Shown piece by piece: positions 1 through 64,000 of a stretch of DNA of 64,000 nucleotides. Location of the stretch: contig JAJFIR010000047.1 of NCBI GenBank assembly GCA_021774795.1, positions 1-64,000 of the forward strand. Reading direction: 5' to 3'. The notes under the pieces are model-generated. The model saw nothing but the letters and a program-made list of their open reading frames with translations. It ran no database searches and was not told the DNA's origin. Both the position numbers and the translations under genes were made by a program. Numbering within the stretch: the first letter of the stretch is position 1; each line of letters starts with the position of its first letter. The DNA is from Emcibacteraceae bacterium. GTDB lineage: Bacteria > Pseudomonadota > Alphaproteobacteria > Sphingomonadales > Emcibacteraceae.

Positions 1-205
1 GGCTTGTCACATAAAATCAATCTACCGTAAACTCGAAAGCTCCTTTCGAACAGAAGCCTCACAGCACACCACCCAGTTGGGTTCATAAACGGGATCAAGC
101 TATAAATCGTAAAGCTTTACCGGGTGATCTCAAATGGTCAACGCAACGCTTTACTCTAATACAAGTTAGTGGGAGTGGCTGATATTATAGTGTTTTTTGA
201 GATAG

Positions 206-291
206 TGGTGCCCCCAGTCGGACTCGAACCGACACATCCAAAGGATACTGGATTTTGAATCCAGCGCGTCTACCAATTCCACCACAGGGGC
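206..291 (-). tRNA. tRNA-Leu (anticodon CAA)
   Basis: On the minus strand this forms a class II tRNA. The acceptor arm starts GCCCCTG at 291 and pairs with TGGGGGC, followed by a discriminator A and an encoded CCA ending at 206. The anticodon stem CTGGA/TCCAG encloses the loop TTCAAAA, so the anticodon is CAA and it reads UUG leucine codons. The T-arm GGTTCGAGTCC is intact and a long variable arm is present, as expected for tRNA-Leu. Confidence 0.95.
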
Positions 292-458
292 CCCGGGTAA
301 GGATTGACTATACGGTAACGTATATTGTCGGCGCATCATAACGCGAACTTTTATATCGTCAAGCAACAGATTACTATACTACCAAATAAAATTACTTTTT
401 CTTTAAAGAAATGCTGTAGAACAATGAACATTAATAATTATCGAGTACAAATGTACCC

Positions 459-1037
459 ATGCTAAAAAAATTATATGATAAAGTTATGGATCTGGCTGAC
501 CATCCAAAAGCACTGTGGATCCTTGCCATCATGTCCTTTGCAGAAAGTTCTTTTTTCCCTATTCCGCCTGATGTTTTGTTAATTCCCATGGTAATCGCGG
601 TGCCAACCCGAGCGTGGAAAATAGCGTTTTTTTGTTCGGTCAGTTCGTTGTTCGGCGGTATATTTGGATATATCATTGGTGCATATTTCTTTGAATTAGT
701 CGGGCAACCCATCGTGGATTTTTACCATCTGCAGGCGCAGTTTGAGCGGTTCCAGCAGTCTTATAATGAATATGGCGCCATTATCGTAGCGGTCGCAGGC
801 TTTTCCCCCGTTCCCTACAAAGTGTTTACGATCGCCAGCGGGGTTACAAACCTGGATTTGACGACCTTCATCATTGCAAGTGCCGTTTCAAGAAGTGCAC
901 GGTTCTTCCTTGTCGCTCTTCTGCTATGGAAATACGGCGAACCGATCAGGGAATTTATTGAAAAACATCTTGCAAAACTCACGATGCTTTTTTGCATATT
1001 TCTGGTTGGTGCTTTTGTGCTTCTAAAGTATGTTTAA
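459..1037 (+). CDS. YqaA/DedA-like membrane protein
   Basis: A 192-residue integral membrane protein of the DedA (SNARE-associated/VTT) superfamily, YqaA-like branch. Several hydrophobic segments are visible (about residues 18-45, 52-78, 105-130, 135-157 and 170-190). The motif FAESSFFPIPPDVLLIP near residues 27-43 is typical of the family, as is a GFSPVPYK re-entrant motif near 114-121. DedA proteins are linked to lipid scrambling and envelope homeostasis; the exact role here is unknown. It starts a tight + strand run: dsbB follows 6 bases after its stop and coq7 overlaps dsbB. Confidence 0.85.
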   Translation: MLKKLYDKVMDLADHPKALWILAIMSFAESSFFPIPPDVLLIPMVIAVPTRAWKIAFFCSVSSLFGGIFGYIIGAYFFELVGQPIVDFYHLQAQFERFQQSYNEYGAIIVAVAGFSPVPYKVFTIASGVTNLDLTTFIIASAVSRSARFFLVALLLWKYGEPIREFIEKHLAKLTMLFCIFLVGAFVLLKYV

Positions 1038-1043
1038 CCTATT

Positions 1044-1559
1044 ATGGATTACGTAACTAAACTTTGGCGATTTACCTTTAACAATATTTTGGAAATCGGC
1101 CTGCTTGCTTCTGTTTTTATGCTGAGCGGTGCATACGGTTTTGAATATATCGGTGGCCTTTTCCCGTGTGATTTATGCTGGCCACAACGTTATGCCCACA
1201 TGGCGGTTATTATATTTGCAGGTTTTGCGCTTTATCTAAAGAAATCAGATAATGTTAAGTGGCTTCGCTTCAAAGTGATGACCGCGTTTTCTTATTTTAT
1301 CAGCGTAGGGTATTCCGGCTATCACGCCGGTGTGGAGCAAAAGTGGTGGGAAGGTCCGGATAGCTGTACATTGCAAACAAGTGACGGGGAACAGTCAGCA
1401 GCACAGTTTTTCGAACAACTTCAGGGAGTTACATTTATAAGATGTGATGAAATTCCCTGGGAATTATTTGGTATTTCCATGGCCGGTTATAATTTTCTTA
1501 TTTCGCTTGTGCTTTCAATTATGTTATCCTTGAGTTTAAGGCAGGATTTAAGAAAATGA
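1044..1559 (+). CDS. dsbB: disulfide bond formation protein B (DsbB-like)
   Basis: A 171-residue four-helix membrane protein that would reoxidise periplasmic DsbA and pass electrons to quinone. The first cysteine pair is C42-D-L-C45 at the top of helix 1-2, followed by R49, which matches the quinone-contacting arginine of DsbB. The second periplasmic pair is C108 and C134, separated by about 26 residues as in the family. The four hydrophobic segments lie at about 15-35, 50-65, 77-95 and 140-165. The stop codon overlaps the coq7 start (ATGA at 1556-1559), so the two are translationally coupled. Confidence 0.9.
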   Translation: MDYVTKLWRFTFNNILEIGLLASVFMLSGAYGFEYIGGLFPCDLCWPQRYAHMAVIIFAGFALYLKKSDNVKWLRFKVMTAFSYFISVGYSGYHAGVEQKWWEGPDSCTLQTSDGEQSAAQFFEQLQGVTFIRCDEIPWELFGISMAGYNFLISLVLSIMLSLSLRQDLRK

Positions 1560-2110
1560 ATAAGCTTAAAGACAAACATATACCGAAGCCGTCGACCAAA
1601 GAAGAGCAACTGGACCGGATCATCCGGGTCGATCATGCCGGTGAATATGGTGCCGTGCGAATTTACGAAGGTCAGCTTGCGGTTTTTGGTGATAACCACC
1701 CAATGTCAGATACCATAAAACATATGAAGGAACAGGAAGACGTTCATCTGGAACGTTTTAATAAACTTATTCGCCAATATGACGCACGACCAACGCTGAT
1801 TACCCCGCTATGGCACATGGCCGGATTTGCGCTTGGCGCAGGTACGGCCTTGCTTGGTACCAAAGCGGCGATGGCATGTACTGAAGCGGTAGAAGAAGTA
1901 ATCGACAAACATTATACGGCGCAAATCGAAAGTCTGGATGAAGATGAAAATGCCCTTGCGGAAACATTGGAAAAGTTCCGACAGGAAGAAGTCGAGCATA
2001 AGCAAATCGCGATTGATAATGGTGCCCAAGAAGTACCAGCACATGGCCTTCTTTATGGCGCTATAAAAATCGGTGTTAAAACGGTAATCAAAGTCGCAGA
2101 ACGCATTTAA
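1556..2110 (+). CDS. coq7: 3-demethoxyubiquinol 3-hydroxylase Coq7
   Basis: A 184-residue di-iron carboxylate protein of the COQ7/CLK-1 family, which performs a late aerobic ring hydroxylation in ubiquinone biosynthesis. The ligand set is visible: E30 in DHAGEYGA, E61 and H64 in EQEDVH, a Glu in the middle EAVEEVIDKHY segment, and the C-terminal EEVEHKQ motif. The start overlaps the dsbB stop. The stop overlaps the last codons of the convergent esterase by four bases. Supports an aerobic, ubiquinone-using organism. Confidence 0.93.
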   Translation: MNKLKDKHIPKPSTKEEQLDRIIRVDHAGEYGAVRIYEGQLAVFGDNHPMSDTIKHMKEQEDVHLERFNKLIRQYDARPTLITPLWHMAGFALGAGTALLGTKAAMACTEAVEEVIDKHYTAQIESLDEDENALAETLEKFRQEEVEHKQIAIDNGAQEVPAHGLLYGAIKIGVKTVIKVAERI

Positions 2111-2760
2111 ATTTCAGCCAGAAAATCAAGTGCTTTTTGAAGTCCGCCGGGACCTATACTATGGGTAATGCCCGGCGAGACATGTTGGTCAACTTTCAAT
2201 CCGGCATCTTTTAAATTCTGATACGCTTCGTACATATGTTGCACAGGTACTACATTATCCATATCTCCATGAATAAGCACTATGGGGGGTTTTGATGTAA
2301 TCTCGTCCTGCCAGTTATCGGGAAGCGTCATTGCACCGGAAAAGCCAACTATTCTCCCGATATCAGAAGAGCGGCGCAACCCAACATGCAAAGACATCAT
2401 CGTGCCTTGTGAAAAACCAACAAGAATAAGATCTTTGTTAGAAAGTCCGTAGCGTTCCAACTCAGCGTCAATAAAATGATCAAGAACCGGCGCAGCTTTC
2501 AAAGTACCCCTGAGTCTTTCTTCTTTACTGAGAGTACTAAGCGCAAACCACTGAAACCCATTTAGTGCGCCGTAACAGGGCTCCGGCGCATTGGGAGAGA
2601 CATATACGGCGTTAGGTAGAGCTTGTTGTAGATGAGGCACCAGCCCAATAAGATCATCCCCGTTTGAGCCAAAGCCATGACACAATATCACTAACTTTTC
2701 TGGCTTAACGCCATTTTTCGGCTCGATACGTGGGCCATTTAATTCTGGTAATTCGCTCAT
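2107..2760 (-). CDS. phospholipase/carboxylesterase family alpha/beta hydrolase
   Basis: A 217-residue cytosolic serine hydrolase of the phospholipase/carboxylesterase (YpfH/acyl-protein thioesterase) family. The catalytic triad is readable: S117 in GFSQG, D168 in HGDMDNVVP and H200 in GITHS. The oxyanion region is CHGFGSNGDD at 27-36. No signal peptide is seen. Substrate cannot be told from sequence; relatives cleave short acyl esters. It is convergent with coq7 and shares its last bases. Confidence 0.88.
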   Translation of the reverse strand: MSELPELNGPRIEPKNGVKPEKLVILCHGFGSNGDDLIGLVPHLQQALPNAVYVSPNAPEPCYGALNGFQWFALSTLSKEERLRGTLKAAPVLDHFIDAELERYGLSNKDLILVGFSQGTMMSLHVGLRRSSDIGRIVGFSGAMTLPDNWQDEITSKPPIVLIHGDMDNVVPVQHMYEAYQNLKDAGLKVDQHVSPGITHSIGPGGLQKALDFLAEI

Positions 2761-2845
2761 GAGGTCTCTATTTTAATCAAAAATATTATTATAAAATATA
2801 AATTTAGCACTTTTTATATAAAGCCTTTTTACAGTACCGGTCCCT

Positions 2846-3718
2846 ATGAAGCAATCCACTACAACAAAAACCCGATTTGCTCCAAGCCCAAGTGGTAACC
2901 TGCATCTGGGGCATGCGTATAGTGCAAAATTGAACTATGACTTCGCACGTGAACATGGTGGCGAATTTATTTTACGCATTGAAGATATCGATCACCTGAG
3001 ATGTAAGCCCGAGTTTGAGCAAAGTATTTTTGATGATTTGCGTTGGCTGGGGTTAATATGGGCCACTCCTGTGCGGTGCCAGTCTGAACATTTTGACGAA
3101 TATGCCAAAGCAATGAAGATGCTGGAAGGCCTGGATATTTTATATCCCTGTTTTTGTACCCGTAAAGACATTCGCAATGAAATTGAAGAAAGCAATCGCG
3201 CCCCACATTTAAAGCCGAAACGTGGGCCGGAAGGCGTTATATATCCGGGCATTTGCAGAACGCTAAGTTCGGATGTGCGCACCAAGAAACTCGCAGAAGG
3301 TATACCCCATGCGCTCAGGATTGATATGGAAAAAGCGATGAAGTTGATCAACGAACCGCTTTACTGGACCGACCTTAAAACAGGGAAACAAGAAGCCGAT
3401 CCGGCACTACTTGGTGATGTCGTGCTGGCCCGAAAAGATTTTCCAGCCAGTTATCATCTTTCCGTGGTTGTTGACGATCACATTCAACAAATTTCTCATG
3501 TGATCAGAGGCGAAGATTTATATTATGCCAGCCATTTTCAGCGGGTATTACAGCATCTACTTGGGTTAAATGCGGTGACCTACGACCATCATTCCCTATT
3601 GGTCACAAAAGACGGGAACAGACTGGCCAAAAGAGATAAATCCATCACTATAAAATCAATAAAAGAAAGCGGCGTCTTGCCTGATGAAATTAATGATCTC
3701 GTTCAAGAATATCTTTAA
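2846..3718 (+). CDS. gluQ: glutamyl-Q tRNA(Asp) synthetase
   Basis: A 290-residue class I aminoacyl-tRNA synthetase paralogue that attaches glutamate to queuosine in tRNA(Asp). It has only the catalytic core: RFAPSPSGNLHLGHA at 10-24 with the HIGH variant HLGH (20-23), and the KMSKS variant KRDKS at 262-266. It ends there without an anticodon-binding domain, which separates it from GluRS. The cysteines of CFCTR and of GICR fit the family zinc site. Monocistronic. Confidence 0.93.
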   Translation: MKQSTTTKTRFAPSPSGNLHLGHAYSAKLNYDFAREHGGEFILRIEDIDHLRCKPEFEQSIFDDLRWLGLIWATPVRCQSEHFDEYAKAMKMLEGLDILYPCFCTRKDIRNEIEESNRAPHLKPKRGPEGVIYPGICRTLSSDVRTKKLAEGIPHALRIDMEKAMKLINEPLYWTDLKTGKQEADPALLGDVVLARKDFPASYHLSVVVDDHIQQISHVIRGEDLYYASHFQRVLQHLLGLNAVTYDHHSLLVTKDGNRLAKRDKSITIKSIKESGVLPDEINDLVQEYL

Positions 3719-3739
3719 TCTATTGAAGTAGCACGAACC

Positions 3740-4240
3740 CTATTGTTCGCGTTTGGCTTTTTCGGCGGCAATAATTTTACCGACTTCACCCGCTACTTCG
3801 TTATAGACAAGAACACTTAAAACATATTGAGCAACTTTCCATTCTCCGTCAATTTTCTCTAGCACCCCGGAACCACGAAAGCGGCTGTCATTTCGTTGCG
3901 AAACACTTGTTTCATCAAACCACGCTACATTACCGTCTTTGGAAAAGTCAATTTCCTTTTTTTCCGATTTATAAACCCATCCCACACCATTTTTAAAGCG
4001 TCCGGCGACATAATCAGTAAATTCAGGTTTTAACGGCCAACGTTCCCATTCGTCTGTTCCAAGAAACACGCCACTATCGGTGAAATGGCCGAGATAACGT
4101 TCATTATCACCTTTGGAAGCAGCGTCATGAAAATCATCAAGCACAGCGATTACGGCTTTTTCATCGGCACTCATATCCTGTGCTTGCAATGGCGCCAGCA
4201 TAATACCAAACGCCATTAATGTTATATAAATAGATCTCAT
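3740..4240 (-). CDS. exported SnoaL-like (NTF2 fold) protein
   Basis: A 166-residue protein with an N-terminal signal peptide (cleavage likely after LQA at about residue 20) followed by a SnoaL-like/DUF4440-type NTF2 fold: an early helix AVIAVLDDFHDAASKGD, then alternating strands ending in GEWKVAQYVLSVLV. The fold is common to small-molecule binding proteins and isomerases; no catalytic role can be assigned. It is the last gene of a minus-strand trio with AlaX (15 bases upstream) and an exported esterase. Confidence 0.75.
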   Translation of the reverse strand: MRSIYITLMAFGIMLAPLQAQDMSADEKAVIAVLDDFHDAASKGDNERYLGHFTDSGVFLGTDEWERWPLKPEFTDYVAGRFKNGVGWVYKSEKKEIDFSKDGNVAWFDETSVSQRNDSRFRGSGVLEKIDGEWKVAQYVLSVLVYNEVAGEVGKIIAAEKAKREQ

Positions 4241-4255
4241 TTTTATTTCCCTATT

Positions 4256-4969
4256 TTATTCTTCAAAGACGATATTAACGCGTCGGTTCCTTCTTCCCTT
4301 ATTTTCTATTTTTGAAACACGCAGCGTTCCAATTTCTGATGTGTTCTTTACATGAGTGCCGCCGCACGGCTGCAGATCAACCCCATCACCCACTTTTAAT
4401 AAACGAACGCGACCCCCTTTACGTGGCGGCGCAACAGACATGGTACGCACAAGCTCTGGATTATCGTCCATTTCCTGATCTGATATCCAATAAAATGAAA
4501 CATCATGATTTTCACTGGAAAAGGTATTAATTTTTTTCGTGATTTCTTCTTTATCAAGGGTCATATCACCAATGTCAAAATCAAGTCGGCTTTTAACCGC
4601 ACCAATTTGTCCGCCCGTCACACCGCACGGCACTGAAGCACAAAGAAGATGAAGACCCGTATGCATACGCATGTGGAGATAGCGCCGGTCCCAATCAAGC
4701 GTTGCGGTGACCCTACTTCCCACGTCTGGCAACACCTGATTTTCAGCAGGAACGTGAATAATCTCACCAGTTTCACGATCATATACCGTGATTGCGATTG
4801 CTGTATTAATTCCTGATGTTTGCAAAGTGCCACTATCGCCTGGCTGCCCTCCGCCGGTTGGGTAAAACACTGTCCGGTCCAATATGATGCCGCCAAGATC
4901 ATTTATTTTAATGACCTTGGCTTCACAAGTTTTAAGATAAGCGTCTTCTCGAAATAGTTCTTCCGTCAT
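4256..4969 (-). CDS. alanyl-tRNA editing protein AlaX
   Basis: A 237-residue free-standing editing domain related to the C-terminal half of AlaRS, which deacylates Ser- or Gly-tRNA(Ala). The zinc motifs are present: H103 and H107 in HTGLH, and C202 and H206 in CGGTH. The N-terminal YPTGGGQPGDSG segment matches the beta-barrel of AlaX-M type proteins. There is no aminoacylation domain. Encoded 13 bases downstream of the exported esterase gene and just upstream of the SnoaL-like gene. Confidence 0.9.
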   Translation of the reverse strand: MTEELFREDAYLKTCEAKVIKINDLGGIILDRTVFYPTGGGQPGDSGTLQTSGINTAIAITVYDRETGEIIHVPAENQVLPDVGSRVTATLDWDRRYLHMRMHTGLHLLCASVPCGVTGGQIGAVKSRLDFDIGDMTLDKEEITKKINTFSSENHDVSFYWISDQEMDDNPELVRTMSVAPPRKGGRVRLLKVGDGVDLQPCGGTHVKNTSEIGTLRVSKIENKGRRNRRVNIVFEE

Positions 4970-4982
4970 TTATTGTTTCCTC

Positions 4983-6701
4983 TTAATAACGCCAGCTCGT
5001 CAGATCAGCACCGTCAGGTGCTGATTCAGCTATGCGTTTCATAATTTTTTCAACATACATAAAATTATAATTCAGCCTTGAAATGGCATTAGAATTATTA
5101 TGGTCGCCATTCCAACAATGTTCGGCACGGTCACCATAATCTACATCGCCGTCATAATATGGGGATGTGGTTTTCTCAAGGAAGTCCTCCATAAGATAGA
5201 CAGCATTATTAAGGTAATAATTGTCCATATCACCAACATAAATATTAAGCTTGCCTTTTAGTTTCGGACCCAGCGTTTTCCAGTCTCTTTCAAGAATATG
5301 TCTAATATCGTAATTCTCTTTCCAATATTCGGCAACATTATGGTCTATTTCGCCTGTCGTCTTGTTCCAAAGACGGACTGGGTAGCCGTCTTCACCCATA
5401 GGGGAATATGTGGCTTCCCAAATATCATATTGTCGACCACTACGGGTTTTGCTTCCAACAACGGCTTCAAGCCGGTTATCTTCGGCAATTGTGTAGCTAA
5501 TATTACCAAGATAATCCCTTTGTCCTGGGCGAGGTTTCTTTTGAAAATCACTATCATAGTAGTACGCGTTTTTATCGTCGTATATGTTGATCGCCGTATA
5601 AGCACGAAAATCAATCGGATCGGGACAGGCCGCGAAGGCTCCATTATAGTCATCAGGATAAAAAATCTGAACGGCGAGCGCTTCCCAGCCGCCAGTCGAG
5701 CCGCCGTAAGTAAAGCGTGACCACCCTTCTCCAATGCCGCGGTATTTTTCCTCCAGATAAGGAATGAGTTCATAGGTTAGCGCGTCGCCGTATGGACCTT
5801 GGCTGGCAGAATTCACGGCATAGCTGTCATCATAATAAGGCGTAGCGTGCTGAATTTCGATTACAATAAATCGTGGAAAATTATCGCTGATCCATTTTTT
5901 ATAGAAATCATGGGCTGCTTGTGCCTGGTAGATATTATATCCTTCAAACCCAAAACGTGCACTATATGTGGGTGTCATATTCGGATCCGGCGGTGTTTCG
6001 CTAAACCCTCCAAAGTCAGCAGGAAAATGGCCATGAAATATCATCAACGGATATTTTGCCTCGGGATGTTCATCAAACCCTTCAGGTAACAGTACATGGG
6101 CACCAAGTTCCACATCCTCACCCCAGAATTTACTGAGCATTTCACTCTTCATTTTCACATGCTTGATATATTTTGTATCTTTTGGCGGCTCGATGGGCGC
6201 GATTTCCTGATCCATCGTTATCTTAATATTTTGCACTCCACTTTCAGCAATCGTTATCTTCATTGGCGCACTATAAAAATTACCGGGCTTTCTATTCCAT
6301 TTTTGTCCCTCTCCCATTTCTGGTGGTAAGGAAACAGTTTTCCCGTTGAAAAGATGGAAATCTTTATAACGGTTGATAATGGCTTGAATATAATAATCCC
6401 CGGCGGGAATATCTTTTAAACTGTGAAACGGAAAACCGAGAGCATTATTACCAATTATCATTTCCGTATCCGGTTTCCAGTCAACAACATCCTGTCCAAA
6501 AATCAGTTGCCCCTTTGGTCCGGGGTTAATTTGAAACCGTGGTTCCGAGCTATCATTATTAGCCAACATTACCATCAATCTTCCATCTTGCTCGCCGCCC
6601 ATGGAAGCCGGAAAATCTATTGCGAATGTTATATTATCATTGGCGATTGCCGATGTGATTAGACCCATCATTATTGATAGTGAATAAAGTATTTTTTTCA
6701 T
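4983..6701 (-). CDS. exported esterase, EstA/enterochelin-esterase-like
   Basis: A 572-residue secreted protein with a signal peptide (MKKILYSLSIMMGLITSAIA, cleavage near residue 20). The N-terminal third looks like beta-rich domains. The C-terminal part is an alpha/beta hydrolase of the putative esterase (PF00756-like) type with nucleophile S335 in GGSTGGW and downstream YVGDMDNYYLNN and ENC-type segments. Substrate unknown; ferric-siderophore, ester or polysaccharide-ester cleavage are all possible in this fold. First gene of a minus-strand run with alaX and the SnoaL-like gene, divergent from the cyclase at 6834. Confidence 0.75.
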   Translation of the reverse strand: MKKILYSLSIMMGLITSAIANDNITFAIDFPASMGGEQDGRLMVMLANNDSSEPRFQINPGPKGQLIFGQDVVDWKPDTEMIIGNNALGFPFHSLKDIPAGDYYIQAIINRYKDFHLFNGKTVSLPPEMGEGQKWNRKPGNFYSAPMKITIAESGVQNIKITMDQEIAPIEPPKDTKYIKHVKMKSEMLSKFWGEDVELGAHVLLPEGFDEHPEAKYPLMIFHGHFPADFGGFSETPPDPNMTPTYSARFGFEGYNIYQAQAAHDFYKKWISDNFPRFIVIEIQHATPYYDDSYAVNSASQGPYGDALTYELIPYLEEKYRGIGEGWSRFTYGGSTGGWEALAVQIFYPDDYNGAFAACPDPIDFRAYTAINIYDDKNAYYYDSDFQKKPRPGQRDYLGNISYTIAEDNRLEAVVGSKTRSGRQYDIWEATYSPMGEDGYPVRLWNKTTGEIDHNVAEYWKENYDIRHILERDWKTLGPKLKGKLNIYVGDMDNYYLNNAVYLMEDFLEKTTSPYYDGDVDYGDRAEHCWNGDHNNSNAISRLNYNFMYVEKIMKRIAESAPDGADLTSWRY

Positions 6702-6793
6702 CTTGCACCCCTTTAAGTTATTTTAAAATATTATTGCAGCTTTTTTCAGAAAACACCATATGTAACCCGACAATTTCCTTCCTATATTAATAT

Positions 6794-6819
6794 CATAACG
6801 TTATGCTTCACCGTATAAA
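6794..6819 (+). promoter_or_regulatory. palindrome and -10 box before the cyclase gene
   Basis: The intergenic space between divergent genes holds the perfect 12-base palindrome CATAACGTTATG (6794-6805) and a TATAAA hexamer (6814-6819). The palindrome would lie over the -35 region, which suits an operator. A one-mismatch version (CATATCGTTATG, 17997-18008) occurs just before the TonB receptor at 18037. Function is inferred from position only. Confidence 0.3.
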
Positions 6820-6833
6820 ATGGGAGAAAAGAA

Positions 6834-7673
6834 ATGAGGTCATGGCTAAATCTGATTTTTGTTGCTATCGCTGCTGGCGGCGGTTATATGGCGGCCGTTA
6901 ACAATTTAAAGTCAGCTATACCGGCTGATTTGTCCAGTTTTTTAGACGGCGCAACATATGTAGAATTAACACACGCTCTTGAAGAAGGAATGCCACCGGG
7001 CCCGGGCCCGGAAGCACCGACGATACAGATATTACGCAGTCATGAACCCGGGATAGGTATTTTACCCACTGGAGGGTCTATCCATCGCTACTCATTTCCC
7101 GGTCAATGGGGAACCCATATTGATGCGCCCATTCACTTTATTAATAACACAAGAACCATCGAAGAAATCCGTCATGATGAAATGATTCTTCCGTTAGTGG
7201 TAATTGATATCCACGAAAAGGTGCTGGAAAATAACGACTATCAAGTCACAATGGAAGATATCAAAGTATGGGAAGCCGAACACGGACTTGTTCCCGAGAA
7301 AACTTTCGTAGCACTTAGAACGGACTGGTCAAAACGCTGGCCGAGTTTAGACAAAATGCGTAACCGCGATAAAGATGGCGTAAGCCATTCCCCCGGGTGG
7401 AGCAGAGAGGTAATCGATTATCTAATTAAAACCCGAAATATTACGGCGATCGGTCATGAAACTTTAGACACCGATCCCGGCGTTCAGGCGGGTTCCGGAA
7501 CTTGGCCTTTGCAAGACTATTATATGGGACTTAATCATTATCAAATAGAGAATATGAGGTCGCTTGATCAAGTTCCGGAATTCGGGGCTTACATAGTCGC
7601 CTCATGGTCAATTCCCAAAAACGGTGACGGTTTTCCGGCACGTGTCTACGCGATTATACCAAAAGAAAAATAA
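6834..7673 (+). CDS. exported cyclase family protein (kynurenine formamidase-like)
   Basis: A 279-residue protein of the metal-dependent cyclase/formamidase family (PF04199). The signature GTHIDAPIH gives metal ligands H95, D97 and H101. A hydrophobic N-terminus (about residues 4-22) suggests export or membrane anchoring. Family members hydrolyse formylkynurenine, isatin or related cyclic amides; the substrate here is open. The stop overlaps the start of the LamG lipoprotein by one base (TAATG), so they are co-transcribed. Confidence 0.85.
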   Translation: MRSWLNLIFVAIAAGGGYMAAVNNLKSAIPADLSSFLDGATYVELTHALEEGMPPGPGPEAPTIQILRSHEPGIGILPTGGSIHRYSFPGQWGTHIDAPIHFINNTRTIEEIRHDEMILPLVVIDIHEKVLENNDYQVTMEDIKVWEAEHGLVPEKTFVALRTDWSKRWPSLDKMRNRDKDGVSHSPGWSREVIDYLIKTRNITAIGHETLDTDPGVQAGSGTWPLQDYYMGLNHYQIENMRSLDQVPEFGAYIVASWSIPKNGDGFPARVYAIIPKEK

Positions 7674-8962
7674 TGAGACTTATAATATCTACAATTTTTA
7701 TGTTGCCATTTGCTTTGCTCTCTGGCTGCGATGATAACGTGTCTTCCCGGGTTGAACAGGTCGCAAACATAAACGGGCTTGTTGCCTTTTGGGATTTTCA
7801 AAATTCGGACGACCAAGCGTGGCAGTCCTATTATGACAAAGCGATTATCGATCGGTCTTTTTCGATGTACCTTCGCCAAATAGGCGACCCAATGCGATAT
7901 AACAGTGGTCAATGGCCCTATAATAACGATAAAGCTCAACTAAGAATTGATAAAGGCGGGCCATTCGGGTACGCGGTCCGGTTCAACCAAGGTTATATTT
8001 ATGGCGAAGTACCCCGCGGCGAGTTTGATCATACATTATTGGATTTAAACGGTCGAAAGCCATTCACAATGATCGCATGGGCAAAATTCTCAGGAAATCG
8101 TCACATGATCGCCGGCATATGGGATGAAGGAGGATGGAATAAATATTCTGGTCGGCGGCAAGCGGCCTTATTTGCCGGTCTTTTTAATCAAAAGGGTGTG
8201 ATCGGACATATTTCGTCCACCGGGGCAGCCAGTTTCCCGCAATCCGCTGTAGACGGAGCACAATATGCAAGACTAAGAGCCATAGACGGACAAGCATTTG
8301 AGAACGATGAATGGGTCGCGGTCGCTATGAGTTACGACCCAAAAAACAACAAAGTAAATGCATATCTAAATGGAAAAATAACGACACTTTCGTTGCAAGA
8401 TCCGGTAACGCAGGATGTTATGCAACTTCCTTCGGCGCTACCCGCAAATCCGTTTGAACATAAACATCCCTTATATTCACCTACTGCATTTCAAGTTAAA
8501 TATAACGGTTACGACTTTCATAACGAAGATATTAAAGAACACCGAATATGGGTCGATCTTGATCGTGCAGAAATCAGTTATGCTATTGAAGGTAACGATC
8601 AAGGGCAAAGTTTTCGCATAAATTTTGATATTTTGCGGGAAGGAAAAAGTATCCTGAATTTTCCTGTACGGGAAAATATCACACCTGGGGATAACATCAT
8701 TATTCCGCTGACCACACCAACGAAACCGGGCGATATAATTATTACAGCCCTGGAAACGGCTGAGGGTAACAAATGGACGAAAGTCGGTACACCAATTGAA
8801 CGTCACATCATGGAAGGGGCGCCCTTTACATTAGGAAGGGCTCTTGGCCTGGACGAAGGTTCCATCGATCATGGATCAGTGGAATTGTATCTTGATGGCG
8901 TTGCTGTTTTTAACAGGGTATTGACGGAACAAGAACTGGCAGACCTCAGTTTCATTAAATAA
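7673..8962 (+). CDS. LamG-domain lipoprotein
   Basis: A 429-residue lipoprotein: the signal sequence ends in the lipobox LLSGC with Cys about residue 19. A concanavalin A-like/LamG fold is indicated by GLVAFWDFQNSDDQAW near residue 35, PFTMIAWAKF near 125, DEWVAVAMSYDP and NAYLNGKI, and the closing YLDGVAVFNRVLTEQEL at the C-terminus. Such domains bind carbohydrate or protein at the cell surface. It is coupled to the cyclase gene upstream, which suggests a shared envelope role. I see no catalytic motif. Confidence 0.8.
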   Translation: MRLIISTIFMLPFALLSGCDDNVSSRVEQVANINGLVAFWDFQNSDDQAWQSYYDKAIIDRSFSMYLRQIGDPMRYNSGQWPYNNDKAQLRIDKGGPFGYAVRFNQGYIYGEVPRGEFDHTLLDLNGRKPFTMIAWAKFSGNRHMIAGIWDEGGWNKYSGRRQAALFAGLFNQKGVIGHISSTGAASFPQSAVDGAQYARLRAIDGQAFENDEWVAVAMSYDPKNNKVNAYLNGKITTLSLQDPVTQDVMQLPSALPANPFEHKHPLYSPTAFQVKYNGYDFHNEDIKEHRIWVDLDRAEISYAIEGNDQGQSFRINFDILREGKSILNFPVRENITPGDNIIIPLTTPTKPGDIIITALETAEGNKWTKVGTPIERHIMEGAPFTLGRALGLDEGSIDHGSVELYLDGVAVFNRVLTEQELADLSFIK

Positions 8963-9026
8963 ACGCTAGATATTGTTGGGCATTGGCGTATATTCGAAAA
9001 ATTACATAATAGCAGGAAGATATATT

Positions 9027-9212
9027 TTGTTGGTTTTGAAAATCCTCATCGGTATTAGCGTAGTTATAACAATCGGTATTTTATTTGCCGGCACCTTTTC
9101 AATGACGCGTGCGGAAAGTGACGGCAGAAGAAGCAATATGCTGATGCGTTACCGGGTGGTATCACAGCTAATAACTGTGTTGCTGATCGTGCTTTATTTA
9201 TGGCTTAATTGA
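9027..9212 (+). CDS. twin transmembrane helix small protein (HIG1-like)
   Basis: A small protein with two membrane helices separated by the conserved hinge ESDGRRSNMLMRYRVVSQL, characteristic of the alphaproteobacterial twin-helix/HIG1_N family. I choose TTG at 9027 (61 residues): AGGAAG sits 7 bases upstream and the length fits the family; an upstream TTG at 8973 would add 18 residues of unconserved sequence. Mitochondrial HIG1 proteins act with respiratory oxidases; the bacterial role is unproven. It lies next to the cobalamin adenosyltransferase gene, an order seen in other alphaproteobacteria. Confidence 0.8.
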   Translation: MLVLKILIGISVVITIGILFAGTFSMTRAESDGRRSNMLMRYRVVSQLITVLLIVLYLWLN

Positions 9213-9213
9213 C

Positions 9214-9777
9214 ATGGTAAAATTAGATAAAATATACACCCGTGGTGGAGATGGCGGCGAAACGTCATTATCGGACGGCAAACGTATGAAAAAATACGCA
9301 CCACGCATTGAAGCGTATGGAACAGTTGATGAAAGTAATGCCGCGATTGGCATGGCGCGCCTTCATACTTTTGGTGCAGACGATGTGATGCTTGAACGTA
9401 TTCAAAATGACTTGTTTGATTTAGGTGCCGATGTATCTACCCCGGCGGATAGCAAATATGCCGCCTCAGCACTTCGCATTGATCAGGTTCAGATTGACCG
9501 CCTTGAGCAAGAAATTGACCAAATGAACGCAGATATAGAGCCGTTAACTTCTTTTGTCTTACCGGGAGGTTCACCGGCCTCAGCGTATCTTCACTTAGCA
9601 CGAACAATGGTAAGACGCGCCGAAAGATTGCTTGTCAAAGTGTCAGAAGAAGAAGAAATTTCACCACTCGCGATAAAATATTTAAACCGTCTATCGGATC
9701 ATCTATTTGTGATAAGCAGAAGGACCAATGATGGCGGCAAAAAAGATGTACTTTGGATACCCGGAGAGAATAGATAA
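9214..9777 (+). CDS. cob(I)alamin adenosyltransferase, PduO type
   Basis: A 187-residue ATP:cob(I)alamin adenosyltransferase making coenzyme B12. The N-terminal ATP loop [12 protein letters not shown], the central VDESNAAIG helix, and the C-terminal RRAERLLV and [12 protein letters not shown] motifs are all present. The start is 2 bases after the twin-helix gene stop and its stop overlaps the acyl-CoA dehydrogenase start (TAATG). It implies an adenosylcobalamin enzyme, such as methylmalonyl-CoA mutase, elsewhere in the genome. Confidence 0.93.
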
Positions 9778-10958
9778 TGACAGCTACAAAATGGAAATCC
9801 GCCCCTTGGGATGATGTACTTTTATTTGAAGAATTTCTAAACGAAGAAGAAAGGATGATCCGCGATCAAGCCGCTTCCTTTTGTCAAACTGAGCTTATGC
9901 CCGGGATTTTGGAGGCCAATAGACATGAAGTTTTTGACAAAAACATTCTCGTAAAAATGGGTGAAATGGGGTTTTTAGGCCCGACAATTGAAGGGTATGG
10001 CTGTGCGGGCGTGGGATATGTTTCATATGGCCTTATTGCCCGCGAAGTTGAACGTATTGACAGCGGGTACCGAAGTGCCATGTCCGTGCAAAGTTCGCTG
10101 GTAATGTATCCAATTTACGCATATGGATCAGAGGAACAAAAAGAAAAATACTTGCCTAAACTTGCCAGCGCGGAACTGGTGGGTTGTTTTGGTCTTACGG
10201 AACCAAACTCTGGTTCAGATCCGTCAAGCATGCAAACCCGCGCCAAGTCTACAGACGGCGGTTATATTCTTAACGGTACAAAGATGTGGATTACCAATAG
10301 TCCCATTGCTGACGTTTTTATCGTCTGGGCAAAAGATGATGAGGGGGAAGTTCGCGGTTTCATTCTTGAAAAAGAGATGGACGGTTTAAGTGCGCCTAAA
10401 ATTGAAGGGAAGTTTTCACTACGGGCCTCGATAACTGGTGAAATTGTTATGGAAGATGTTTTTGTTCCAAAAGAAAACATTCTTCCAAACGTAATAGGAA
10501 TGAAAGGACCGCTTGGATGTCTTTCAAATGCGCGCTACGGGATTGCTTGGGGCGTCATCGGGGCCGCAGAGTTTTGTTGGCATGCCGCACGCCAGTATAC
10601 ACTCGACCGCAAACAATTTGGTAAGCCACTTGCGGCAAATCAGCTTATCCAGAAGAAGTTAGCGGATATGCAAACGGAAATTACCCTTGGTTTACACGGC
10701 TGCTTGCAAGCTGGTCGCTTACTGGATGATAAAAAATTATCCCCTGATGCCATTTCACTACTTAAAAGAAACAATTGCGGTAAATCACTTGATATCGCAA
10801 GAAATTCCAGAGATATGCACGGCGGCAATGGTATCGCGGACGAGTTTCATGTGATCCGTCACGTGATGAATTTGGAAGCGGTCAATACTTACGAAGGTAC
10901 TCATGATGTTCATGCGCTTATTCTCGGGCGTTTACAAACGGGCATTAATGCTTTCTGA
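9777..10958 (+). CDS. gcdH: glutaryl-CoA dehydrogenase (acyl-CoA dehydrogenase family)
   Basis: A 393-residue FAD enzyme. The glutaryl-CoA type is suggested by [32 protein letters not shown] and the C-terminus [19 protein letters not shown]; the catalytic base is E373 in YEGTHD. It oxidatively decarboxylates glutaryl-CoA to crotonyl-CoA in lysine and tryptophan breakdown, passing electrons to ETF. It is translationally linked to the adenosyltransferase gene. Convergent with a TonB receptor 8 bases downstream. Confidence 0.88.
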
Positions 10959-10966
10959 ATAAAGCG

Positions 10967-13123
10967 TTAGAAAGTGCCTTGTAAGAATACTGAATATTCC
11001 CGCACATATTTCCACTGCCTGTTTTCAAGGCGGTTTAGGTCATCATAACGAATATGATCGTTATAAAACTTCAGATCAGTCGTAAATTTAAGCGGTGTAA
11101 TATGTTCAAATCGGAAAATTAATTTTAGGTCGCTAAATATTTTGATTTCCGCAAAAGCTTCGTATAAATCGCCATTATAAGTGTTGGCTACCTGATTAAT
11201 TTCATGACGAGAGCTATCGCTTTTAATTCTACCCTTAAATCCATAAGACAAATTCCAAGCCGTTACATCGTGGCGGAAATTGATGGTAACTTCATGTTCC
11301 GATTTCCATTTAAACGGCCTATGAACACCACTAAATTGATCGATAACATCAGTGTTTTCCCACGCGTAATCAACACTGAATACGGCTTCAGGAACGCCAA
11401 TAAACCCTAAACGCAAATTACCCGTCGCTTTAATACCATACGATTCTGCGGTCGGAATGTTACCGGAAACTGATATTGGATCAATATTAACACGGGCAAT
11501 TGGATTTCCATTTGCGTCAATAAAAGCCGTGAAATCCACCAATTCAATATAATCTTTGATATCGCGGTAAAAGACCTCCAGTTGAAGTGCCCCGCTATCA
11601 TTTGGCAACCGATGCTCGTAAGCGAGGCTGTAGTTCCATGATTTTTCAGGGACAATTCCGGTATTTCCCAATCTTAAAATATCGTTGGTCGCGTCAAAGG
11701 TAGCAACGAAGTTTTGAAAATCCAACTGGCTCACTTTTTTCTCAACGGAGGCGCGGAGTTGATCATTTTCCGTAAAGTCGTACCGAAAATCAATACGCGG
11801 TTTTAGAAAACTGAAATTCTTGCTACGCTCAATGTTGGCCCCCGTAAGGGGAACGGACACAGAAGTAATTTTTGAGAACTCACCGGTAAGTGAACTTTGC
11901 AATACCATATTTGATGAAATATTATAGGTATGATTAGCGAAAATCTCATATCGGTTTTCTTTGACGGCGACGTCATCATTAACTTTTGTAACAAATGCCC
12001 CCATATCATAATCTTCGCTAATGAACATCTTATCAAAATTATTAGTGGCCGCTTCAACACCCACTTCGATAACCTGATCCTGCATAAATCCGTGTGTTAA
12101 AGACGTGCGAAGAATTTTTTCTTTCCTGACGCGATATTGATCGTTCCTAAAAAATGGCACGTCACCTGTGGTTAAGTTTTCTTCAAACAATTCCTGTTTA
12201 TCAATCCGGTCGCGATTAGCGATAAACAATGTTTTCCATGAACCAATACCATCAATATTTCTGGTATAGTCGCCGCCAACTTCCCACTTTTGCGTCTTCT
12301 GGTCCTCATCCCAATTCTGCAATTCTCGTAGTTGATTAATGGTCTGCTTAAAACGGGGCTCTCGCTTCGTATATTTTCCTGGTTCAAACTGTCCGTTAAG
12401 ACGAAGCTCATCACCATTCTCACCACTATATGTAATGTTTGCGTTAAATCTAAGATACTTGGTGATATTATCGGTATTTCGTCCCGCATCACCGGTTAAG
12501 ACATTATTTGGTGTAAAAATTTTATCTAATCGATGTTCTATATGCTGGCTTTGCTTTGCCTCAACACCCAGGATATAATCTATATTTCCAAGTGATCCAT
12601 TGCGTGAAATCTGGAAATCAGGTGAAAATACGTATGTTTCAGAATAGCGGCCACCAATTTTCCAGAAAGTACTCGATGTTGATGCACTTTCATCCATTAC
12701 CACATTAACGACAAGGCCTTGACTTTGAACGTCTAAATCGCTGGATGCACCACGAATAATTTCGACACGTTGCACTTGCCCAGCAGAAATTCGCTGTAAA
12801 GTATCACTGATGTTATTGGCCTTACCAGACAAGCGTTTATTGTTAATCAGTATTTGATCGCCACCTGATCCAAAACCGCGCTCTTGTTGACCGCCTCGAT
12901 TAGTACCACTACCGCCGGCGCGACGATTAGCATCCAATATTGCTTGAACTCCGGGTACCCGCTGAAGCATATCGAGCAACGTCACCGGATCATATTTAAT
13001 GAAATAATCTTTGTCGTAAGTAACGACTGACTGGTCGCCCGAAACCGTTTGGCCCAACGCACTCGTTGACCCCATCGCTATAGAGCATAGTAACACGCTC
13101 ATCAACAGCGGCTTGGACATCAT
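10967..13123 (-). CDS. TonB-dependent receptor (paralogue A)
   Basis: A 718-residue outer membrane receptor. It has a signal peptide (cleavage after SALG/Q, about residue 25), a plug domain (VTLLDMLQRVPGV at about 46-58, RGFGSGGDQILINNKRL at about 82-98, VQRVEIIRGASSDLDVQSQG), and a beta-barrel ending in SVFLQGTF with the terminal Phe needed for Bam insertion. The plug closely resembles that of the receptor at 18037, so the two are paralogues flanking the molybdoenzyme operon. The ligand is unknown. It lies 66 bases after soeC on the same strand. Confidence 0.88.
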   Translation of the reverse strand: MMSKPLLMSVLLCSIAMGSTSALGQTVSGDQSVVTYDKDYFIKYDPVTLLDMLQRVPGVQAILDANRRAGGSGTNRGGQQERGFGSGGDQILINNKRLSGKANNISDTLQRISAGQVQRVEIIRGASSDLDVQSQGLVVNVVMDESASTSSTFWKIGGRYSETYVFSPDFQISRNGSLGNIDYILGVEAKQSQHIEHRLDKIFTPNNVLTGDAGRNTDNITKYLRFNANITYSGENGDELRLNGQFEPGKYTKREPRFKQTINQLRELQNWDEDQKTQKWEVGGDYTRNIDGIGSWKTLFIANRDRIDKQELFEENLTTGDVPFFRNDQYRVRKEKILRTSLTHGFMQDQVIEVGVEAATNNFDKMFISEDYDMGAFVTKVNDDVAVKENRYEIFANHTYNISSNMVLQSSLTGEFSKITSVSVPLTGANIERSKNFSFLKPRIDFRYDFTENDQLRASVEKKVSQLDFQNFVATFDATNDILRLGNTGIVPEKSWNYSLAYEHRLPNDSGALQLEVFYRDIKDYIELVDFTAFIDANGNPIARVNIDPISVSGNIPTAESYGIKATGNLRLGFIGVPEAVFSVDYAWENTDVIDQFSGVHRPFKWKSEHEVTINFRHDVTAWNLSYGFKGRIKSDSSRHEINQVANTYNGDLYEAFAEIKIFSDLKLIFRFEHITPLKFTTDLKFYNDHIRYDDLNRLENRQWKYVREYSVFLQGTF

Positions 13124-13189
13124 TCAACCACCCTTCGTAAAGATGTTACTTTATATCAAAAGATTTTTAGTTATGCGAACTAATTTATT

Positions 13190-14092
13190 TCAAACAGTAT
13201 CTTTATCATAATAGAGGCGAACCACATGCTCGGCTTCCGCAAAAAACAGCCAACGTTCCGCCATCATCCCACCCAAACAAATAAGTGCGATGAAAATAGC
13301 GATGGGAAATCCAATATAAAGTAACCCTGCTGGTAAAATAAAACCACATCCCAGCGCGAGCCAGCGCATGATAGCACGACGTGATTTACCAAGATTATAT
13401 CCCATTTCACGCTCAAGATAATTTTTCTGAGAGTGAGCGGGCTCAAAAGGTTTTGCTTTACCAAAGTCAGGAAGGCCCAAGGCGCTTTCCCGCGTATATT
13501 TGCCGCGGTGTCTGTCAACATATATCCAGGTGATGATTTTTACGATAAGTGCGAGTATAAGCGTTGCGATAACAAGCTTATAATAAAGCCAGTCAGCAAT
13601 CATAATATAAGCAACACCGCCGGACGAAATAGCATAAACCTGGTAACCGATGATCACCCACACATTGTGCCACGCAGGAATAGCTTTTAACGACGCATAA
13701 ATCATACTGGTCGTAAATACGGTCGCTACCGCCCCAACCAATCCAAGAATAGCCATTGGCAAGATCAGAAACTCCATACCCAAAGAGAAATACTTTTCTC
13801 CACCAATAAAAACCATAGGACCGAAAGTAAGTATGGATAATATTCCTTCGCGACTGAGCCACGATGAGCGCCACTGGCTAAAAGCACGCCACGCTCGCTC
13901 CGGATGCCCCAAATGTAAAGTCGATGACAGAAGACCCGTCCCAACAAAGATTATTGATAACACTGTTCCGGCAATAATTTGAGTGTCATCGGGCGGTGTG
14001 CCGGCGATTAAAATAGCACACAGCCAGATAAACAAACCGTAGCCCATGCCGGAAAATGTTGTAAAAATAATAACTGATAATGCTGGATGCAT
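13190..14092 (-). CDS. soeC: DmsC/SoeC-type membrane anchor subunit
   Basis: A 300-residue polytopic protein of the DmsC/YnfH anchor family with about eight hydrophobic segments and the SSTLHLGHPERAWRAFSQWRSSW-type loop near residues 56-80 (motif split in family alignments as HLG.P.RA). It anchors the molybdoenzyme to the inner membrane and delivers electrons to or from quinone. Starts 4 bases after soeB. The assignment as Soe rather than Dms rests on the catalytic subunit. Confidence 0.75.
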   Translation of the reverse strand: MHPALSVIIFTTFSGMGYGLFIWLCAILIAGTPPDDTQIIAGTVLSIIFVGTGLLSSTLHLGHPERAWRAFSQWRSSWLSREGILSILTFGPMVFIGGEKYFSLGMEFLILPMAILGLVGAVATVFTTSMIYASLKAIPAWHNVWVIIGYQVYAISSGGVAYIMIADWLYYKLVIATLILALIVKIITWIYVDRHRGKYTRESALGLPDFGKAKPFEPAHSQKNYLEREMGYNLGKSRRAIMRWLALGCGFILPAGLLYIGFPIAIFIALICLGGMMAERWLFFAEAEHVVRLYYDKDTV

Positions 14093-14096
14093 GGCT

Positions 14097-14828
14097 CTAT
14101 CCTGAAAAATCCAAAGTGGCCCATTTTAGCAGGGCGTCTTTCACAGTCGAAACTTTCTGATCGAGTTTCTTACCTTCATTATGTTCTCTTTTTTGGGGCG
14201 GCAAATATTGATTTACGGGTTTTGTGTCCATTTCGGGAAATAAGTCACGCGCATCATTTTCTGCCGCCAGAACGGACACATTAGATTTAGGATTTGCAAA
14301 ATCGCCAAAATGACGGGCGCCGGCGGGACATGTTGAAACACATGACGGTACTCGTCGCTCTTCATCAATTGTTTCATCATATATTTTATCAACACAAAGA
14401 GTGCATTTTTGCATAACCCCTGCCGAAGTATCATATTCCCGCGCGCCATAAGGACAAGCCCAGGAACAAAGTTTACAACCAATGCAAACATCAGGGTTCA
14501 CAAGCACGATACCGTCTTCGGCCCGCTTTAGGGATGCTCCCGTAGGGCATACAGTAACACAAGGTGCGTCTTCACAATGAAGACATGATTTTGGAAAATA
14601 TACTGTACGATCTACCTCATTTTCCTTTTTAAATTCGTAACTATGAATACGGTTATACCAAACGCCGCTGGGATCATCGCCGTAAGGCTTTAAATCTTCC
14701 ATCGGGCCAGTGATACCGCTGGTATTCCATTCTTTACAGTTCACTGCGCAAGCATGACACCCAACACAGATGTTAAGGTCGATCAAAAGTCCTAGCTTTT
14801 TATCTGTTTTTTCCGGAAGGCAAGTCAT
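14097..14828 (-). CDS. soeB: four-cluster [4Fe-4S] ferredoxin subunit (SoeB/DmsB type)
   Basis: A 243-residue electron-transfer subunit with four cysteine groups: CVGCHACAVNC near residue 22, CLHCEDAPCVTVCP near 82, CIGCKLCSWACP near 116, and CTLCVDK with CVSTCPAG near 141-168. These would carry four [4Fe-4S] clusters between the Mo subunit and the membrane anchor. The start overlaps the soeA stop by four bases (ATGA). Like SoeB it lacks a twin-arginine or Sec signal, so the complex faces the cytoplasm. Confidence 0.85.
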   Translation of the reverse strand: MTCLPEKTDKKLGLLIDLNICVGCHACAVNCKEWNTSGITGPMEDLKPYGDDPSGVWYNRIHSYEFKKENEVDRTVYFPKSCLHCEDAPCVTVCPTGASLKRAEDGIVLVNPDVCIGCKLCSWACPYGAREYDTSAGVMQKCTLCVDKIYDETIDEERRVPSCVSTCPAGARHFGDFANPKSNVSVLAAENDARDLFPEMDTKPVNQYLPPQKREHNEGKKLDQKVSTVKDALLKWATLDFSG

Positions 14829-17701
14829 TCGGTAAGTTCCTTTTTAGTACCCAATGAACGCTCATATTCCTCAAAAGTCATATCCTTTTCAAATCCATAT
14901 CTTAAGGTATCGGGTCGATCATGCTTCGTATGCGCCTTAAATTGATCAAATAATGGCACTGTTTCATCGTTTGATTGATCAGTGGCTTTTTCTATTTTTA
15001 CCCGCGTATCAAACCACGCTCCCTGCCCCGTCACCGGATCAGAATTTGATCTAATTTCGCCATCATCACTCATCAAGTTTTCTGATATTACATGATTTAA
15101 AAGGAACGCTTTCTTATATTCAGGAGAATTTTCGTCGAGTGCCCATGCACCGCGACGCTTTCCAATGGCGTTCCAAGTCCAAACCGTTCCTTCGTTCAGG
15201 CCGTTCATATACTTAACTTGCACTTTTACTTCACCGTGAGGACTTTTCACCCAAACCCAGTCCAAGTCTTCAATATCGTTGTTTTTGGCCCAGTTACCGT
15301 TCACATATAAATAATTACGAGACGTAATTTGCCGCAGCCATGCATTTTGGCCGCCCCACGAATGATACATATGTGCTGGGCGCTGCGTGAGTGCGGAAAG
15401 TGGATATTCATCGCTATTATTGTCAACATGTTCTTGCGGCGCGTACCAAGTAGCAACAGGATTAAAATATTTCTTTATACGCTCTTTTGCATGATCGGGA
15501 GGTACATGATCGCCGTACCCGTCGGCCGCTAAATGAAATTTTTGCAACATTTCGTTATACATATTAAGTACGATAGGCTCCGGCGAGCCCATCCAACCCA
15601 TTTTCGTGGCCGTTTCCAGATAGGCCTGATTGGCGAAGCGGTTATACTGCTCCTCTTCTTTAAGCTGGAATTCCCAGTAACACCCATTATCGACATATTT
15701 CTGTAACTGGTCCGGATTTGGTTCACCTTTGCCTTGGCTTTTGCCGTCCTTGCCGCGCCAACCTGATAACGGCCCAACGCCGGGAGCCCTTTCGTGGTTT
15801 GCCAGATAATCGCTGTAACCGCCGGGATAAAGCGCGTTCCCATCTTCATCGACCATGCCGGCCAGCCCAAGGCGCGCGCCTAGATCAAGAACCACATCTT
15901 GGAAAGGCCGCACATCCCGATCCGGTTCAATTACGGGTTGGCGAATTGAATCCGCGGCTGCCTCCGCCGTGCCGATCGGCCGGTCAAGCATTGATATAGC
16001 ATCCCACCTTTCAAGATATGTTGTATCCGGCAAAATTAAGTCAGCGTACGGAACTGTTTCAGAATAAAATGCGTCCGAATATATAATATAGGGAATTTTA
16101 TATTCATTGGTCTCCGGGTCTTTATCAGTCATATATTTAATGGCATTTTTGACGTTCATCGAAGAATTCCACGCCATATTCGCCATATACATCATGAGAA
16201 CATCGACTTTATACGGGTCCCCCGCCCAGGCATTATGAAGTGCCATATGCATCATACCGTGGATGGCAAGCGGATATTCCCATGAGAAAGCTTTATCAAG
16301 TCTGGTGGGTTCGCCGTTCTTATCGACAGCCAAATCTTCTGGACCTGCTGGAAAGCCAAGTGGCTCCAAAGCCAATGATCCAAGAGGCTGCGCGGAAGCT
16401 TTAGCCATTTTTTTGTGTGGCGGACAAGGCCGGGGAAACGGCGGTTTATAACGAAATGAACCCGGACCATCTATGGCACCAAGTAACATTTGAAGCATAT
16501 GTAGCATTCGGCATGTTTCAAAGCCGTTTTTATGGGCCGCTATTCCGCGCATAGCGTGAAACGAAACCGGTCGACCGATGACTTGATCATGCTTATTACC
16601 GTAACTATCCGTCCACGGCATATCGATGACAATTTCCTCACTGAACGCGACCTGAGCCATTTCCGCCGCTATGCGCTCTATATCTTCTGCGGCGATACCC
16701 GTTTGTTTTTCAACTTCACTTAATTTATATTTGTCGCATAGAAATTCTTTGATAACGTGCTGAAAAGCCGGGACCGCCTTTGTGCCGTCATCAAGCGTAT
16801 ATTCGCCGACCATTGCTGGTTTAGTTTTCCCCACCCTCATAGGAGTAATTTTATTTTCATTGGTGTCAAAGCAAAGCGGTGTGCCGTCGCCGTCGCGCGC
16901 AAATAAGCCGTGATAAGCTGCTCCTGGGTTATCAATTACAAGCCACGGGCTGTTGGTGTATCGCGTTAGAAATTGCCAATCAATTTTTTCTGCTTTTAGA
17001 AGCTCTGCGATAAGCGCACCAATGAATAAGCCGTCTGTACCCGGGCGGATACTCAGCCATTCATCAGCGATGGCAGCGTAACCCGATTGCACAGGATTAA
17101 CAGAAATATATTTGGTCCCTTTACGTGATTTGATGGTCCCAATACCTTTTTTGATGGGGTTTGAATCGTGATCTTCAGCTACACCAAACATCATGAAGTA
17201 TTTTGTTTTGTGCCAGTCTGGTTCACCAAATTCCCAAAAGGATCCGCCAATTGTATAAAGACCTGCGGCCGCCATATTCACGGAACAAAAACCTCCGTGT
17301 GCGGCGTAATTATGAGTGCCGAATTTTGCTGAGAACCATCCCGTAAGCGCTTGACTTTGATCGCGGCCGGTGAAAAATGCTAATTTTTTTGGGTCCTTTT
17401 CACGAACCTTTCGCAGTTTCTCCGTCGCTATTTCCATGGCTTCATCCCAGGAAATTTCCTCGAATTCACCACTTCCGCGCGGACCAATTCTTTTCATAGG
17501 TGCAGTCAGTCGAGCGGGGGAATAATGCTGCATTATACCTGCTGAACCTTTGGCGCAAAGCACCCCTTTATTTACGGGGTGATTTGGGTTCCCTTCGATA
17601 TATTTAATGCGGTTATTTTTTAAGTGAACATTGATACCGCAACGACAAGCACACATATAGCAAGTTGTTGATTTTACTTCCGTTTCATTGATTTTTTGCA
17701 T
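14825..17701 (-). CDS. soeA: molybdopterin oxidoreductase, probable sulfite dehydrogenase SoeA
   Basis: A 958-residue bis-MGD enzyme of the DMSO reductase superfamily. The N-terminal [4Fe-4S] ligands are C14, C17, C21 and C49. The segment N-Y-A-A-H-G-G-F-C (131-139) matches the N-x3-H-x3-C pattern in which Cys (C139) ligates molybdenum, as in the Psr/Phs/Soe branch; DMSO reductases use Ser and Nap-like enzymes also differ in context. No Tat signal is present, which separates it from periplasmic PsrA/PhsA/DmsA and fits cytoplasmic SoeA of sulfite oxidation. Other substrates within this branch cannot be excluded. First gene of soeABC on the minus strand. Confidence 0.75.
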   Translation of the reverse strand: MQKINETEVKSTTCYMCACRCGINVHLKNNRIKYIEGNPNHPVNKGVLCAKGSAGIMQHYSPARLTAPMKRIGPRGSGEFEEISWDEAMEIATEKLRKVREKDPKKLAFFTGRDQSQALTGWFSAKFGTHNYAAHGGFCSVNMAAAGLYTIGGSFWEFGEPDWHKTKYFMMFGVAEDHDSNPIKKGIGTIKSRKGTKYISVNPVQSGYAAIADEWLSIRPGTDGLFIGALIAELLKAEKIDWQFLTRYTNSPWLVIDNPGAAYHGLFARDGDGTPLCFDTNENKITPMRVGKTKPAMVGEYTLDDGTKAVPAFQHVIKEFLCDKYKLSEVEKQTGIAAEDIERIAAEMAQVAFSEEIVIDMPWTDSYGNKHDQVIGRPVSFHAMRGIAAHKNGFETCRMLHMLQMLLGAIDGPGSFRYKPPFPRPCPPHKKMAKASAQPLGSLALEPLGFPAGPEDLAVDKNGEPTRLDKAFSWEYPLAIHGMMHMALHNAWAGDPYKVDVLMMYMANMAWNSSMNVKNAIKYMTDKDPETNEYKIPYIIYSDAFYSETVPYADLILPDTTYLERWDAISMLDRPIGTAEAAADSIRQPVIEPDRDVRPFQDVVLDLGARLGLAGMVDEDGNALYPGGYSDYLANHERAPGVGPLSGWRGKDGKSQGKGEPNPDQLQKYVDNGCYWEFQLKEEEQYNRFANQAYLETATKMGWMGSPEPIVLNMYNEMLQKFHLAADGYGDHVPPDHAKERIKKYFNPVATWYAPQEHVDNNSDEYPLSALTQRPAHMYHSWGGQNAWLRQITSRNYLYVNGNWAKNNDIEDLDWVWVKSPHGEVKVQVKYMNGLNEGTVWTWNAIGKRRGAWALDENSPEYKKAFLLNHVISENLMSDDGEIRSNSDPVTGQGAWFDTRVKIEKATDQSNDETVPLFDQFKAHTKHDRPDTLRYGFEKDMTFEEYERSLGTKKELTE

Positions 17702-17954
17702 AAATTAAAATACCGAAATTTTTATTATTGATACCCGCACAAATATATCGAATTCATTAACTGAATTTAACTCGTGCTATAATTTTAAGAGAAGCTAACA
17801 CAGAATAAGTAGAAATATTTTTTATTTTTGAGTATTTTCGATAAATCTTTAGCATCTCTTTTCAAAATCTGGCTCTAAATAGCATATTTCGTTGTAAATT
17901 TAAGGGATTTTTGGAAATAAATAATTGTTATGTTATTACGTTACAAAATTTCGA

Positions 17955-17983
17955 TTGACTTTCATTTTTAAAGAATGTATTCA
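17955..17983 (+). promoter_or_regulatory. sigma70-like promoter of the TonB receptor at 18037
   Basis: TTGACT (17955-17960) and TATTCA (17978-17983) are separated by 17 bases and lie about 55 bases before the GTG start, with AGGAG at 18027-18031. The rest of the 335-base gap from 17702 is AT-rich and carries a second TATAAT at 17778-17783 without a convincing -35 box; no gene or RNA is evident there. The palindrome-like CATATCGTTATG at 17997-18008 lies just downstream of the start point. Confidence 0.45.
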
Positions 17984-18036
17984 CCTCAAACATAAGCATA
18001 TCGTTATGTATCATAAAATTTACTTAGGAGACCATC

Positions 18037-20250
18037 GTGGTTCTTTCAAAAACTTCGTTAATCGGCTTAACACTTGCAGCGCTAATGTCTACTATAACGG
18101 TGGCTCAGGAATCCGTTACAGACGGTAATTCCTCGACTGTTACCTATCAAGGCGATTACTTTACTGAATTTAAGCCTGTGACACTTCATGATATGCTTCG
18201 TAGTGTACCCGGAACTGCCGCGCTGCTTGCGCAAGCGGACGAGGAACTCGCTGGTCGGCGTGTTCGTGGTTTTGGTTCAAGTGGTGATCAGATATTAATT
18301 GATGGTAAAAGAATTGCCGGTAAAACAAACTCACTTGGTCTTCAGCTTAAAAGAATACAGGCGACATCAGTGAGTTATATAGAACTTATCCGTGGCACAA
18401 AAGCGGGCCTTGACGTTCAATCGGAAGGCCTGATCATTAACGTTGTGCTTAGGGAAAGCGCATCAAAATCAAATACAACTTGGACTGTCGGCGGCGAATA
18501 TGCGGACGGCGGGCAGTTAAACCCGCTCGCAAAAGTAAACCATACAGGTGAAATTGATAATCTTAAATACACATTGGGAGTTGATTTCGCACTGGAAGAA
18601 ACAAGAAGGGCGTTTGAAGATGAATTCTTTTTTGCAAATGGTACACAGTTTCAAGACAACAGCCTAACCAGCGTTCGTGACAGAGAAAAAATATTCATTA
18701 ATGGCGGTATCGAATATAACGCGAGCAACGGTGATATTTTTCGTCTAAATGGCCAGATCGAATTTGATGACCAGGATACTGTTGAAATTGATAATCGAAA
18801 TAACCTACTGGACAATTCTGAAAGGGTAGCTGGCGTTCCATTAGATTTTTCTGCGGGCGACTCTTTCTTACTTGATAGAAACTTTGATCATGACCCACTC
18901 CATTGGGAAATCGGAGGTGATTACCAGCACCGCTTCGATAGTGCTGGCCTATTAAAAATCCTGTTTGTTGTTAATGACGGCAAACATGATTTTGATACAA
19001 CTTTCCGATCCGCAACAAACGGAGCGGAACTGGCAAATTTGGCCGGAAATTTTGCAGAACGTGATCATAGTGAAAAAATTATACGGTCCTCACTAATCAA
19101 TACATTCGCAGAAGTACACACTGTTGAAATTGGCGGAGAGGCGGCGATCAATAAAGTACGAGTTAGTAATTTACCAAGGGCTGTGGACGACAGCGAAAAC
19201 CTGATTGACGTAACCGCGTCACAAAGCGACACTGGAATTAAAGAAGTTCGCTTTGAAGGATTTGTCAGTCATAACTGGTCTATCGCCTCAGATATATCCC
19301 TTCAAAGTTCATTGAATGCCGAATATTCAGAAATTTCACAAAATGACAATATTAATACAGCCACGCCGGAATTCAGCCGCGATTTCTTTTACCTAAAGCC
19401 GCGCTGGAATCTTCGCTATGATGTTGACACGCAAAATCAGATCCGCGTGACTGTTGAACGGAAAATCAGCCAACTTGACTTTGGAGCTTTCGGTCAAAGT
19501 TTTGATCTCGAGGACGGCGAAGTCGATGGTGGCAACGGTGAACTTGTTCCGGAAGATCGTTGGGAATTCTCAGTCGCCTATGAAAACCGTTTTGCCGATG
19601 ACCAAGGTTCTATATCCGTCAAAGGTTTCTATAACGCAATCCGCGACCACATAGCGAAAATCGGAGTTTTCTCCGGCTTACCTCCGATACCAGATAACAT
19701 TAACCAGGTGGCTACTATTTCGGTACCGGGCAATATCGGTAACGCCAAAGAATATGGTGTTGAAGTGAACGGTAACTGGCGCCTGAAGGCTATTGATCTT
19801 CCCAACGCTATTATTACAGCCAAATATATTTTGCGTGAAACAGAAACAACTGACCCGTTCTTGATGATAGAGCGCCCGATTGAATATAAACAAAAGCACG
19901 AATGGTTGGTTAACTTCCAACATGACCTTACGGAAACAGGCACTTCTTATGGTTTCAGCGTCACTAATAAGGGTCCTCAGGGCCCGGCAGGCGGCACTAT
20001 TGGTTTTAGAACCGATGTCAGAGAACAATGGGAACAAACTATTGAACCCAGAGCCAGCGCATATGTTGAGCAAAAAATATTCGGTGATTTAAAACTTCGA
20101 TTTGACGTTAAAAATATTTTCAAAGCAAAAAGCGGTTGGGATAGACTCAGGTATACAGGAAATATTTCTCTAAACAATTTAGCCTTTAATGAAATTCGTG
20201 AAGCATCACGTGCCCGAGTTTTCAAATTATCCCTTCAAGGTTCATTCTAA
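18037..20250 (+). CDS. TonB-dependent receptor (paralogue B)
   Basis: A 737-residue outer membrane receptor starting at GTG 18037, with AGGAGACC 6 bases upstream. Signal peptide (cleavage after TVA/Q, about residue 23), plug domain with VTLHDMLRSVPGTAALL, RGFGSSGDQILIDGKRI and IELIRGTKAGLDVQSEG, then a beta-barrel ending KLSLQGSF. It is a paralogue of the receptor at 10967. It is followed by a strong terminator and then by an exported cupin and amidohydrolase, so it may import the product or substrate of the latter; that link is inferred from position. Confidence 0.88.
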   Translation: MVLSKTSLIGLTLAALMSTITVAQESVTDGNSSTVTYQGDYFTEFKPVTLHDMLRSVPGTAALLAQADEELAGRRVRGFGSSGDQILIDGKRIAGKTNSLGLQLKRIQATSVSYIELIRGTKAGLDVQSEGLIINVVLRESASKSNTTWTVGGEYADGGQLNPLAKVNHTGEIDNLKYTLGVDFALEETRRAFEDEFFFANGTQFQDNSLTSVRDREKIFINGGIEYNASNGDIFRLNGQIEFDDQDTVEIDNRNNLLDNSERVAGVPLDFSAGDSFLLDRNFDHDPLHWEIGGDYQHRFDSAGLLKILFVVNDGKHDFDTTFRSATNGAELANLAGNFAERDHSEKIIRSSLINTFAEVHTVEIGGEAAINKVRVSNLPRAVDDSENLIDVTASQSDTGIKEVRFEGFVSHNWSIASDISLQSSLNAEYSEISQNDNINTATPEFSRDFFYLKPRWNLRYDVDTQNQIRVTVERKISQLDFGAFGQSFDLEDGEVDGGNGELVPEDRWEFSVAYENRFADDQGSISVKGFYNAIRDHIAKIGVFSGLPPIPDNINQVATISVPGNIGNAKEYGVEVNGNWRLKAIDLPNAIITAKYILRETETTDPFLMIERPIEYKQKHEWLVNFQHDLTETGTSYGFSVTNKGPQGPAGGTIGFRTDVREQWEQTIEPRASAYVEQKIFGDLKLRFDVKNIFKAKSGWDRLRYTGNISLNNLAFNEIREASRARVFKLSLQGSF

Positions 20251-20280
20251 TATCTAAGTAATATATTCTTCTAAAAAGGA

Positions 20281-20314
20281 GGCCAGATTAACAAATGTTA
20301 ATCCGGCTTTTTTT
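20281..20314 (+). terminator. intrinsic terminator after the TonB receptor
   Basis: Stem GATTAAC/GTTAATC (20286-20292 and 20297-20303) with loop AAAT, extended by GCC/GGC on either side of a mismatch, followed by seven T residues (20308-20314). A classic Rho-independent terminator 30 bases after the receptor stop. Confidence 0.9.
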
Positions 20315-20388
20315 GTGGCTTTGCTTTACTAAACAATTTTCTTAAACCATACTGTCTTTCTTCAACAATAATTAGGATAATTTGGTTT

Positions 20389-20922
20389 ATGCACCTCTTT
20401 CTAGCAATCGTACTTTTATTTATTTCATCTACGACATTCGTTTTCGCACAGAATGCTCAGGTTATAACTGTCATAAAATCGGCAACCCTCGAAGAAACGG
20501 CAAGAAAAGCAGAACAAGATAAAATTATAGATATTGCCGTAAAGCATGTGGAAGCACCCGGCGGGAACATCGGTATTGGCGTACTCCATAGACCCGTTAT
20601 GAAATCTGAGGGTGCTATTAGTGCAATATTGCACCACAATCAGTCAGAAGTATACCGTATCATGGCTGGCAAAGGCACGCTTGCTACAAGTTCCAATATG
20701 ACGGAAGTCAGGCCACTTGATCCAGTTGGCTTTACTGTTATCAATCTAACCGGACCTAGCGATTTTGGTAAAATTGTTCATGTCGAAAATAGTCAAACGG
20801 TTTCCAAAGGAGACATTGTCATTATACCAGCTGGGATCGCCCACGGGTTCAGTGAAATTACCAAGGCAATTGATTACATGGTCGTAAGGATTGACCCAGA
20901 CAAGTTAGTTGCCCTAAAATAA
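20389..20922 (+). CDS. exported cupin-domain protein
   Basis: A 177-residue protein with a signal peptide (cleavage after VFA/Q, about residue 21) and a single cupin barrel: HHNQSEVYRIMAGKGTL near residues 83-99 is cupin motif 1 and GDIVIIPAGIAHGFSEI near 143-159 is motif 2. The metal-type ligands of motif 1 are partly kept (H, H, E) and motif 2 keeps the His. Enzymatic or binding role unknown. It sits 21 bases upstream of the M20 amidohydrolase and is probably co-transcribed. Confidence 0.8.
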   Translation: MHLFLAIVLLFISSTTFVFAQNAQVITVIKSATLEETARKAEQDKIIDIAVKHVEAPGGNIGIGVLHRPVMKSEGAISAILHHNQSEVYRIMAGKGTLATSSNMTEVRPLDPVGFTVINLTGPSDFGKIVHVENSQTVSKGDIVIIPAGIAHGFSEITKAIDYMVVRIDPDKLVALK

Positions 20923-20943
20923 ATTCAAATCATAAAAGGGAGA

Positions 20944-22524
20944 ATGAATATGCGAATATTACTCGCGATGGTATTGATTTACCTGCCATTTAACGCAGCT
21001 GTGAATGCGCAGGACAACGATAGAATCGAAGCACTCAAAGCCGAAGTTACACAAAAAGTTGACGACAACAAGAAAATGGTACAGGAAATCGTCGATAGCT
21101 TGTTTAGCTTTTCAGAGCTTGGATTTCAGGAATATGAAACTCAACGCTACGTCGGTGATTTGTTGGAAAGTAACGGTTTTGAAGTTGAAAAAGGGGTGGC
21201 AGGTCTTCCTTCTGGATTTTGGGCCACTTGGGGTTCCGGACATCCCATTATCGCCTTGGGAACAGATGTAGACGGTATTCCCAAAGCATCACAAAAACCG
21301 GGCGTTGCATATAAGGAACCTCTTATCGAAGGAGCCCCTGGCCACGGCGAAGGTCATAATTCAGGCATGGCCGTGCTTATAACCGCGGCACTCGCTCTAC
21401 AAGATGTTATGAAGCGCGACGATATACCTGGAACGATTGTTATTTGGCCCGGGATCGCTGAAGAATTACTTGCCGGAAAAGCTTTTTTTACCCGCGAGGG
21501 GAAATTTGAAAACGTGGATGCGGTTCTGTTTACCCATGTTGGTAGCTCCAGTGCCGTAAGTTGGGGTCAAGCGCGCGGTACAGGACTTATTTCTGTCGAA
21601 TATACATTCAAGGGTGAAAGTTCCCATAGTGCCGGTGCGCCTTGGCGGGGTAAAAGTGCGCTTGATGCGGTCGAATTAATGAATGCGGGATGGAACGCAC
21701 GACGCGAACATCTTCACCCGCTTCAACGATCCCATTACATTATTTCTGATGGCGGCGATCAACCTAATGTCGTGCCACAAACAGCATCAGTTTGGTATTA
21801 TATCCGGGAAATGACAGCGGAAAATATTCTGGAAAATTACGATAAACTTAATAAAACTGCAGACGGCGCAGCACTTATGACAGACACAACCGTTTCGCAT
21901 CGGGTCGTTGGCGGCGCATGGCCACGGCATTACAATAGACCAATGGCGGAAGCGGTTCAGAGCAATATTGAAGCCGTTGGTATGCCCGATTGGGATGAGA
22001 AGGATCAGGTTTTTGCAAAGGCGGTGCAGATACTTGCCGATACCGAGCAAAAAGGGCTTGATACGGAAGTTAGCGAGATTAGGGCACCATCAGAATATCC
22101 GGTGAGCGGCGGATCAGATGATATTGGTGATATTTCGTGGCTCGTGCCAACGATCACCTTAAATTACCCCGCAAATATTGGCAATCTTGGTGGTCACAAC
22201 TGGCGCAATACTATTGCCATGGCGACGCCAGTTGCCCACAAAGGATCAATTGTAGGTGCCAAAGTAATTGCCCAAACAATGGTTGATCTATTGCTTAAAC
22301 CGGAGCTCCTTGAAGAGGCACATACATATTTCAATGATGTACAGTTGGCCGACACAACTTACGTGCCTTTCATCAGTGCTACTGAGAAACCGGCGATTGA
22401 GAAAAATGTAGATATTATGGCCAAGTTCAAACCCGAGCTGAAAAAGCTTTATTATGATGCAAGTAGATATGACACATATTTAGAGCAGCTTGGGATCACC
22501 TACCCTACGTTACCGGAAGAATAA
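20944..22524 (+). CDS. exported M20-family amidohydrolase (AbgB-like)
   Basis: A 526-residue protein with a signal peptide (cleavage after VNA/Q, about residue 23). The M20 peptidase/amidohydrolase core shows LGTDVDGIP near residue 100, the metal motif HGEGHNSGMA near 135-144, IVWPGIAEELLAGK near 163-176 and the lid-domain sequence SSHSAGAPWRGKSALDAVELM. It most resembles p-aminobenzoyl-glutamate hydrolase B-like enzymes that cleave N-acyl amino acids or dipeptides. Export is unusual for that subgroup. Paired with the cupin upstream; convergent with amino-acid permease genes, suggesting scavenging of amides. Confidence 0.85.
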   Translation: MNMRILLAMVLIYLPFNAAVNAQDNDRIEALKAEVTQKVDDNKKMVQEIVDSLFSFSELGFQEYETQRYVGDLLESNGFEVEKGVAGLPSGFWATWGSGHPIIALGTDVDGIPKASQKPGVAYKEPLIEGAPGHGEGHNSGMAVLITAALALQDVMKRDDIPGTIVIWPGIAEELLAGKAFFTREGKFENVDAVLFTHVGSSSAVSWGQARGTGLISVEYTFKGESSHSAGAPWRGKSALDAVELMNAGWNARREHLHPLQRSHYIISDGGDQPNVVPQTASVWYYIREMTAENILENYDKLNKTADGAALMTDTTVSHRVVGGAWPRHYNRPMAEAVQSNIEAVGMPDWDEKDQVFAKAVQILADTEQKGLDTEVSEIRAPSEYPVSGGSDDIGDISWLVPTITLNYPANIGNLGGHNWRNTIAMATPVAHKGSIVGAKVIAQTMVDLLLKPELLEEAHTYFNDVQLADTTYVPFISATEKPAIEKNVDIMAKFKPELKKLYYDASRYDTYLEQLGITYPTLPEE

Positions 22525-22544
22525 TCGTTTCTGAAAAAAATCAG

Positions 22545-22573
22545 AAAAAGGCGGCTTATTCAGCTGCCTTTTT
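22545..22573. terminator. bidirectional terminator between amidohydrolase and APC permease
   Basis: Stem AAAAAGGCGGC (22545-22555) pairs with GCTGCCTTTTT (22563-22573), one G-T pair, with a 7-base loop and T-runs in both directions. It overlaps the final codons of the minus-strand permease, so both convergent units can end here. Confidence 0.8.
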
Positions 22574-23859
22574 TTTCAATTTGTTATTAACAAAATAAAG
22601 TAATGTTCCCAGCGCAACAAATCCGGCTAAATATTGCCAGTTAAGCGTTTGCGACTGGGTCATCGCGAACACACAAACGGATAGCCCAATAATAGGTATG
22701 ATAAAACCCCCGGGTACCTTTAGTGCTTCTTTTGCGGTTTCGGGATCGGCGTTTTTTCTCACCCTGGGAAGCGCAAGGATGCATATAGAGTACCCGATCA
22801 TTCTGGCAAGCGTACCTGCTATCGCGAGGTAGACAAAGGTTCCGGAAATCGCCAGCACAAATACAAACAACGTCTGAAAAATAACCGAATTTGCAGGTGT
22901 GCTGTATTTTTTATGTACTTTACCAAACCACATTGGCAGTAATCCGTAGTGAGCCATTCCAAAGGTTGAACGAGACGCAAAAATAGCAATCCCGGCGACA
23001 TTACCCAAAATTGAAAAAATAGCTGTCATAATGATAATGACGCCACCAACCGGCCCAATCAGGCTATTACCTAAGCCGATAAGAGGCGAAGCAGCATCAA
23101 TATCAGGAGCAACCGTGACATATACAAGTTGAAGTAGAAAATAAATAAGTGTCACGGCAATAAACACTGTGAGCAACGCGCGCGGAATATTTTTCTTAGG
23201 ATTCTTTGTTTCACCTGCGGATGCCAATACTGATTCAAATCCTGTAAAGGCGAAGAAAATAAGCAAAATAACTGCCCCGGCATCATCAAACTGAGGCATT
23301 TCAGGCGGCAACATATTTTCTGGCGCAAGATATTGCACACCAAGAAGGATCACTAAAAAAATGGGAATAAGTTTCAGAAAGGTCAGCACATTTATTGCCT
23401 GAATGGCTTTTTTTACACCGAGTATGTTGATTACCGCTAAACCGCCGACAAGTACAAAAATCATGATGTTTCGAATGAGCCCGACAGAAGCGCCATCCCA
23501 CAGGTAAGCCGCATAATCAAATAAAAGGTTGATATTTGCAGCGAACGTCGCAACACGGCCAACATAAAATAACCACCCGGTTTGAAAACCGAGGAGTGGC
23601 CCAAATGCATTCGTTACATAAACGACAGGTCCACCGGTTGTGCTAAAATAGCTGGATAGCACTGCAAACGGCCAAACAACTGTAAGGATAAGAATACCAA
23701 AAATGATGAATAACGGGGACTAAACGTACCCGCCACTTCTGCCAATCTTCCTGGCAATCCGAATATACCTGCACCAATTATCCCATTTAACACAAGAAAG
23801 CTCGCTGCAAGCATCCCGATGTCACGTTTTAATTTTGCGTCATTATTTTCCATGTTCAC
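22556..23859 (-). pseudogene. APC-family amino acid permease, frameshifted
   Basis: A relative of the intact permease immediately upstream (23881-25191), split by one frameshift. The N-terminal part (start ATG 23859, MNMENNDAKLKRDIG) reads to the FSP motif near residue 47, then leaves frame. The remaining transmembrane part (LFIIFGILIL... to the C-terminus AAE) continues in another frame down to 22556. Aligned with the paralogue, where a Trp codon follows FSP, only two bases (23714-23715) occupy the codon slot, so one base is missing there. Without the fault the protein would be about 434 residues with 12 helices. Either a recent pseudogene or a sequence error. Confidence 0.85.
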
Positions 23860-23880
23860 ACTGAGTTCCAGTTACTCGGT

Positions 23881-25191
23881 TTAGTCACTTTTGGACACTC
23901 TCTTATTGGCAAAATAGAGCGCGCTACCGATCGCCACAAATAGGGCAGTATATTGCCATGACAGAAATGTTGACTGTGTCGCGGCAAAAACTGTCACAAC
24001 AAAACCGATAGCAGGGATTAGGTACCCGCCCGTCAATCTGGTCGCCGTTTTGAGTGTTTCGGCATCTGCTTTTTTTCGAATAATAGGCAATGCCAACATA
24101 CATATCCCATAAGCAATCATCCTGGATAAAGTGCTCGCAATAGCGAGATATACAAAAGTGCCAGAGATCGCAAGTAAGAACGAAATCACACCAAGGAAGA
24201 TAACTGAATTTGCAGGTGTATTATATTTGTGATGAACTTTGCCAAACCATTTCGGTAACGAACCTTCCTCAGCCATCGCAAATGTCATTCGCGGCGCGGC
24301 GATAATAATACTTGTTGCATTACCAGGTATCGAAAATATCGCCGCGATAATGATAACTACGCCACCAATTGGACCCGCAAGAATTTCCGCCATTTCAACA
24401 AGCGGAGCATCACCCCCGCCTTCGGTGACGACATTCACATATGTGAGAACGACCATAAAATATATGCCGGTGATAATAAGAACCGTACTGATCAACGCTC
24501 GAGGAATTGTTTTTCTTGGGTTTTTGGTCTCCCCAGCGGTTACCAATACTCCTTCAAAGCCAATGAACGCATATAGAATAAGCAGTACAAGTCCACCGGT
24601 ATCATCCATTGTTGGGAAATCCGTTGGCAACACACCTTCAGGTGTCAAATACGGAACCGAAAGCAGTATTAAAACCAAAACAGGTAATGTTTTAAAGAGT
24701 GTGATTACATTAATTGCTTTGATTGCCTGTTTAATCCCCATTACGTTGATTATCGTCAGGGAGCCAATAATGATGAAAAACATGACGCCCCTGATTAATT
24801 CACCTGATAGACCATCCCAGAAATAAGCTGCATAATTAAAAAGTACGTTAATGTTAGCTGCCGTCGCTGCGCAGCGGCTAATATAAAGAAGCCATCCCGT
24901 TTGAAAACCAATCAAGGGACCAAATGCACGATTGGCATAGGCCACTGGTCCACCGGTTTTACTAAAATAACTCGCTATAACGGCGAACGTCCAAACAATA
25001 CTGAGCATCAAAGCGCCCAAAATAACGATCAACCAAGGGCTAAAGACCCCCGCTTTTTCAGCCACCCTTCCTGGCAAGCCAAATATCCCGGCTCCAATCA
25101 CACCATTTAAAACCAAGAACCCCGCGGCGAGCGGGCCAATATCGCGCTTCAGCTTGGCATCATTGCCAGGCCCTTCAACATCGTTGTTCAT
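23881..25191 (-). CDS. APC-family amino acid permease
   Basis: A 436-residue transporter with about 12 hydrophobic helices. The amino acid-polyamine-organocation family is shown by GVIGAGIFGLPGRVAEKAG at about 31-49, GGPVAYANRAFGP at about 83-95, and FIGFEGVLVTAGETKNPRKTIPRALI near 207-232. It imports amino acids or amines. It is followed 21 bases later by its frameshifted copy, making a tandem duplication. Substrate unknown; the amidohydrolase nearby suggests released amino acids. Confidence 0.9.
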   Translation of the reverse strand: MNNDVEGPGNDAKLKRDIGPLAAGFLVLNGVIGAGIFGLPGRVAEKAGVFSPWLIVILGALMLSIVWTFAVIASYFSKTGGPVAYANRAFGPLIGFQTGWLLYISRCAATAANINVLFNYAAYFWDGLSGELIRGVMFFIIIGSLTIINVMGIKQAIKAINVITLFKTLPVLVLILLSVPYLTPEGVLPTDFPTMDDTGGLVLLILYAFIGFEGVLVTAGETKNPRKTIPRALISTVLIITGIYFMVVLTYVNVVTEGGGDAPLVEMAEILAGPIGGVVIIIAAIFSIPGNATSIIIAAPRMTFAMAEEGSLPKWFGKVHHKYNTPANSVIFLGVISFLLAISGTFVYLAIASTLSRMIAYGICMLALPIIRKKADAETLKTATRLTGGYLIPAIGFVVTVFAATQSTFLSWQYTALFVAIGSALYFANKRVSKSD

Positions 25192-25347
25192 ACAATTCCC
25201 TAATTTTGTGAATTATTTTTTTATTTATTATTTTGATAACCATAGTAAATTTACCGTCATAAATATAACAAAATATATTTTAACTTTAACTTTAGATTTA
25301 TTCCCATAATATAGGATCTCGATTTTAACACAGGATAAAATGAATTT

Positions 25348-26046
25348 ATGTCTATAGGAATGGTGCATAGAAAAGAGCTGCAAAAGAGACGCAATAGACG
25401 TATTTGGGGACTGGTTAAATTTCTTCTCGTTGTCGGACTTTGCAGTGGTGTCGGATATTATGGATACCAGATAGGCATTTCATTTGCCGAAGCTGAGGTT
25501 TTAAGGTGGAAATCAAGTTATGAAAGCCAGGTTGCAGAAAATGATAAGCTCAAAATTGAGTTGGGAAAAGATAAAGCGACTGTTGATCAACTTTCACAAC
25601 TTTTACCGAACGATGAAATTAGGCAGCTGATTGGCGTCGTTACTCGAAAAGCAAATGATGGTGTTGAGCTTAGTCGTATGGAAAACATAATCAGCGGCAT
25701 TACGAAAGATGCCAAATGTTCTGGCGAAATCGATACTAAGCGGTTTATTGTACTTACCCCTGTTTCAACAGAAGATGCTTCAACTGTCAGTTTTTATAGA
25801 GGCCTTATTACTTTAGCGGGAACGGGTGTCCCCAGCTTGAATGAAAATGGCAGCCCCGAAGCGTGGTTCGATCCAACCAATGAAGTGACGGTCAATTTTA
25901 TGATACAAAATGGCGACCAGCAAAAAGTCAGCGGCACGCTTCCTCTATATCACAGTGTTATTACGGGAGGTTCGGAATACCGTTTTAGCATCACTGCGGG
26001 AAGAACGAGTTTTGTTGACGCGAGCGTCCAGCAATGTGACCTTTAA
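25348..26046 (+). CDS. membrane-anchored coiled-coil protein, unknown function
   Basis: A 232-residue protein. A basic N-terminus (RKELQKRRNRR) precedes one transmembrane helix (about residues 23-48), then a short coiled coil (about 53-90, rich in E, K, Q, L) and a periplasmic beta-rich domain (about 120-232) with two cysteines, one near 124 and one near 230, that could form a disulfide. I do not recognise the family by name. The start is either ATG 25348 or ATG 25360; the latter sits directly behind AGGA and is less likely. Stands alone between divergent neighbours. Confidence 0.65.
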   Translation: MSIGMVHRKELQKRRNRRIWGLVKFLLVVGLCSGVGYYGYQIGISFAEAEVLRWKSSYESQVAENDKLKIELGKDKATVDQLSQLLPNDEIRQLIGVVTRKANDGVELSRMENIISGITKDAKCSGEIDTKRFIVLTPVSTEDASTVSFYRGLITLAGTGVPSLNENGSPEAWFDPTNEVTVNFMIQNGDQQKVSGTLPLYHSVITGGSEYRFSITAGRTSFVDASVQQCDL

Positions 26047-26066
26047 GTAAATCGCATATAGTTAAT

Positions 26067-26717
26067 TCAGCGATCATCAGGCTCCACAGCGTCGTTGGGA
26101 TCGGCATCATCCAACCATTCTTGTACCGCTGGGTGCATCACTATTGCATCGCAATACTCTTCCAATATTTCGGGCAATTTTACCTGATAGCTTTTAAAGC
26201 GAAAAACGACAGGTGCAAACATCATGTCCGCAATAGAATAAGAGCCAAATAAGAATGGCCCTTTGCCACCGTATTTCGATCGACAATCCATCCAAATATC
26301 AATCACACGTTCAATATCTTTTTTCAAGTCGTCCGAAACTTCCGGAGTATTAAATTGACTATGACATGCCATGGGCATGACTGAGCGCAACGAAACAAAT
26401 CCCGAATGCATTTCTGCTGAAACACACCGCGCATGTGCCCTCGCGCTAATGTCATCTGGCCAAAATGATTTTTCAGGATAAAGATCATTTAAATATTCCC
26501 CGATGGCCAAACTATCCCATATATATTGCTCATCATGTTTAAGGGTTGGGACCTTGCCTGTTGGCGTTAACAGGTCTAATTTCTTTCTATCAATTGTTGG
26601 CCTTAGTAAAATAAGAACTTCATCAAATTCAACACCCGCATGTTTTAAAGCAAGATAACCCCTGAGTGACCACGTGGAGTTATTTTTATTTCCAATATAT
26701 AAAGTGAAATTTGACAT
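26067..26717 (-). CDS. glutathione S-transferase family protein
   Basis: A 216-residue protein with an N-terminal thioredoxin-like domain (FTLYIGNKNNSTWSLRGYLALK, then TPTGKVPTLKH with the cis-Pro and DSLAIGEYL with the Ser that contacts glutathione) and a helical C-terminal domain with the SIADMMFAPV capping motif. The N-terminal Ser/Thr of NNSTWS is a likely catalytic position. Substrate unknown. Confidence 0.9.
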   Translation of the reverse strand: MSNFTLYIGNKNNSTWSLRGYLALKHAGVEFDEVLILLRPTIDRKKLDLLTPTGKVPTLKHDEQYIWDSLAIGEYLNDLYPEKSFWPDDISARAHARCVSAEMHSGFVSLRSVMPMACHSQFNTPEVSDDLKKDIERVIDIWMDCRSKYGGKGPFLFGSYSIADMMFAPVVFRFKSYQVKLPEILEEYCDAIVMHPAVQEWLDDADPNDAVEPDDR

Positions 26718-26786
26718 TTATGTATCCCAACAAATAATAATTCTGATATTACTATGCGAAGATAAACTACATTAAGAGGAATTCAA

Positions 26787-28196
26787 GTGTTCAATCACGT
26801 CAAATGCGAAGATGCTAATTATATCAAATCAGGTTCACATAAAAATGCGGCCTCTATTCGCCTTGTCAAGAAAAAGGACCTTTCGAGTTGGCGAAAAACC
26901 CTTAACAACGAGCAAAAAGCATGGCTAAAATTAAATAAGTTTGAGGCCAACAGAGAAGAAGTATTAATATTCGCGAACGCTTTAGGGGCCATAGAAATGG
27001 TGGCGTTAGGACTGGGTTCAAACGAGATTGATCCATGGGTTATCGCTAAATTAGCAGCAAACCTGCCAAATGGAAAATATTACTTTAAAAATGAACTGAA
27101 AGATCAAGAGGCGAATTTAGCGGCATTCGGTTGGGCAATGGCCCACTATAACTTTGACCATTATTTAAAAGATAAAAACAAAAATAATAAAGTCCTGTTC
27201 GTTCCTAAAAATTGTGATCTCAACCGCGTCAATAGTCAAGTAAGAGGTACTACTCTGGTTCGGGACCTGGTTAATATGCCGACCTGTGATCTAGGGCCAA
27301 ATGAGCTTGAGGATGTTGGCGTTGATCTCGCAAAAGCATTCGGCGCAGAAATTTCTGTAACAACAGGTGATGATCTTCTTACAAAAAGTTTAAACACAAT
27401 CCACGCTGTCGGACGCGCAGCGGAAAAAGAACCCCGGTTAATTGATATAACTTGGGGTGATGAAAAGCATGCAAAAGTTACCTTGGTCGGTAAAGGCGTC
27501 TGTTTTGACACAGGCGGACTTGATATTAAACCTTCCGGGGCAATGCTTACGATGAAAAAAGATATGGGCGGTGCAGCACATGTTCTGGGTTTAGGACAAA
27601 TGATTATGGAAAGTGGTCTCAATATTCGTCTTCGAATATTGATTCCGGCAGTAGAGAATAATATCGCCGGCAATGCCTTTAGGCCCGGAGATATTATTAC
27701 AAGTTACGAAGGGACAACTATCGAAGTCGGTAACACGGACGCAGAAGGCAGGCTGGTTTTATGTGATGCTTTGGCGCTTGCTAGCGAAGAAAATCCTGAT
27801 CTGATAATTGACTTTGCGACGTTAACGGGGGCGGCGCGTGTCGCACTCGGTGCGGATGTGCCACCTTTTTTCACCGACGACGAGCAATTAAATATTGATC
27901 TACCTAAATACTCGTTGGAAGAACACGACCCCCTTTGGCCGTTACCTCTATATGCGCCATATAAAAAACTATTAAGCAGTCCTGTGGCAGATCTTAATAA
28001 TGTCGCAAGTTCAGGATTTGGCGGTGCAATTACAGCAGCTTTGTTTTTAAAACATTTTGTAGGCGACAACATTCCCTGGATCCATTTTGATGTGTATGCC
28101 TGGAACGCCAGTGCAAGACCCGGACGCCCCAAAGGAGGAGAAGCGATGGGAATTAGAGCTATATTTGAATATTTAGCCAATAAATACAAAGCATAA
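26787..28196 (+). CDS. M17-family leucyl aminopeptidase
   Basis: A 469-residue cytosolic aminopeptidase. The catalytic C-terminal domain holds the two-metal site: VGKGVCFDTGGLDIKPSG near residues 233-250, MKKDMGGAAHV near 255-265, and NTDAEGRLVLCDAL near 317-330, with the active Lys and Arg in place. The N-terminal domain is short and divergent, as in the PepB-like and alphaproteobacterial versions. Removes N-terminal residues from peptides. Monocistronic, divergent from the GST gene. Confidence 0.92.
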   Translation: MFNHVKCEDANYIKSGSHKNAASIRLVKKKDLSSWRKTLNNEQKAWLKLNKFEANREEVLIFANALGAIEMVALGLGSNEIDPWVIAKLAANLPNGKYYFKNELKDQEANLAAFGWAMAHYNFDHYLKDKNKNNKVLFVPKNCDLNRVNSQVRGTTLVRDLVNMPTCDLGPNELEDVGVDLAKAFGAEISVTTGDDLLTKSLNTIHAVGRAAEKEPRLIDITWGDEKHAKVTLVGKGVCFDTGGLDIKPSGAMLTMKKDMGGAAHVLGLGQMIMESGLNIRLRILIPAVENNIAGNAFRPGDIITSYEGTTIEVGNTDAEGRLVLCDALALASEENPDLIIDFATLTGAARVALGADVPPFFTDDEQLNIDLPKYSLEEHDPLWPLPLYAPYKKLLSSPVADLNNVASSGFGGAITAALFLKHFVGDNIPWIHFDVYAWNASARPGRPKGGEAMGIRAIFEYLANKYKA

Positions 28197-28280
28197 CCAG
28201 TGTTCAAATTAAATAATGAGTTGATAAATCTATCATTACTTGGCAGTATTTATCCACAATTATAGTTAAGCGGATGGGAT

Positions 28281-28631
28281 ATGGAGTTTGAATTAAGTGG
28301 TCATGCGGGACTTCGTTTGTGGAAACAGACGCTGACAAATACTGTTCTAAAGAAGGGACCGGACCTAACAACAAGGCAGCTCACGGTATTGCTGACCGTT
28401 TATTTGGAACCAAAGAAACATACTATTAGGGGTCTGGCAGCAGCCATAGCAGTTTCTAAACCGGTTATTACACGCTGCATTGATAGCTTAAGTATACTCG
28501 GTTTTTTAAAAAGAGTGCGAGACGAAGATGATAGAAGAAGTGTCTTTATTCAGCGCACTGTAAAAGGGGCAGTTTTTCTGACCGACTTTGCTGAGATGAT
28601 CGAAAATTCGAACGATGAAATTAACGATTAA
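28281..28631 (+). CDS. MarR-like winged-helix regulator
   Basis: A 116-residue DNA-binding protein. The winged helix runs from LTTRQLTVLLTVYLEPKK through the recognition helix SKPVITRCIDSLSILGFLKRV (about residues 60-80) and the wing RDEDDRRSVFIQRT. It lacks part of the usual MarR dimer helices (typical length about 145), so it is a short form. The gene ends 42 bases before the NlpC/P60 gene, which it may regulate or simply accompany. Confidence 0.8.
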   Translation: MEFELSGHAGLRLWKQTLTNTVLKKGPDLTTRQLTVLLTVYLEPKKHTIRGLAAAIAVSKPVITRCIDSLSILGFLKRVRDEDDRRSVFIQRTVKGAVFLTDFAEMIENSNDEIND

Positions 28632-28673
28632 AGTCAGATTTAGGTTTGTCAATAAAAACATTTGGATTTGGAA

Positions 28674-29537
28674 ATGGAAACAGTGGAATTAGATAAACGA
28701 ATACATGCCTATCGCGATGATATTGCGAATATAGCGTTGAAAGAAGATGTAATGGCTGAAAACTATGTTGCTGGTGAACAATACCAGACAGCCTCCGGCA
28801 TTGCACCCCTCTTTAAAATGCCGGATCACTCTACTCCACTAGCCAGCCAGCTCTTATACGGCGAATATTTTAACGTCTTTGAAATCAAGAATGGGTGGGC
28901 TTGGGGCCAGTCATTAAAAGATAACTATGTAGGATATTGTCCGATTAATAACTTAACCCCTGACTTACACAGCATTACTCACCATGTCAGTGCGTTAAGC
29001 ACACATATATATCCAGAACCCGACCTCAAATCCCATCCCATGGATCTCGTGCATTTAATGTCCGGTGTTTCGGTCATAGATGAAAAACAAACAAACGGGT
29101 TTATCCCGCTCGCCGACGGCAATTGGATATTTGCCACTCATATCGCAAAAGATTTTGGCAATGATCCGGTATCGGAAGCCCTTAAATATCTTTATACGCC
29201 CTATCTTTGGGGTGGTAGAAGCAACGCAGGCATTGACTGTAGCGGACTTATTCAATTGGCTTTTGCTTCCGTTGGTATAAGCGTGCCTCGCGATTCAGAT
29301 ATGCAAGAAGAACAGTTTGGAGACCCACTGGATGACGATCAGGAATTAATGCATGGCGATATCGCCTTTTTCCCGGGACATGTTGGCTTCATGTTAGACG
29401 ACATGCATCTTTTACACGCAAATGCGCATCATATGCGGGTGAGTATTGACCCTCTCAGAGAAGTCATAGATATAGTCAGTTTTCAAACCGACAAACCACC
29501 GCTTACTTGTATTAAACGGTTAGGTACGAACACATAA
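28674..29537 (+). CDS. NlpC/P60 peptidase with SH3-like N-terminal domains
   Basis: About 287 residues from ATG 28674; an alternative TTG at 28662 adds four residues and neither has a clear Shine-Dalgarno. The N-terminal two thirds look like bacterial SH3 repeats (GEYFNVFEIKNGWAWGQSLKDNYVGY). The C-terminal NlpC/P60 domain has the catalytic Cys in NAGIDCSGLIQLAF, a His in FPGHVGFM and a second His in LLHANAH. No signal peptide is seen. The family cleaves gamma-D-Glu-diaminopimelate peptides; the closest relatives are dipeptidyl-peptidase VI-like enzymes of peptide recycling. Confidence 0.88.
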   Translation: METVELDKRIHAYRDDIANIALKEDVMAENYVAGEQYQTASGIAPLFKMPDHSTPLASQLLYGEYFNVFEIKNGWAWGQSLKDNYVGYCPINNLTPDLHSITHHVSALSTHIYPEPDLKSHPMDLVHLMSGVSVIDEKQTNGFIPLADGNWIFATHIAKDFGNDPVSEALKYLYTPYLWGGRSNAGIDCSGLIQLAFASVGISVPRDSDMQEEQFGDPLDDDQELMHGDIAFFPGHVGFMLDDMHLLHANAHHMRVSIDPLREVIDIVSFQTDKPPLTCIKRLGTNT

Positions 29538-29539
29538 AA

Positions 29540-29566
29540 AAGCCGCTGAACTTTATCCAGCGACTT
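29540..29566 (-). terminator. terminator of the cytochrome c gene (and of NlpC/P60 on the other strand)
   Basis: Stem AAGCCGCTG (29540-29548) with CAGCGACTT (29558-29566), one mismatch and a 9-base loop. Read on the minus strand it ends in six T residues (29535-29540), so it mainly terminates the cytochrome gene; it also lies 3 bases after the NlpC/P60 stop. Confidence 0.65.
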
Positions 29567-29588
29567 TCAAATTAAAATATCCGAAAGA

Positions 29589-30185
29589 TCACATTGTATC
29601 TGGCATTGCCTCAGCAGCGTCTTCAACCACTTCTTCGACAGCAGCGACAACAGGCAAATCCATTGGCGCGTCGGAAAGTGAGCGTAAGTACAAGATTACA
29701 GATGCACGGTCAGATGCTTTTTTAAGACCGGCAAATACCATTTTATTCTTAGGGATCGCGTTTTTTGGCTTCGTCAGATAGGTGTTCAAAAATTCATAAG
29801 TCCATGCGCCTTCCACAGCGAGCATAGCATCTGAATAACCAAAGTCAGCCTTTGTCGCTATATCGTTTCCAAGCACACCATATAAATTAGGGCCAATCTT
29901 CTTGGCACCACCGTTATCAACCGTGTGGCATGCAGCACATTTCTTAAAGACCGACATGCCTTTTTCTATGTTAGCTGTTTGCATCATTTCAGCAATTGTT
30001 GGCCCTTCTTCCATTACAACATCTGCAACAGACGCAGAAGCAACAGAGGCAACATCAATTGGGTATGCATTTGCGGCCATTGGGTCTTGATGGAAGATAA
30101 CTTCTGAAAGGTTGTTAAGGCCGAGCACGAAAAGCAATGCCATTAAAACACCCATTGCTACTTTATTCAGATCATGTGAATTCAC
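29589..30185 (-). CDS. membrane-anchored c-type cytochrome
   Basis: A 198-residue class I cytochrome c. An uncleaved N-terminal helix (about 9-28) anchors it, a linker follows, and the haem motif is C83-A-A-C86-H87 with the distal ligand M149 in PKNKMVF. The last 30 residues are acidic and Ala/Val-rich ([16 protein letters not shown]). It resembles CycM-type carriers that pass electrons from the bc1 complex to an aa3 oxidase. Next to prephenate dehydratase in divergent orientation, an arrangement common in alphaproteobacteria. Confidence 0.9.
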
Positions 30186-30372
30186 GGTAAATCCCCGTCA
30201 CAATTAATGTTAATTAAAAAAAAGAGCTAAGAATAACTTCAAAAATTCAGAATCGTGGCTCTTAACGTTGTTTACTATGTACAGATATTTTTCTTATCCG
30301 ACAAGAGTGATTTAAACATAAAGTTATTAAATATCCTTAATTTTTACCAAAAAAATTATCTTTTCTCTTCCA

Positions 30373-30401
30373 TTGACAGAATCTGCCTAAAAATGAATAC
30401 T
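30373..30401 (+). promoter_or_regulatory. sigma70-like promoter of pheA
   Basis: A perfect -35 box TTGACA (30373-30378) and AATACT (30396-30401) are 17 bases apart and 27 bases before the prephenate dehydratase start, with GGAGAA at 30414-30419 as ribosome binding site. No leader peptide or attenuator is visible. Confidence 0.55.
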
Positions 30402-30427
30402 GCCGTCATATTTGGAGAATAACAAAA

Positions 30428-31288
30428 ATGACCGATACCGACACTGAAAATTTGATCTCGTTTCAAGGCGAGCGGGGTGCCTATTCCAACATCGCAGGTA
30501 AAGCATTATTTCCTGACATGACCGTTATTCCGTGCCGTACGTTTGAAGATGCACTTGCCGCTGTAGATGAAGGAAAAGTCAAATATGCGGTAATCCCAAT
30601 TGAAAATAGTGTTGCAGGGCGGGTAGCTGACATTCATTATTTAATACCCCACTCCAACTTACATATAATTGGCGAATATTTTTTACGAATAAATCATAAT
30701 TTACTTGTTGTGCCTGGAACAAAGCTAGAAGAATTAAAGGCCGTTCGCAGCCACGAGCAGGCACTTGGGCAATGCAGACGCAACCTCGATAGTTGGGGCA
30801 TCAGGCGCGAAGTATTTGCCGACACAGCAGCAGCGGCTAAACATGTCGCGGAGTTAGGTGATCCAACCATCGGGGCCATCGCTTCGTCCTTAGCCGGCGA
30901 AATATACGGTTTGCAAACGATTAAGAAAGATATCGAAGATGCGAGCCATAACACGACACGATTTGTAGTATTTTCCAGAGAACCACTTGAAAATCTAACC
31001 GATGATACACCGACAATGACATCTTTTATTTTTCAAGTTAGAAACACACCTGCCGCGCTCTACAAAGTGATGGGCGGCTTTGCAACAAACGGTGTTAACA
31101 TGACGAAACTTGAAAGTTATCAGTTGGGCGGCGCGATAAGTGCTACACAGTTTTACGCCGATATCGAGGGCCACCCATCCGAAAAAGGCGTTCAGAACGC
31201 ATTCGAAGAATTAGACTTTTTCACAAACGAGTTTCGGATATTAGGAAGTTACCCGCAATCACAATATAGAATAGATAAGCGCGGCTGA
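30428..31288 (+). CDS. pheA: prephenate dehydratase
   Basis: A 286-residue enzyme converting prephenate to phenylpyruvate for phenylalanine synthesis. The PDT domain begins FQGERGAYSN near residue 13 and contains VIPIENSVAGRV near 56-67 and the catalytic NTTRFVVFSR near 175-184. The C-terminal ACT domain (about 195-280) has the phenylalanine-binding TKLESYQLGG motif, so feedback inhibition is expected. There is no chorismate mutase domain, as usual in alphaproteobacteria. Confidence 0.95.
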   Translation: MTDTDTENLISFQGERGAYSNIAGKALFPDMTVIPCRTFEDALAAVDEGKVKYAVIPIENSVAGRVADIHYLIPHSNLHIIGEYFLRINHNLLVVPGTKLEELKAVRSHEQALGQCRRNLDSWGIRREVFADTAAAAKHVAELGDPTIGAIASSLAGEIYGLQTIKKDIEDASHNTTRFVVFSREPLENLTDDTPTMTSFIFQVRNTPAALYKVMGGFATNGVNMTKLESYQLGGAISATQFYADIEGHPSEKGVQNAFEELDFFTNEFRILGSYPQSQYRIDKRG

Positions 31289-31300
31289 GTAACATTACGG

Positions 31301-31330
31301 GACAATTTCAAAATTATTTTTGAAATTGTC
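31301..31330. repeat. perfect inverted repeat after pheA
   Basis: GACAATTTCAAAA (31301-31313) and its exact complement (31318-31330) are separated by TTAT: a 13-base-pair hairpin 12 bases after the pheA stop. It has no T-run on the plus side, so it may protect the transcript end or be part of a weak terminator. The rest of the gap to 31474 shows nothing else. Confidence 0.6.
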
Positions 31331-31474
31331 TGCACCTTCGCCACTGACATTAACGTGAAGTTTTTTATATTCTTCAAATAAATATTCTATCTTCTTTGGA
31401 AATCATGCTCTGCGTTTTCGAAAGTAAAATTTGATGAAGAGAAACATAGCAGCAGAAAACAATATATGGTTTGC

Positions 31475-32398
31475 TTAATCAACTTGGTCTTTTATCCAGG
31501 TTTCCAATAAATGATATTCCAGCAAATGACGGGCGATGGCTAATCTTTCAGGTACCCTAAACTGATCATTACCCCCTTCATCCAATACTTCTTGAAGGAC
31601 TTTTTTATCAAACCACTTGGCGTCTTCCAGTTCATCATTATCAATATTTATATCTTCATTTAGTGCTTCGCAGATCGTCCCGATCATTAATGACGATGGA
31701 AATGGCCAAGGTTGGCTTTTAATATAATCAACTTTACCTACTTCAATACCTGCTTCTTCCCATACCTCGCGGCGGACTGCTTCTTCTATGGTTTCTCCGG
31801 GCTCCATAAATCCTGCGAGGGCAGAATACACCCCAGGCAAGAAGTGAGGACTGCGCCCGAGAAGGCATTTATCACCCCTTACAACCATCATGATGACAAC
31901 CGGATCGACGCGTGGGAAATGCTCTGTTTCACATTCGCCACATAATCTTGAATGTCCGCCTTTTATACAATTGGTTTTTGCGCCGCAATTCGCGCAGTAA
32001 TTATGACGCGTGTGCCAGTCAAGTAGCATTTTTCCCTTTGCCAGCAACGAAGGCATACCGGAAAAGCCATTTGCCGCTATTTCCCGCGCTATGGTTCTTA
32101 GATCAACATATTTTCGGTTCGTGTGTTCTTCAATCACATTAGTGACCTCAGCTGCAAAATATGTGAAGTTTTCGTCTTTACCCAAAAAAACATGATTTAT
32201 GACATCAATCTCGGAAAGATTAAAATAACAAGGCTCTAACCCTGCCGATACGTCCATCATCGGACTTCCGTCACGATAAATTATAAAACGTGTGCTATCT
32301 GCCCGAAACATTGAATTAAGTATTTTTTCGTTACCCCTTAATTCGTCAAGGGGGTCAATAGGATAACCTGCAAAAACGCACGGATCTTTATGGAACAT
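31475..32398 (-). CDS. nudC: NAD+/NADH diphosphatase (RNA deNADding) NudC
   Basis: A 307-residue Nudix hydrolase. The zinc ribbon has C135, C138, C153 and C156, followed by FPRVDPVVIM. The Nudix box runs from G196 to about V220 with the REVWEEAG core, and the SQPWPFPSSLM segment is diagnostic for NudC rather than other Nudix proteins. It hydrolyses NADH and removes NAD caps from RNA. Divergent from the SRP RNA and dnaX, an arrangement seen in other alphaproteobacteria. Confidence 0.93.
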   Translation of the reverse strand: MFHKDPCVFAGYPIDPLDELRGNEKILNSMFRADSTRFIIYRDGSPMMDVSAGLEPCYFNLSEIDVINHVFLGKDENFTYFAAEVTNVIEEHTNRKYVDLRTIAREIAANGFSGMPSLLAKGKMLLDWHTRHNYCANCGAKTNCIKGGHSRLCGECETEHFPRVDPVVIMMVVRGDKCLLGRSPHFLPGVYSALAGFMEPGETIEEAVRREVWEEAGIEVGKVDYIKSQPWPFPSSLMIGTICEALNEDINIDNDELEDAKWFDKKVLQEVLDEGGNDQFRVPERLAIARHLLEYHLLETWIKDQVD

Positions 32399-32511
32399 TT
32401 ATACTTCCTTAAAAGAGAGAAAATGCCACATTTATTAATCCGTGACCAGAACATAAATTGATGATAGGAAAAATCTTCTTGAATTATTATATGAAAAAGA
32501 TCATATAGAGC

Positions 32512-32602
32512 GCGAGAGGTTGGCGGACAGTTTACTCGCTAATCCGGCCAGGCCCGGAAGGGAGCAACCGTAACGAGATCGCTGGGTCGTTCAACCTCTC
32601 AC
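32512..32602 (+). ncRNA. ffs: small SRP RNA (4.5S)
   Basis: A hairpin RNA of about 90 bases. GAGAGGTTG (32514-32522) pairs with CAACCTCTC (32592-32600). The apical part carries the conserved Ffh-binding sequence around CAGGCCCGGAAGGGAGCA with the GGAA tetraloop (32553-32556 region) and the AGCA internal loop. It is the bacterial signal recognition particle RNA. It lies directly upstream of dnaX, the usual alphaproteobacterial position. Exact ends are estimated. Confidence 0.93.
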
Positions 32603-32710
32603 TTTTCTTTAAAAAAACATTTTTTTCTACATCCCCTATAGCAATCGTGCTGCACTAATTTTATAGTCATCCCATGACTGATTCATTTGCGCATTAGGAC
32701 ACTAATTTTT

Positions 32711-34546
32711 ATGTCAGAATTAAACGATAAAGACGAACACTATAAAGTACTTGCCCGCAAATATAGGCCTCTCGATTTCGCCGAACTCATCGGCCAGGAT
32801 GCCATGGTACGAACTTTGTCAAATGCGATTGAAACGGGACGCATTGCGCATGCTTTTATCTTAACAGGTGTCCGTGGAATTGGTAAAACTACGACGGCAC
32901 GAATCATCGCCAAAGCACTTAATTGTATCGGAATTGATGGAAAAGGATCCGCCACGATTGAGCCGTGCGGTGAATGCGAAAATTGCGTTTCCATTAGTGA
33001 ATCGCGCCATGTAGATGTCATGGAAATGGATGCCGCAAGTCGGACGGGTATTGACGATATCCGCGAAATTATTGACGGTGTAAAATATGCGTCGGTATCG
33101 GCTCGATTTAAAATATATATTATTGACGAAGTGCATATGCTGTCGCGCAATGCATTTAATGCATTGCTGAAAACACTCGAAGAACCGCCGGAACATGTAA
33201 AGTTTATTTTTGCAACAACAGAAATTCGTAAAGTTCCTGTGACCGTCCTGAGCCGCTGTCAACGCTTTGACCTTCGGCGCATTTCTATAGAAGAATTAAT
33301 TGGACATTATTCAAGTATCGCCGAGAAAGAAAATTGCGAAATAGAAGAGCCAGCACTCGCGACGATAGCAAGAGCCGCCGAAGGGTCCGTACGTGACGGA
33401 TTATCATTGCTTGATCAGGCATTTGCCCACGGCGCAGGAAAAGTAAGCGAAGAACAGGTCCGTAATATGCTTGGCCTGGCTGACCGCGCACAGATTTTTG
33501 ATCTTTATAAAGATATTCTTGAAGGAAAAACCGCTGACGCTTTAGCAAAGCTTCGCCACCAATTTCACCATGGTGCAGATCCCGCAGTCATTATTCAGGA
33601 TATGCTTGAACTCACACACTGGTTAACAAGATTAAAGGTCGTGCCCGATGCGGGCGACGATCTTGTGACGTCTGAAGCTGAACGCAAACAAGGGCTGGAG
33701 ATGGCGCAGGGACTAAGTATTCCTATATTAACACGCACATGGCAAATGTTACTTAAAGGAACGGAAGAAGTACGCATTTCTCCAAACCCTATTTCGGCAG
33801 CGGAAATGGTGATAGTGCGACTAACATACAGCTCTAGCCTGCCTACACCGGAAGATCTTATAAAGCAGATTAAGAATGAGCCGCGCGGGAATAACTCACC
33901 TTCTTCCACACAATCTGAACAGCCACCTTCTGGCGGCACAGTCACTAGTGCCGGGTCCCCGCCGAACTTTGGTAATGGAGCCTCTGAAAGTAATGCTGCT
34001 GTCGAACAAAATACGCCGCAAGCATTCAATGTCGTTCGCGGATCAGGACAAGCGGCAAGGCATGCCGCCGATCCCGTACCGCACACCGATGAGGAATTTA
34101 TCGCTTCGCCAAGTAGTTTCGAAGCAATGGTTAAGTTATTCGAACAGCAAGGCGAGCCGGATATAGCGTTCCAATTAAATGATAATGTGCGCTTGGTTAG
34201 TTATGATTTGGGCCGGTTGGATATTAAGCCTAACGATAAAGTCCCAAAAAACCTTGCCAGCAAAATGTCATTACTTCTTAAAAATTGGACCGGGGAAAAT
34301 TGGGTCATTTCCTTGTCACAGGAAACTGGTAAAGATAGCCTTTATGAGCAAGACTTGACGGAACAATCGGCTCTCAATGACATTGCCCTCAATAATGAGT
34401 TAGTGATATCTATTTTAAATACTTTCAAGGGTGCCAAAATATCCGACATCCGAAAGATCAAGAACGAGTTTTTATTGCCAGATGAAAGTGATAATATTGA
34501 TTTTCTTATCAGTTCAAATGAATTCGGTCTTGATGAAAACGACTAA
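32711..34546 (+). CDS. dnaX: DNA polymerase III subunits gamma/tau
   Basis: A 611-residue clamp-loader ATPase. I choose ATG 32711 (MSELND) because the upstream TTG at 32687 adds unconserved residues and AGGAC precedes the ATG. Domains: Walker A GVRGIGKTTTAR near 43-54, zinc cysteines in CGECENC, Walker B/DEVHM near 128-132, sensor SRCQRFDLRR, then the lid, a Pro/Ser/Gly-rich linker (about 375-440) and a tau C-terminal domain that would contact the polymerase alpha subunit. First of dnaX-ybaB-recR. Confidence 0.95.
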   Translation: MSELNDKDEHYKVLARKYRPLDFAELIGQDAMVRTLSNAIETGRIAHAFILTGVRGIGKTTTARIIAKALNCIGIDGKGSATIEPCGECENCVSISESRHVDVMEMDAASRTGIDDIREIIDGVKYASVSARFKIYIIDEVHMLSRNAFNALLKTLEEPPEHVKFIFATTEIRKVPVTVLSRCQRFDLRRISIEELIGHYSSIAEKENCEIEEPALATIARAAEGSVRDGLSLLDQAFAHGAGKVSEEQVRNMLGLADRAQIFDLYKDILEGKTADALAKLRHQFHHGADPAVIIQDMLELTHWLTRLKVVPDAGDDLVTSEAERKQGLEMAQGLSIPILTRTWQMLLKGTEEVRISPNPISAAEMVIVRLTYSSSLPTPEDLIKQIKNEPRGNNSPSSTQSEQPPSGGTVTSAGSPPNFGNGASESNAAVEQNTPQAFNVVRGSGQAARHAADPVPHTDEEFIASPSSFEAMVKLFEQQGEPDIAFQLNDNVRLVSYDLGRLDIKPNDKVPKNLASKMSLLLKNWTGENWVISLSQETGKDSLYEQDLTEQSALNDIALNNELVISILNTFKGAKISDIRKIKNEFLLPDESDNIDFLISSNEFGLDEND

Positions 34547-34591
34547 GACGATATATCAATATAAAGATTCCGACAAAATAAGGACGGCGTG

Positions 34592-34915
34592 ATGAAAAAT
34601 CTAGGTAAAATGATGAAGCAGGCTCAAGAAATGCAATCAAAAATGACACTGATGCAAGAAGAGTTAAAGAAATCAGAGCATGTTGGCACGTCAGGTGGTG
34701 GTCTAGTGAGCGTCAAACTAAATGGAAAATTCGAAATGCGCGCACTTGATATCGATCCAAGCATATTTAGCGGCGATGACGCTGAAATGGTTGAAGACTT
34801 AATTGTTGCCGCTTTTAATGATGCGAAACGCAAAGTTGACGAATTCAACAAAAATGAAATGGCTAAACTAACCGGAGGTATTGATCTACCTGAGGGTCTG
34901 AACTTACCTTTTTAG
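34592..34915 (+). CDS. YbaB/EbfC nucleoid-associated protein
   Basis: A 107-residue DNA-binding protein of the YbaB/EbfC family, which forms tweezer-like dimers on DNA. ATG 34592 is preferred over the GTG three bases earlier: AGGA is 7 bases upstream and MKNLGKMMKQAQEMQ is the standard family N-terminus. The core is ELKKSEHVGTSGGGLVSVKLNGKFE and the end is LPEGLNLPF. It sits between dnaX and recR as in most bacteria. Confidence 0.93.
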   Translation: MKNLGKMMKQAQEMQSKMTLMQEELKKSEHVGTSGGGLVSVKLNGKFEMRALDIDPSIFSGDDAEMVEDLIVAAFNDAKRKVDEFNKNEMAKLTGGIDLPEGLNLPF

Positions 34916-34933
34916 GAACTAATTCAAAGCAAT

Positions 34934-35542
34934 ATGTATAAATCGCCTGCCAACAATAATGAACTTGATCACTTAATCAGCCTACTTAGTAAAATTCCTG
35001 GCCTAGGCCCGAGATCTGCAAGACGCGCGGCTCTTCAGCTTATTAAGAAAAAAGACAGTTTGATGCGTCCTCTTTCATCCGCCTTAGCCAGTGTCGCAGA
35101 AAATGTTCATCCTTGCGCAATATGCAGTAATCTCGATGTAGAAAATCCATGTCATATTTGCGATAGCACAAAACGCGATCGATCCATTATTTGTGCGATC
35201 GAAGATGTGTCTGATCTCTGGGCGTTAGAGCGTTCCGGATCATTTCGTGGGCTATACCATGTAATCGGCGGGACGTTGTCTGCTTTGGACGGTGTTAGCC
35301 CGAGCGACTTAAATATTAATTCCCTAATGGATCGCGCAGGAGATCCGAATCTCAAAGAAGTGATAATCGCAACAAATGCCACTGTTGACGGACAAACTAC
35401 CGCACATTATATTACCGAGCAATTAAAAGATTTTGATATTATTGTTTCCCGGCTCGCCCATGGCGTTCCTATTGGCGGTGAACTAGATTATTTGGACGAT
35501 GGGACTCTAACCACGGCTTTAAATTCACGGAGACCTTTTTGA
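34934..35542 (+). CDS. recR: recombination mediator RecR
   Basis: A 202-residue protein of the RecFOR pathway that helps load RecA on gapped DNA. It has the helix-hairpin-helix LLSKIPGLGPRSARRAALQL (about 16-35), the C4 zinc motif beginning CAICSNLD and CHIC, the Toprim domain ICAIEDVSDLWALERSG, and the Walker-like C-terminus. The stop overlaps the reading start of the GFA gene region. Confidence 0.95.
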   Translation: MYKSPANNNELDHLISLLSKIPGLGPRSARRAALQLIKKKDSLMRPLSSALASVAENVHPCAICSNLDVENPCHICDSTKRDRSIICAIEDVSDLWALERSGSFRGLYHVIGGTLSALDGVSPSDLNINSLMDRAGDPNLKEVIIATNATVDGQTTAHYITEQLKDFDIIVSRLAHGVPIGGELDYLDDGTLTTALNSRRPF

Positions 35543-35544
35543 GA

Positions 35545-35928
35545 ATGGCAACACATACTGGATCATGCCACTGCAAGGCTGTTACTTTCACAGTTGAAGC
35601 ACCGGATGAAATTGAAGTGAATGAATGTAATTGCAGCATTTGTAAATTAAGCCGATATGTTCATTTGATTGTAGAGCAGAAAGATTTTACCTTACTCTCC
35701 GGTGCTGCGGATATTTCAACATATTCATTTAATACACACACGGCGAAGCATACATTTTGCAAACATTGTGGGATTAAATCTTTTTATACACCTCGTTCGC
35801 ATCCTGACGGGTTCAGCGTTAACGTAAACTGTCTTGACCAATCAACTTTCAAATTCATAAAATACGGTAGCTTTGACGGCGATAAGTGGGAGGAGAATAT
35901 AGCAACTTTCCGCGAAGAACTGGCTTAA
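35545..35928 (+). CDS. GFA (CENP-V) family zinc protein
   Basis: A 127-residue protein of the glutathione-dependent formaldehyde-activating enzyme-like fold. Zinc cysteines: GSCHCKAV, CNCSICKLS and FCKHCGIKSFY. ATG 35545 (MATHTGSCHC) is preferred over a TTG two codons earlier that overlaps recR. The family name is historical and the true activity of most members is unknown. It trails dnaX-ybaB-recR. Confidence 0.85.
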   Translation: MATHTGSCHCKAVTFTVEAPDEIEVNECNCSICKLSRYVHLIVEQKDFTLLSGAADISTYSFNTHTAKHTFCKHCGIKSFYTPRSHPDGFSVNVNCLDQSTFKFIKYGSFDGDKWEENIATFREELA

Positions 35929-36007
35929 GTCAATTTCAATAATCATTATCACGAATATAAAAATATTTGTTACTGGAATTTAACCCAATTTGCCTATAAG
36001 CTAATTC

Positions 36008-36126
36008 TCGTTAACGACTCTGAAGCCTTTTTGCCTAACTCTCGAATTGATATGGCAGACTGGCCGTGGAAATTACTCCACCGGGTTTTGTTGGAAACAA
36101 CATAGCCTCCCGCATTTGGAAAAGAG
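36008..36126 (+). ncRNA. molybdenum cofactor (Moco) riboswitch upstream of moaA
   Basis: The 205-base leader before moaA contains, in order, elements I recognise from the Moco RNA motif: CGACTCTGA (36014-36022 region), CTCCACCGGGTTTTG near 36076-36090, and GCCTCCCGCATTTGGAAAAG near 36104-36123, immediately before the moaA start. The last element overlaps the ribosome binding region, so cofactor binding could block translation. A TATAAG hexamer at 35995-36000 may be the -10 box. Recognition is from memory of the motif; the fold was not computed. Confidence 0.8.
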
Positions 36127-36133
36127 ATAAAAC

Positions 36134-37108
36134 ATGCTAGTAGACAATTTCAATAGAAGTTTCCCCTATCTTCGCCTATCAATCACTGAAGTTTGCAATT
36201 TCAGTTGTCAATATTGTTTGCCCAATGGCTATCAAAAGACCGGAAAAGAACATTTTTTACGCATAGATGAAATCAACCGACTGGTTGACGCTTTTGTCGA
36301 GCTAGGTGTTTGGAAAATACGCCTTACAGGCGGTGAACCAACCATACGAAAGGATTTCACTGAAATTGCACAAATGATCGCATCTAAGCCCCAGGTTGAG
36401 ACTATGGCATTTACGACAAATGGCTACCGTTTAAAAGACCGTGCTCAAGAATGGTATGATGCAGGACTGAATGCCATAAATATCAGCATTGACAGTCTAA
36501 ATGCCAAAAATTTTCACCAAATAACCGGCCATAACAGAATGCAGGAAGTTCGCGACGGTATAGATAAAGCACTTGAAGTTGGGTTCGAAAAGGTGAAGAT
36601 TAATGTGGTTCTTTTAAAAGGTGTAAATGATGATGAGGTGGATCAATATCTGGCATATGTAAAAGATACTCCTGTGAGTGTTCGTTATATTGAATTGATG
36701 CAAACTGGCGATAATCTTACTTATTTTAATAAATTTCATCTCTCTGCTGATCATGTCAAAGATCAACTGGTGGACCGTGGTTGGGTTGAAAATATCCGTA
36801 CGCCGGGCGCAGGTCCGGCCGTTAACTTCACCCACTCCGACTACGCAGGATCGGTTGGCCTTATCGCACCATATTCAAAAGACTTTTGTACAGCGTGTAA
36901 TAGATTGAGAATTACTTCAACAGGTGATCTGCGTCTTTGCTTATTTGGAAATGTTGGTATTCCGCTTCGTCATATGCTTCAGGATGATGATCAAAAAGAA
37001 TCCCTTAAAGCTGCCATCAGAAAACAACTTGAATTTAAAGCTTCTTCTCATTTCCTGGCTATGGGTGATACTGGAATAATGACTAATCTCTCTTCTACCG
37101 GAGGATAA
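36134..37108 (+). CDS. moaA: GTP 3',8-cyclase MoaA
   Basis: A 324-residue radical SAM enzyme that starts molybdopterin synthesis by converting GTP to 3',8-cyclo-GTP. The N-terminal SAM cluster is CNFSCQYC (C-x3-C-x2-C, near residues 16-23). The second cluster is the C-terminal CTACNRLR...LRLC, and the protein ends in the conserved Gly-Gly (STGG). Its leader is a Moco riboswitch, so end-product control is likely. It supplies cofactor for enzymes such as the Soe-type oxidoreductase in this window. The next gene starts 3 bases after its stop. Confidence 0.95.
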   Translation: MLVDNFNRSFPYLRLSITEVCNFSCQYCLPNGYQKTGKEHFLRIDEINRLVDAFVELGVWKIRLTGGEPTIRKDFTEIAQMIASKPQVETMAFTTNGYRLKDRAQEWYDAGLNAINISIDSLNAKNFHQITGHNRMQEVRDGIDKALEVGFEKVKINVVLLKGVNDDEVDQYLAYVKDTPVSVRYIELMQTGDNLTYFNKFHLSADHVKDQLVDRGWVENIRTPGAGPAVNFTHSDYAGSVGLIAPYSKDFCTACNRLRITSTGDLRLCLFGNVGIPLRHMLQDDDQKESLKAAIRKQLEFKASSHFLAMGDTGIMTNLSSTGG

Positions 37109-37111
37109 GTT

Positions 37112-37444
37112 ATTAAAATCAGGTTTGAGCCAAATAAAACGAGTATTCGAATTGATAAAAATGAATTTCAGCGTTTAAAAGACAAGAAATTTTTGTCAGA
37201 ACAGACCCTGTTCCCAGGCGGCAATCACTTGAATTTTACATTAAGATTAGGCGACGAACAGTCATTTGACTTTGTCGAAAATGATATCCAATTCGTTTTA
37301 AAGCGTCGGAAAATTGAAAATCACAAACCCAGTAAAATTGGGCTTATTTTTGACTTCCCAACAGTGAACGATATGACGCATCGGGTCGTTTTTGAAGTCG
37401 ATATTAAGAAATCACCTCTAGGTGGAAAATCCAGAGTTATCTAG
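37112..37444 (+). CDS. small conserved protein after moaA, apparent ATT start
   Basis: About 110 residues if started at ATT 37112. The frame is open through KIRFEPNKTSIRIDKNEF (residues 2-19), and GGAGG (37100-37104) lies 7 bases before the ATT. The first in-frame standard start, TTG 37193, would cut off a well-formed beta-strand start of the type KIR...SIR...L known from a family of small proteins (DUF7009-like, from memory). Central motif LFPGGNHLNFTLRL. Probably co-translated with moaA. Function unknown. Confidence 0.65.
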   Translation: MKIRFEPNKTSIRIDKNEFQRLKDKKFLSEQTLFPGGNHLNFTLRLGDEQSFDFVENDIQFVLKRRKIENHKPSKIGLIFDFPTVNDMTHRVVFEVDIKKSPLGGKSRVI

Positions 37445-37552
37445 AAAATAATTTCCTTTTTATCATATAAAACAATAACTTAATAGTATTTTAAAACCGG
37501 ATAAATTATATTTAATACATCATATTTGCAAATCATTTATTTATGTTATATG

Positions 37553-37567
37553 ATAATGTTACATTAT
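37553..37567. promoter_or_regulatory. operator-like palindrome before the amine oxidase locus
   Basis: ATAATGT and ACATTAT flank a single T, a perfect 15-base dyad in the AT-rich leader 100 bases before the amine oxidase start. The 222-base gap from 37445 holds no gene. Symmetry and spacing suit a regulator dimer, but no regulator gene lies beside it. Confidence 0.3.
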
Positions 37568-37585
37568 ATGTGTAGAAAGTAAATC

Positions 37586-37635
37586 TTGGCTATTTCAATA
37601 TCCTTCACTATATGGAAAACTATTGAAATAGCTAA
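37586..37635 (+). promoter_or_regulatory. leader hairpin before the amine oxidase gene
   Basis: A 15-base-pair stem (37586-37600 with 37621-37635, one G-T pair) encloses a 20-base loop and is followed by AATTTTT (37636-37642), only about 30 bases before the ATG at 37667. It could be an attenuator or a terminator for upstream transcription; its position inside the likely 5' leader favours attenuation or read-through protection. Confidence 0.4.
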
Positions 37636-37666
37636 AATTTTTAAAGCATTATATTAAGGGAAAAAG

Positions 37667-39283
37667 ATGACGAAAATAGACAACCCGCAGCAAACGGAGA
37701 TGACAAAACGATCATTTTTGCAAACTGTCGGTATGGTTGGTGGTACCGCAGCAGTTATGACCGCAATGCGCGGCTGGGATATTGGTTTTGCTTCTGAAAT
37801 GGAGCGCCCTCCCGAGCTTTTATCAGATGGTAAAGGCAAAAAAGTTGTAATTCTTGGTTCAGGACTTGCCGGTATGGTACTTGCCTTTGAAATGAGCAAA
37901 AAGGGATACGACTGTCAGATTATTGAGGCACAGGATTATGCGGGCGGGCGATGCGTATCCGCACGCAAAGGTTCTGTCATTCAAGAGATTGGCGCAGATA
38001 AACAAGTTTGTAATTTTGCAGAGGGAAATTACATAAATTATGGCCCGTGGCGTATTCCAGCAGAGCATAAATCGACAATTTATTATTGTCAGACATTAGG
38101 TGTGCCCCTTGAAGTGATGATCAACAAGTCAAGCAAAGCTTATTATTACGCAGAAAATAAAGAAGGTCCGTTTAAAAATAGAAACATACGCCAGGGCGAT
38201 GTGGAAACCGACTTTAAAGGTTATGAAACGGAATTATTAGCAAAGGTCGCTGATCAGGGCGGGTTAGATCAGTTTGTAAAACCAGAAGATAAAGATAAAC
38301 TTCTTGAACACTTAAAGGCATCCGGCCTAATTGATAAAAAGGAGCTCAACTACCGGGCGAACCGTGCCCGCGGGCATAGTGCTTATCCGGGCGGCGGCAC
38401 GAATTTCGGAAAACTTTCTGATCCCTTTTCAATGGCAGAAGTTTTGTCGGTTCCGGAAGCGAGCCGAAATGAAACAGCCGACCATCCGGCCGTAATGTTT
38501 CAGGCGGTTGGTGGCATGGATCAAATTGCCCAAGGTTTGAGAAAAGCACTGAGCAGAAGAACAATCAGGTACAATTCTGAAGTAACAGACATAATTCAAG
38601 ACAATAATGGTGTTGAAATTACTTATAAAGACACAAAGTCAGGCAAGGTTAGAACTGAAAAAGGTGATTACGTTATTTCGACGATCCCTCTTGGTGTAAT
38701 ATCCAAAATCAATACCAATATGAGCGAAGAGTTTAGAAACTCATTAAAATCGACCCGCGGTACCACAGTTTGTAAGATAGGCATTGAAATGAACCGTCGT
38801 TTTTGGGAACAGGACGATATGATATATGGCGGCGTTTCAAAAACCGACATCCCGGGACACCGTCAAATAAGTTACCCTTCGGGTAATATTTTTGGACATG
38901 CGCATGGTGATACGGGTGTTCTTCTTGGATATTATCCAATCGGCGCGTCGTCAGTGCCAATAAGTAATTTGAGCATTAAAGAGCGAACAGATTTTGCAAT
39001 CGCGTGTGGTGAAAAAATTCATCCAGAAAATTATAAAAAACACTTCACCGGAGAAGCAATGTCGGTCGCATGGCATAAAATGGAATACGCAATGGCAGGA
39101 TGGCAGGCCTGGTCAAGTCGCGGACGAAAAAGGGCCTTTCCGATTATGCAAAAAGGCGACAATCGGATCTTTATTTCTGGTGACGCCGCGTCCCCGGCCC
39201 TTAGTGGCTGGATGGCTGGTGCTATCGAAGGCGCATGGTCTACCCTTGAGGTAATTGACAAGCGGGTTGCACAACAAACCTAA
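37667..39283 (+). CDS. Tat-exported flavin amine oxidase/dehydrogenase
   Basis: A 538-residue FAD enzyme of the monoamine oxidase family. An N-terminal twin-arginine-like signal (T-K14-R15-S-F-L-Q then a hydrophobic stretch) uses the KR variant. The FAD site is VVILGSGLAGM (GSGLAG 64-69) with IIEAQDYAGGR, and the C-terminal part has WQAWSSRGRKR and IFISGDAASPALSGWMAGAIEGA. Export and the cytochrome c gene 95 bases downstream suggest it passes electrons to cytochrome c rather than oxygen, as shown for nicotine oxidoreductase NicA2. The two exported RidA genes beyond suggest the product is an imine. Substrate unknown. Confidence 0.85.
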   Translation: MTKIDNPQQTEMTKRSFLQTVGMVGGTAAVMTAMRGWDIGFASEMERPPELLSDGKGKKVVILGSGLAGMVLAFEMSKKGYDCQIIEAQDYAGGRCVSARKGSVIQEIGADKQVCNFAEGNYINYGPWRIPAEHKSTIYYCQTLGVPLEVMINKSSKAYYYAENKEGPFKNRNIRQGDVETDFKGYETELLAKVADQGGLDQFVKPEDKDKLLEHLKASGLIDKKELNYRANRARGHSAYPGGGTNFGKLSDPFSMAEVLSVPEASRNETADHPAVMFQAVGGMDQIAQGLRKALSRRTIRYNSEVTDIIQDNNGVEITYKDTKSGKVRTEKGDYVISTIPLGVISKINTNMSEEFRNSLKSTRGTTVCKIGIEMNRRFWEQDDMIYGGVSKTDIPGHRQISYPSGNIFGHAHGDTGVLLGYYPIGASSVPISNLSIKERTDFAIACGEKIHPENYKKHFTGEAMSVAWHKMEYAMAGWQAWSSRGRKRAFPIMQKGDNRIFISGDAASPALSGWMAGAIEGAWSTLEVIDKRVAQQT

Positions 39284-39378
39284 TTTTTATAGATTAAAAT
39301 TGAGGACATAAAATCGTCATAAACTTTCAAAATATTCAAAAGTAGTAATGATTAAATACAAAAAAAAGTGTGGTTAAA

Positions 39379-39780
39379 ATGAAAAAAATTACAAAACAGT
39401 TAATCGTCATATGGGGTATAACAGCATTATTCACGTCAGCTTTTGCACAGGATATGGCCGGCGAAGGTGCGACTATTTACGAAGAATTCTGTGAAGCATG
39501 TCACCAACCTAACGGTGAAGGTTTCGAAGATACTTATCCTCCACTAAAGGATAACGAGTTCGTACTTGGTGACAAAGAGGAACTCATATACCTGATGCTC
39601 GAAGGCCGGGCAGGAATGCCTACTTTCATTGCTGATCTTGACGTAGAGCAGCTTACAACTATTGTCAATTATATTAGAAGTAGTTGGGGTAATAAAGCGG
39701 ACGCAATTGAGCAAGCACAAATGGATGAAGCATATGAGTTTATCGCCGAAGAAGATGACGGGTTTGGTGGAGGAAACTAG
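39379..39780 (+). CDS. periplasmic cytochrome c
   Basis: A 133-residue soluble class I cytochrome c from ATG 39379 (a GTG three codons upstream is the alternative; neither has a good ribosome site). Signal peptide with cleavage after AFA/Q (residue 23). Haem motif C38-E-A-C41-H42; the distal Met is likely in GRAGMPTF. The C-terminal tail is acidic (EAYEFIAEEDDGFGGG). It lies between the amine oxidase and the RidA genes on the same strand and is the natural electron acceptor of the oxidase. Confidence 0.88.
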   Translation: MKKITKQLIVIWGITALFTSAFAQDMAGEGATIYEEFCEACHQPNGEGFEDTYPPLKDNEFVLGDKEELIYLMLEGRAGMPTFIADLDVEQLTTIVNYIRSSWGNKADAIEQAQMDEAYEFIAEEDDGFGGGN

Positions 39781-39901
39781 CTCTGATTAATGTTTGCTTT
39801 ACGATAATTCGAGAAATCATTGCTAAAAAAAAAGAATCCATTAATCTAACCACCGAAGGTGCTCTATGAGTACTTGAAGAAAAATTTCAAGGGAGATAAT
39901 C

Positions 39902-40423
39902 ATGTCAAAGCTCACTAAATTTGCTGCTGCACTTATTATCAGTGGAGTTGCAACACTTACTGCTAACGCGCAAATGATCGAAAGATCAAGTAAAGGGTTT
40001 CTTGATCCGGGAATTGCAATCCCTGTAGGAGCTGAGACCTATTATATGAGTGGTAAGGGAAATCATGCATGGGGCGAAGGCTGCATGACACGAGATGAAC
40101 GCGCTGCAAAAGGTGACGAATGCAAACCGGGCGATATGTATGAACAAGGAAAAGCCGTTTTTGCTGCCTTCAAAACTCAACTCGAAGAAGCTGGCTGGTC
40201 ACTTAGCGATGTTGTAATGCTTCGCATTTATGGTGTGCCGGGCGAGGATGGTAAAGTTGATTCTGCCGCTTTCAATAAAGCGTACCGCGAATATTTCGGA
40301 GAAGATTCGACAAGTGGTAACACAAATCTACCGTCACGCACTTTCGTGGGAATCCACTCTCTTGTGGTGCCAGGATGGTTGGTTGAAGTGGAAGCTCGCG
40401 CCATTCGTATGCCTAAACAGTAA
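39902..40423 (+). CDS. exported RidA-family protein, copy 1
   Basis: A 173-residue member of the RidA/YjgF family with a signal peptide (cleavage after ANA/Q, about residue 23), which is uncommon for this normally cytosolic enamine/imine deaminase. The trimer-forming core and the active-site Arg in LPSRTFVGIHSL (near residue 145) are kept, and GWLVEVEARAI is the closing strand. An insertion with two Cys (GCMTRDE, DECKPGD) could form a disulfide. Expected to hydrolyse imines released by the oxidase. 18 bases before the second copy. Confidence 0.88.
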   Translation: MSKLTKFAAALIISGVATLTANAQMIERSSKGFLDPGIAIPVGAETYYMSGKGNHAWGEGCMTRDERAAKGDECKPGDMYEQGKAVFAAFKTQLEEAGWSLSDVVMLRIYGVPGEDGKVDSAAFNKAYREYFGEDSTSGNTNLPSRTFVGIHSLVVPGWLVEVEARAIRMPKQ

Positions 40424-40441
40424 ATTCCAAAGGAGAAAATA

Positions 40442-40954
40442 ATGCCTAAACTAAATAAAATCATCACCGCTATTGCACTTGGCAGCGCAATGGTTCTGGG
40501 AACAGTGTTTTCAGCAGCGGCACAAGACGCCATAAAACGTAACGATGAAGGGCGCATGTTCTATTCAACGATCGAAGTACCAGCACATGCCGATACACTA
40601 TATGTAAGTGGTAAAGGCCCGGGTGCTCTAAACCCGGACGCCCCACGTGCTGAGCGCACATACGGCGATACCGAAACACAAGCACGCAGCACCTTCAACA
40701 GCATTAAAATGGCTATTGAAAAAGCCGGTTGGAGCATCAGCGATGTTGTAATGGCCCGTGTTTATCTTGTCGCTGACCCATCAATGGGCAAAATGGATTT
40801 CTCCGGATTTAATAAAGCATTCCTCGAGTTCTTTGGAACAGAAGATCAACCGAACAAGCCGGTTCGTGCCGTTGTTGAAGTTGCAGGACTTGCTGTTGAC
40901 GGATGGCTTATTGAAGTTGACGTTCGTGCGCAAAGAATGCCGTCCGGAAACTAA
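40442..40954 (+). CDS. exported RidA-family protein, copy 2
   Basis: A 170-residue paralogue of the preceding protein with its own signal peptide (cleavage after AAA/Q, about residue 28). The active-site Arg is in KPVRAVVEVAGL and the last strand is GWLIEVDVRAQRM. It lacks the Cys insertion of copy 1. AAAGGAGA lies 8 bases before its ATG, a strong ribosome site. Two different copies may form a heterotrimer or have different substrates. Followed by a terminator. Confidence 0.88.
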   Translation: MPKLNKIITAIALGSAMVLGTVFSAAAQDAIKRNDEGRMFYSTIEVPAHADTLYVSGKGPGALNPDAPRAERTYGDTETQARSTFNSIKMAIEKAGWSISDVVMARVYLVADPSMGKMDFSGFNKAFLEFFGTEDQPNKPVRAVVEVAGLAVDGWLIEVDVRAQRMPSGN

Positions 40955-40984
40955 TAATTTAAGATTTATATCTTGATTTACACG

Positions 40985-41017
40985 AAAAAGGCGCCAGTTA
41001 ACTTCAGCGTCTTTTTT
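40985..41017. terminator. bidirectional terminator after the RidA genes
   Basis: AAAAAGGCGC (40985-40994) pairs with GCGTCTTTTT (41007-41016), one G-T pair, 12-base loop, T-runs on both strands. It ends the amine oxidation unit and the convergent VOC lipoprotein gene. Confidence 0.85.
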
Positions 41018-41024
41018 ATTTACT

Positions 41025-42296
41025 TTAGTCTATATTCCACTGGAAAAATTCAATGGTATATCCGCCGGGATCACGAATAAGAAATGCTCTGATCGGCGCA
41101 GCGGTACTGTTATAAATCTCATGTTCAATTTTAATGTTCTTTGCATTTTTAATAGCACCGTACCAACGATCAACTGCTTTTGATACAATGCTGACCATTA
41201 CCGCGCTTTCTTTATTGGGGTGATGAAAGCCGCCGTCGCTGTCCTTAACCACACCGACAAATGCCGTTTCAGTCAGCTTGTAAATTTTCACCCAGACATC
41301 ATCAAACGTTGCTTCCAGTTTGAGATCATTGCCATAAAACGCCACGGCCTTATCAAAATCTTCGACACTATAATAAAGCATGGTAATCTGCTCATCAATT
41401 TTTGGTAAATCCATTGTCCCTGTTAAACTCCTGTCTGTTTGGCCCTTGTCCATTTGCACGGGTAAAGCTGTACAATCATTTTGACTGTCGCCACTGGTAT
41501 TAAAATCAAGAAAGGATGTTGATGCATATGTCGCTATGGTCGGAACATTACCCACGTAATTTGTGTCCATGACGGCGTGCTCCACGGAAACCTGATAAAC
41601 TTCGCCAGGGTTAAACAAATCACTGCTAATAGTCACTTGCTGATCAGCGTATGTTAAATGTTCACCGCCACCGAATGGAACGCCACTATGCGAAATTTTT
41701 TCACCCTTACAATTGCCAACTACGGCGAAAATTAAATCGTCAACAAATCCATTTTCGTCTGGACCACCTTCGTTGAACGGCGTCCACAAAATCACCAGGT
41801 CTTGATCTGGATCGATTAAAGCACCGGATGCATCCAAACCATTTTGACTTAACGTAATAATCGGTGAAGCGGGAATTCGTGTTTTACCATCATCCTTTTG
41901 CGACATAACCACTGGGATATGAAGCGTATTTCCACTGCTTTCTGTGTATTCAAACATATACTCGCCGTTGGGATAAAGCGCGTTCAAGTCTACTTCAGTG
42001 CTATAACGTCCGCCATGGGTTTCTAGAACCGCCGGATGATCAGCGAAATTCATAGTATCAATAGCAGGGTTACTCAACGTCCCATCTATCACATGACCGC
42101 CTTCCTTGACGAATATTTCTGCAAAGAAATGATAATTTATCATTTCCTGGCTTGCATTATCAGTCTGTCTATAGTTGGCTGTTTTGCCAACAACAAGAAA
42201 CTGCGTGTCCTGGCTGTTTATTTCACTTTCCTGTGCGCAAGCTGCAAGTGAAACAAGCGGTATCGTTAATATTGGTGCCAACCAGTTTTTTATCAT
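41025..42296 (-). CDS. lipoprotein with C-terminal glyoxalase/VOC domain
   Basis: A 423-residue protein with a lipoprotein signal (lipobox SLAAC, Cys at about 20). The first 285 residues are beta-rich and I do not recognise them; they include GGHVIDGTL, YSTEVDLNALYPNGEYMFEY and VVGNCKGEK segments resembling extracellular adhesion-type folds. The last 130 residues form a VOC domain: MLYYSVEDFDKAVAFYGNDLKL, then RAFLIRDPGGYTIEFFQW with the metal-type Glu. Role unknown. Divergent from the rhodanese-MtnA operon. Confidence 0.75.
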   Translation of the reverse strand: MIKNWLAPILTIPLVSLAACAQESEINSQDTQFLVVGKTANYRQTDNASQEMINYHFFAEIFVKEGGHVIDGTLSNPAIDTMNFADHPAVLETHGGRYSTEVDLNALYPNGEYMFEYTESSGNTLHIPVVMSQKDDGKTRIPASPIITLSQNGLDASGALIDPDQDLVILWTPFNEGGPDENGFVDDLIFAVVGNCKGEKISHSGVPFGGGEHLTYADQQVTISSDLFNPGEVYQVSVEHAVMDTNYVGNVPTIATYASTSFLDFNTSGDSQNDCTALPVQMDKGQTDRSLTGTMDLPKIDEQITMLYYSVEDFDKAVAFYGNDLKLEATFDDVWVKIYKLTETAFVGVVKDSDGGFHHPNKESAVMVSIVSKAVDRWYGAIKNAKNIKIEHEIYNSTAAPIRAFLIRDPGGYTIEFFQWNID

Positions 42297-42324
42297 CCTC
42301 TATTCCCAAATTTTTGTTTTATCT

Positions 42325-42342
42325 ATATGGTCAGAACCATAT
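42325..42342. promoter_or_regulatory. palindrome in the divergent promoter region
   Basis: ATATGGT (42325-42331) and ACCATAT (42336-42342) flank CAGA, a perfect 18-base dyad midway between the divergent starts at 42296 and 42371. A candidate operator controlling the methylthio-salvage operon, the VOC lipoprotein gene, or both. Confidence 0.35.
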
Positions 42343-42370
42343 CTTAAAATAACGGATAAATAAAAGCCAA

Positions 42371-43786
42371 ATGACAAAAACAACGAAGGAAATGGTCGAA
42401 AGCGCCAACAAGGAAATCAAAACGATCTCAGTTGACGAAGCCAAACTAGCACTAAACGATCCAGGAACGACTTTTGTCGACATTCGCGATATTCGGGAAC
42501 TTCAGGCAGAGGGAACCATACCCGGTGCCTTTCACATGCCACGTGGAATGACAGAATTTTGGGTTGATCCACAAAGCCCCTATTACAAAAAAATCTTTTC
42601 ATCAGGAAACAATTTTGTCCTGTATTGCAAATCGGGCTGGAGAAGCGCGCTTGCCACTAAGGCAGCGCAGGATGTGGGTCTTAAAAATGTCGCCCATATA
42701 GACGGAGGCTATTCTGCATGGGCAGAAACCGGCGGTGCAACAGTTGAAAAATCTCGCGGCAAATCCCCCGCCGCCAAGGAAGGCATATATGAGCTGCTAC
42801 CATTTGTGGTTAATCCAACAAATATTTCTCGCTTTGAAAATGGCAGAGTATTGATCGGAAACAGAAGCAAATATCCGTTCGAGCAATCCTTCGTAACTTG
42901 TAATAATGTTGAAGAAGTTGCGCAGGCAATAAAAGACATGGTGACACAAGGTGCTGGTCCGTGGATGGCCGCTGCAAATGCGTTGAGACTTGTTGCCAGT
43001 AACGGAAGTGATGAACTTAAAAGGGCGAGAGACACACTCGTTGCTACCCGCCCAACCAACACAGCAATGAAACTTCGGCTTGATGATATTTTGGATGCCG
43101 CACATGCCGCTGAAGAGCTCGGAACCAACGTCGATGAAGCGATCACCAATAAAATAGACGCGATCATAAGCACACTTTATGATAACTATGCTTTGCGCGC
43201 CCGGGCCATGGCTGATTTAATTGAAGATGGCGACGGTATTCTAACTATGTGTTTTGCTGAGGCTGGATTTTTGCTCGCCCTTGCTCTGGCAAAAAGGGAT
43301 GGTAAAAATCTCACTGCATATGTTCCCGAAACAAGGCCGTATTTGCAGGGCGCCAAGCTAACCGCGCCAAGCATTCATGAGCTGGGGGTTAAAGTAAACC
43401 TGATCACCGATAACATGCCGGCACACATTATGTCGGAAGGCAATATTCAGAAATATATCACCGCCGCGGACTTAATCACCGTCGATGGGCATGTGTGTAA
43501 TAAAATCGGTACTTACCAGAATGCGATCACCGCCCACGCCCATGATATTCCGTTTTTTGCGTTCGCGTGGGGCCGTGATGATGAAAAACAAGTACGCAGC
43601 GATGTTGAGATTGAAGAACGCGACCCCGCCGAAATAAGGCAGGCACTGGGCACGCCAACCACCATTGACGCCATAGACGCCCGATACCCGACATTCGATA
43701 TCACCCCGCCCAAATATGTGGCGGGCGTGGTTACGGTAAACGGCGTGGTCAGCCCCTACACATTAAAAAATTATAAAAACTGGTAA
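42371..43786 (+). CDS. rhodanese domain fused to MtnA-like sugar-phosphate isomerase
   Basis: A 471-residue fusion. Residues about 15-125 are a rhodanese with active loop C86-K-S-G-W-R91. Residues about 138-471 belong to the eIF2B/MtnA family: RPTNTAMK near 227-234 (RPTAVN in MtnA), the catalytic Cys C294 in GILTMCFAEAG, ETRPYLQGAKLTA near 320-332, ITDNMPA near 345-351, the catalytic Asp D367 and NKIGTY near 377-382. Usual MtnA motifs are altered: THCNAG reads TMCFAEAG and GADRIAxNGD reads AADLITVDGH. It probably isomerises 5-methylthioribose-1-phosphate or a related 5-deoxypentose-1-phosphate; MTA phosphorylase follows 13 bases downstream. Confidence 0.85.
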   Translation: MTKTTKEMVESANKEIKTISVDEAKLALNDPGTTFVDIRDIRELQAEGTIPGAFHMPRGMTEFWVDPQSPYYKKIFSSGNNFVLYCKSGWRSALATKAAQDVGLKNVAHIDGGYSAWAETGGATVEKSRGKSPAAKEGIYELLPFVVNPTNISRFENGRVLIGNRSKYPFEQSFVTCNNVEEVAQAIKDMVTQGAGPWMAAANALRLVASNGSDELKRARDTLVATRPTNTAMKLRLDDILDAAHAAEELGTNVDEAITNKIDAIISTLYDNYALRARAMADLIEDGDGILTMCFAEAGFLLALALAKRDGKNLTAYVPETRPYLQGAKLTAPSIHELGVKVNLITDNMPAHIMSEGNIQKYITAADLITVDGHVCNKIGTYQNAITAHAHDIPFFAFAWGRDDEKQVRSDVEIEERDPAEIRQALGTPTTIDAIDARYPTFDITPPKYVAGVVTVNGVVSPYTLKNYKNW

Positions 43787-43799
43787 AAAGGAAATCAAT

Positions 43800-44552
43800 A
43801 TGACCGTTGCAATTCTTGGCGGCACAGGAATATATAACCTGCCGGGTATAGAGGTAGACGCAAAGCAAGTGAGCAATCAATATGGCACGGCGCAGGTTTA
43901 TTTAGGCAAAGGCGCGCATTCGGATGTTGTGTTCCTGACCCGGCACGGCATTAAACACACCACCCCGCCCCATAAAGTTAATTACCGTGCCAACATTAAG
44001 GCATTAAAAGATTTAGGCGTGACACGGATTATGGCGACATATGCCGTGGGGGCGATTACCACGGGCTATCCGGTGATGGAGCTGGGGGTGCTGCGGGATT
44101 TTCTTGATTTTACATCAGGGCGGGAATTTTCATTTTTTGATGAGATTGAACGCGGGGTCGGCCATGTGGAAATGAGCGCACCATTTTGTGCGGTGATGAG
44201 CGCGAAGATATTGGAGCTCGGGACCAAGCATAATATTAAATGCCACGACGGGGCGACATATGTGGCGACAAACGGCCCGCGCTTTGAAAGCCCGGCGGAA
44301 ATTAAAATGTATCAAATGCTCGGCGGGGATGTGGTTGGCATGACCGCCTGCCCGGAAATATATCTTGCCGGGGAATTGGGGATGAGCTTCGCCGCCGTGG
44401 CGCTGCCGATAAACCTCGCGGCGGGACTGGAAGAAAAAATTACCATCGTCGAAGATAATATTGAAGACGTGCGGGGCAACATGATCAATTTAATGCTGGA
44501 CGTATTAAAAAGCACCAGCGACGATGAATGTCACATTCCGAAGTTACTTTAG
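43800..44552 (+). CDS. mtnP: S-methyl-5'-thioadenosine phosphorylase
   Basis: A 250-residue nucleoside phosphorylase of the MTAP/PNP-II family, which splits methylthioadenosine into adenine and 5-methylthioribose-1-phosphate. Motifs: ILGGTGIYNLPG near residues 4-15, TRHGIKHTTPPHKVNYRANI near 47-66 (phosphate and ribose contacts), NGPRFESPAEI near 159-169 and GMTACPEIYLAGELGM near 181-196. It is about 40 residues shorter than typical human-like MTAP. Its product is the expected substrate of the fusion protein upstream. Confidence 0.92.
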   Translation: MTVAILGGTGIYNLPGIEVDAKQVSNQYGTAQVYLGKGAHSDVVFLTRHGIKHTTPPHKVNYRANIKALKDLGVTRIMATYAVGAITTGYPVMELGVLRDFLDFTSGREFSFFDEIERGVGHVEMSAPFCAVMSAKILELGTKHNIKCHDGATYVATNGPRFESPAEIKMYQMLGGDVVGMTACPEIYLAGELGMSFAAVALPINLAAGLEEKITIVEDNIEDVRGNMINLMLDVLKSTSDDECHIPKLL

Positions 44553-44613
44553 GCCAAAATTGCTTTAAGCGATATTTAGAAACCAGTAATGACCACAGAA
44601 ACGAGCAGACAAA

Positions 44614-45885
44614 ATGAGTAGTAAAGTAAAACCAGAACACGGCATGGGCACAGTGGTTAATCATGTTGGTGAAGGCGCCCATGATCTGCATTCCCATTTA
44701 ATGCCCATATATCAAACATCGACATTCGGGTTTGACACGGTGGACGACGCGGCGGATGTGTTCGCGGGCCGGGTTAAGGGATATGCCTATACCCGCACCC
44801 ATAACCCCAACTTTGACCATCTTGCGGATAAAATTGCTTATATGGAAGGGATCGACCTGATCAAGGCAAACCCGGATAAGGACCCGGCGGAGCTGGTGAT
44901 GGGCAAAGTCACATCAAGCGGTATGGCGGCGACATCGGCGGCGGTTTTGGGTTATGTGGGGTCAGGCGATAAAGTGATCGTGCAACAAGGACTTTACGGA
45001 AACACCCATAAATTTTGGTATGCCCTCGCCCCGCGGCTTGGCATCGAAGTGGTATGGGTCAGTGATTTAAGCCCGGCCAGTTTTAAAAAAATCATAGACG
45101 CCAACAAAGACGCGAAATTAATATTTATTGAAACGCCGTCAAACCCGCGCATGGAACTTATTGATTTAACCAAGCTCGTTACCGCGGCACACGCGGCGGA
45201 TATGTGGGTGATGGTTGATAACACCTTCGCCACCCCGTATCACCAACGGCCATTAATGTTTGGCTGTGATGTGGTGGTGCATTCAACAACAAAATATATT
45301 TGTGGCCACGGCACCACCATTGGCGGGGCGATTGTCAGCACGCATTTGGATTATATGGCGCCGGGCGGCAACGGGGTTGGCCTTACTTATAAAATGCTCG
45401 GGGTTGCACCAAGCCCGCAGGACGCATGGCAGATTAATGTCGGCCTTAAAACATTTGAGCTTCGCATGCAGCGCCACAGCAAAAACGCCATGGCGGTTGC
45501 CACATTCCTGCAAAGCCACCCTGCGGTCGAAGAAGTGTGTTACCCGGGGCTTGGTAATGATCCGTATCATCAGCTTGCGAAAAGGCAGTTGATTAATGGA
45601 TATGGCGGCATGGTGTCGTTTAAGGTAAAAGGCAGCGGCAAGAAGACGGACGCCGAAAACGGCATTGCTGTGACCAACGCGGTGACGATCCCGACTTTGG
45701 CGGTTAGTTTAGGCAACGCGGATACGTTAATCCAGCACCCGGCGAGCATGACCCACGCCGCGATCCCAAAAGAAGAAAGGGAAAAGGCCGGCATTACCGA
45801 CAACATCATCCGGCTTTCGGTTGGTATTGAAAATGTAGAGGATTTAATCGCCGACTTGGAAAATGCGTTAAAAGCGGTAAAGTAA
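44614..45885 (+). CDS. Cys/Met metabolism PLP enzyme (cystathionine gamma-synthase family)
   Basis: A 423-residue fold-type I PLP enzyme. The PLP lysine lies in HSTTKYICGHG near residue 228; other markers are IYQTSTFGF, YAYTRTHNPNFDHLADKIA, FIETPSNPRM and the C-terminal IIRLSVGIENVEDLI. The family includes cystathionine gamma-synthase, O-acetylhomoserine sulfhydrylase and methionine gamma-lyase. In known MTA shunts a member of this family captures methanethiol to remake methionine; that job fits the operon but is inferred. Confidence 0.88.
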   Translation: MSSKVKPEHGMGTVVNHVGEGAHDLHSHLMPIYQTSTFGFDTVDDAADVFAGRVKGYAYTRTHNPNFDHLADKIAYMEGIDLIKANPDKDPAELVMGKVTSSGMAATSAAVLGYVGSGDKVIVQQGLYGNTHKFWYALAPRLGIEVVWVSDLSPASFKKIIDANKDAKLIFIETPSNPRMELIDLTKLVTAAHAADMWVMVDNTFATPYHQRPLMFGCDVVVHSTTKYICGHGTTIGGAIVSTHLDYMAPGGNGVGLTYKMLGVAPSPQDAWQINVGLKTFELRMQRHSKNAMAVATFLQSHPAVEEVCYPGLGNDPYHQLAKRQLINGYGGMVSFKVKGSGKKTDAENGIAVTNAVTIPTLAVSLGNADTLIQHPASMTHAAIPKEEREKAGITDNIIRLSVGIENVEDLIADLENALKAVK

Positions 45886-45918
45886 TAAAGTACCATGGGA
45901 AAAAATAGGGAAAAATAA

Positions 45919-46986
45919 TTGCCGGAAATAAAACTTAAATCGTTAAGCAAATCATATGACGGGAAAGTGGATGTCTTAAAAGCCATTGACCTGACCATCA
46001 AGGACGGGGAATTTACGGTTCTTGTCGGGCCGTCGGGCTGCGGCAAAAGCACAACGCTTAGACTGCTCGCCGGGCTTGAGACCGCAACGGGCGGCAGCAT
46101 AACGGTTGGCGGCGATGATATTACGGGCAAAGCGCCCAAAGACCGCAACATGGCGATGGTGTTTCAGAATTACGCCCTTTACCCGCACATGAGCGTCGCG
46201 GAAAATATCGGTTTTTCCTTAAAAGTTGACGGGGTCCAAAAGGACAACATTAAAACCCGCGTGGCTGCGGTTGCAAAGATGCTGGAAATTGAAGAGCTAC
46301 TGGAGCGCAGACCCAAGGATTTATCAGGCGGACAAAGACAAAGGGTGGCCATTGGCCGCGCCGTGGTAAAAGACAGCGACATATTCCTGTTTGATGAACC
46401 GCTTTCAAACCTTGACGCGGCGCTTCGCGGCGGCATGCGGGTTGAGCTTTCTCTGCTACATCAGCGGTTAAAGAAAAACATGGTTTATGTGACCCATGAT
46501 CAGGTGGAAGCGATGACGCTTGGTGATAAGATCATTGTCATGCATGACGGGATTATTCAGCAGGCCGGAACGCCGGAAGAAATATTCACGAAGCCAGCCA
46601 ACAAATTTGTTGCCGGATTTATCGGCAACCCGACCATGAATTTCCTTTCCGCCGAAATTGTTGAAGAGCATGGTATAAAATATGCAAGCGGTGCCAATTT
46701 CATGATTGCCCTGCCGGAAAATGCCACGCCGCGTAAAGACCAGAAAATAATATTGGGCATAAGACCCGAAGACATCTCATTTGATGACAGCAGCGATTTG
46801 AACGTTAATATTTTAGTCGCCGAATATGTCGGTCATCATAAGAACATCGTCGCGCAAATTGGCGACGCCAAAATAAACATCACCGCCCCCGTCGCCCAAG
46901 AAACCACCGTCGGCGGGTCATATAAAATAAAAGTGGATCAAAACAAACTTCATTTGTTTGATGCGGAGAGTGGTGAGATTGTTTAA
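45919..46986 (+). CDS. CUT1 sugar ABC transporter ATP-binding protein (UgpC/MalK type)
   Basis: A 355-residue ATPase. TTG 45919 is the start (MPEIKLKSLSKSYDG), with AGGG 8 bases upstream. Walker A GPSGCGKST at 37-45, signature LSGGQRQRVAIGRA near 135-148, Walker B IFLFDEPLSNLD, switch His in YVTHDQ, and a C-terminal TOBE/OB domain (about 240-355). No permease lies beside it; the matching binding protein and permeases are probably the genes at 54330-57359. Its stop overlaps that of the convergent coiled-coil gene. Confidence 0.92.
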   Translation: MPEIKLKSLSKSYDGKVDVLKAIDLTIKDGEFTVLVGPSGCGKSTTLRLLAGLETATGGSITVGGDDITGKAPKDRNMAMVFQNYALYPHMSVAENIGFSLKVDGVQKDNIKTRVAAVAKMLEIEELLERRPKDLSGGQRQRVAIGRAVVKDSDIFLFDEPLSNLDAALRGGMRVELSLLHQRLKKNMVYVTHDQVEAMTLGDKIIVMHDGIIQQAGTPEEIFTKPANKFVAGFIGNPTMNFLSAEIVEEHGIKYASGANFMIALPENATPRKDQKIILGIRPEDISFDDSSDLNVNILVAEYVGHHKNIVAQIGDAKINITAPVAQETTVGGSYKIKVDQNKLHLFDAESGEIV

Positions 46987-48176
46987 CTTTCTTTGTTGGT
47001 ATTCTTTTTACGTAAAATATCTGGGAAAATAGATTTCCGTGTTTGTTCATCAAATTTATTCAGCGCTAGAGAAGGTTTATCTTTCACAACTTCCAAAAGC
47101 ATATTTAGGAGATCTTCTTGAATATTTTTGTACTTGGGTGCAGCTAGCTCATTTTTAAATCCGTGATACAATTCCATTACACGTTGTTTGTGATTATACT
47201 CTTCGTACAACCTTCTGCTCGATTGGATAGAGAGCATGCCAAACCAACTTAAATAAGCAAGCGGTATACTTATAAAAAGACGCGCTAAAAAAACAACTGT
47301 CAACGAATTGTTATTAGCGATTACATTACCAGCACCTGACAAATACTGTGAACTTAACCCTATAAAATCATAGAACAAATAGACTATTAGGCAAATTGGA
47401 GCAATAAAAAGTCCATAGTTAAATAAAATGCTAGTTCTGTTGCTTAAGAAATGAACTATTTCATTTACTATTTTCGGAATCCAACCTTTCCCTGTATTGT
47501 TGTTGGGCACTACTCCATAGCGGCTCTTTGCGTCAAAATACGAATATGCGAGTCCCGCGGTCCCTGCGTTTGGCAATAAAGATAATATCTCTTCTTTAAG
47601 TTCTTTTCGTAGCGAGTCAAATTCCCTTTTTCGAGACAATTCAAAACTTTCATTTTCACTTTTCAAACGATCTCTTTCTTCTTCTGTCAATTCCAATTTA
47701 TTTTCAACTTCGGCCACCAGATCATCGAACTTTGCTTTTAAACTTTTCCTAGTCAAGATATCATCATCATCATAATCATCGATAAGTAAAATATCATGCA
47801 GGTCATCAATCTCCGCTGTTAATTCTTTCGTCGTGGTCAAATTTTCGTTTGCCTCTCCTTCTAATGCTTTAAAAAGTGCGTTGCTTTTGGTTAAATCAGT
47901 TGTTGCAACAACTACTACTTCTTCTTTTTGCTTAATGTTATTTACTGCTTCCTCAACAAATGTGGAATTTTGTTTTACTTCGGCGCACACTTTAACTGCT
48001 TCCTCGAAAAGTCTTTCCGCGTCCTTTGCTTTTTCTGCTGCTAGGTTAAATTTTCTGGTTGCATCTCCTTGGTCTCTTGAAATGAGCCCTAATCTTGATC
48101 GCAACTCTTCTGTCAGCGCTCTTGCTTCTGTTAATTCTGCTTCTATGTCTTCCTTAAGTTCTCTTTTAGTTGGCAT
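46983..48176 (-). CDS. coiled-coil membrane protein, unknown function
   Basis: A 397-residue protein that I do not recognise. Residues about 1-200 are almost entirely charged, heptad-like helix (ELTEARALTEELRSR, KAKDAERLFEEAVK and an acidic break DDYDDDDILTRK near 131-142). A GTAGLAYSYFDAKSRYG motif near 209-225 leads to two or three transmembrane helices (about 250-272, 292-320), then a cytosolic tail (ENYNHKQRVMELYHGFKNE-like YEEYNHKQRVMELYHG, KDKPSLALNKF). The layout resembles stress or defence membrane proteins of variable islands. It is more AT-rich than the genes on its left and is 21 bases downstream of a repeat protein gene. Confidence 0.75.
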   Translation of the reverse strand: MPTKRELKEDIEAELTEARALTEELRSRLGLISRDQGDATRKFNLAAEKAKDAERLFEEAVKVCAEVKQNSTFVEEAVNNIKQKEEVVVVATTDLTKSNALFKALEGEANENLTTTKELTAEIDDLHDILLIDDYDDDDILTRKSLKAKFDDLVAEVENKLELTEEERDRLKSENESFELSRKREFDSLRKELKEEILSLLPNAGTAGLAYSYFDAKSRYGVVPNNNTGKGWIPKIVNEIVHFLSNRTSILFNYGLFIAPICLIVYLFYDFIGLSSQYLSGAGNVIANNNSLTVVFLARLFISIPLAYLSWFGMLSIQSSRRLYEEYNHKQRVMELYHGFKNELAAPKYKNIQEDLLNMLLEVVKDKPSLALNKFDEQTRKSIFPDILRKKNTNKES

Positions 48177-48197
48177 TTCACTACTCCAAGTTCGCCT

Positions 48198-48452
48198 TTA
48201 CTTCTTTTTATTTGGGCGTTGTGTTAATGTGGAGCCAGCAGCTGATTTCGCGGCTTTGCTAGCGCTCTTACTTCTCAAAGTTTTTGAAGCTGCTGAACCG
48301 GAGGCTCTACCTGTTACTTTGGAAGTCTTACTTTGCGCCAAGGCTGACCCAGCAGCCGACTTTGCGGCTTTGCTCCCTGTTTTTCCTCTTAGAGTTTTAG
48401 ACGCGGAAGTTGCAGCTTTTTTGCTTGTTCTTTCTGTATTACGTTTGACCAT
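48198..48452 (-). CDS. Lys/Ala-rich repeat protein
   Basis: An 84-residue basic protein made of two imperfect repeats of about 23 residues: SKTLRGKTGSKAAKSAAGSA at about 18-37 and SKTLRSKSASKAAKSAAGST at about 57-76, each followed by a Gln. The pattern (SKxLR..SKAAKSAAGSxLxQ) occurs in small uncharacterised bacterial proteins, from memory. The charge suggests nucleic-acid binding, but none is shown. It lies 21 bases upstream of the coiled-coil membrane gene on the same strand, so the two form a unit. Confidence 0.7.
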   Translation of the reverse strand: MVKRNTERTSKKAATSASKTLRGKTGSKAAKSAAGSALAQSKTSKVTGRASGSAASKTLRSKSASKAAKSAAGSTLTQRPNKKK

Positions 48453-49053
48453 TTTTCAGTCTCCATCAATTGAATAAAATAATCAGAAGCAGTCTTATGC
48501 CAATGATATTTAGAAAGTCGGAACCCAAATTAATATTTTGGATTTCGATTAATAATTGGCACTATTTTCTTGAAAGCAGATGCAATTTTATGCAATAAAA
48601 GAGATGCGAATAGCTTTTATTAGGTTTGTACTACTTTTTTCGGGAAGTGCCCGAACCTAGTGAAGTTTTGGTAGGCAGGTTATCTTTATAGAGCCTGCCT
48701 ATTTTCTTCGACCTACTATATTTTGTGTTTTGACTGCAACAATGTCAACAACTAGTATGTCGCTATTTTCGTACTTTTTTTGTTCCTGTGGATAACTTCT
48801 TGTTTTCAAATGACTCTTTTTTCGTGATATTCTTCACAAACTTACAACCTACTACGGTATTTGCCCCCACTTTCAAGATGTTAAGTATTGAAATCGTACA
48901 TTTAGGGAAATAAACGAATCGTATCTGTTGCATAAATTGCCCGAAGTTTTGGCAAAAACTGATGTTGTTTTCTAATGCTGAATATTAATTTTTTCTCGTC
49001 GCTCCTTCATTTATTTGGTAAGATCGCTGCATAAAAAACACAGCGAGAATGTC
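48453..49053. other. 600-base AT-rich non-coding region
   Basis: No convincing gene. It holds the hairpin TCGGG/CCCGA (48639-48653), the hairpin TAGGCAGG/CCTGCCTA (48672-48679 with 48694-48701) followed by ATTTTC, a perfect DnaA-box 9-mer TGTGGATAA (48787-48795), and two related strings GCCCGAA...GAAGTTTTGG (48648-48672 and 48941-48953). The promoter of the repeat-protein gene must lie in its left part and that of the VOC gene in its right part. It looks like the edge of an inserted module. Confidence 0.4.
48672..48701. terminator. hairpin with 8-base-pair perfect stem
   Basis: TAGGCAGG and CCTGCCTA enclose a 14-base loop and are followed by TTTTC on the plus strand. It could be a terminator of a short plus-strand transcript; no gene upstream on that strand explains it. 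Confidence 0.4.
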
Positions 49054-49551
49054 ATGAAAAAATTACCAAAAAAATTCCTTTTTACTTTATGCATTTCTCT
49101 CATATTCTCCTCAATTGGAAATACGCAAATGACAGATCAAAGTGACATGATGGAAGCGCCGATATTAAGGGTGGCGCGGCCCAGTGATGATCTGGAGGCG
49201 CTCAAAGATTTCTACGTTAATGGATTGGGTCTTAAAGTCATTGACCAGTTTAAAAGCCATGATGGGTTCGACGGGATTATGGTCGGTCATAAAAACTGGC
49301 CGTATCATTTTGAATTCACCCATTTCAAAGATCATGTGGGGGGCCATGTGGCGGGAAAAGCCCCGACCGAAGATAATTTGGTGGTGTTTTATTTGCCCAA
49401 CCGGGGCAAATGGCAAGAGGCAGTCAGCAAAATGCAAGGTGCGGGGTATGCGCCCGTAACGTCATTCAACCCTTACTGGGATATAAACGGCGTGACATTT
49501 GAAGACCCGGACGGGTATAGAGTGGTATTACAAAACGCAAAGTGGGAATAG
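49054..49551 (+). CDS. exported VOC/glyoxalase-like protein
   Basis: A 165-residue protein from ATG 49054 (an upstream TTG 49015 adds 13 unlikely residues). Signal peptide MKKLPKKFLFTLCISLIFSS with cleavage near IGNT/Q. One VOC domain: RVARPSDDLEALKDFYVNGLGLKVIDQF, FEFTHFKDHVGGH, NLVVFYLPN and NGVTFEDPDGYRVVLQN with metal-type His and Glu positions. Export is unusual for the family. Substrate unknown. Confidence 0.82.
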   Translation: MKKLPKKFLFTLCISLIFSSIGNTQMTDQSDMMEAPILRVARPSDDLEALKDFYVNGLGLKVIDQFKSHDGFDGIMVGHKNWPYHFEFTHFKDHVGGHVAGKAPTEDNLVVFYLPNRGKWQEAVSKMQGAGYAPVTSFNPYWDINGVTFEDPDGYRVVLQNAKWE

Positions 49552-49705
49552 GATTAAGAAGGCTTGCCTTATTGCCTTTTGTTTTGGTGTTGTCGCACCG
49601 ATAGCACGGGAATGAAGGACGATTTAATTAATATTCTTTCTCTGCCCAAGAGATATCCATATTAAATATTTGATGAACATTATTATGTTCCAATTGCATT
49701 AAATG

Positions 49706-49735
49706 TTGCATGTTTTTTGAAAGTTGGCATAACAT
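49706..49735 (+). promoter_or_regulatory. possible promoter of the structured RNA
   Basis: TTGCAT (49706-49711) lies 16-18 bases before CATAAC/TAACAT (49728-49735), a plausible sigma70 pair whose start point would fall at about 49740, the beginning of the structured RNA. Both boxes match consensus only partly. Confidence 0.3.
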
Positions 49736-49919
49736 GGTGTCATCACGGGAGCACCCGTGGGGGGAGTCAACAGCCCTCTTAACTGATTACCGAGCGGCCA
49801 TGAGCGCGCAACGGATATTACTGCCCGAATCCCGGCTTGTTGGCCGGGTGGCGTGGTAATGTCCAGAGCTATGCTTAAACGCCCGCCTCTCCTATCTCGG
49901 TAGGGAGTTTGTTGACACC
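49736..49919 (+). ncRNA. candidate structured RNA, family unknown
   Basis: A G/C-rich block in AT-rich surroundings. The ends pair: GGTGTCA (49736-49742) with TGACACC (49913-49919). Inside: hairpin CACGGG-AGCA-CCCGTG (49744-49759); a long hairpin with GGATATTAC (49813-49821) paired to GTAATGTCC (49856-49864) and apical CCCGGC-TTGTTG-GCCGGG (49831-49848); and a hairpin near CTCCTA/TAGGGAG (49889-49907). GTCAACA (49766-49772) can also pair with TGTTGAC near 49910-49916, allowing a switch. It has no long frame and precedes the ORF at 49985 by 65 bases. It does not match the SRP, RNase P, tmRNA, TPP, cobalamin or Moco motifs as I know them. Confidence 0.55.
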
Positions 49920-49984
49920 CGGCTGTTTGCCATTCCCCTCACCCATGCTTCCCTGTATTTTGAAACAATTTTGGGGCAGTACTC

Positions 49985-50311
49985 ATGAACAGCGAAAACG
50001 ATTTATTTATTGAGCGGATGATTAACGTGATCCGCGGGCATACGGCAGCGAATTTGGCAACGGAAACGGAAAAGACGCCGAAAACGAGCCTCTGGCATGT
50101 GACAACACCGAGAGAATATTTAAGAGAAGTGATTAAAGCCTACGGTGAATACAGCGAAAAAACGGTTCGCGAAGCGATCCACCGCGCGCTTAATGATGGG
50201 CTTTTGGACCGCGCGTTATTCCTTATTATCGTGCTATGCCGATTATCAGAATATATCGAGATGGAAAGGAAACGACGTCCATGGAATTTTAGTGATGATG
50301 GATGGCCTTAG
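49985..50311 (+). CDS. hypothetical protein behind the structured RNA
   Basis: A 108-residue soluble, mostly helical protein I do not recognise (MNSENDLFIERMINVIRGHT at the start; REYLREVIKAYGEYSEKTV and AIHRALNDGLLDRALFLIIV in the middle; WNFSDDGW at the end). Codon use looks coding. A GGGGCAG string lies 9 bases before the ATG. With 65 bases between it and the structured RNA it may be that RNA's regulated gene. Confidence 0.65.
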   Translation: MNSENDLFIERMINVIRGHTAANLATETEKTPKTSLWHVTTPREYLREVIKAYGEYSEKTVREAIHRALNDGLLDRALFLIIVLCRLSEYIEMERKRRPWNFSDDGWP

Positions 50312-50431
50312 CCGTTAATTTTTAAGGCTTATTTTCCTCTCGCCCGCTGTCAGATAATTTGATAAGGTCTTCACATAACTAGTTTAGGGAAAGTGTTATG
50401 CAAAGAATAATAATGGGTTGGTAAGTAATCT

Positions 50432-51031
50432 TTAAAGACATTTAATGGCGGCATCAACAACCGCGGGGGCGAATTTTTCAGGATCGTTATCGTTTAATAT
50501 CTCGATCACCTCTTCGCGGGGGGCGGCAAGGCGGTATGTGCGTTTACTGGTCAGGGCCGAGATAACATCAGCGATACCGAGAATTTGCCCGGACAGTGAT
50601 ATTTGAGCCCCCGATAAGCCGAGGGGATAGCCGCTGCCGTCCAAGCGTTCGTGATGTTCAGATACGATACGGACGATATCCGGGGAGACGTTAGCATATT
50701 CAAGAAGCTGAACGCCGATATCCACATGGGTTTTGACAAGGGCAAACTCTTCGTCTGTAAGCTCAGCGGGTTTTGAAAGGATTGAGCTTGGGATCGCCTG
50801 CTTTCCGACATCATGCAAGAAACCCGCAAGGGCAAGCTGCTCTATTTCATCAACAGACATGTTCATATTAGCGGCGATGAGTTGCACCAGTTCGGCGACT
50901 TCCTCGATATGGGAAGCGGTATAGGGATCATTAAGGCCGATCATCGCAAGGGCGATGTCTTTGATCACCTTATCGTTAATTAGTGACGGTTCAATTGCCG
51001 ATGATTTCTTTTTTTTAAACTTGTTTAACAT
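50432..51031 (-). CDS. stand-alone HD-GYP domain phosphodiesterase
   Basis: A 199-residue HD-GYP protein, a family that degrades cyclic di-GMP. The metal-binding HD is in LAGFLHDVGKQAIP near residue 74, a distal His in KTHVDIGVQLLE, and the signature HHERLDGSGYP near 126-136 followed by SLSGQILGIADVISALTSKRTYR. No GGDEF, receiver or sensor domain is attached; the first 25 residues are basic. It would lower c-di-GMP; its input is unknown. Confidence 0.88.
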   Translation of the reverse strand: MLNKFKKKKSSAIEPSLINDKVIKDIALAMIGLNDPYTASHIEEVAELVQLIAANMNMSVDEIEQLALAGFLHDVGKQAIPSSILSKPAELTDEEFALVKTHVDIGVQLLEYANVSPDIVRIVSEHHERLDGSGYPLGLSGAQISLSGQILGIADVISALTSKRTYRLAAPREEVIEILNDNDPEKFAPAVVDAAIKCL

Positions 51032-51127
51032 CGTTATCCCCCAGGTTAAGCAAATTATAAATAGTTTAGGGAGTTATACTTAAAATTGTATTAACGACGA
51101 TTTGTTGCAACTTTACTATGGCAATCC

Positions 51128-51511
51128 CTACAGTAGCCCCTGGCAGGCGATCAAGACCACGCCGCAGACGATGATATAAAAGAAATCAACGGTTATAGCG
51201 TAGCTGGTTTTTTGCACGAAAGCACCGCCCGACGCATTAAAGGTCGCGACCGCGAGGACCACAAGCACTGCGGTGATGATGTCTTCCGATATGCGGGTGA
51301 TACCGATGACCACCGCCAGCAGCAAAAGGGCGATGAGCTGTGAAGCAAGCGCGAAGACCGGCATTTGATCAGCGGTACCGAGATCAACCCGCGATCCTTC
51401 GGCCCATTTAACGCCAAATAATTTTGGGCTATACCATGCCCAGCCAACAAGAAATGCAACGATTGTACCAACGCCCGTTGCAAGCCAATTTACATTTGAA
51501 AAGACTTCCAT
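51128..51511 (-). CDS. DUF1761 membrane protein, copy 1
   Basis: A 127-residue, four-helix membrane protein from ATG 51511 (MEVFSNVNWLATGVGT). The earlier GTG at 51655 would overlap the divergent gene at 51606. DUF1761 hallmarks are the N-terminal NW, WAWYSPKLFG near 27-36 and the C-terminal FFYIIVCG. It is a close paralogue of the gene at 53145-53528; both end VIL/MIACQGLL. Function unknown. Confidence 0.82.
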   Translation of the reverse strand: MEVFSNVNWLATGVGTIVAFLVGWAWYSPKLFGVKWAEGSRVDLGTADQMPVFALASQLIALLLLAVVIGITRISEDIITAVLVVLAVATFNASGGAFVQKTSYAITVDFFYIIVCGVVLIACQGLL

Positions 51512-51605
51512 AATCCCCCTCCTCCCAGTAGAGTTAACCCGATAAGCGGGATATAATAACAAAATTTGCGTAAAATGTACATCGGGACGCAAAGAAGGAT
51601 AAGGA

Positions 51606-51860
51606 ATGTTGTTTGACGGGATTGGAATGACCGGGGTTTTGATGATCCTAACCACTTATGGATTGGTGCAGGTGGACCGGATTAATGTGAAGGGCATGGG
51701 CTATTCACTCTTTAACGGGGTTGGCGCGCTGCTTATTCTTATTTCGCTTTATGTGGACTTCAATTTATCGGCATTTGTGATTGAAGTTGCGTGGCTGGTG
51801 ATTAGCATATTTGGTTTATTTAATGCGCTAAAAAGAGGAAAGCCGGATGAGCGTGGTTGA
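51606..51860 (+). CDS. CBU_0592-type small membrane protein
   Basis: An 84-residue protein with about three hydrophobic helices (5-22, 34-52, 56-75), resembling the small CBU_0592-like membrane family: MTGVLMILTTYGLVQVDRI, FNGVGALLILISLY and FVIEVAWLVISIFGLF. AAGGATAAGGA precedes the ATG. Function unknown. Its TGA stop is in the same frame as the downstream PhzF gene, 12 bases before that ATG. Confidence 0.75.
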   Translation: MLFDGIGMTGVLMILTTYGLVQVDRINVKGMGYSLFNGVGALLILISLYVDFNLSAFVIEVAWLVISIFGLFNALKRGKPDERG

Positions 51861-51872
51861 TATATATATTTA

Positions 51873-52766
51873 ATGGATGCCTTTACCGCCACAGTTGGCG
51901 AAGGAAACCGGGCCGGGGTGGTCTTTGATGCGGACGGATTAACACCTGCGCAGATGCAGGATATTGCGGCCTTTGCTAATGTATCAGAAACGGCATTTAT
52001 GATCAACGCGGGCGCAGGACCTTTAAACGAGGGGGGTGAATATGATGTTCATGTGCGTTATTTTACCCCGACAAGCGAAGTGCCCATATGCGGGCACGCG
52101 ACCATCGCCAGCCATTATCTCCGGGTCAAGCGGGACGGCATTTCAAATGGCACGGTGCTTTCTAAAACCGGGGTCGGGATATTGCCGGTGGATATTCAAA
52201 AAATAGGCGATGATATCAAAATCATCATGACACAAGGCACACCGGAAATTGGCGAAATTTTAAACGAGCCACATGTGGACGAGGCATTAAAGGCATTAAG
52301 GATTACACGAGGTGAAATTCACCACGGTTTGCCGGTGCAGTTTGTTTCAACCGGGCATGGCAAGGTGATTATCCCGATTAAAGAGCTTTCAACACTTCAT
52401 AGATTAACCCCGGATTTCGGCTCGCTTAAGGCACTCACCCGAAAAATTGGCCATACCGGTTATTTTGCATTGGTGATTTCCGGTGATCAGGATGAATACC
52501 AAACCCACGGGCGGATGTTTGCGCCTTCTATTGGCATTAACGAAGACCCGGTGACCGGAAACGGCAACGGGCCAGCGGGACTTTATTTAAGTCATCACAA
52601 TGTTTTTAGGTTTGACGATGAATATTCATATCTTGGTAAGCAGGGTGAAGCAATGGGAAAACCGGGCGTGATTGAAGTGCGGATTTTTAAAGAAAACGGT
52701 GTGGCCGCAAAAGTGCAGGTAGCCGGATCAGCCGTAGAAGCCGGGATACTTCAATATTCACTCTGA
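51873..52766 (+). CDS. PhzF family isomerase/epimerase
   Basis: A 297-residue protein of the PhzF/YddE fold (diaminopimelate epimerase-like). It starts at MDAFTATVGEGNRAGVVFD; the acid-base Glu is in SETAFM near residue 31-36, with PICGHATIASHY near 65-76 and EDPVTGNGNGPAGLYL near 220-235. Normally several residues precede the DAFT motif, and here there is no ribosome site before ATG 51873, so translation probably couples to the preceding gene. Substrate unknown. Confidence 0.85.
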   Translation: MDAFTATVGEGNRAGVVFDADGLTPAQMQDIAAFANVSETAFMINAGAGPLNEGGEYDVHVRYFTPTSEVPICGHATIASHYLRVKRDGISNGTVLSKTGVGILPVDIQKIGDDIKIIMTQGTPEIGEILNEPHVDEALKALRITRGEIHHGLPVQFVSTGHGKVIIPIKELSTLHRLTPDFGSLKALTRKIGHTGYFALVISGDQDEYQTHGRMFAPSIGINEDPVTGNGNGPAGLYLSHHNVFRFDDEYSYLGKQGEAMGKPGVIEVRIFKENGVAAKVQVAGSAVEAGILQYSL

Positions 52767-52785
52767 CCTGATTGCGGGTTGTTTG

Positions 52786-53109
52786 TTATTTTGGCAAATA
52801 CCAGAAAACGGCTCTGTATAAAAGGGGCTGTCTAACGGACCGTGTCATATGTTTTTCCGGATCGTCAATTAGGTTCCGTCTCAACAGCCTTAATTCGAGA
52901 ATATTTCTAATAGAAATCCACAAATTTGCAGTAATAAGCACCGCTATTACACCCTGGAGCAAGGAAGGGTTAAGGATAGCGAAAGGAACATTTATCAGTG
53001 AGAATATACCAAACAATACTGCTGAAATCCAATTCACCTGCAACGATTTTGATATTTCATAATTCTTTTGAACAACGTTCGAAATATTTGTTTTTCTGTC
53101 CCTTGCCAT
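52786..53109 (-). CDS. small membrane protein, unknown function
   Basis: A 107-residue protein from ATG 53109 (MARDRKTNISNVVQKNYE) with two hydrophobic segments (about 27-47 and 51-68), then a basic segment (RNILELRLLRRNLIDDPEKH). I do not recognise it. An overlapping plus-strand frame of 96 residues exists; the minus frame is preferred because it has clear membrane helices and lies in line with the DUF1761 gene upstream. Confidence 0.5.
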   Translation of the reverse strand: MARDRKTNISNVVQKNYEISKSLQVNWISAVLFGIFSLINVPFAILNPSLLQGVIAVLITANLWISIRNILELRLLRRNLIDDPEKHMTRSVRQPLLYRAVFWYLPK

Positions 53110-53144
53110 ACCAATACCCCTAAATGAAAAATAAGTATCTATTT

Positions 53145-53528
53145 TTAAAGCAAACCCTGACACGCGATCATCGCGGCACCAACAGCGATGATATAAAAGA
53201 AATCAATAGCCGTTGCATATTTGCTTTTTTGCATGAACGCGCCGTTTGACGCGGAAAAAACTGCCACCGCAAGGATCGCCAGAACAGCGGTTACAATATC
53301 CTCCGATAACGCGGTAAGACCAATAATCAATGCCAGCAAAAACAATGCGACTAATTGCGAAACCATGGCGAAAACGGGCATTTGCTCAACGGCATCCAAA
53401 TCAACGCGTGAGCCTTCGGCCCATCCTTTGCCAAATAACATCGGGCTAAACCACGCCCAGCCCACTAGAAAGGAAATGATCGTGCCGACAAAAACGGCCA
53501 ACCAATTGACATTTGAAAATATTTCCAT
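53145..53528 (-). CDS. DUF1761 membrane protein, copy 2
   Basis: A 127-residue paralogue of the protein at 51128-51511, aligned end to end without gaps: MEIFSNVNWLAVFVGTIISF, WAWFSPMLFGKGWAEGSRVD, AIDFFYIIAVGAAMIACQGLL-type ends. The ribosome site GGAGG lies 8 bases upstream. The two copies bracket the CBU_0592 and PhzF genes in the same orientation, consistent with a local duplication. Confidence 0.82.
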   Translation of the reverse strand: MEIFSNVNWLAVFVGTIISFLVGWAWFSPMLFGKGWAEGSRVDLDAVEQMPVFAMVSQLVALFLLALIIGLTALSEDIVTAVLAILAVAVFSASNGAFMQKSKYATAIDFFYIIAVGAAMIACQGLL

Positions 53529-53639
53529 AAATTATCCTCCCTCAAATATTTCCTGTATGAACCGGACCATATCACAGTTTTTTTGTGTTGTATATAAGAG
53601 AAGATATTCAGCTTTAACGATTAATAAGCTGCTCCGGTT

Positions 53640-54209
53640 TTATTGATCGCAGGATTTTCTTAACGCAACGAGCATTTCAGCGTCCTGTTTTGAAGAAAGC
53701 AAATCTTCGTCGGTGAGGCCTTCTAGCTCATGAGGGAAAATGAGCCATTCTTCGGTTTGATGGACATGATAATCCGGCGTTCGCTGTGTAAGGTTCTTTC
53801 CCGGTTTATAATATACAGTGCCAACACGCACATCATTTGGCATGTTTTTACGCATATGCTTTTTAAGATTATCAATAATGGCGGCGATACTGCGACCACT
53901 ATCAAACACGTCATCTAAAATAAGCAAATTATCATCACTATTCATATGGTCGATCAAATAATGAAGGCCGTAGACTTTTACCTTGTCTTTTTGTTTGCCA
54001 ATACCGGTATAGGACGACGTGCGAATGGCAAAATGGTCGGTTTTTATGTGGCAAAAGTCCAGCAATTCCTGCACGGCAATGCCAACCGGCGTGCCGCCGC
54101 GCCAGACGCCAACGATAAAATCCGGACGAAATCCGCTTTTGATGATCATTTCCCCAAGTTTAAAGGATGATGAAAGAAGTTCATCAGCCGTAATATATAT
54201 CTTTTTCAT
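53640..54209 (-). CDS. hypoxanthine/xanthine-type phosphoribosyltransferase
   Basis: A 189-residue type I phosphoribosyltransferase. The PPi loop is GVWRGGTPVG near 33-42 and the PRPP loop LLILDDVFDSGRSI near 95-108. The context FIVGVWRGG...HIKTDHFAI and the C-terminal WLIFPHELE resemble bacterial xanthine/hypoxanthine enzymes. Salvages purine bases; adenosine deaminase and MTA phosphorylase in the same window point to purine recycling. Confidence 0.82.
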   Translation of the reverse strand: MKKIYITADELLSSSFKLGEMIIKSGFRPDFIVGVWRGGTPVGIAVQELLDFCHIKTDHFAIRTSSYTGIGKQKDKVKVYGLHYLIDHMNSDDNLLILDDVFDSGRSIAAIIDNLKKHMRKNMPNDVRVGTVYYKPGKNLTQRTPDYHVHQTEEWLIFPHELEGLTDEDLLSSKQDAEMLVALRKSCDQ

Positions 54210-54329
54210 TATTGAAACCCGCCCGGTGTTATTAAGGCGCCCAATATAGCGGCTAAGGTAAAAAAAAGGAATTTCATTTTACGGCAATTTCGTTACAATA
54301 AATCTCATAAATAAAAAGGGCGGAATTTT

Positions 54330-55622
54330 ATGATCAAAGGGGCGGTCGCATTTATAGTTATGGTGTTTGGTTTTGCCGTTTGGCAAGCGACATCAGGAAA
54401 GGCTGACGACCCGAATAATTTATTAATCGTTGAAGTGAACACCTCTGCTGAGCGGACGGGGTTGCTTCGTGATCAACTGGATGATTTTGAAGCTGCAAAT
54501 CCCGGCCTGACGGTTGATGTCATTTCCCTGTCTTGGGGGCAGGCATTTGAAAAATTAAGCATGATGGTGGCTGGCGGACAAATTCCCGATGTTATTGAAA
54601 TGCCGGACTTCTGGCTTTCGCGGTATGCGGACGCGGGACAGATCGCCGACCTTGGCCCTTATATAGAAAAAGCAAATTTTGATGATGACCTGGAAGGAGA
54701 CACTTTCAAATACGGAAGCATTAATGAAAAGCTCTATACCATTCCTTACGGTTATTATTTGCGGGCACTTATATATAACAAGCGGATTTTTAAAGAGGCA
54801 GGTATTGAAAAACCCCCGCTGACCATTGAAGAATTTTATCAAACCGCAAAGACGGTTTCCGAACTTAACGGTGTTTCAGGATTTTGTCACCACGGCGGAC
54901 GCGGCGGACCGGTATTTTATTACTGGTTGATGACAACAATGAATGGCAGTGATCAATTTTTTGATGAAGATGGTAATAGCACCTTTTATAACGAAGGCGC
55001 GATAAAAGGACTGACCCTGATAAGGGATTTATACCAAAACGGATATGCGCCTCAGGACAGTTTAAACTGGAATTTTAACGACACGGTATCCGGCTTTTAT
55101 TCCGGAACATGCGCCATGCTGCATCAAACACCTGATTCCCTCCCGGCCTTGAGAAAAAGAATGGACGAAGATGATTTTGCATCAGCACCAATGCCGCTTG
55201 GGCCAAGCGGCAAATCATTCCCACACCTGGGTTATATTGGCTGGTCTATTTTTGAGAAGTCCTCAAACAAAGAAGCCGCATGGAAACTTGTTCAGCATTT
55301 ACTTAACCGTCAAAACAATCAAACATGGGCAGAGCGCGGTGGCCTCGTCCCCATTTATACAGGCATTTCCCAAGATATATTTGCCGCGAACAACGCCAGC
55401 CAAGGTTGGCTGAAAACAACGCAGGATGATCGGTGGTCATATTTGATTAATCCAAATTATCTGCCAGAAATAGCTGAATTTGACAGCATCACCGTTGTGC
55501 AAAGCGCGCAAGCGATGCTGCTTGGCGATAAAACACCGGAGGAAACTGCGAAGATGTGGGCCGATTTCCTGACAGAAGCGCAAACAAGGTGGCTTAAGAA
55601 AAATAAAGGCGTTGATCAGTGA
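54330..55622 (+). CDS. CUT1 ABC transporter substrate-binding protein
   Basis: A 430-residue exported binding protein (family 1). Signal peptide with a hydrophobic core at about 4-20. The fold is shown by LRDQLDDFEAANPGLTVDVISLSWGQAFEKLSMMVAGGQIPDVIEMPDFW, and by the lobe-crossing YTIPYGYYLRALIYNKRIFKEAG. It would bind a sugar or sugar-like compound. GTG of the next gene overlaps its TGA. No ATPase follows the two permeases; the one at 45919 is the likely partner. Confidence 0.9.
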   Translation: MIKGAVAFIVMVFGFAVWQATSGKADDPNNLLIVEVNTSAERTGLLRDQLDDFEAANPGLTVDVISLSWGQAFEKLSMMVAGGQIPDVIEMPDFWLSRYADAGQIADLGPYIEKANFDDDLEGDTFKYGSINEKLYTIPYGYYLRALIYNKRIFKEAGIEKPPLTIEEFYQTAKTVSELNGVSGFCHHGGRGGPVFYYWLMTTMNGSDQFFDEDGNSTFYNEGAIKGLTLIRDLYQNGYAPQDSLNWNFNDTVSGFYSGTCAMLHQTPDSLPALRKRMDEDDFASAPMPLGPSGKSFPHLGYIGWSIFEKSSNKEAAWKLVQHLLNRQNNQTWAERGGLVPIYTGISQDIFAANNASQGWLKTTQDDRWSYLINPNYLPEIAEFDSITVVQSAQAMLLGDKTPEETAKMWADFLTEAQTRWLKKNKGVDQ

Positions 55623-56518
55623 ATAATCCGGTTTCATTTAAAATGCCTTCCTTCAGCCCGGCCTGGTTCTATTTAGCACCGACCTTGTTATTTATATCGC
55701 TGCTGGTTGTCGTGCCACTGGTCACCGGAATATCTTATGCATTTTATAGTTTTGACTTGCTAGCCGGGACCAAAGAATTTGCCGGCCTTGATCAATTTAA
55801 AAAATTGTTGTCCGAAGACACTGTATTTGTTCAGAGCCTTGTGAATATGTTATTTTGGACTTCGGCTTCGCTATTTTTCCAGTTCAGTCTGGGTCTTGGT
55901 CTTGCGTTGCTACTTAATAACGGATTTCGTGGCATTAAAATTATTCAGCCGATCTTGTTCATTCCTTGGGCTGTACCCTCGTTCCTGATTGGCCTAATGT
56001 GGATATGGATGTTTAATCCGGTAACGGGACCACTTCCTTATATATTCGAAGCAATCGGATTAATGGAGACGCCGGAAAATATATTAAGTGATCCTGATCA
56101 TGCCATGTGGGGGCCGATTGTTGCCAATGTATGGTTTGGTATCCCGTTTTTTACCATCATGTTACTGGCCGCCCTTCGTTCTATACCGACTGATATATAT
56201 GAAGCGGCCAATATGGATGGGGTCAGCGATTTTCAGGCATTTCGTTATGTTACGGTGCCGCTAATTGCGCCGACCATTCTAATTACCTTATTGATCCGGG
56301 CAATATGGATAGCCAATTTTGCGGAAATTATCATCGTTATGACAAATGGCGGACCGGCAAACTCCACACAAATATTATCGACATATATTTATGATACCGC
56401 CTATCAGAAGATGGATTTTGGTTATGCGTCGGTTATTTCAATCGCCCTGCTGTTTTTGTTGATGGTGTACGGGTTTGCCGTTGGCCGCATCCGAAATAAA
56501 ATGCCGACCTATGTTTGA
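55619..56518 (+). CDS. CUT1 ABC transporter permease (MalF type)
   Basis: A 299-residue inner membrane permease with six helices. It starts at GTG 55619, overlapping the binding-protein stop (GTGA). The EAA loop is YEAANMDGVSDFQAFRYVTVPLIAP near residues 195-217, which contacts the ATPase. First of two permeases; 25 bases to the next gene. Confidence 0.92.
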   Translation: MNNPVSFKMPSFSPAWFYLAPTLLFISLLVVVPLVTGISYAFYSFDLLAGTKEFAGLDQFKKLLSEDTVFVQSLVNMLFWTSASLFFQFSLGLGLALLLNNGFRGIKIIQPILFIPWAVPSFLIGLMWIWMFNPVTGPLPYIFEAIGLMETPENILSDPDHAMWGPIVANVWFGIPFFTIMLLAALRSIPTDIYEAANMDGVSDFQAFRYVTVPLIAPTILITLLIRAIWIANFAEIIIVMTNGGPANSTQILSTYIYDTAYQKMDFGYASVISIALLFLLMVYGFAVGRIRNKMPTYV

Positions 56519-56543
56519 CGCATTTGTTTAAGAGATTTAAAAG

Positions 56544-57359
56544 ATGATCAATAATTCAAAATATGCCTTTGTCACAGGCTTTCTGATCTTTACCTTGTTT
56601 CCGGTATTTTGGATGTTTAAAATTTCGCTTACCCCTGATCGCCTGCTTTATTCAGAGGGTGTTGTAGCATGGCCAAGCCAAATTACCTTCGATCATTATT
56701 ATGCTGTTATTGTCGAAGGCAGTTTTCCCGATTATTTCCTAAATAGTTTTATTGTGTCATTCACGACTGCGGCGCTAACCACGCTGATTGCGATCGCCGC
56801 CGGTTACGCACTTTCCAGATTCCGTTTTAGCGGGAAAACGTTTTTGATTACTTTATTACTCGTTACGCAAATGTTCCCGATCGTCATGATTATTGCACCA
56901 ATTTATAACGTTCTCACATTCATTAATCTGGTGGATAGTTTAACGGGTCTTATTCTTGTTTATACGGCGTTTAATTTGCCTTTTGCCTGTTTTTTGATGC
57001 AATCATTTTTTGATGGATCACCGCAGGAGCTGGAGGAAGCAGCGATGATTGATGGCTGCACGCGTCTTCAAGCTCTTGAAAAAGTAACCTTGCCCCTTTG
57101 CCTTCCCGGGATTGGTGCAACGCTTGGGTTCGTGTTTACAGCGGCTTGGTCGGAGCTTTTATTTGCGCTGATGTTCATCAACCGTCAATCACAAATGACA
57201 TTCCCTGCTGGCATTATGAATTTTGTTACAAAATTTTCGGTGGACTGGGGACAAATGGCGGCAGCAATGATCCTCGCTCTAATTCCCGTATGTATTTTCT
57301 TTGCCTATATTCAGAAATTCATTGTACAAGGTCTGACCGCCGGGGCCCTTAAAGGCTAA
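56544..57359 (+). CDS. CUT1 ABC transporter permease (MalG type)
   Basis: A 271-residue permease with six helices and the EAA loop LEEAAMIDGCTRLQALEKVTLPLCLPG near residues 162-188. The C-terminus reads FVQGLTAGALKG-type IVQGLTAGALKG. Its last 159 bases (57201-57359) recur in decayed form at 59242-59405, on the far side of the M48 gene. The 3' end seen here may therefore have come with that insertion. Confidence 0.92.
   Translation: MINNSKYAFVTGFLIFTLFPVFWMFKISLTPDRLLYSEGVVAWPSQITFDHYYAVIVEGSFPDYFLNSFIVSFTTAALTTLIAIAAGYALSRFRFSGKTFLITLLLVTQMFPIVMIIAPIYNVLTFINLVDSLTGLILVYTAFNLPFACFLMQSFFDGSPQELEEAAMIDGCTRLQALEKVTLPLCLPGIGATLGFVFTAAWSELLFALMFINRQSQMTFPAGIMNFVTKFSVDWGQMAAAMILALIPVCIFFAYIQKFIVQGLTAGALKG
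57201..57359 (+). repeat. intact copy of the permease 3' end (partner of 59242-59405)
   Basis: These 159 bases encode the last 52 codons of the MalG-type permease and align with 59242-59405. Blocks of exact identity include CCCGTATGTATTTTCTTTGC and CCCTTAAAGGCTAATT at the end. Homology stops at 57361, just after the stop codon. Confidence 0.85.
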
Positions 57360-57414
57360 TTTAATCAATTCTACCCGAATATAAACTCTTTAATCTAGCT
57401 TAAAACAGTCTTGT

Positions 57415-57444
57415 TTGACAGCTAAGGCCTTTTCTAGCTATAGT
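57415..57444 (+). promoter_or_regulatory. near-consensus sigma70 promoter of the M48-TerB gene
   Basis: TTGACA (57415-57420, perfect -35) and TATAGT (57439-57444, one change from consensus) with an 18-base spacer. It lies 31 bases before ATG 57476 and inside the inserted segment, so the M48 gene brings its own promoter. Because the -10 box covers it, the GTG at 57443 cannot be the translation start. Confidence 0.7.
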
Positions 57445-57475
57445 GAGTCCAACTAGTCATTCAGGGGGGATGATC

Positions 57476-59230
57476 ATGTCATTAATCAAATCGTTTCTAA
57501 TGCTGATATCGATACCGGTAATCGGATATCTCGTTTCCATTTGGGTCTTGAGTGATCTGAACAGTTCTCTTGTTAGCAGCGGTCTACATCAGACGATAAG
57601 TGAGCTATGTGCGGCACCGAATATCGAGGGCGTACCAGCAATTCTATCGATTTGCAAGGACATTGCACCCATATTGTGGATGCGATCGGCGTCAATTATC
57701 AGCGGTTTTGTAGCTGTCATCCTGCTCATTTCCTTCATCATATCTTCTCGTGTTGCTGGCGAAAACAGGACCAAGATAGCCAACATATTCCCACCAATGG
57801 TATTTCTTACCTTAGTCACTCTATCTGGTCTGGTTATTGTTCAAGGCACTATTCTTACCTTTAGTGCATATTTGGCTGAAGTTCAGCTTATCGAACGGTT
57901 CCATATATACCTGATCGGAGCCATTGGCATCGGTGCGTTGGCGGGTGCCTATGGCTTGATTAAATCCTCTACAGATTTTACAAAAAAAAGAACACAGCAT
58001 GTGGTCGGACTGAAGCTTGACCCTACCAAACACCAAAAACTTTTTAACATGATAAAATCCATCTCTGAAACGCTCGGGTCCAGAAATCCTGACCATGTTG
58101 TTGTCGGTTTGGAGCCTAATTTTTATGTGACCAGTGCCGATGTAAAAATCGCTGGCAATATAGGCCAGCTTGAAGGCGAAACCCTTTATCTCTCGATGCC
58201 ACTTGCCCGTATCCTAACTACTGAGGAAATTAAAAGTATTATTGGTCATGAACTCGGCCATTTTCGGGGTGATGACACCTATTATTCACTGAAATTTTCA
58301 CCGGTTTATGCAGGTCTTTCTCATGCGCTTCAATCCATGGAAACAACGTCCCGAGACGGCATATCGGCGGTTGCTAGACTTCCGGCATACTCTGTTCTTT
58401 CCTATATCATCGATGTGTTTCATAAAAATGTCAGCACCATAAGCCGGAAGCGTGAATTTGCAGCTGATCAGGCTGCCAGCGAAGTAGCAAATCCGGAGGC
58501 TCTTGCCAGTTCGCTATTGAAAATTGGACTTTACGCAGGGGCATGGAGAAATCTTGAGAACCGGGTGATTGACCGAATGCAAAAAGGAAGTTTTACCCGT
58601 AATTTATCTTTACTTTTTGCCAGTATCGTTAAATATGATGTTAACGAGGAAACGGTCCCTGAAGTGATCGATAGTATTGCAGCGCAAACCATTTCTCACC
58701 CGACGGACTCTCACCCGCCAACTGCAACGCGAATAAGCGAACTAGGCATAAATATCGATAATATTGAACGTGATCTTCTTAATATGCCAGAAAGCACCTG
58801 TATTGATCTGTTTGATAATCCCGCTACCCTTGAGCAACAACTTACGGAAATTCAACAACGATATTTCATGGCACTGGGGGTCCAAGTACCCGAAGACGCA
58901 CAAATGAACCCATCGGCACTGGTACTGGCGGCGTTCGGTGCTCATATGGTCGTAGCTGATGGCAAGGTGGAACCGGAAGAGATCGACAAGGCAGAGGAAA
59001 TTGGCCTTGCCCTGACACCAGATTTTGACAATATCGACTTTCGCGAATATTGCCACCATCCTGAAACGATCCCCGCAATAGATGCATTACTGGATGCGTC
59101 CAAGTCAGTCAGTACTGATGTCAAGGCTCTGATCTATGATTATCTGGCCAAGATCGCCCGTTCCGACGGCGATATAAGCCCGGAAGAAAGCAGTTTTCTG
59201 GTAACCGTAAAAACGGAATTCAGCCTCTAG
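57476..59230 (+). CDS. membrane M48 metalloprotease with C-terminal TerB domain
   Basis: A 584-residue protein from ATG 57476, with GGGGGG 6 bases upstream (57464-57469). Three or four N-terminal hydrophobic segments (about 5-25, 70-92, 106-130, 143-165) precede an M48 peptidase domain: zinc motif H258-E-L-G-H262 and third ligand E327 in REFAAD. The C-terminal 110 residues are TerB-like: LVLAAFGAHMVVADGKVEPEEIDKAEEIG and IARSDGDISPEESSFL, acidic repeats that may bind metal. M48 relatives (HtpX, Ste24-like) degrade or mature membrane proteins. The TerB fusion suggests a stress-linked form. It lies inside an insertion in the ABC transporter gene end. Confidence 0.88.
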   Translation: MSLIKSFLMLISIPVIGYLVSIWVLSDLNSSLVSSGLHQTISELCAAPNIEGVPAILSICKDIAPILWMRSASIISGFVAVILLISFIISSRVAGENRTKIANIFPPMVFLTLVTLSGLVIVQGTILTFSAYLAEVQLIERFHIYLIGAIGIGALAGAYGLIKSSTDFTKKRTQHVVGLKLDPTKHQKLFNMIKSISETLGSRNPDHVVVGLEPNFYVTSADVKIAGNIGQLEGETLYLSMPLARILTTEEIKSIIGHELGHFRGDDTYYSLKFSPVYAGLSHALQSMETTSRDGISAVARLPAYSVLSYIIDVFHKNVSTISRKREFAADQAASEVANPEALASSLLKIGLYAGAWRNLENRVIDRMQKGSFTRNLSLLFASIVKYDVNEETVPEVIDSIAAQTISHPTDSHPPTATRISELGINIDNIERDLLNMPESTCIDLFDNPATLEQQLTEIQQRYFMALGVQVPEDAQMNPSALVLAAFGAHMVVADGKVEPEEIDKAEEIGLALTPDFDNIDFREYCHHPETIPAIDALLDASKSVSTDVKALIYDYLAKIARSDGDISPEESSFLVTVKTEFSL

Positions 59231-59241
59231 TCGTAATTGGA

Positions 59242-59405
59242 TTTCCAGCGATCGCTATAAACTTCGTGACAAACCTTTCGGTGGACCGGGGTCAAATGAC
59301 GGCAGCGATGATCCGAACCTCACGCTCGTCCCCGTATGTATTTTCTTTGCTTATATTCAAAAATTCATTGTTCAGGGTTTGACCACCGGTGCCCTTAAAG
59401 GCTAA
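59242..59405 (+). pseudogene. decayed second copy of the permease 3' end
   Basis: In frame the start reads FPAIAINFVTNLSVDRGQMTAAMI, matching the permease FPAGIMNFVTKFSVDWGQMAAAMI region, then a net 5-base insertion near 59307-59320 shifts frame, and the rest reads VCIFFAYIQKFIVQGLT.GALKG-stop in the new frame. It begins 11 bases after the M48 stop. Its final TAA overlaps the stop codon of the convergent adenosine deaminase gene, so this copy occupies the ancestral position and is probably the original gene end. Confidence 0.85.
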
Positions 59406-60928
59406 TTGCTATATTGCTGTTCAAATAAAGTAAACTTCTGGCGCAAGCGATTGGTAAGGATATCCTTTGTTTTTGGGCTGGCGAAACTGGTGCTGATGCT
59501 GTTATAGCTCATTGCCTGAAGTTCCGCATAACTGACATCAGTTGTGCTGACTGCGGCGATACATTCTTTGGAAATATTTGTATTAAAAATACCGTCATTA
59601 TCTGTGGATAGGCTCACGGGAATACCTAAACGAAGGAACCTTAAGAAAGGATGCGGTGCCGCATTCTTGTCATGTACAGAAAGCTGGTGATTACTATTGA
59701 TATTCATTTCGATGCCGATTTTCAAATTTCTTGCATATTCAAGCGTAAGAAGGTCATCTTTTAAAAGCACCCCGTGACCCACACGGGAGACCCCCATTAA
59801 CATGGCATCACGCACATTACGTGGATCGCCAAGCTCGCCTGCGTGCATGGTCATCTGTAACGGGTGATCGGGATGCTCACTGTTATATCCACTTAAATAA
59901 CCGTATGCATTTTGGGCCTTTTCGAGTGCCGGATTACCTCTTTCTATCGCATATAAATCTGTTCCCACGACTGCGTCCGTTGGATTATCAACAAGAAGAG
60001 CGTTCCAGGCTTTGATCATTTCGGCATTTGCTTCAGCGGGTAGAAATCTTAGTTGACCGAGATTCCAGCGTACAACAACACCCGTTTCAGAGAAGAATTT
60101 CTCAGACCAGTTGGTGAGTTTATTTATGCTATCGACACTTGGCGGAAAACCATTGGTAAATTCAATATAACTTATTCCATCGCCAGCCGCTCGGTGCAGA
60201 AAATCAAGATAAAGAATTTCCATTTTTTCATCTAAATTTTCATCTTCAACAAGCCAAATGACAAAAGCAAAAATTGCATCAAACCGGGTAAAATCGTGAG
60301 CTACCGGTTCCGTGGGCAAGAAAAAATAACTGAGGAATAATTTCTGTTGTTCTTCAGATAACGACAGGAACGGTGACGATTCCGGTAACGTCCTTAACGC
60401 CTCCATCTCATTATCATAAAGAACCTGTCCCTGGTTTCGCACTGTGGTGATGAAATATTCCGGCACTATAGTCGGGTTATATTTTGTTAGAAGGTCTAAA
60501 ACCACGTCCCGGGTAAAAAGTCCGTAAGGATGAACATGTAGCATTCCCCCTTTTGGCACTTGATGACAGAATTTTGCCAGTCCGTCCGGATCATTTCGCA
60601 GGGGGTCAATGTCAATTTTCGATTTTCTAATTGCTTCCGCTTTATTTTGTTCAATTATTAGCTTCTGATTTTCTTCGATAAGTCCAATTTCAATAGGCGT
60701 GAACTTATCACTATCACCCATCACAAACATTGCTTCCCAATCATCCCTTGAGATTGGATTGGATTGCTGATAATTACGTTCGATCATGAACTCTTTTGCG
60801 TGATCATATTTCTTTAAATGTGCAACCAGCTTTATGTGTGCAAGATCTTGTTCCGAGCAAGAAACCAATAAAATCAGCCCTGCTGCAAAAGCGAGTATCC
60901 TGCCTACACGTTTATATTTCACCACCAT
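59402..60928 (-). CDS. lipoprotein adenosine deaminase-family protein
   Basis: A 508-residue metal-dependent deaminase from ATG 60928, with AAAGG 7 bases upstream; a farther in-frame start at 60964 would put 12 extra residues before the signal. The lipobox LLVSC gives a lipid-anchored Cys near residue 24. Active-site motifs of the adenosine/AMP deaminase family: MLHVHPYGL, TMHAGELGDP, GVSRVGHGVLL and VSLSTDNDGIF. The N-terminal extension of about 110 residues resembles ADGF-type extracellular deaminases. It would deaminate adenosine outside the cytoplasm. Confidence 0.85.
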   Translation of the reverse strand: MVVKYKRVGRILAFAAGLILLVSCSEQDLAHIKLVAHLKKYDHAKEFMIERNYQQSNPISRDDWEAMFVMGDSDKFTPIEIGLIEENQKLIIEQNKAEAIRKSKIDIDPLRNDPDGLAKFCHQVPKGGMLHVHPYGLFTRDVVLDLLTKYNPTIVPEYFITTVRNQGQVLYDNEMEALRTLPESSPFLSLSEEQQKLFLSYFFLPTEPVAHDFTRFDAIFAFVIWLVEDENLDEKMEILYLDFLHRAAGDGISYIEFTNGFPPSVDSINKLTNWSEKFFSETGVVVRWNLGQLRFLPAEANAEMIKAWNALLVDNPTDAVVGTDLYAIERGNPALEKAQNAYGYLSGYNSEHPDHPLQMTMHAGELGDPRNVRDAMLMGVSRVGHGVLLKDDLLTLEYARNLKIGIEMNINSNHQLSVHDKNAAPHPFLRFLRLGIPVSLSTDNDGIFNTNISKECIAAVSTTDVSYAELQAMSYNSISTSFASPKTKDILTNRLRQKFTLFEQQYSN

Positions 60929-60988
60929 TTTTGGACCTTTAGTGTTTACCAATATAGACAGCATACTAATATTTTACCGAAGCTTCCA

Positions 60989-63900
60989 CTATTCTTCTTC
61001 CATAGCAAATAGTTCTGTATTACCGCCGGTAGCAACTGTGTTAATGGTCAATGTTTTTTCGGCAGCAAATCGGTACAGGTATCTTGGTCCGCCAGCCTTT
61101 GGTCCGGTACCGGATAGCCCCTGCCCACCAAAAGGTTGAACACCCACCACTGCACCGACTATATTTCGGTTTACATAGGTGTTGCCAACATCAAGGTTAT
61201 CAAAAATATGTTTAGCACTATCTTCTATACGGCTGTGAACCCCTAAAGTAAGGCCAAAGCCCGTGTTTTGAATTTGCGTAAGAATATCATCAAGTTTCGA
61301 TGCTTTATAACGGATCACATGCAAAATAGGGCCAAATACTTCCTTCTTTAATTCATCGAGCGACTTGATTTCATAAAGACGTGGTCCAAAGAACGTGCCT
61401 TTAGCATATTCAGATGGTCCTTCAAGTGCGTGCAGCAGTGTCGCTTCTTCGTTCATTTTTGCAGTATGAGCAACGAGCAATTCACGTGCATCTTGATCAA
61501 TTACCGGCCCAACATCCGTAGATAGTTGATTGGGGTGGCCTAATGCCAGGCAATCCATCGCGCCTTTTAACATTGGGATGATTATATCCGCGACGTCGTC
61601 TTGTATGTAAAGCACACGAAGCGCAGAGCAACGTTGGCCTGCCGACTGAAAAGCTGATGAAATGGCGTCGTCGACGACCTGCTCAGGTAAGGCGGTGCTG
61701 TCAACGATCATAACATTTTGACCACCAGTTTCGGCGATCAAAGGCACAATTGCCCCCTCACGACTAGCCAGGCTGCGGTTTATAGTTTTGGCGGTATCCG
61801 TTGAACCGGTGAAAGCCACGCCACCAATTCGTTCATCCGCCACCAGTTTCGCTCCAATAGAAGCACCATCACCGGGCAGCAAATGCAGAATATCAACCGG
61901 AACCCCGCAGCTATGCATAATTTTAACGGCTTCCGCCGCCACAATAGGTGTTTGTTCGGCAGGTTTCGCAATGACCGCATTCCCGGCGGCCAGTGCCGCC
62001 GAAACCTGCCCTACAAAAATAGCGAGCGGGAAGTTCCACGGGCTAATGCATAAAAAGGTACCACGTCCCTGCAAAAATAATTCATTGCGTTCCCCGGTTG
62101 GGCCGGGGAGTAATTTACCGGCTTCAAAATTTTCCTGCGCCTGGCCCGCATAATAGCGAAGAAAATCTACGGCTTCTCGAACTTCGGATAAGCCGTCCAC
62201 CAATGTTCGTCCTGCTTCTTCTGCGATTAAGCCCATCAATTCCCGGCATCTTTCTTCCATCGCATCCGCCGCAGCATTAAGTATTCCTGCCCGCGCGGCC
62301 CCACCCATAGAATTCCACAATTTTTGCGATTTTGATGCGGCGGTCAAGGCCCGTTCAATATCTTCCTCTGTGGTCGCGCCGACTAATCCAATTTGTTCAC
62401 CAGTGGTTGGGCTTACCGCCGGCTCAGGATTATTAAAACCCATTTTTCCTGAAACAATAGGGCCGGCTTTCCAATCATGTTCAGATGAAAGGTTCGCATT
62501 CAGCACTGCAATCTCCAGCGGGTCGGAAAGCTCAAAACCAATGGCATTGTTACGAGGGTACGCCTCTCTCATCGTGTGACTTAAGATATCTTTGGGCAAC
62601 GGGATCATGCTATGTCGTTTTGGGTTTTTATTTTCAACAAGTTTGATAGTGTCTTGCATTAAATCTTCGACGGTGACGTCTTTATCCATAAACCGATTAA
62701 CGAAAGAGCTGTTGGCACCATTTTCAAGCAGACGTCTGACCAAATAAGGGAGGAGATCTTTATGGGCACCAACCGGTGCGTAAACCCGAATATTGAAATC
62801 GATATCCGTATTTTCACGGACAATGTCATAGAGAAGATGTCCCATACCGTGCAACCGTTGAAATTCGAATTCGACCGCACCTACATTCCATTTATTGGCA
62901 AGTTCTAATATTAATGCAACGGAATAGGCATTATGCGTTGCATATTGTGGATAAAACACATCCCGCGCGGCCATTAATCTTTCAGCACATACTTGATAAG
63001 AAAGATCTGTGGATGGTTTTCTTGTATAAACAGGATAATCGTTAAGCCCCATTTCCTGAGCATGTTTAATTTCACTGTCCCAATAGGCCCCTTTAACAAG
63101 ACGAACCATAAATTTACGACCCAATTCCCTGCCAAGAGTTTTCAGCCAGTCAATTACGTAAGGTGCGCGTTTTTGGTATGCCTGAACCACAATGCCCAGT
63201 CCGTCCCAATCCCGCAGTATTTCCGCGCGAGCCAGTTTTTCAAATATATCCAGGGATATATCAAGCCGGTCTGCCTCTTCCGCATCAATGGTAAAGCCGA
63301 GGTTTTTTTCTTTCGCAAGGATTGCCAGTTCCAAAATGCGTGGCACCATTATATCCATCACCATATCATGGTGAGACATTTCATAACGCGGATGAAGAGC
63401 AGAGAATTTTACCGATATTCCGCTAGCGGAATAAGGATCAGATTGATCATTTTGAGTGCCGATTTCTGTAATTGCTTCTTTATAGGCTTCAAAATAACGC
63501 TCCGCGTCGGCTATGGTTCGCGCGCCTTCGCCAAGCATATCAAATGAAAAACGTGTTTGCGCGCTATTTTCTTTTTTGCCACGACTTATTGCTTCGTCGA
63601 TGTTACGGCCAAGAACATATTGGCCGCCCATAATACGCATAGCCTGCATGATGGCCGTGCGCACAACAGGCTCACCTGCTTTTTTAATAAAACTTTTAAA
63701 CCAGTTATCCGTATCACCCTTTACGTCATATCCGAGATCTACAAATCCACCGGTTAACATCAAACCCCAGGTCGATGCATTAACGAATGTGGATTCGGAA
63801 TGTCCTTTATGATCAGACCATTTACCAGCACTGATTTTTTCTGAAATAAGTTTGTCTGCTGTGGCACCATCCGGAACTCTGAGCAACGATTCCGCAAGGC

Positions 63901-64000
63901 ACATTAACGCCACACCTTCTTTGTTAGAAAGATCGAATTCCTGAAGGAAATAATCCATGGTTCCCTGATTATCGCTTTCATCGCGCGATTTTTCAACGAG
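60989..64000 (-). CDS. putA: bifunctional proline dehydrogenase/P5C dehydrogenase PutA (5' end off window)
   Basis: At least 1003 codons are visible; the frame is open through 64000 and the ATG at 63958 is internal, since the upstream codons (LVEKSRDE) match PutA. The N-terminal part is the FAD proline dehydrogenase barrel (VRLVKGAYWDSEIKHAQEMG and EFQRLHGMG). The C-terminal half is the NAD aldehyde dehydrogenase: FISPWNFPLAIF-type CISPWNFPLAIF, AETGGQNVMIVD with the Glu, and the catalytic Cys in SAGQRCSALR. Oxidises proline to glutamate with substrate channelling. The N-terminal DNA-binding domain, if present, lies outside the window. Confidence 0.95.
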   Translation of the reverse strand, partial: LVEKSRDESDNQGTMDYFLQEFDLSNKEGVALMCLAESLLRVPDGATADKLISEKISAGKWSDHKGHSESTFVNASTWGLMLTGGFVDLGYDVKGDTDNWFKSFIKKAGEPVVRTAIMQAMRIMGGQYVLGRNIDEAISRGKKENSAQTRFSFDMLGEGARTIADAERYFEAYKEAITEIGTQNDQSDPYSASGISVKFSALHPRYEMSHHDMVMDIMVPRILELAILAKEKNLGFTIDAEEADRLDISLDIFEKLARAEILRDWDGLGIVVQAYQKRAPYVIDWLKTLGRELGRKFMVRLVKGAYWDSEIKHAQEMGLNDYPVYTRKPSTDLSYQVCAERLMAARDVFYPQYATHNAYSVALILELANKWNVGAVEFEFQRLHGMGHLLYDIVRENTDIDFNIRVYAPVGAHKDLLPYLVRRLLENGANSSFVNRFMDKDVTVEDLMQDTIKLVENKNPKRHSMIPLPKDILSHTMREAYPRNNAIGFELSDPLEIAVLNANLSSEHDWKAGPIVSGKMGFNNPEPAVSPTTGEQIGLVGATTEEDIERALTAASKSQKLWNSMGGAARAGILNAAADAMEERCRELMGLIAEEAGRTLVDGLSEVREAVDFLRYYAGQAQENFEAGKLLPGPTGERNELFLQGRGTFLCISPWNFPLAIFVGQVSAALAAGNAVIAKPAEQTPIVAAEAVKIMHSCGVPVDILHLLPGDGASIGAKLVADERIGGVAFTGSTDTAKTINRSLASREGAIVPLIAETGGQNVMIVDSTALPEQVVDDAISSAFQSAGQRCSALRVLYIQDDVADIIIPMLKGAMDCLALGHPNQLSTDVGPVIDQDARELLVAHTAKMNEEATLLHALEGPSEYAKGTFFGPRLYEIKSLDELKKEVFGPILHVIRYKASKLDDILTQIQNTGFGLTLGVHSRIEDSAKHIFDNLDVGNTYVNRNIVGAVVGVQPFGGQGLSGTGPKAGGPRYLYRFAAEKTLTINTVATGGNTELFAMEEE

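Follow-up and report, generated by a model that had tools for sequence, protein, structure and literature searches.

We think it rather probable that four adjacent genes of an Emcibacteraceae bacterium form an operon for a periplasmic respiratory L-amino-acid dehydrogenase, in which an exported cytochrome c would re-oxidize the flavoenzyme (AO), and Rid proteins would hydrolyze the imino acids that it produces. The genes lie on contig JAJFIR010000047.1 (GCA_021774795.1), in the window, that is, the whole stretch of 64,000 nucleotides that was analyzed. The original prediction had proposed a periplasmic pathway of amine oxidation and imine hydrolysis with a cytochrome c, and this is still the best reading of the locus, whose neighborhood is strongly conserved. 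The host is a marine bacterium; its genome comprises 3.93 Mb in 58 contigs.

Organization of the Locus

The open reading frames at 37667–40954 are those given by the original prediction, and the Pfam families agree with it, namely, Amino_oxidase in AO, Cytochrome_CBB3/Cytochrom_C in the cytochrome, and Ribonuc_L-PSP in each of the two Rid proteins. The features of the locus are as follows.

37543–37564, plus strand: conserved 22-bp palindrome ATGTTATATGATAATGTTACAT, probable operator/promoter (conservation upstream of AO orthologs)
37581–37640, plus strand: long AT-rich leader hairpin (arms 37581–37600 and 37621–37640, 20 nt, 90% complementary)
37667–39283, plus strand: AO, flavin L-amino acid oxidase/dehydrogenase of the roLAAO branch with a Tat-like leader (KR variant) (PF01593, 4e-44; 2jae, E 4e-76)
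39379–39780, plus strand: exported monoheme cytochrome c (PF13442, 1e-10; PF00034, 3e-9; CxxCH at residues 38–42, likely Met80 ligand)
39902–40423, plus strand: RID1, Rid protein with an export signal, a duplicate specific to the genus, carrying a Cys61/Cys74 insert (PF01042, 2e-12; tree; distribution)
40442–40954, plus strand: RID2, exported Rid3-like predicted imine deaminase (PF01042, 7e-15; PFL1385 (9bkc), E 1e-27; PSPTO3006 (9bka), E 1e-24; Arg142/Glu158 invariant)
40985–41016, plus strand: likely transcription terminator 3' of RID2, a hairpin with a T-run (inverted repeat AAAAAGGCGC/GCGTCTTTTT)

The cytochrome reading frame spans 39370–39780, with the ATG at 39379 being the likelier start. 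The gaps between AO, the cytochrome, RID1, and RID2 are 86, 121, and 18 nt, respectively, and these lengths suggest co-transcription of the four genes. The genes for an L-amino acid oxidase (LAAO), a cytochrome c, and a Rid protein adjoin on one strand, which is the defining arrangement of the lao-cccA-ridA operon type.

Active Site and Predicted Substrate of the Oxidase

According to the PDB comparison, the best solved relative of AO (538 residues) is the LAAO of Rhodococcus opacus (roLAAO), with 35% identity over AO residues 55–537, followed by snake LAAOs. AO and roLAAO have the fold family and the active-site residues in common; no cytochrome or Rid partner is known for the Rhodococcus enzyme. 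On the pairwise alignment, from which the equivalences were counted, residues R129, K370, Y423, W479, and W515 of AO align with R84, the N5 Lys, Y371, W426, and W467 of roLAAO, respectively. In roLAAO, R84 and Y371 are the carboxylate-binding residues. The carboxylate-binding Arg, the N5 Lys, and the last Trp (W515) are present in 88 out of 88 AO homologs, and the position of Y423 is occupied by Tyr or Phe in all 88, while the side-chain-facing position of W479 varies among homologs and paralogs and probably marks the site of specificity differences between the latter. Since AO retains the active-site residues of LAAOs, its substrate is most likely an L-alpha-amino acid.

We consider it improbable that the substrate is narrower or different, e.g., tryptophan for indole-pyruvate/IAA signaling, or N-modified amino acids. 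IAA formation does require the lao cluster in Gluconacetobacter (PMC5053998), and the variation at W479 suggests diverging specificity, but the neighbors of the AO paralogs (see below) suggest general use of peptides and amino acids.

NicA2 of Pseudomonas, to which the original prediction referred as a precedent, turned out not to be close kin of AO, which belongs to the LAAO branch: NicA2 is absent among the 60 PDB matches listed at E ≤ 1e-3, and the best nicotine-type match listed is (S)-6-hydroxynicotine oxidase (7e-5). Membership of AO in the NicA2/Pnao clade is thus rejected by sequence, and NicA2 serves as an analogy for the electron acceptor only, not for the family or substrate.

Export Signals

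All four genes carry export signals, as had been predicted, that of AO being a putative one. In the cytochrome and both Rid proteins, Sec signals are evident by inspection (SAFA/Q, TANA/Q, and SAAA/Q), and all three pass a rule-based signal caller, which fires on 11 out of 51 genes of the window, these Rid proteins included. The AO leader is Tat-like, with TKRSFLQ followed by a hydrophobic stretch, and has K-R instead of R-R. The KR motif is found in 41 out of 42 AOs of the genus, whereas 41 out of 46 AOs from outside the genus have RR; other Tat leaders of the host genome, e.g., those of dipeptidases, also carry RR. The KR variant might lower the export of AO. Both TatC and the heme chaperone CcmE are encoded in the host genome.

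Exported Rid proteins had been regarded as unusual. Across the sampled genomes, 40 out of 44 Rid proteins from such clusters pass the rule-based export-signal test, and hence exported Rid-type proteins beside these oxidases are the rule; only the second one, RID1, is special, being confined to the genus. The group around PSPTO3006 includes a Rid protein that looks cytosolic, and thus export is not universal.

Conservation of the Gene Neighborhood

Conservation of the neighborhood was a check that the original prediction had named beforehand. Within the genus, the cytochrome and RID2 accompany AO in 10 out of 10 sampled genomes with an AO ortholog, and RID1 is also present in seven out of 10; the genus cytochromes were counted from a scan of all reading frames, including the L077 cytochrome and several overlapping AO ends. 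Wherever the contig is long enough, the position is constant, between moaA and the mtnA/mtnP genes. In two genomes, G066 and G746, AO has been lost and the cytochrome–RID2 pair is kept at the same syntenic spot; G066 has two AO paralogs elsewhere in the genome.

Outside the genus, we considered 46 AO loci, which came from samples at the order, class, and phylum levels plus two named contigs. A cytochrome is found in 29 of these loci, a Rid gene in 32, both in 20–22, and a TonB receptor gene in 17, with approximately 0.03 Rid genes per neighborhood expected by chance (nine Rid loci in 3.9 Mb). Twelve out of 46 loci have a Rid gene without a directly adjacent cytochrome, and thus the cytochrome is not obligatory. 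Plasmid-borne AO–cytochrome–RidA examples come from Sulfitobacter indolifex, Microvirga ossetica, and Comamonas odontotermitis, and in Deinococcus radiodurans the cytochrome–AO pair lacks a Rid gene. The electron sink also varies: in Dinoroseobacter shibae the AO–cytochrome pair follows a cytochrome oxidase operon (coxB-ctaD-assembly factor-AO-cytc; Pfam COX1, CtaG), and in three loci AO is directly preceded by a triheme cytochrome; the one of these three compared with PDB is closest to the cytochrome subunit of fructose dehydrogenase. No AO–cytochrome fusion, which would have been proof of electron transfer, was found among the sampled AOs.

The same data bear on another explanation, that AO works in the periplasm as a genuine oxidase of L-amino acids, using O2 and forming H2O2, in nitrogen scavenging or antibacterial action, with the cytochrome being a minor or peroxide-related partner. 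Its nearest solved relatives, roLAAO and the snake LAAOs, are oxidases that use O2, and many AO relatives have no neighboring cytochrome. Furthermore, Tat-signaled flavin amine oxidases (FAOs) without a CytC mostly use O2 (PMC12224317), and LAO1 of Chlamydomonas makes H2O2 (PMC10805672). However, given the adjacent cytochrome in all genus orthologs and in most of the loci outside, the existence of terminal-oxidase and triheme-cytochrome variants, and the retention of the cytochrome after the loss of AO, we hold an O2-dependent oxidase to be unlikely.

The Two Rid Proteins

RID1 and RID2 resemble the imine-hydrolyzing Rid3 subfamily, whose characterized members are their best PDB matches, and retain the catalytic Arg. 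Both catalytic residues, Arg and Glu (R142/E158), are kept in all 46 sampled Rid proteins, and PFL1385 and PSPTO3006 fall within the tree of the cluster Rid proteins. The position of RidA Tyr17 is occupied by Phe in RID2, Leu in RID1, and Ile in the members from outside the genus; PMC4433059 gives Ile at this position for the Rid3 subfamily, reports clustering of Rid genes with those of FAD amine oxidases, and describes the in vivo substrates of Rid3-type proteins as unknown. Hydrolysis of LAAO-made imines in vitro by PFL1385 and PSPTO3006 is reported in PMC5619798.

According to PMC5053998, the periplasmic LAAO complex of Chlamydomonas includes a RidA-like protein as its non-catalytic M-beta subunit, and by analogy the Rid proteins considered here might belong to an oxidase complex as structural or regulatory subunits and not act as imine hydrolases. 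The invariance of the catalytic Arg and Glu over the entire sample and the deaminase activity of the characterized Rid3 proteins (PMC5619798) make such a role very improbable, and we retain imine hydrolysis as the predicted function. At the same time, imino acids hydrolyze spontaneously, and thus a Rid protein may not be needed.

In the tree, RID1 and RID2 form a single clade limited to the genus (support 100/99), and hence RID1 arose by duplication within this lineage. The RID1 stem is long (1.5 changes per column), with little variation afterwards, and the mean identity of RID1 is the highest of the four proteins (88.7%, compared to 79–80% for AO, the cytochrome, and RID2); it also has two invariant cysteines, Cys61 and Cys74, that are missing from RID2. 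Judging from sequences, RID1 shows the pattern of a gene copy with a newly gained, constrained role of its own. We also considered RID1 as a widespread second Rid protein, and rejected this, as among 296 genomes of the order no full-strength matches were found outside the genus.

Oxidase Paralogs and the Proposed Pathway

The host genome encodes five AOs, and its relatives up to eight per genome, often with three to five in tandem; the expanded paralogs have no cytochrome of their own. In the FastTree phylogeny of 88 AOs, the genus clade is sister to AOs mostly carrying both a cytochrome and a Rid gene, which makes the tandem copies without a cytochrome look like duplicates of later origin. 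The tandem array of the host genome adjoins two Tat-signaled M19 dipeptidases, with a PLP-family enzyme further off, and another paralog adjoins a TonB receptor, which fits peptide uptake and cleavage followed by periplasmic oxidation of amino acids.

What the sequences show are the families, the export signals and catalytic residues, the synteny, and the history of duplication; we infer the following substrate and electron flow. The Tat system would export AO as a folded FAD enzyme, which would oxidize the alpha-C–N bond of L-amino acids, yielding 2-imino acids; its FADH2 would be re-oxidized mainly by the exported cytochrome c, which would hand the electrons on to a terminal oxidase. RID2, exported and of the Rid3 type, would hydrolyze the imino acids released in the same compartment, giving 2-oxo acids and ammonia, and for RID1, the diverged copy, we infer that it probably hydrolyzes imino acids as well. 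The cytochrome and RID2 probably serve other AO paralogs of the genome, too. The cytochrome oxidase operon and triheme-cytochrome variants, the natural AO losses, and the dipeptidase neighbors were counted for this operon model.

A wider proposal, possible but doubtful in our view, is that as many as eight L-amino-acid dehydrogenases, exported by Tat and diversified in substrate, share one cytochrome and exported-Rid module, which would turn the periplasm into a compartment of amino-acid respiration. In this proposal, RID1 is a disulfide-stabilized, neofunctionalized Rid protein that evolved once in the genus, possibly serving as a partner in heterotrimers or hydrolyzing one special imine. The loss of AO with the cytochrome and Rid retained makes the sharing of this module testable.

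Candidate Regulatory DNA

The best-conserved feature upstream of AO is the 22-bp palindrome at 37543–37564, which was not mentioned in the original prediction. Besides the window, it occurs in each of the eight orthologs with enough upstream sequence, the weakest being L074 with five mismatches; it has no matches in 566 kb of shuffled sequence, and only one match with at most three mismatches in the whole genome. A Zur/Fur box was considered for this palindrome and rejected due to the mismatch in spacing.

The 15-base leader dyad of the original prediction is real, with longer arms of 20 nt. The predicted RNA fold of this hairpin has an energy of -19.2 kcal/mol (z = -3.4). The hairpin is kept with sequence change in L071, L073, L075, and L077, and is absent in L065, L072, L074, and L078; being lost in four out of nine orthologs and kept in approximately half, it lends no support by its conservation to the suggested attenuator, a function that we do not claim. 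A repeated or mobile element as the source of the dyad was ruled out, since no second copy was found in the host genome.

Comparison With Known Systems

The predicted pathway links two literatures that cite different enzymes, on cytochrome-using flavin amine dehydrogenases of the NicA2 type and on Rid imine hydrolases; in the open-licence literature, we found no paper joining the two for the LAAO branch. It would make a widespread proteobacterial branch annotated as "flavin monoamine oxidase" one of periplasmic, energy-conserving L-amino-acid dehydrogenases with their own imine hydrolase, and points to a likely extracytoplasmic physiological niche for Rid3-type proteins.

In NicA2, Pnao, and their relatives, a Tat-signaled FAO is adjacent to a Sec-exported cytochrome c (PMC9396064, PMC12224317), comparable to AO with its Tat-like KR leader and neighboring cytochrome. 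A Tat signal together with an adjacent CytC is a tested predictor of cytochrome-using FAO dehydrogenases (PMC12224317), and the gene at 39379–39780 encodes such a neighbor with a Sec signal. However, this 2025 rule comes from tests of NicA2-like FAOs rather than of the LAAO branch, and the terms "L-amino acid" and "Rid" are absent from the main text of that paper (PMC12224317). NicA2 and Pnao belong to another branch of the superfamily, act on nicotine-type amines, and are described with no mention of a Rid partner.

The Rid3 subfamily (PFL1385, PSPTO3006) has in common with RID1 and RID2 the sequence, the catalytic Arg, a non-Tyr residue at the position of the RidA Tyr, and the proximity to FAD amine oxidases. 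The two-Cys insert distinguishes RID1 from this subfamily, and export, predicted here for both proteins, is not described for Rid3 in the available parts of PMC5619798 and PMC4433059.

Chlamydomonas pairs an extracellular LAAO, LAO1, with a RidA protein, LAO2 (PMC10805672). The genetic pairing of an extracytoplasmic LAAO with a RidA-type protein is the same as here, but this is a eukaryote with O2/H2O2 chemistry, and a cytochrome is not reported.

The closest known system is the lao-cccA-ridA operon with a Tat-signaled LAAO, published in 2016 for Gluconacetobacter diazotrophicus (GDI2456–2454), with Caulobacter and Xanthomonas named as further carriers (PMC5053998). There, no IAA is formed from Trp once lao is disrupted, and IAA formation in ccm mutants reaches approximately 5% of the normal level; the roles of the cytochrome and Rid are proposed ones (PMC5053998). 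The order of functions is shared with the present locus, the co-expressed Gluconacetobacter genes encoding first a roLAAO-like LAAO, then a cytochrome c, and then a Rid protein; however, that operon has a single Rid gene and no reported tandem expansion of LAAOs, in contrast to the two Rid genes and the paralogs described above. Thus, the novelty originally suggested for the oxidase–cytochrome–Rid set does not extend to its three-gene core, which is a member of an already published operon type with a Chlamydomonas counterpart, and what looks new is the genus-specific RID1 duplicate, the AO losses in two genomes, the expansion of AO paralogs, the conserved upstream palindrome, the proposed shared-module pattern, and the electron-sink variants.

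Genomic Neighborhood and Related Loci

Between moaA and the operon lies a gene (37121–37441) for a short DUF7009-like protein, whose match to that family is weak and under the curated cut-off. The gene at 41025–42296, adjoining the operon genus-wide, encodes an exported conserved protein with a lipoprotein-like leader, for which a Pfam search returned no match. According to Pfam, the product of 42371–43786, whose gene adjoins that of MTA phosphorylase, joins a rhodanese domain to an MtnA-like (IF-2B) domain, and looks like an unusual methionine-salvage fusion.

In the oxidase signal (37667–37780) and throughout its paralogues in the genus (41 of 42 oxidases), KR replaces the twin-arginine Tat motif; this lineage-wide replacement affects one enzyme family, RR being retained in other Tat proteins. 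Tat-signalled L-amino acid oxidase paralogues also stand in tandem in the same genome (G000:C58:53475–58481) and in homologous arrays at loci L079–L082, with three to five copies each (more, partly broken, in L080), no cytochrome of their own, and adjoining Tat-signalled M19 dipeptidases. Another two Rid-like proteins predicted to be exported, one a lipoprotein and one RR-Tat, are encoded at G000:C58:1270–2384 (locus L062), next to a gamma-glutamyltranspeptidase gene and approximately 3 kb from a lipoprotein cytochrome c.

At three sampled loci, a trihaem cytochrome precedes an oxidase of the LAAO branch (L129:6946–8412, L136:7603–9135, L014:4557–5990), and these pairs may form quinone-linked amino acid dehydrogenase complexes. 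The cytochrome is of the fructose/alcohol dehydrogenase type (PDB comparison for one of the three loci).
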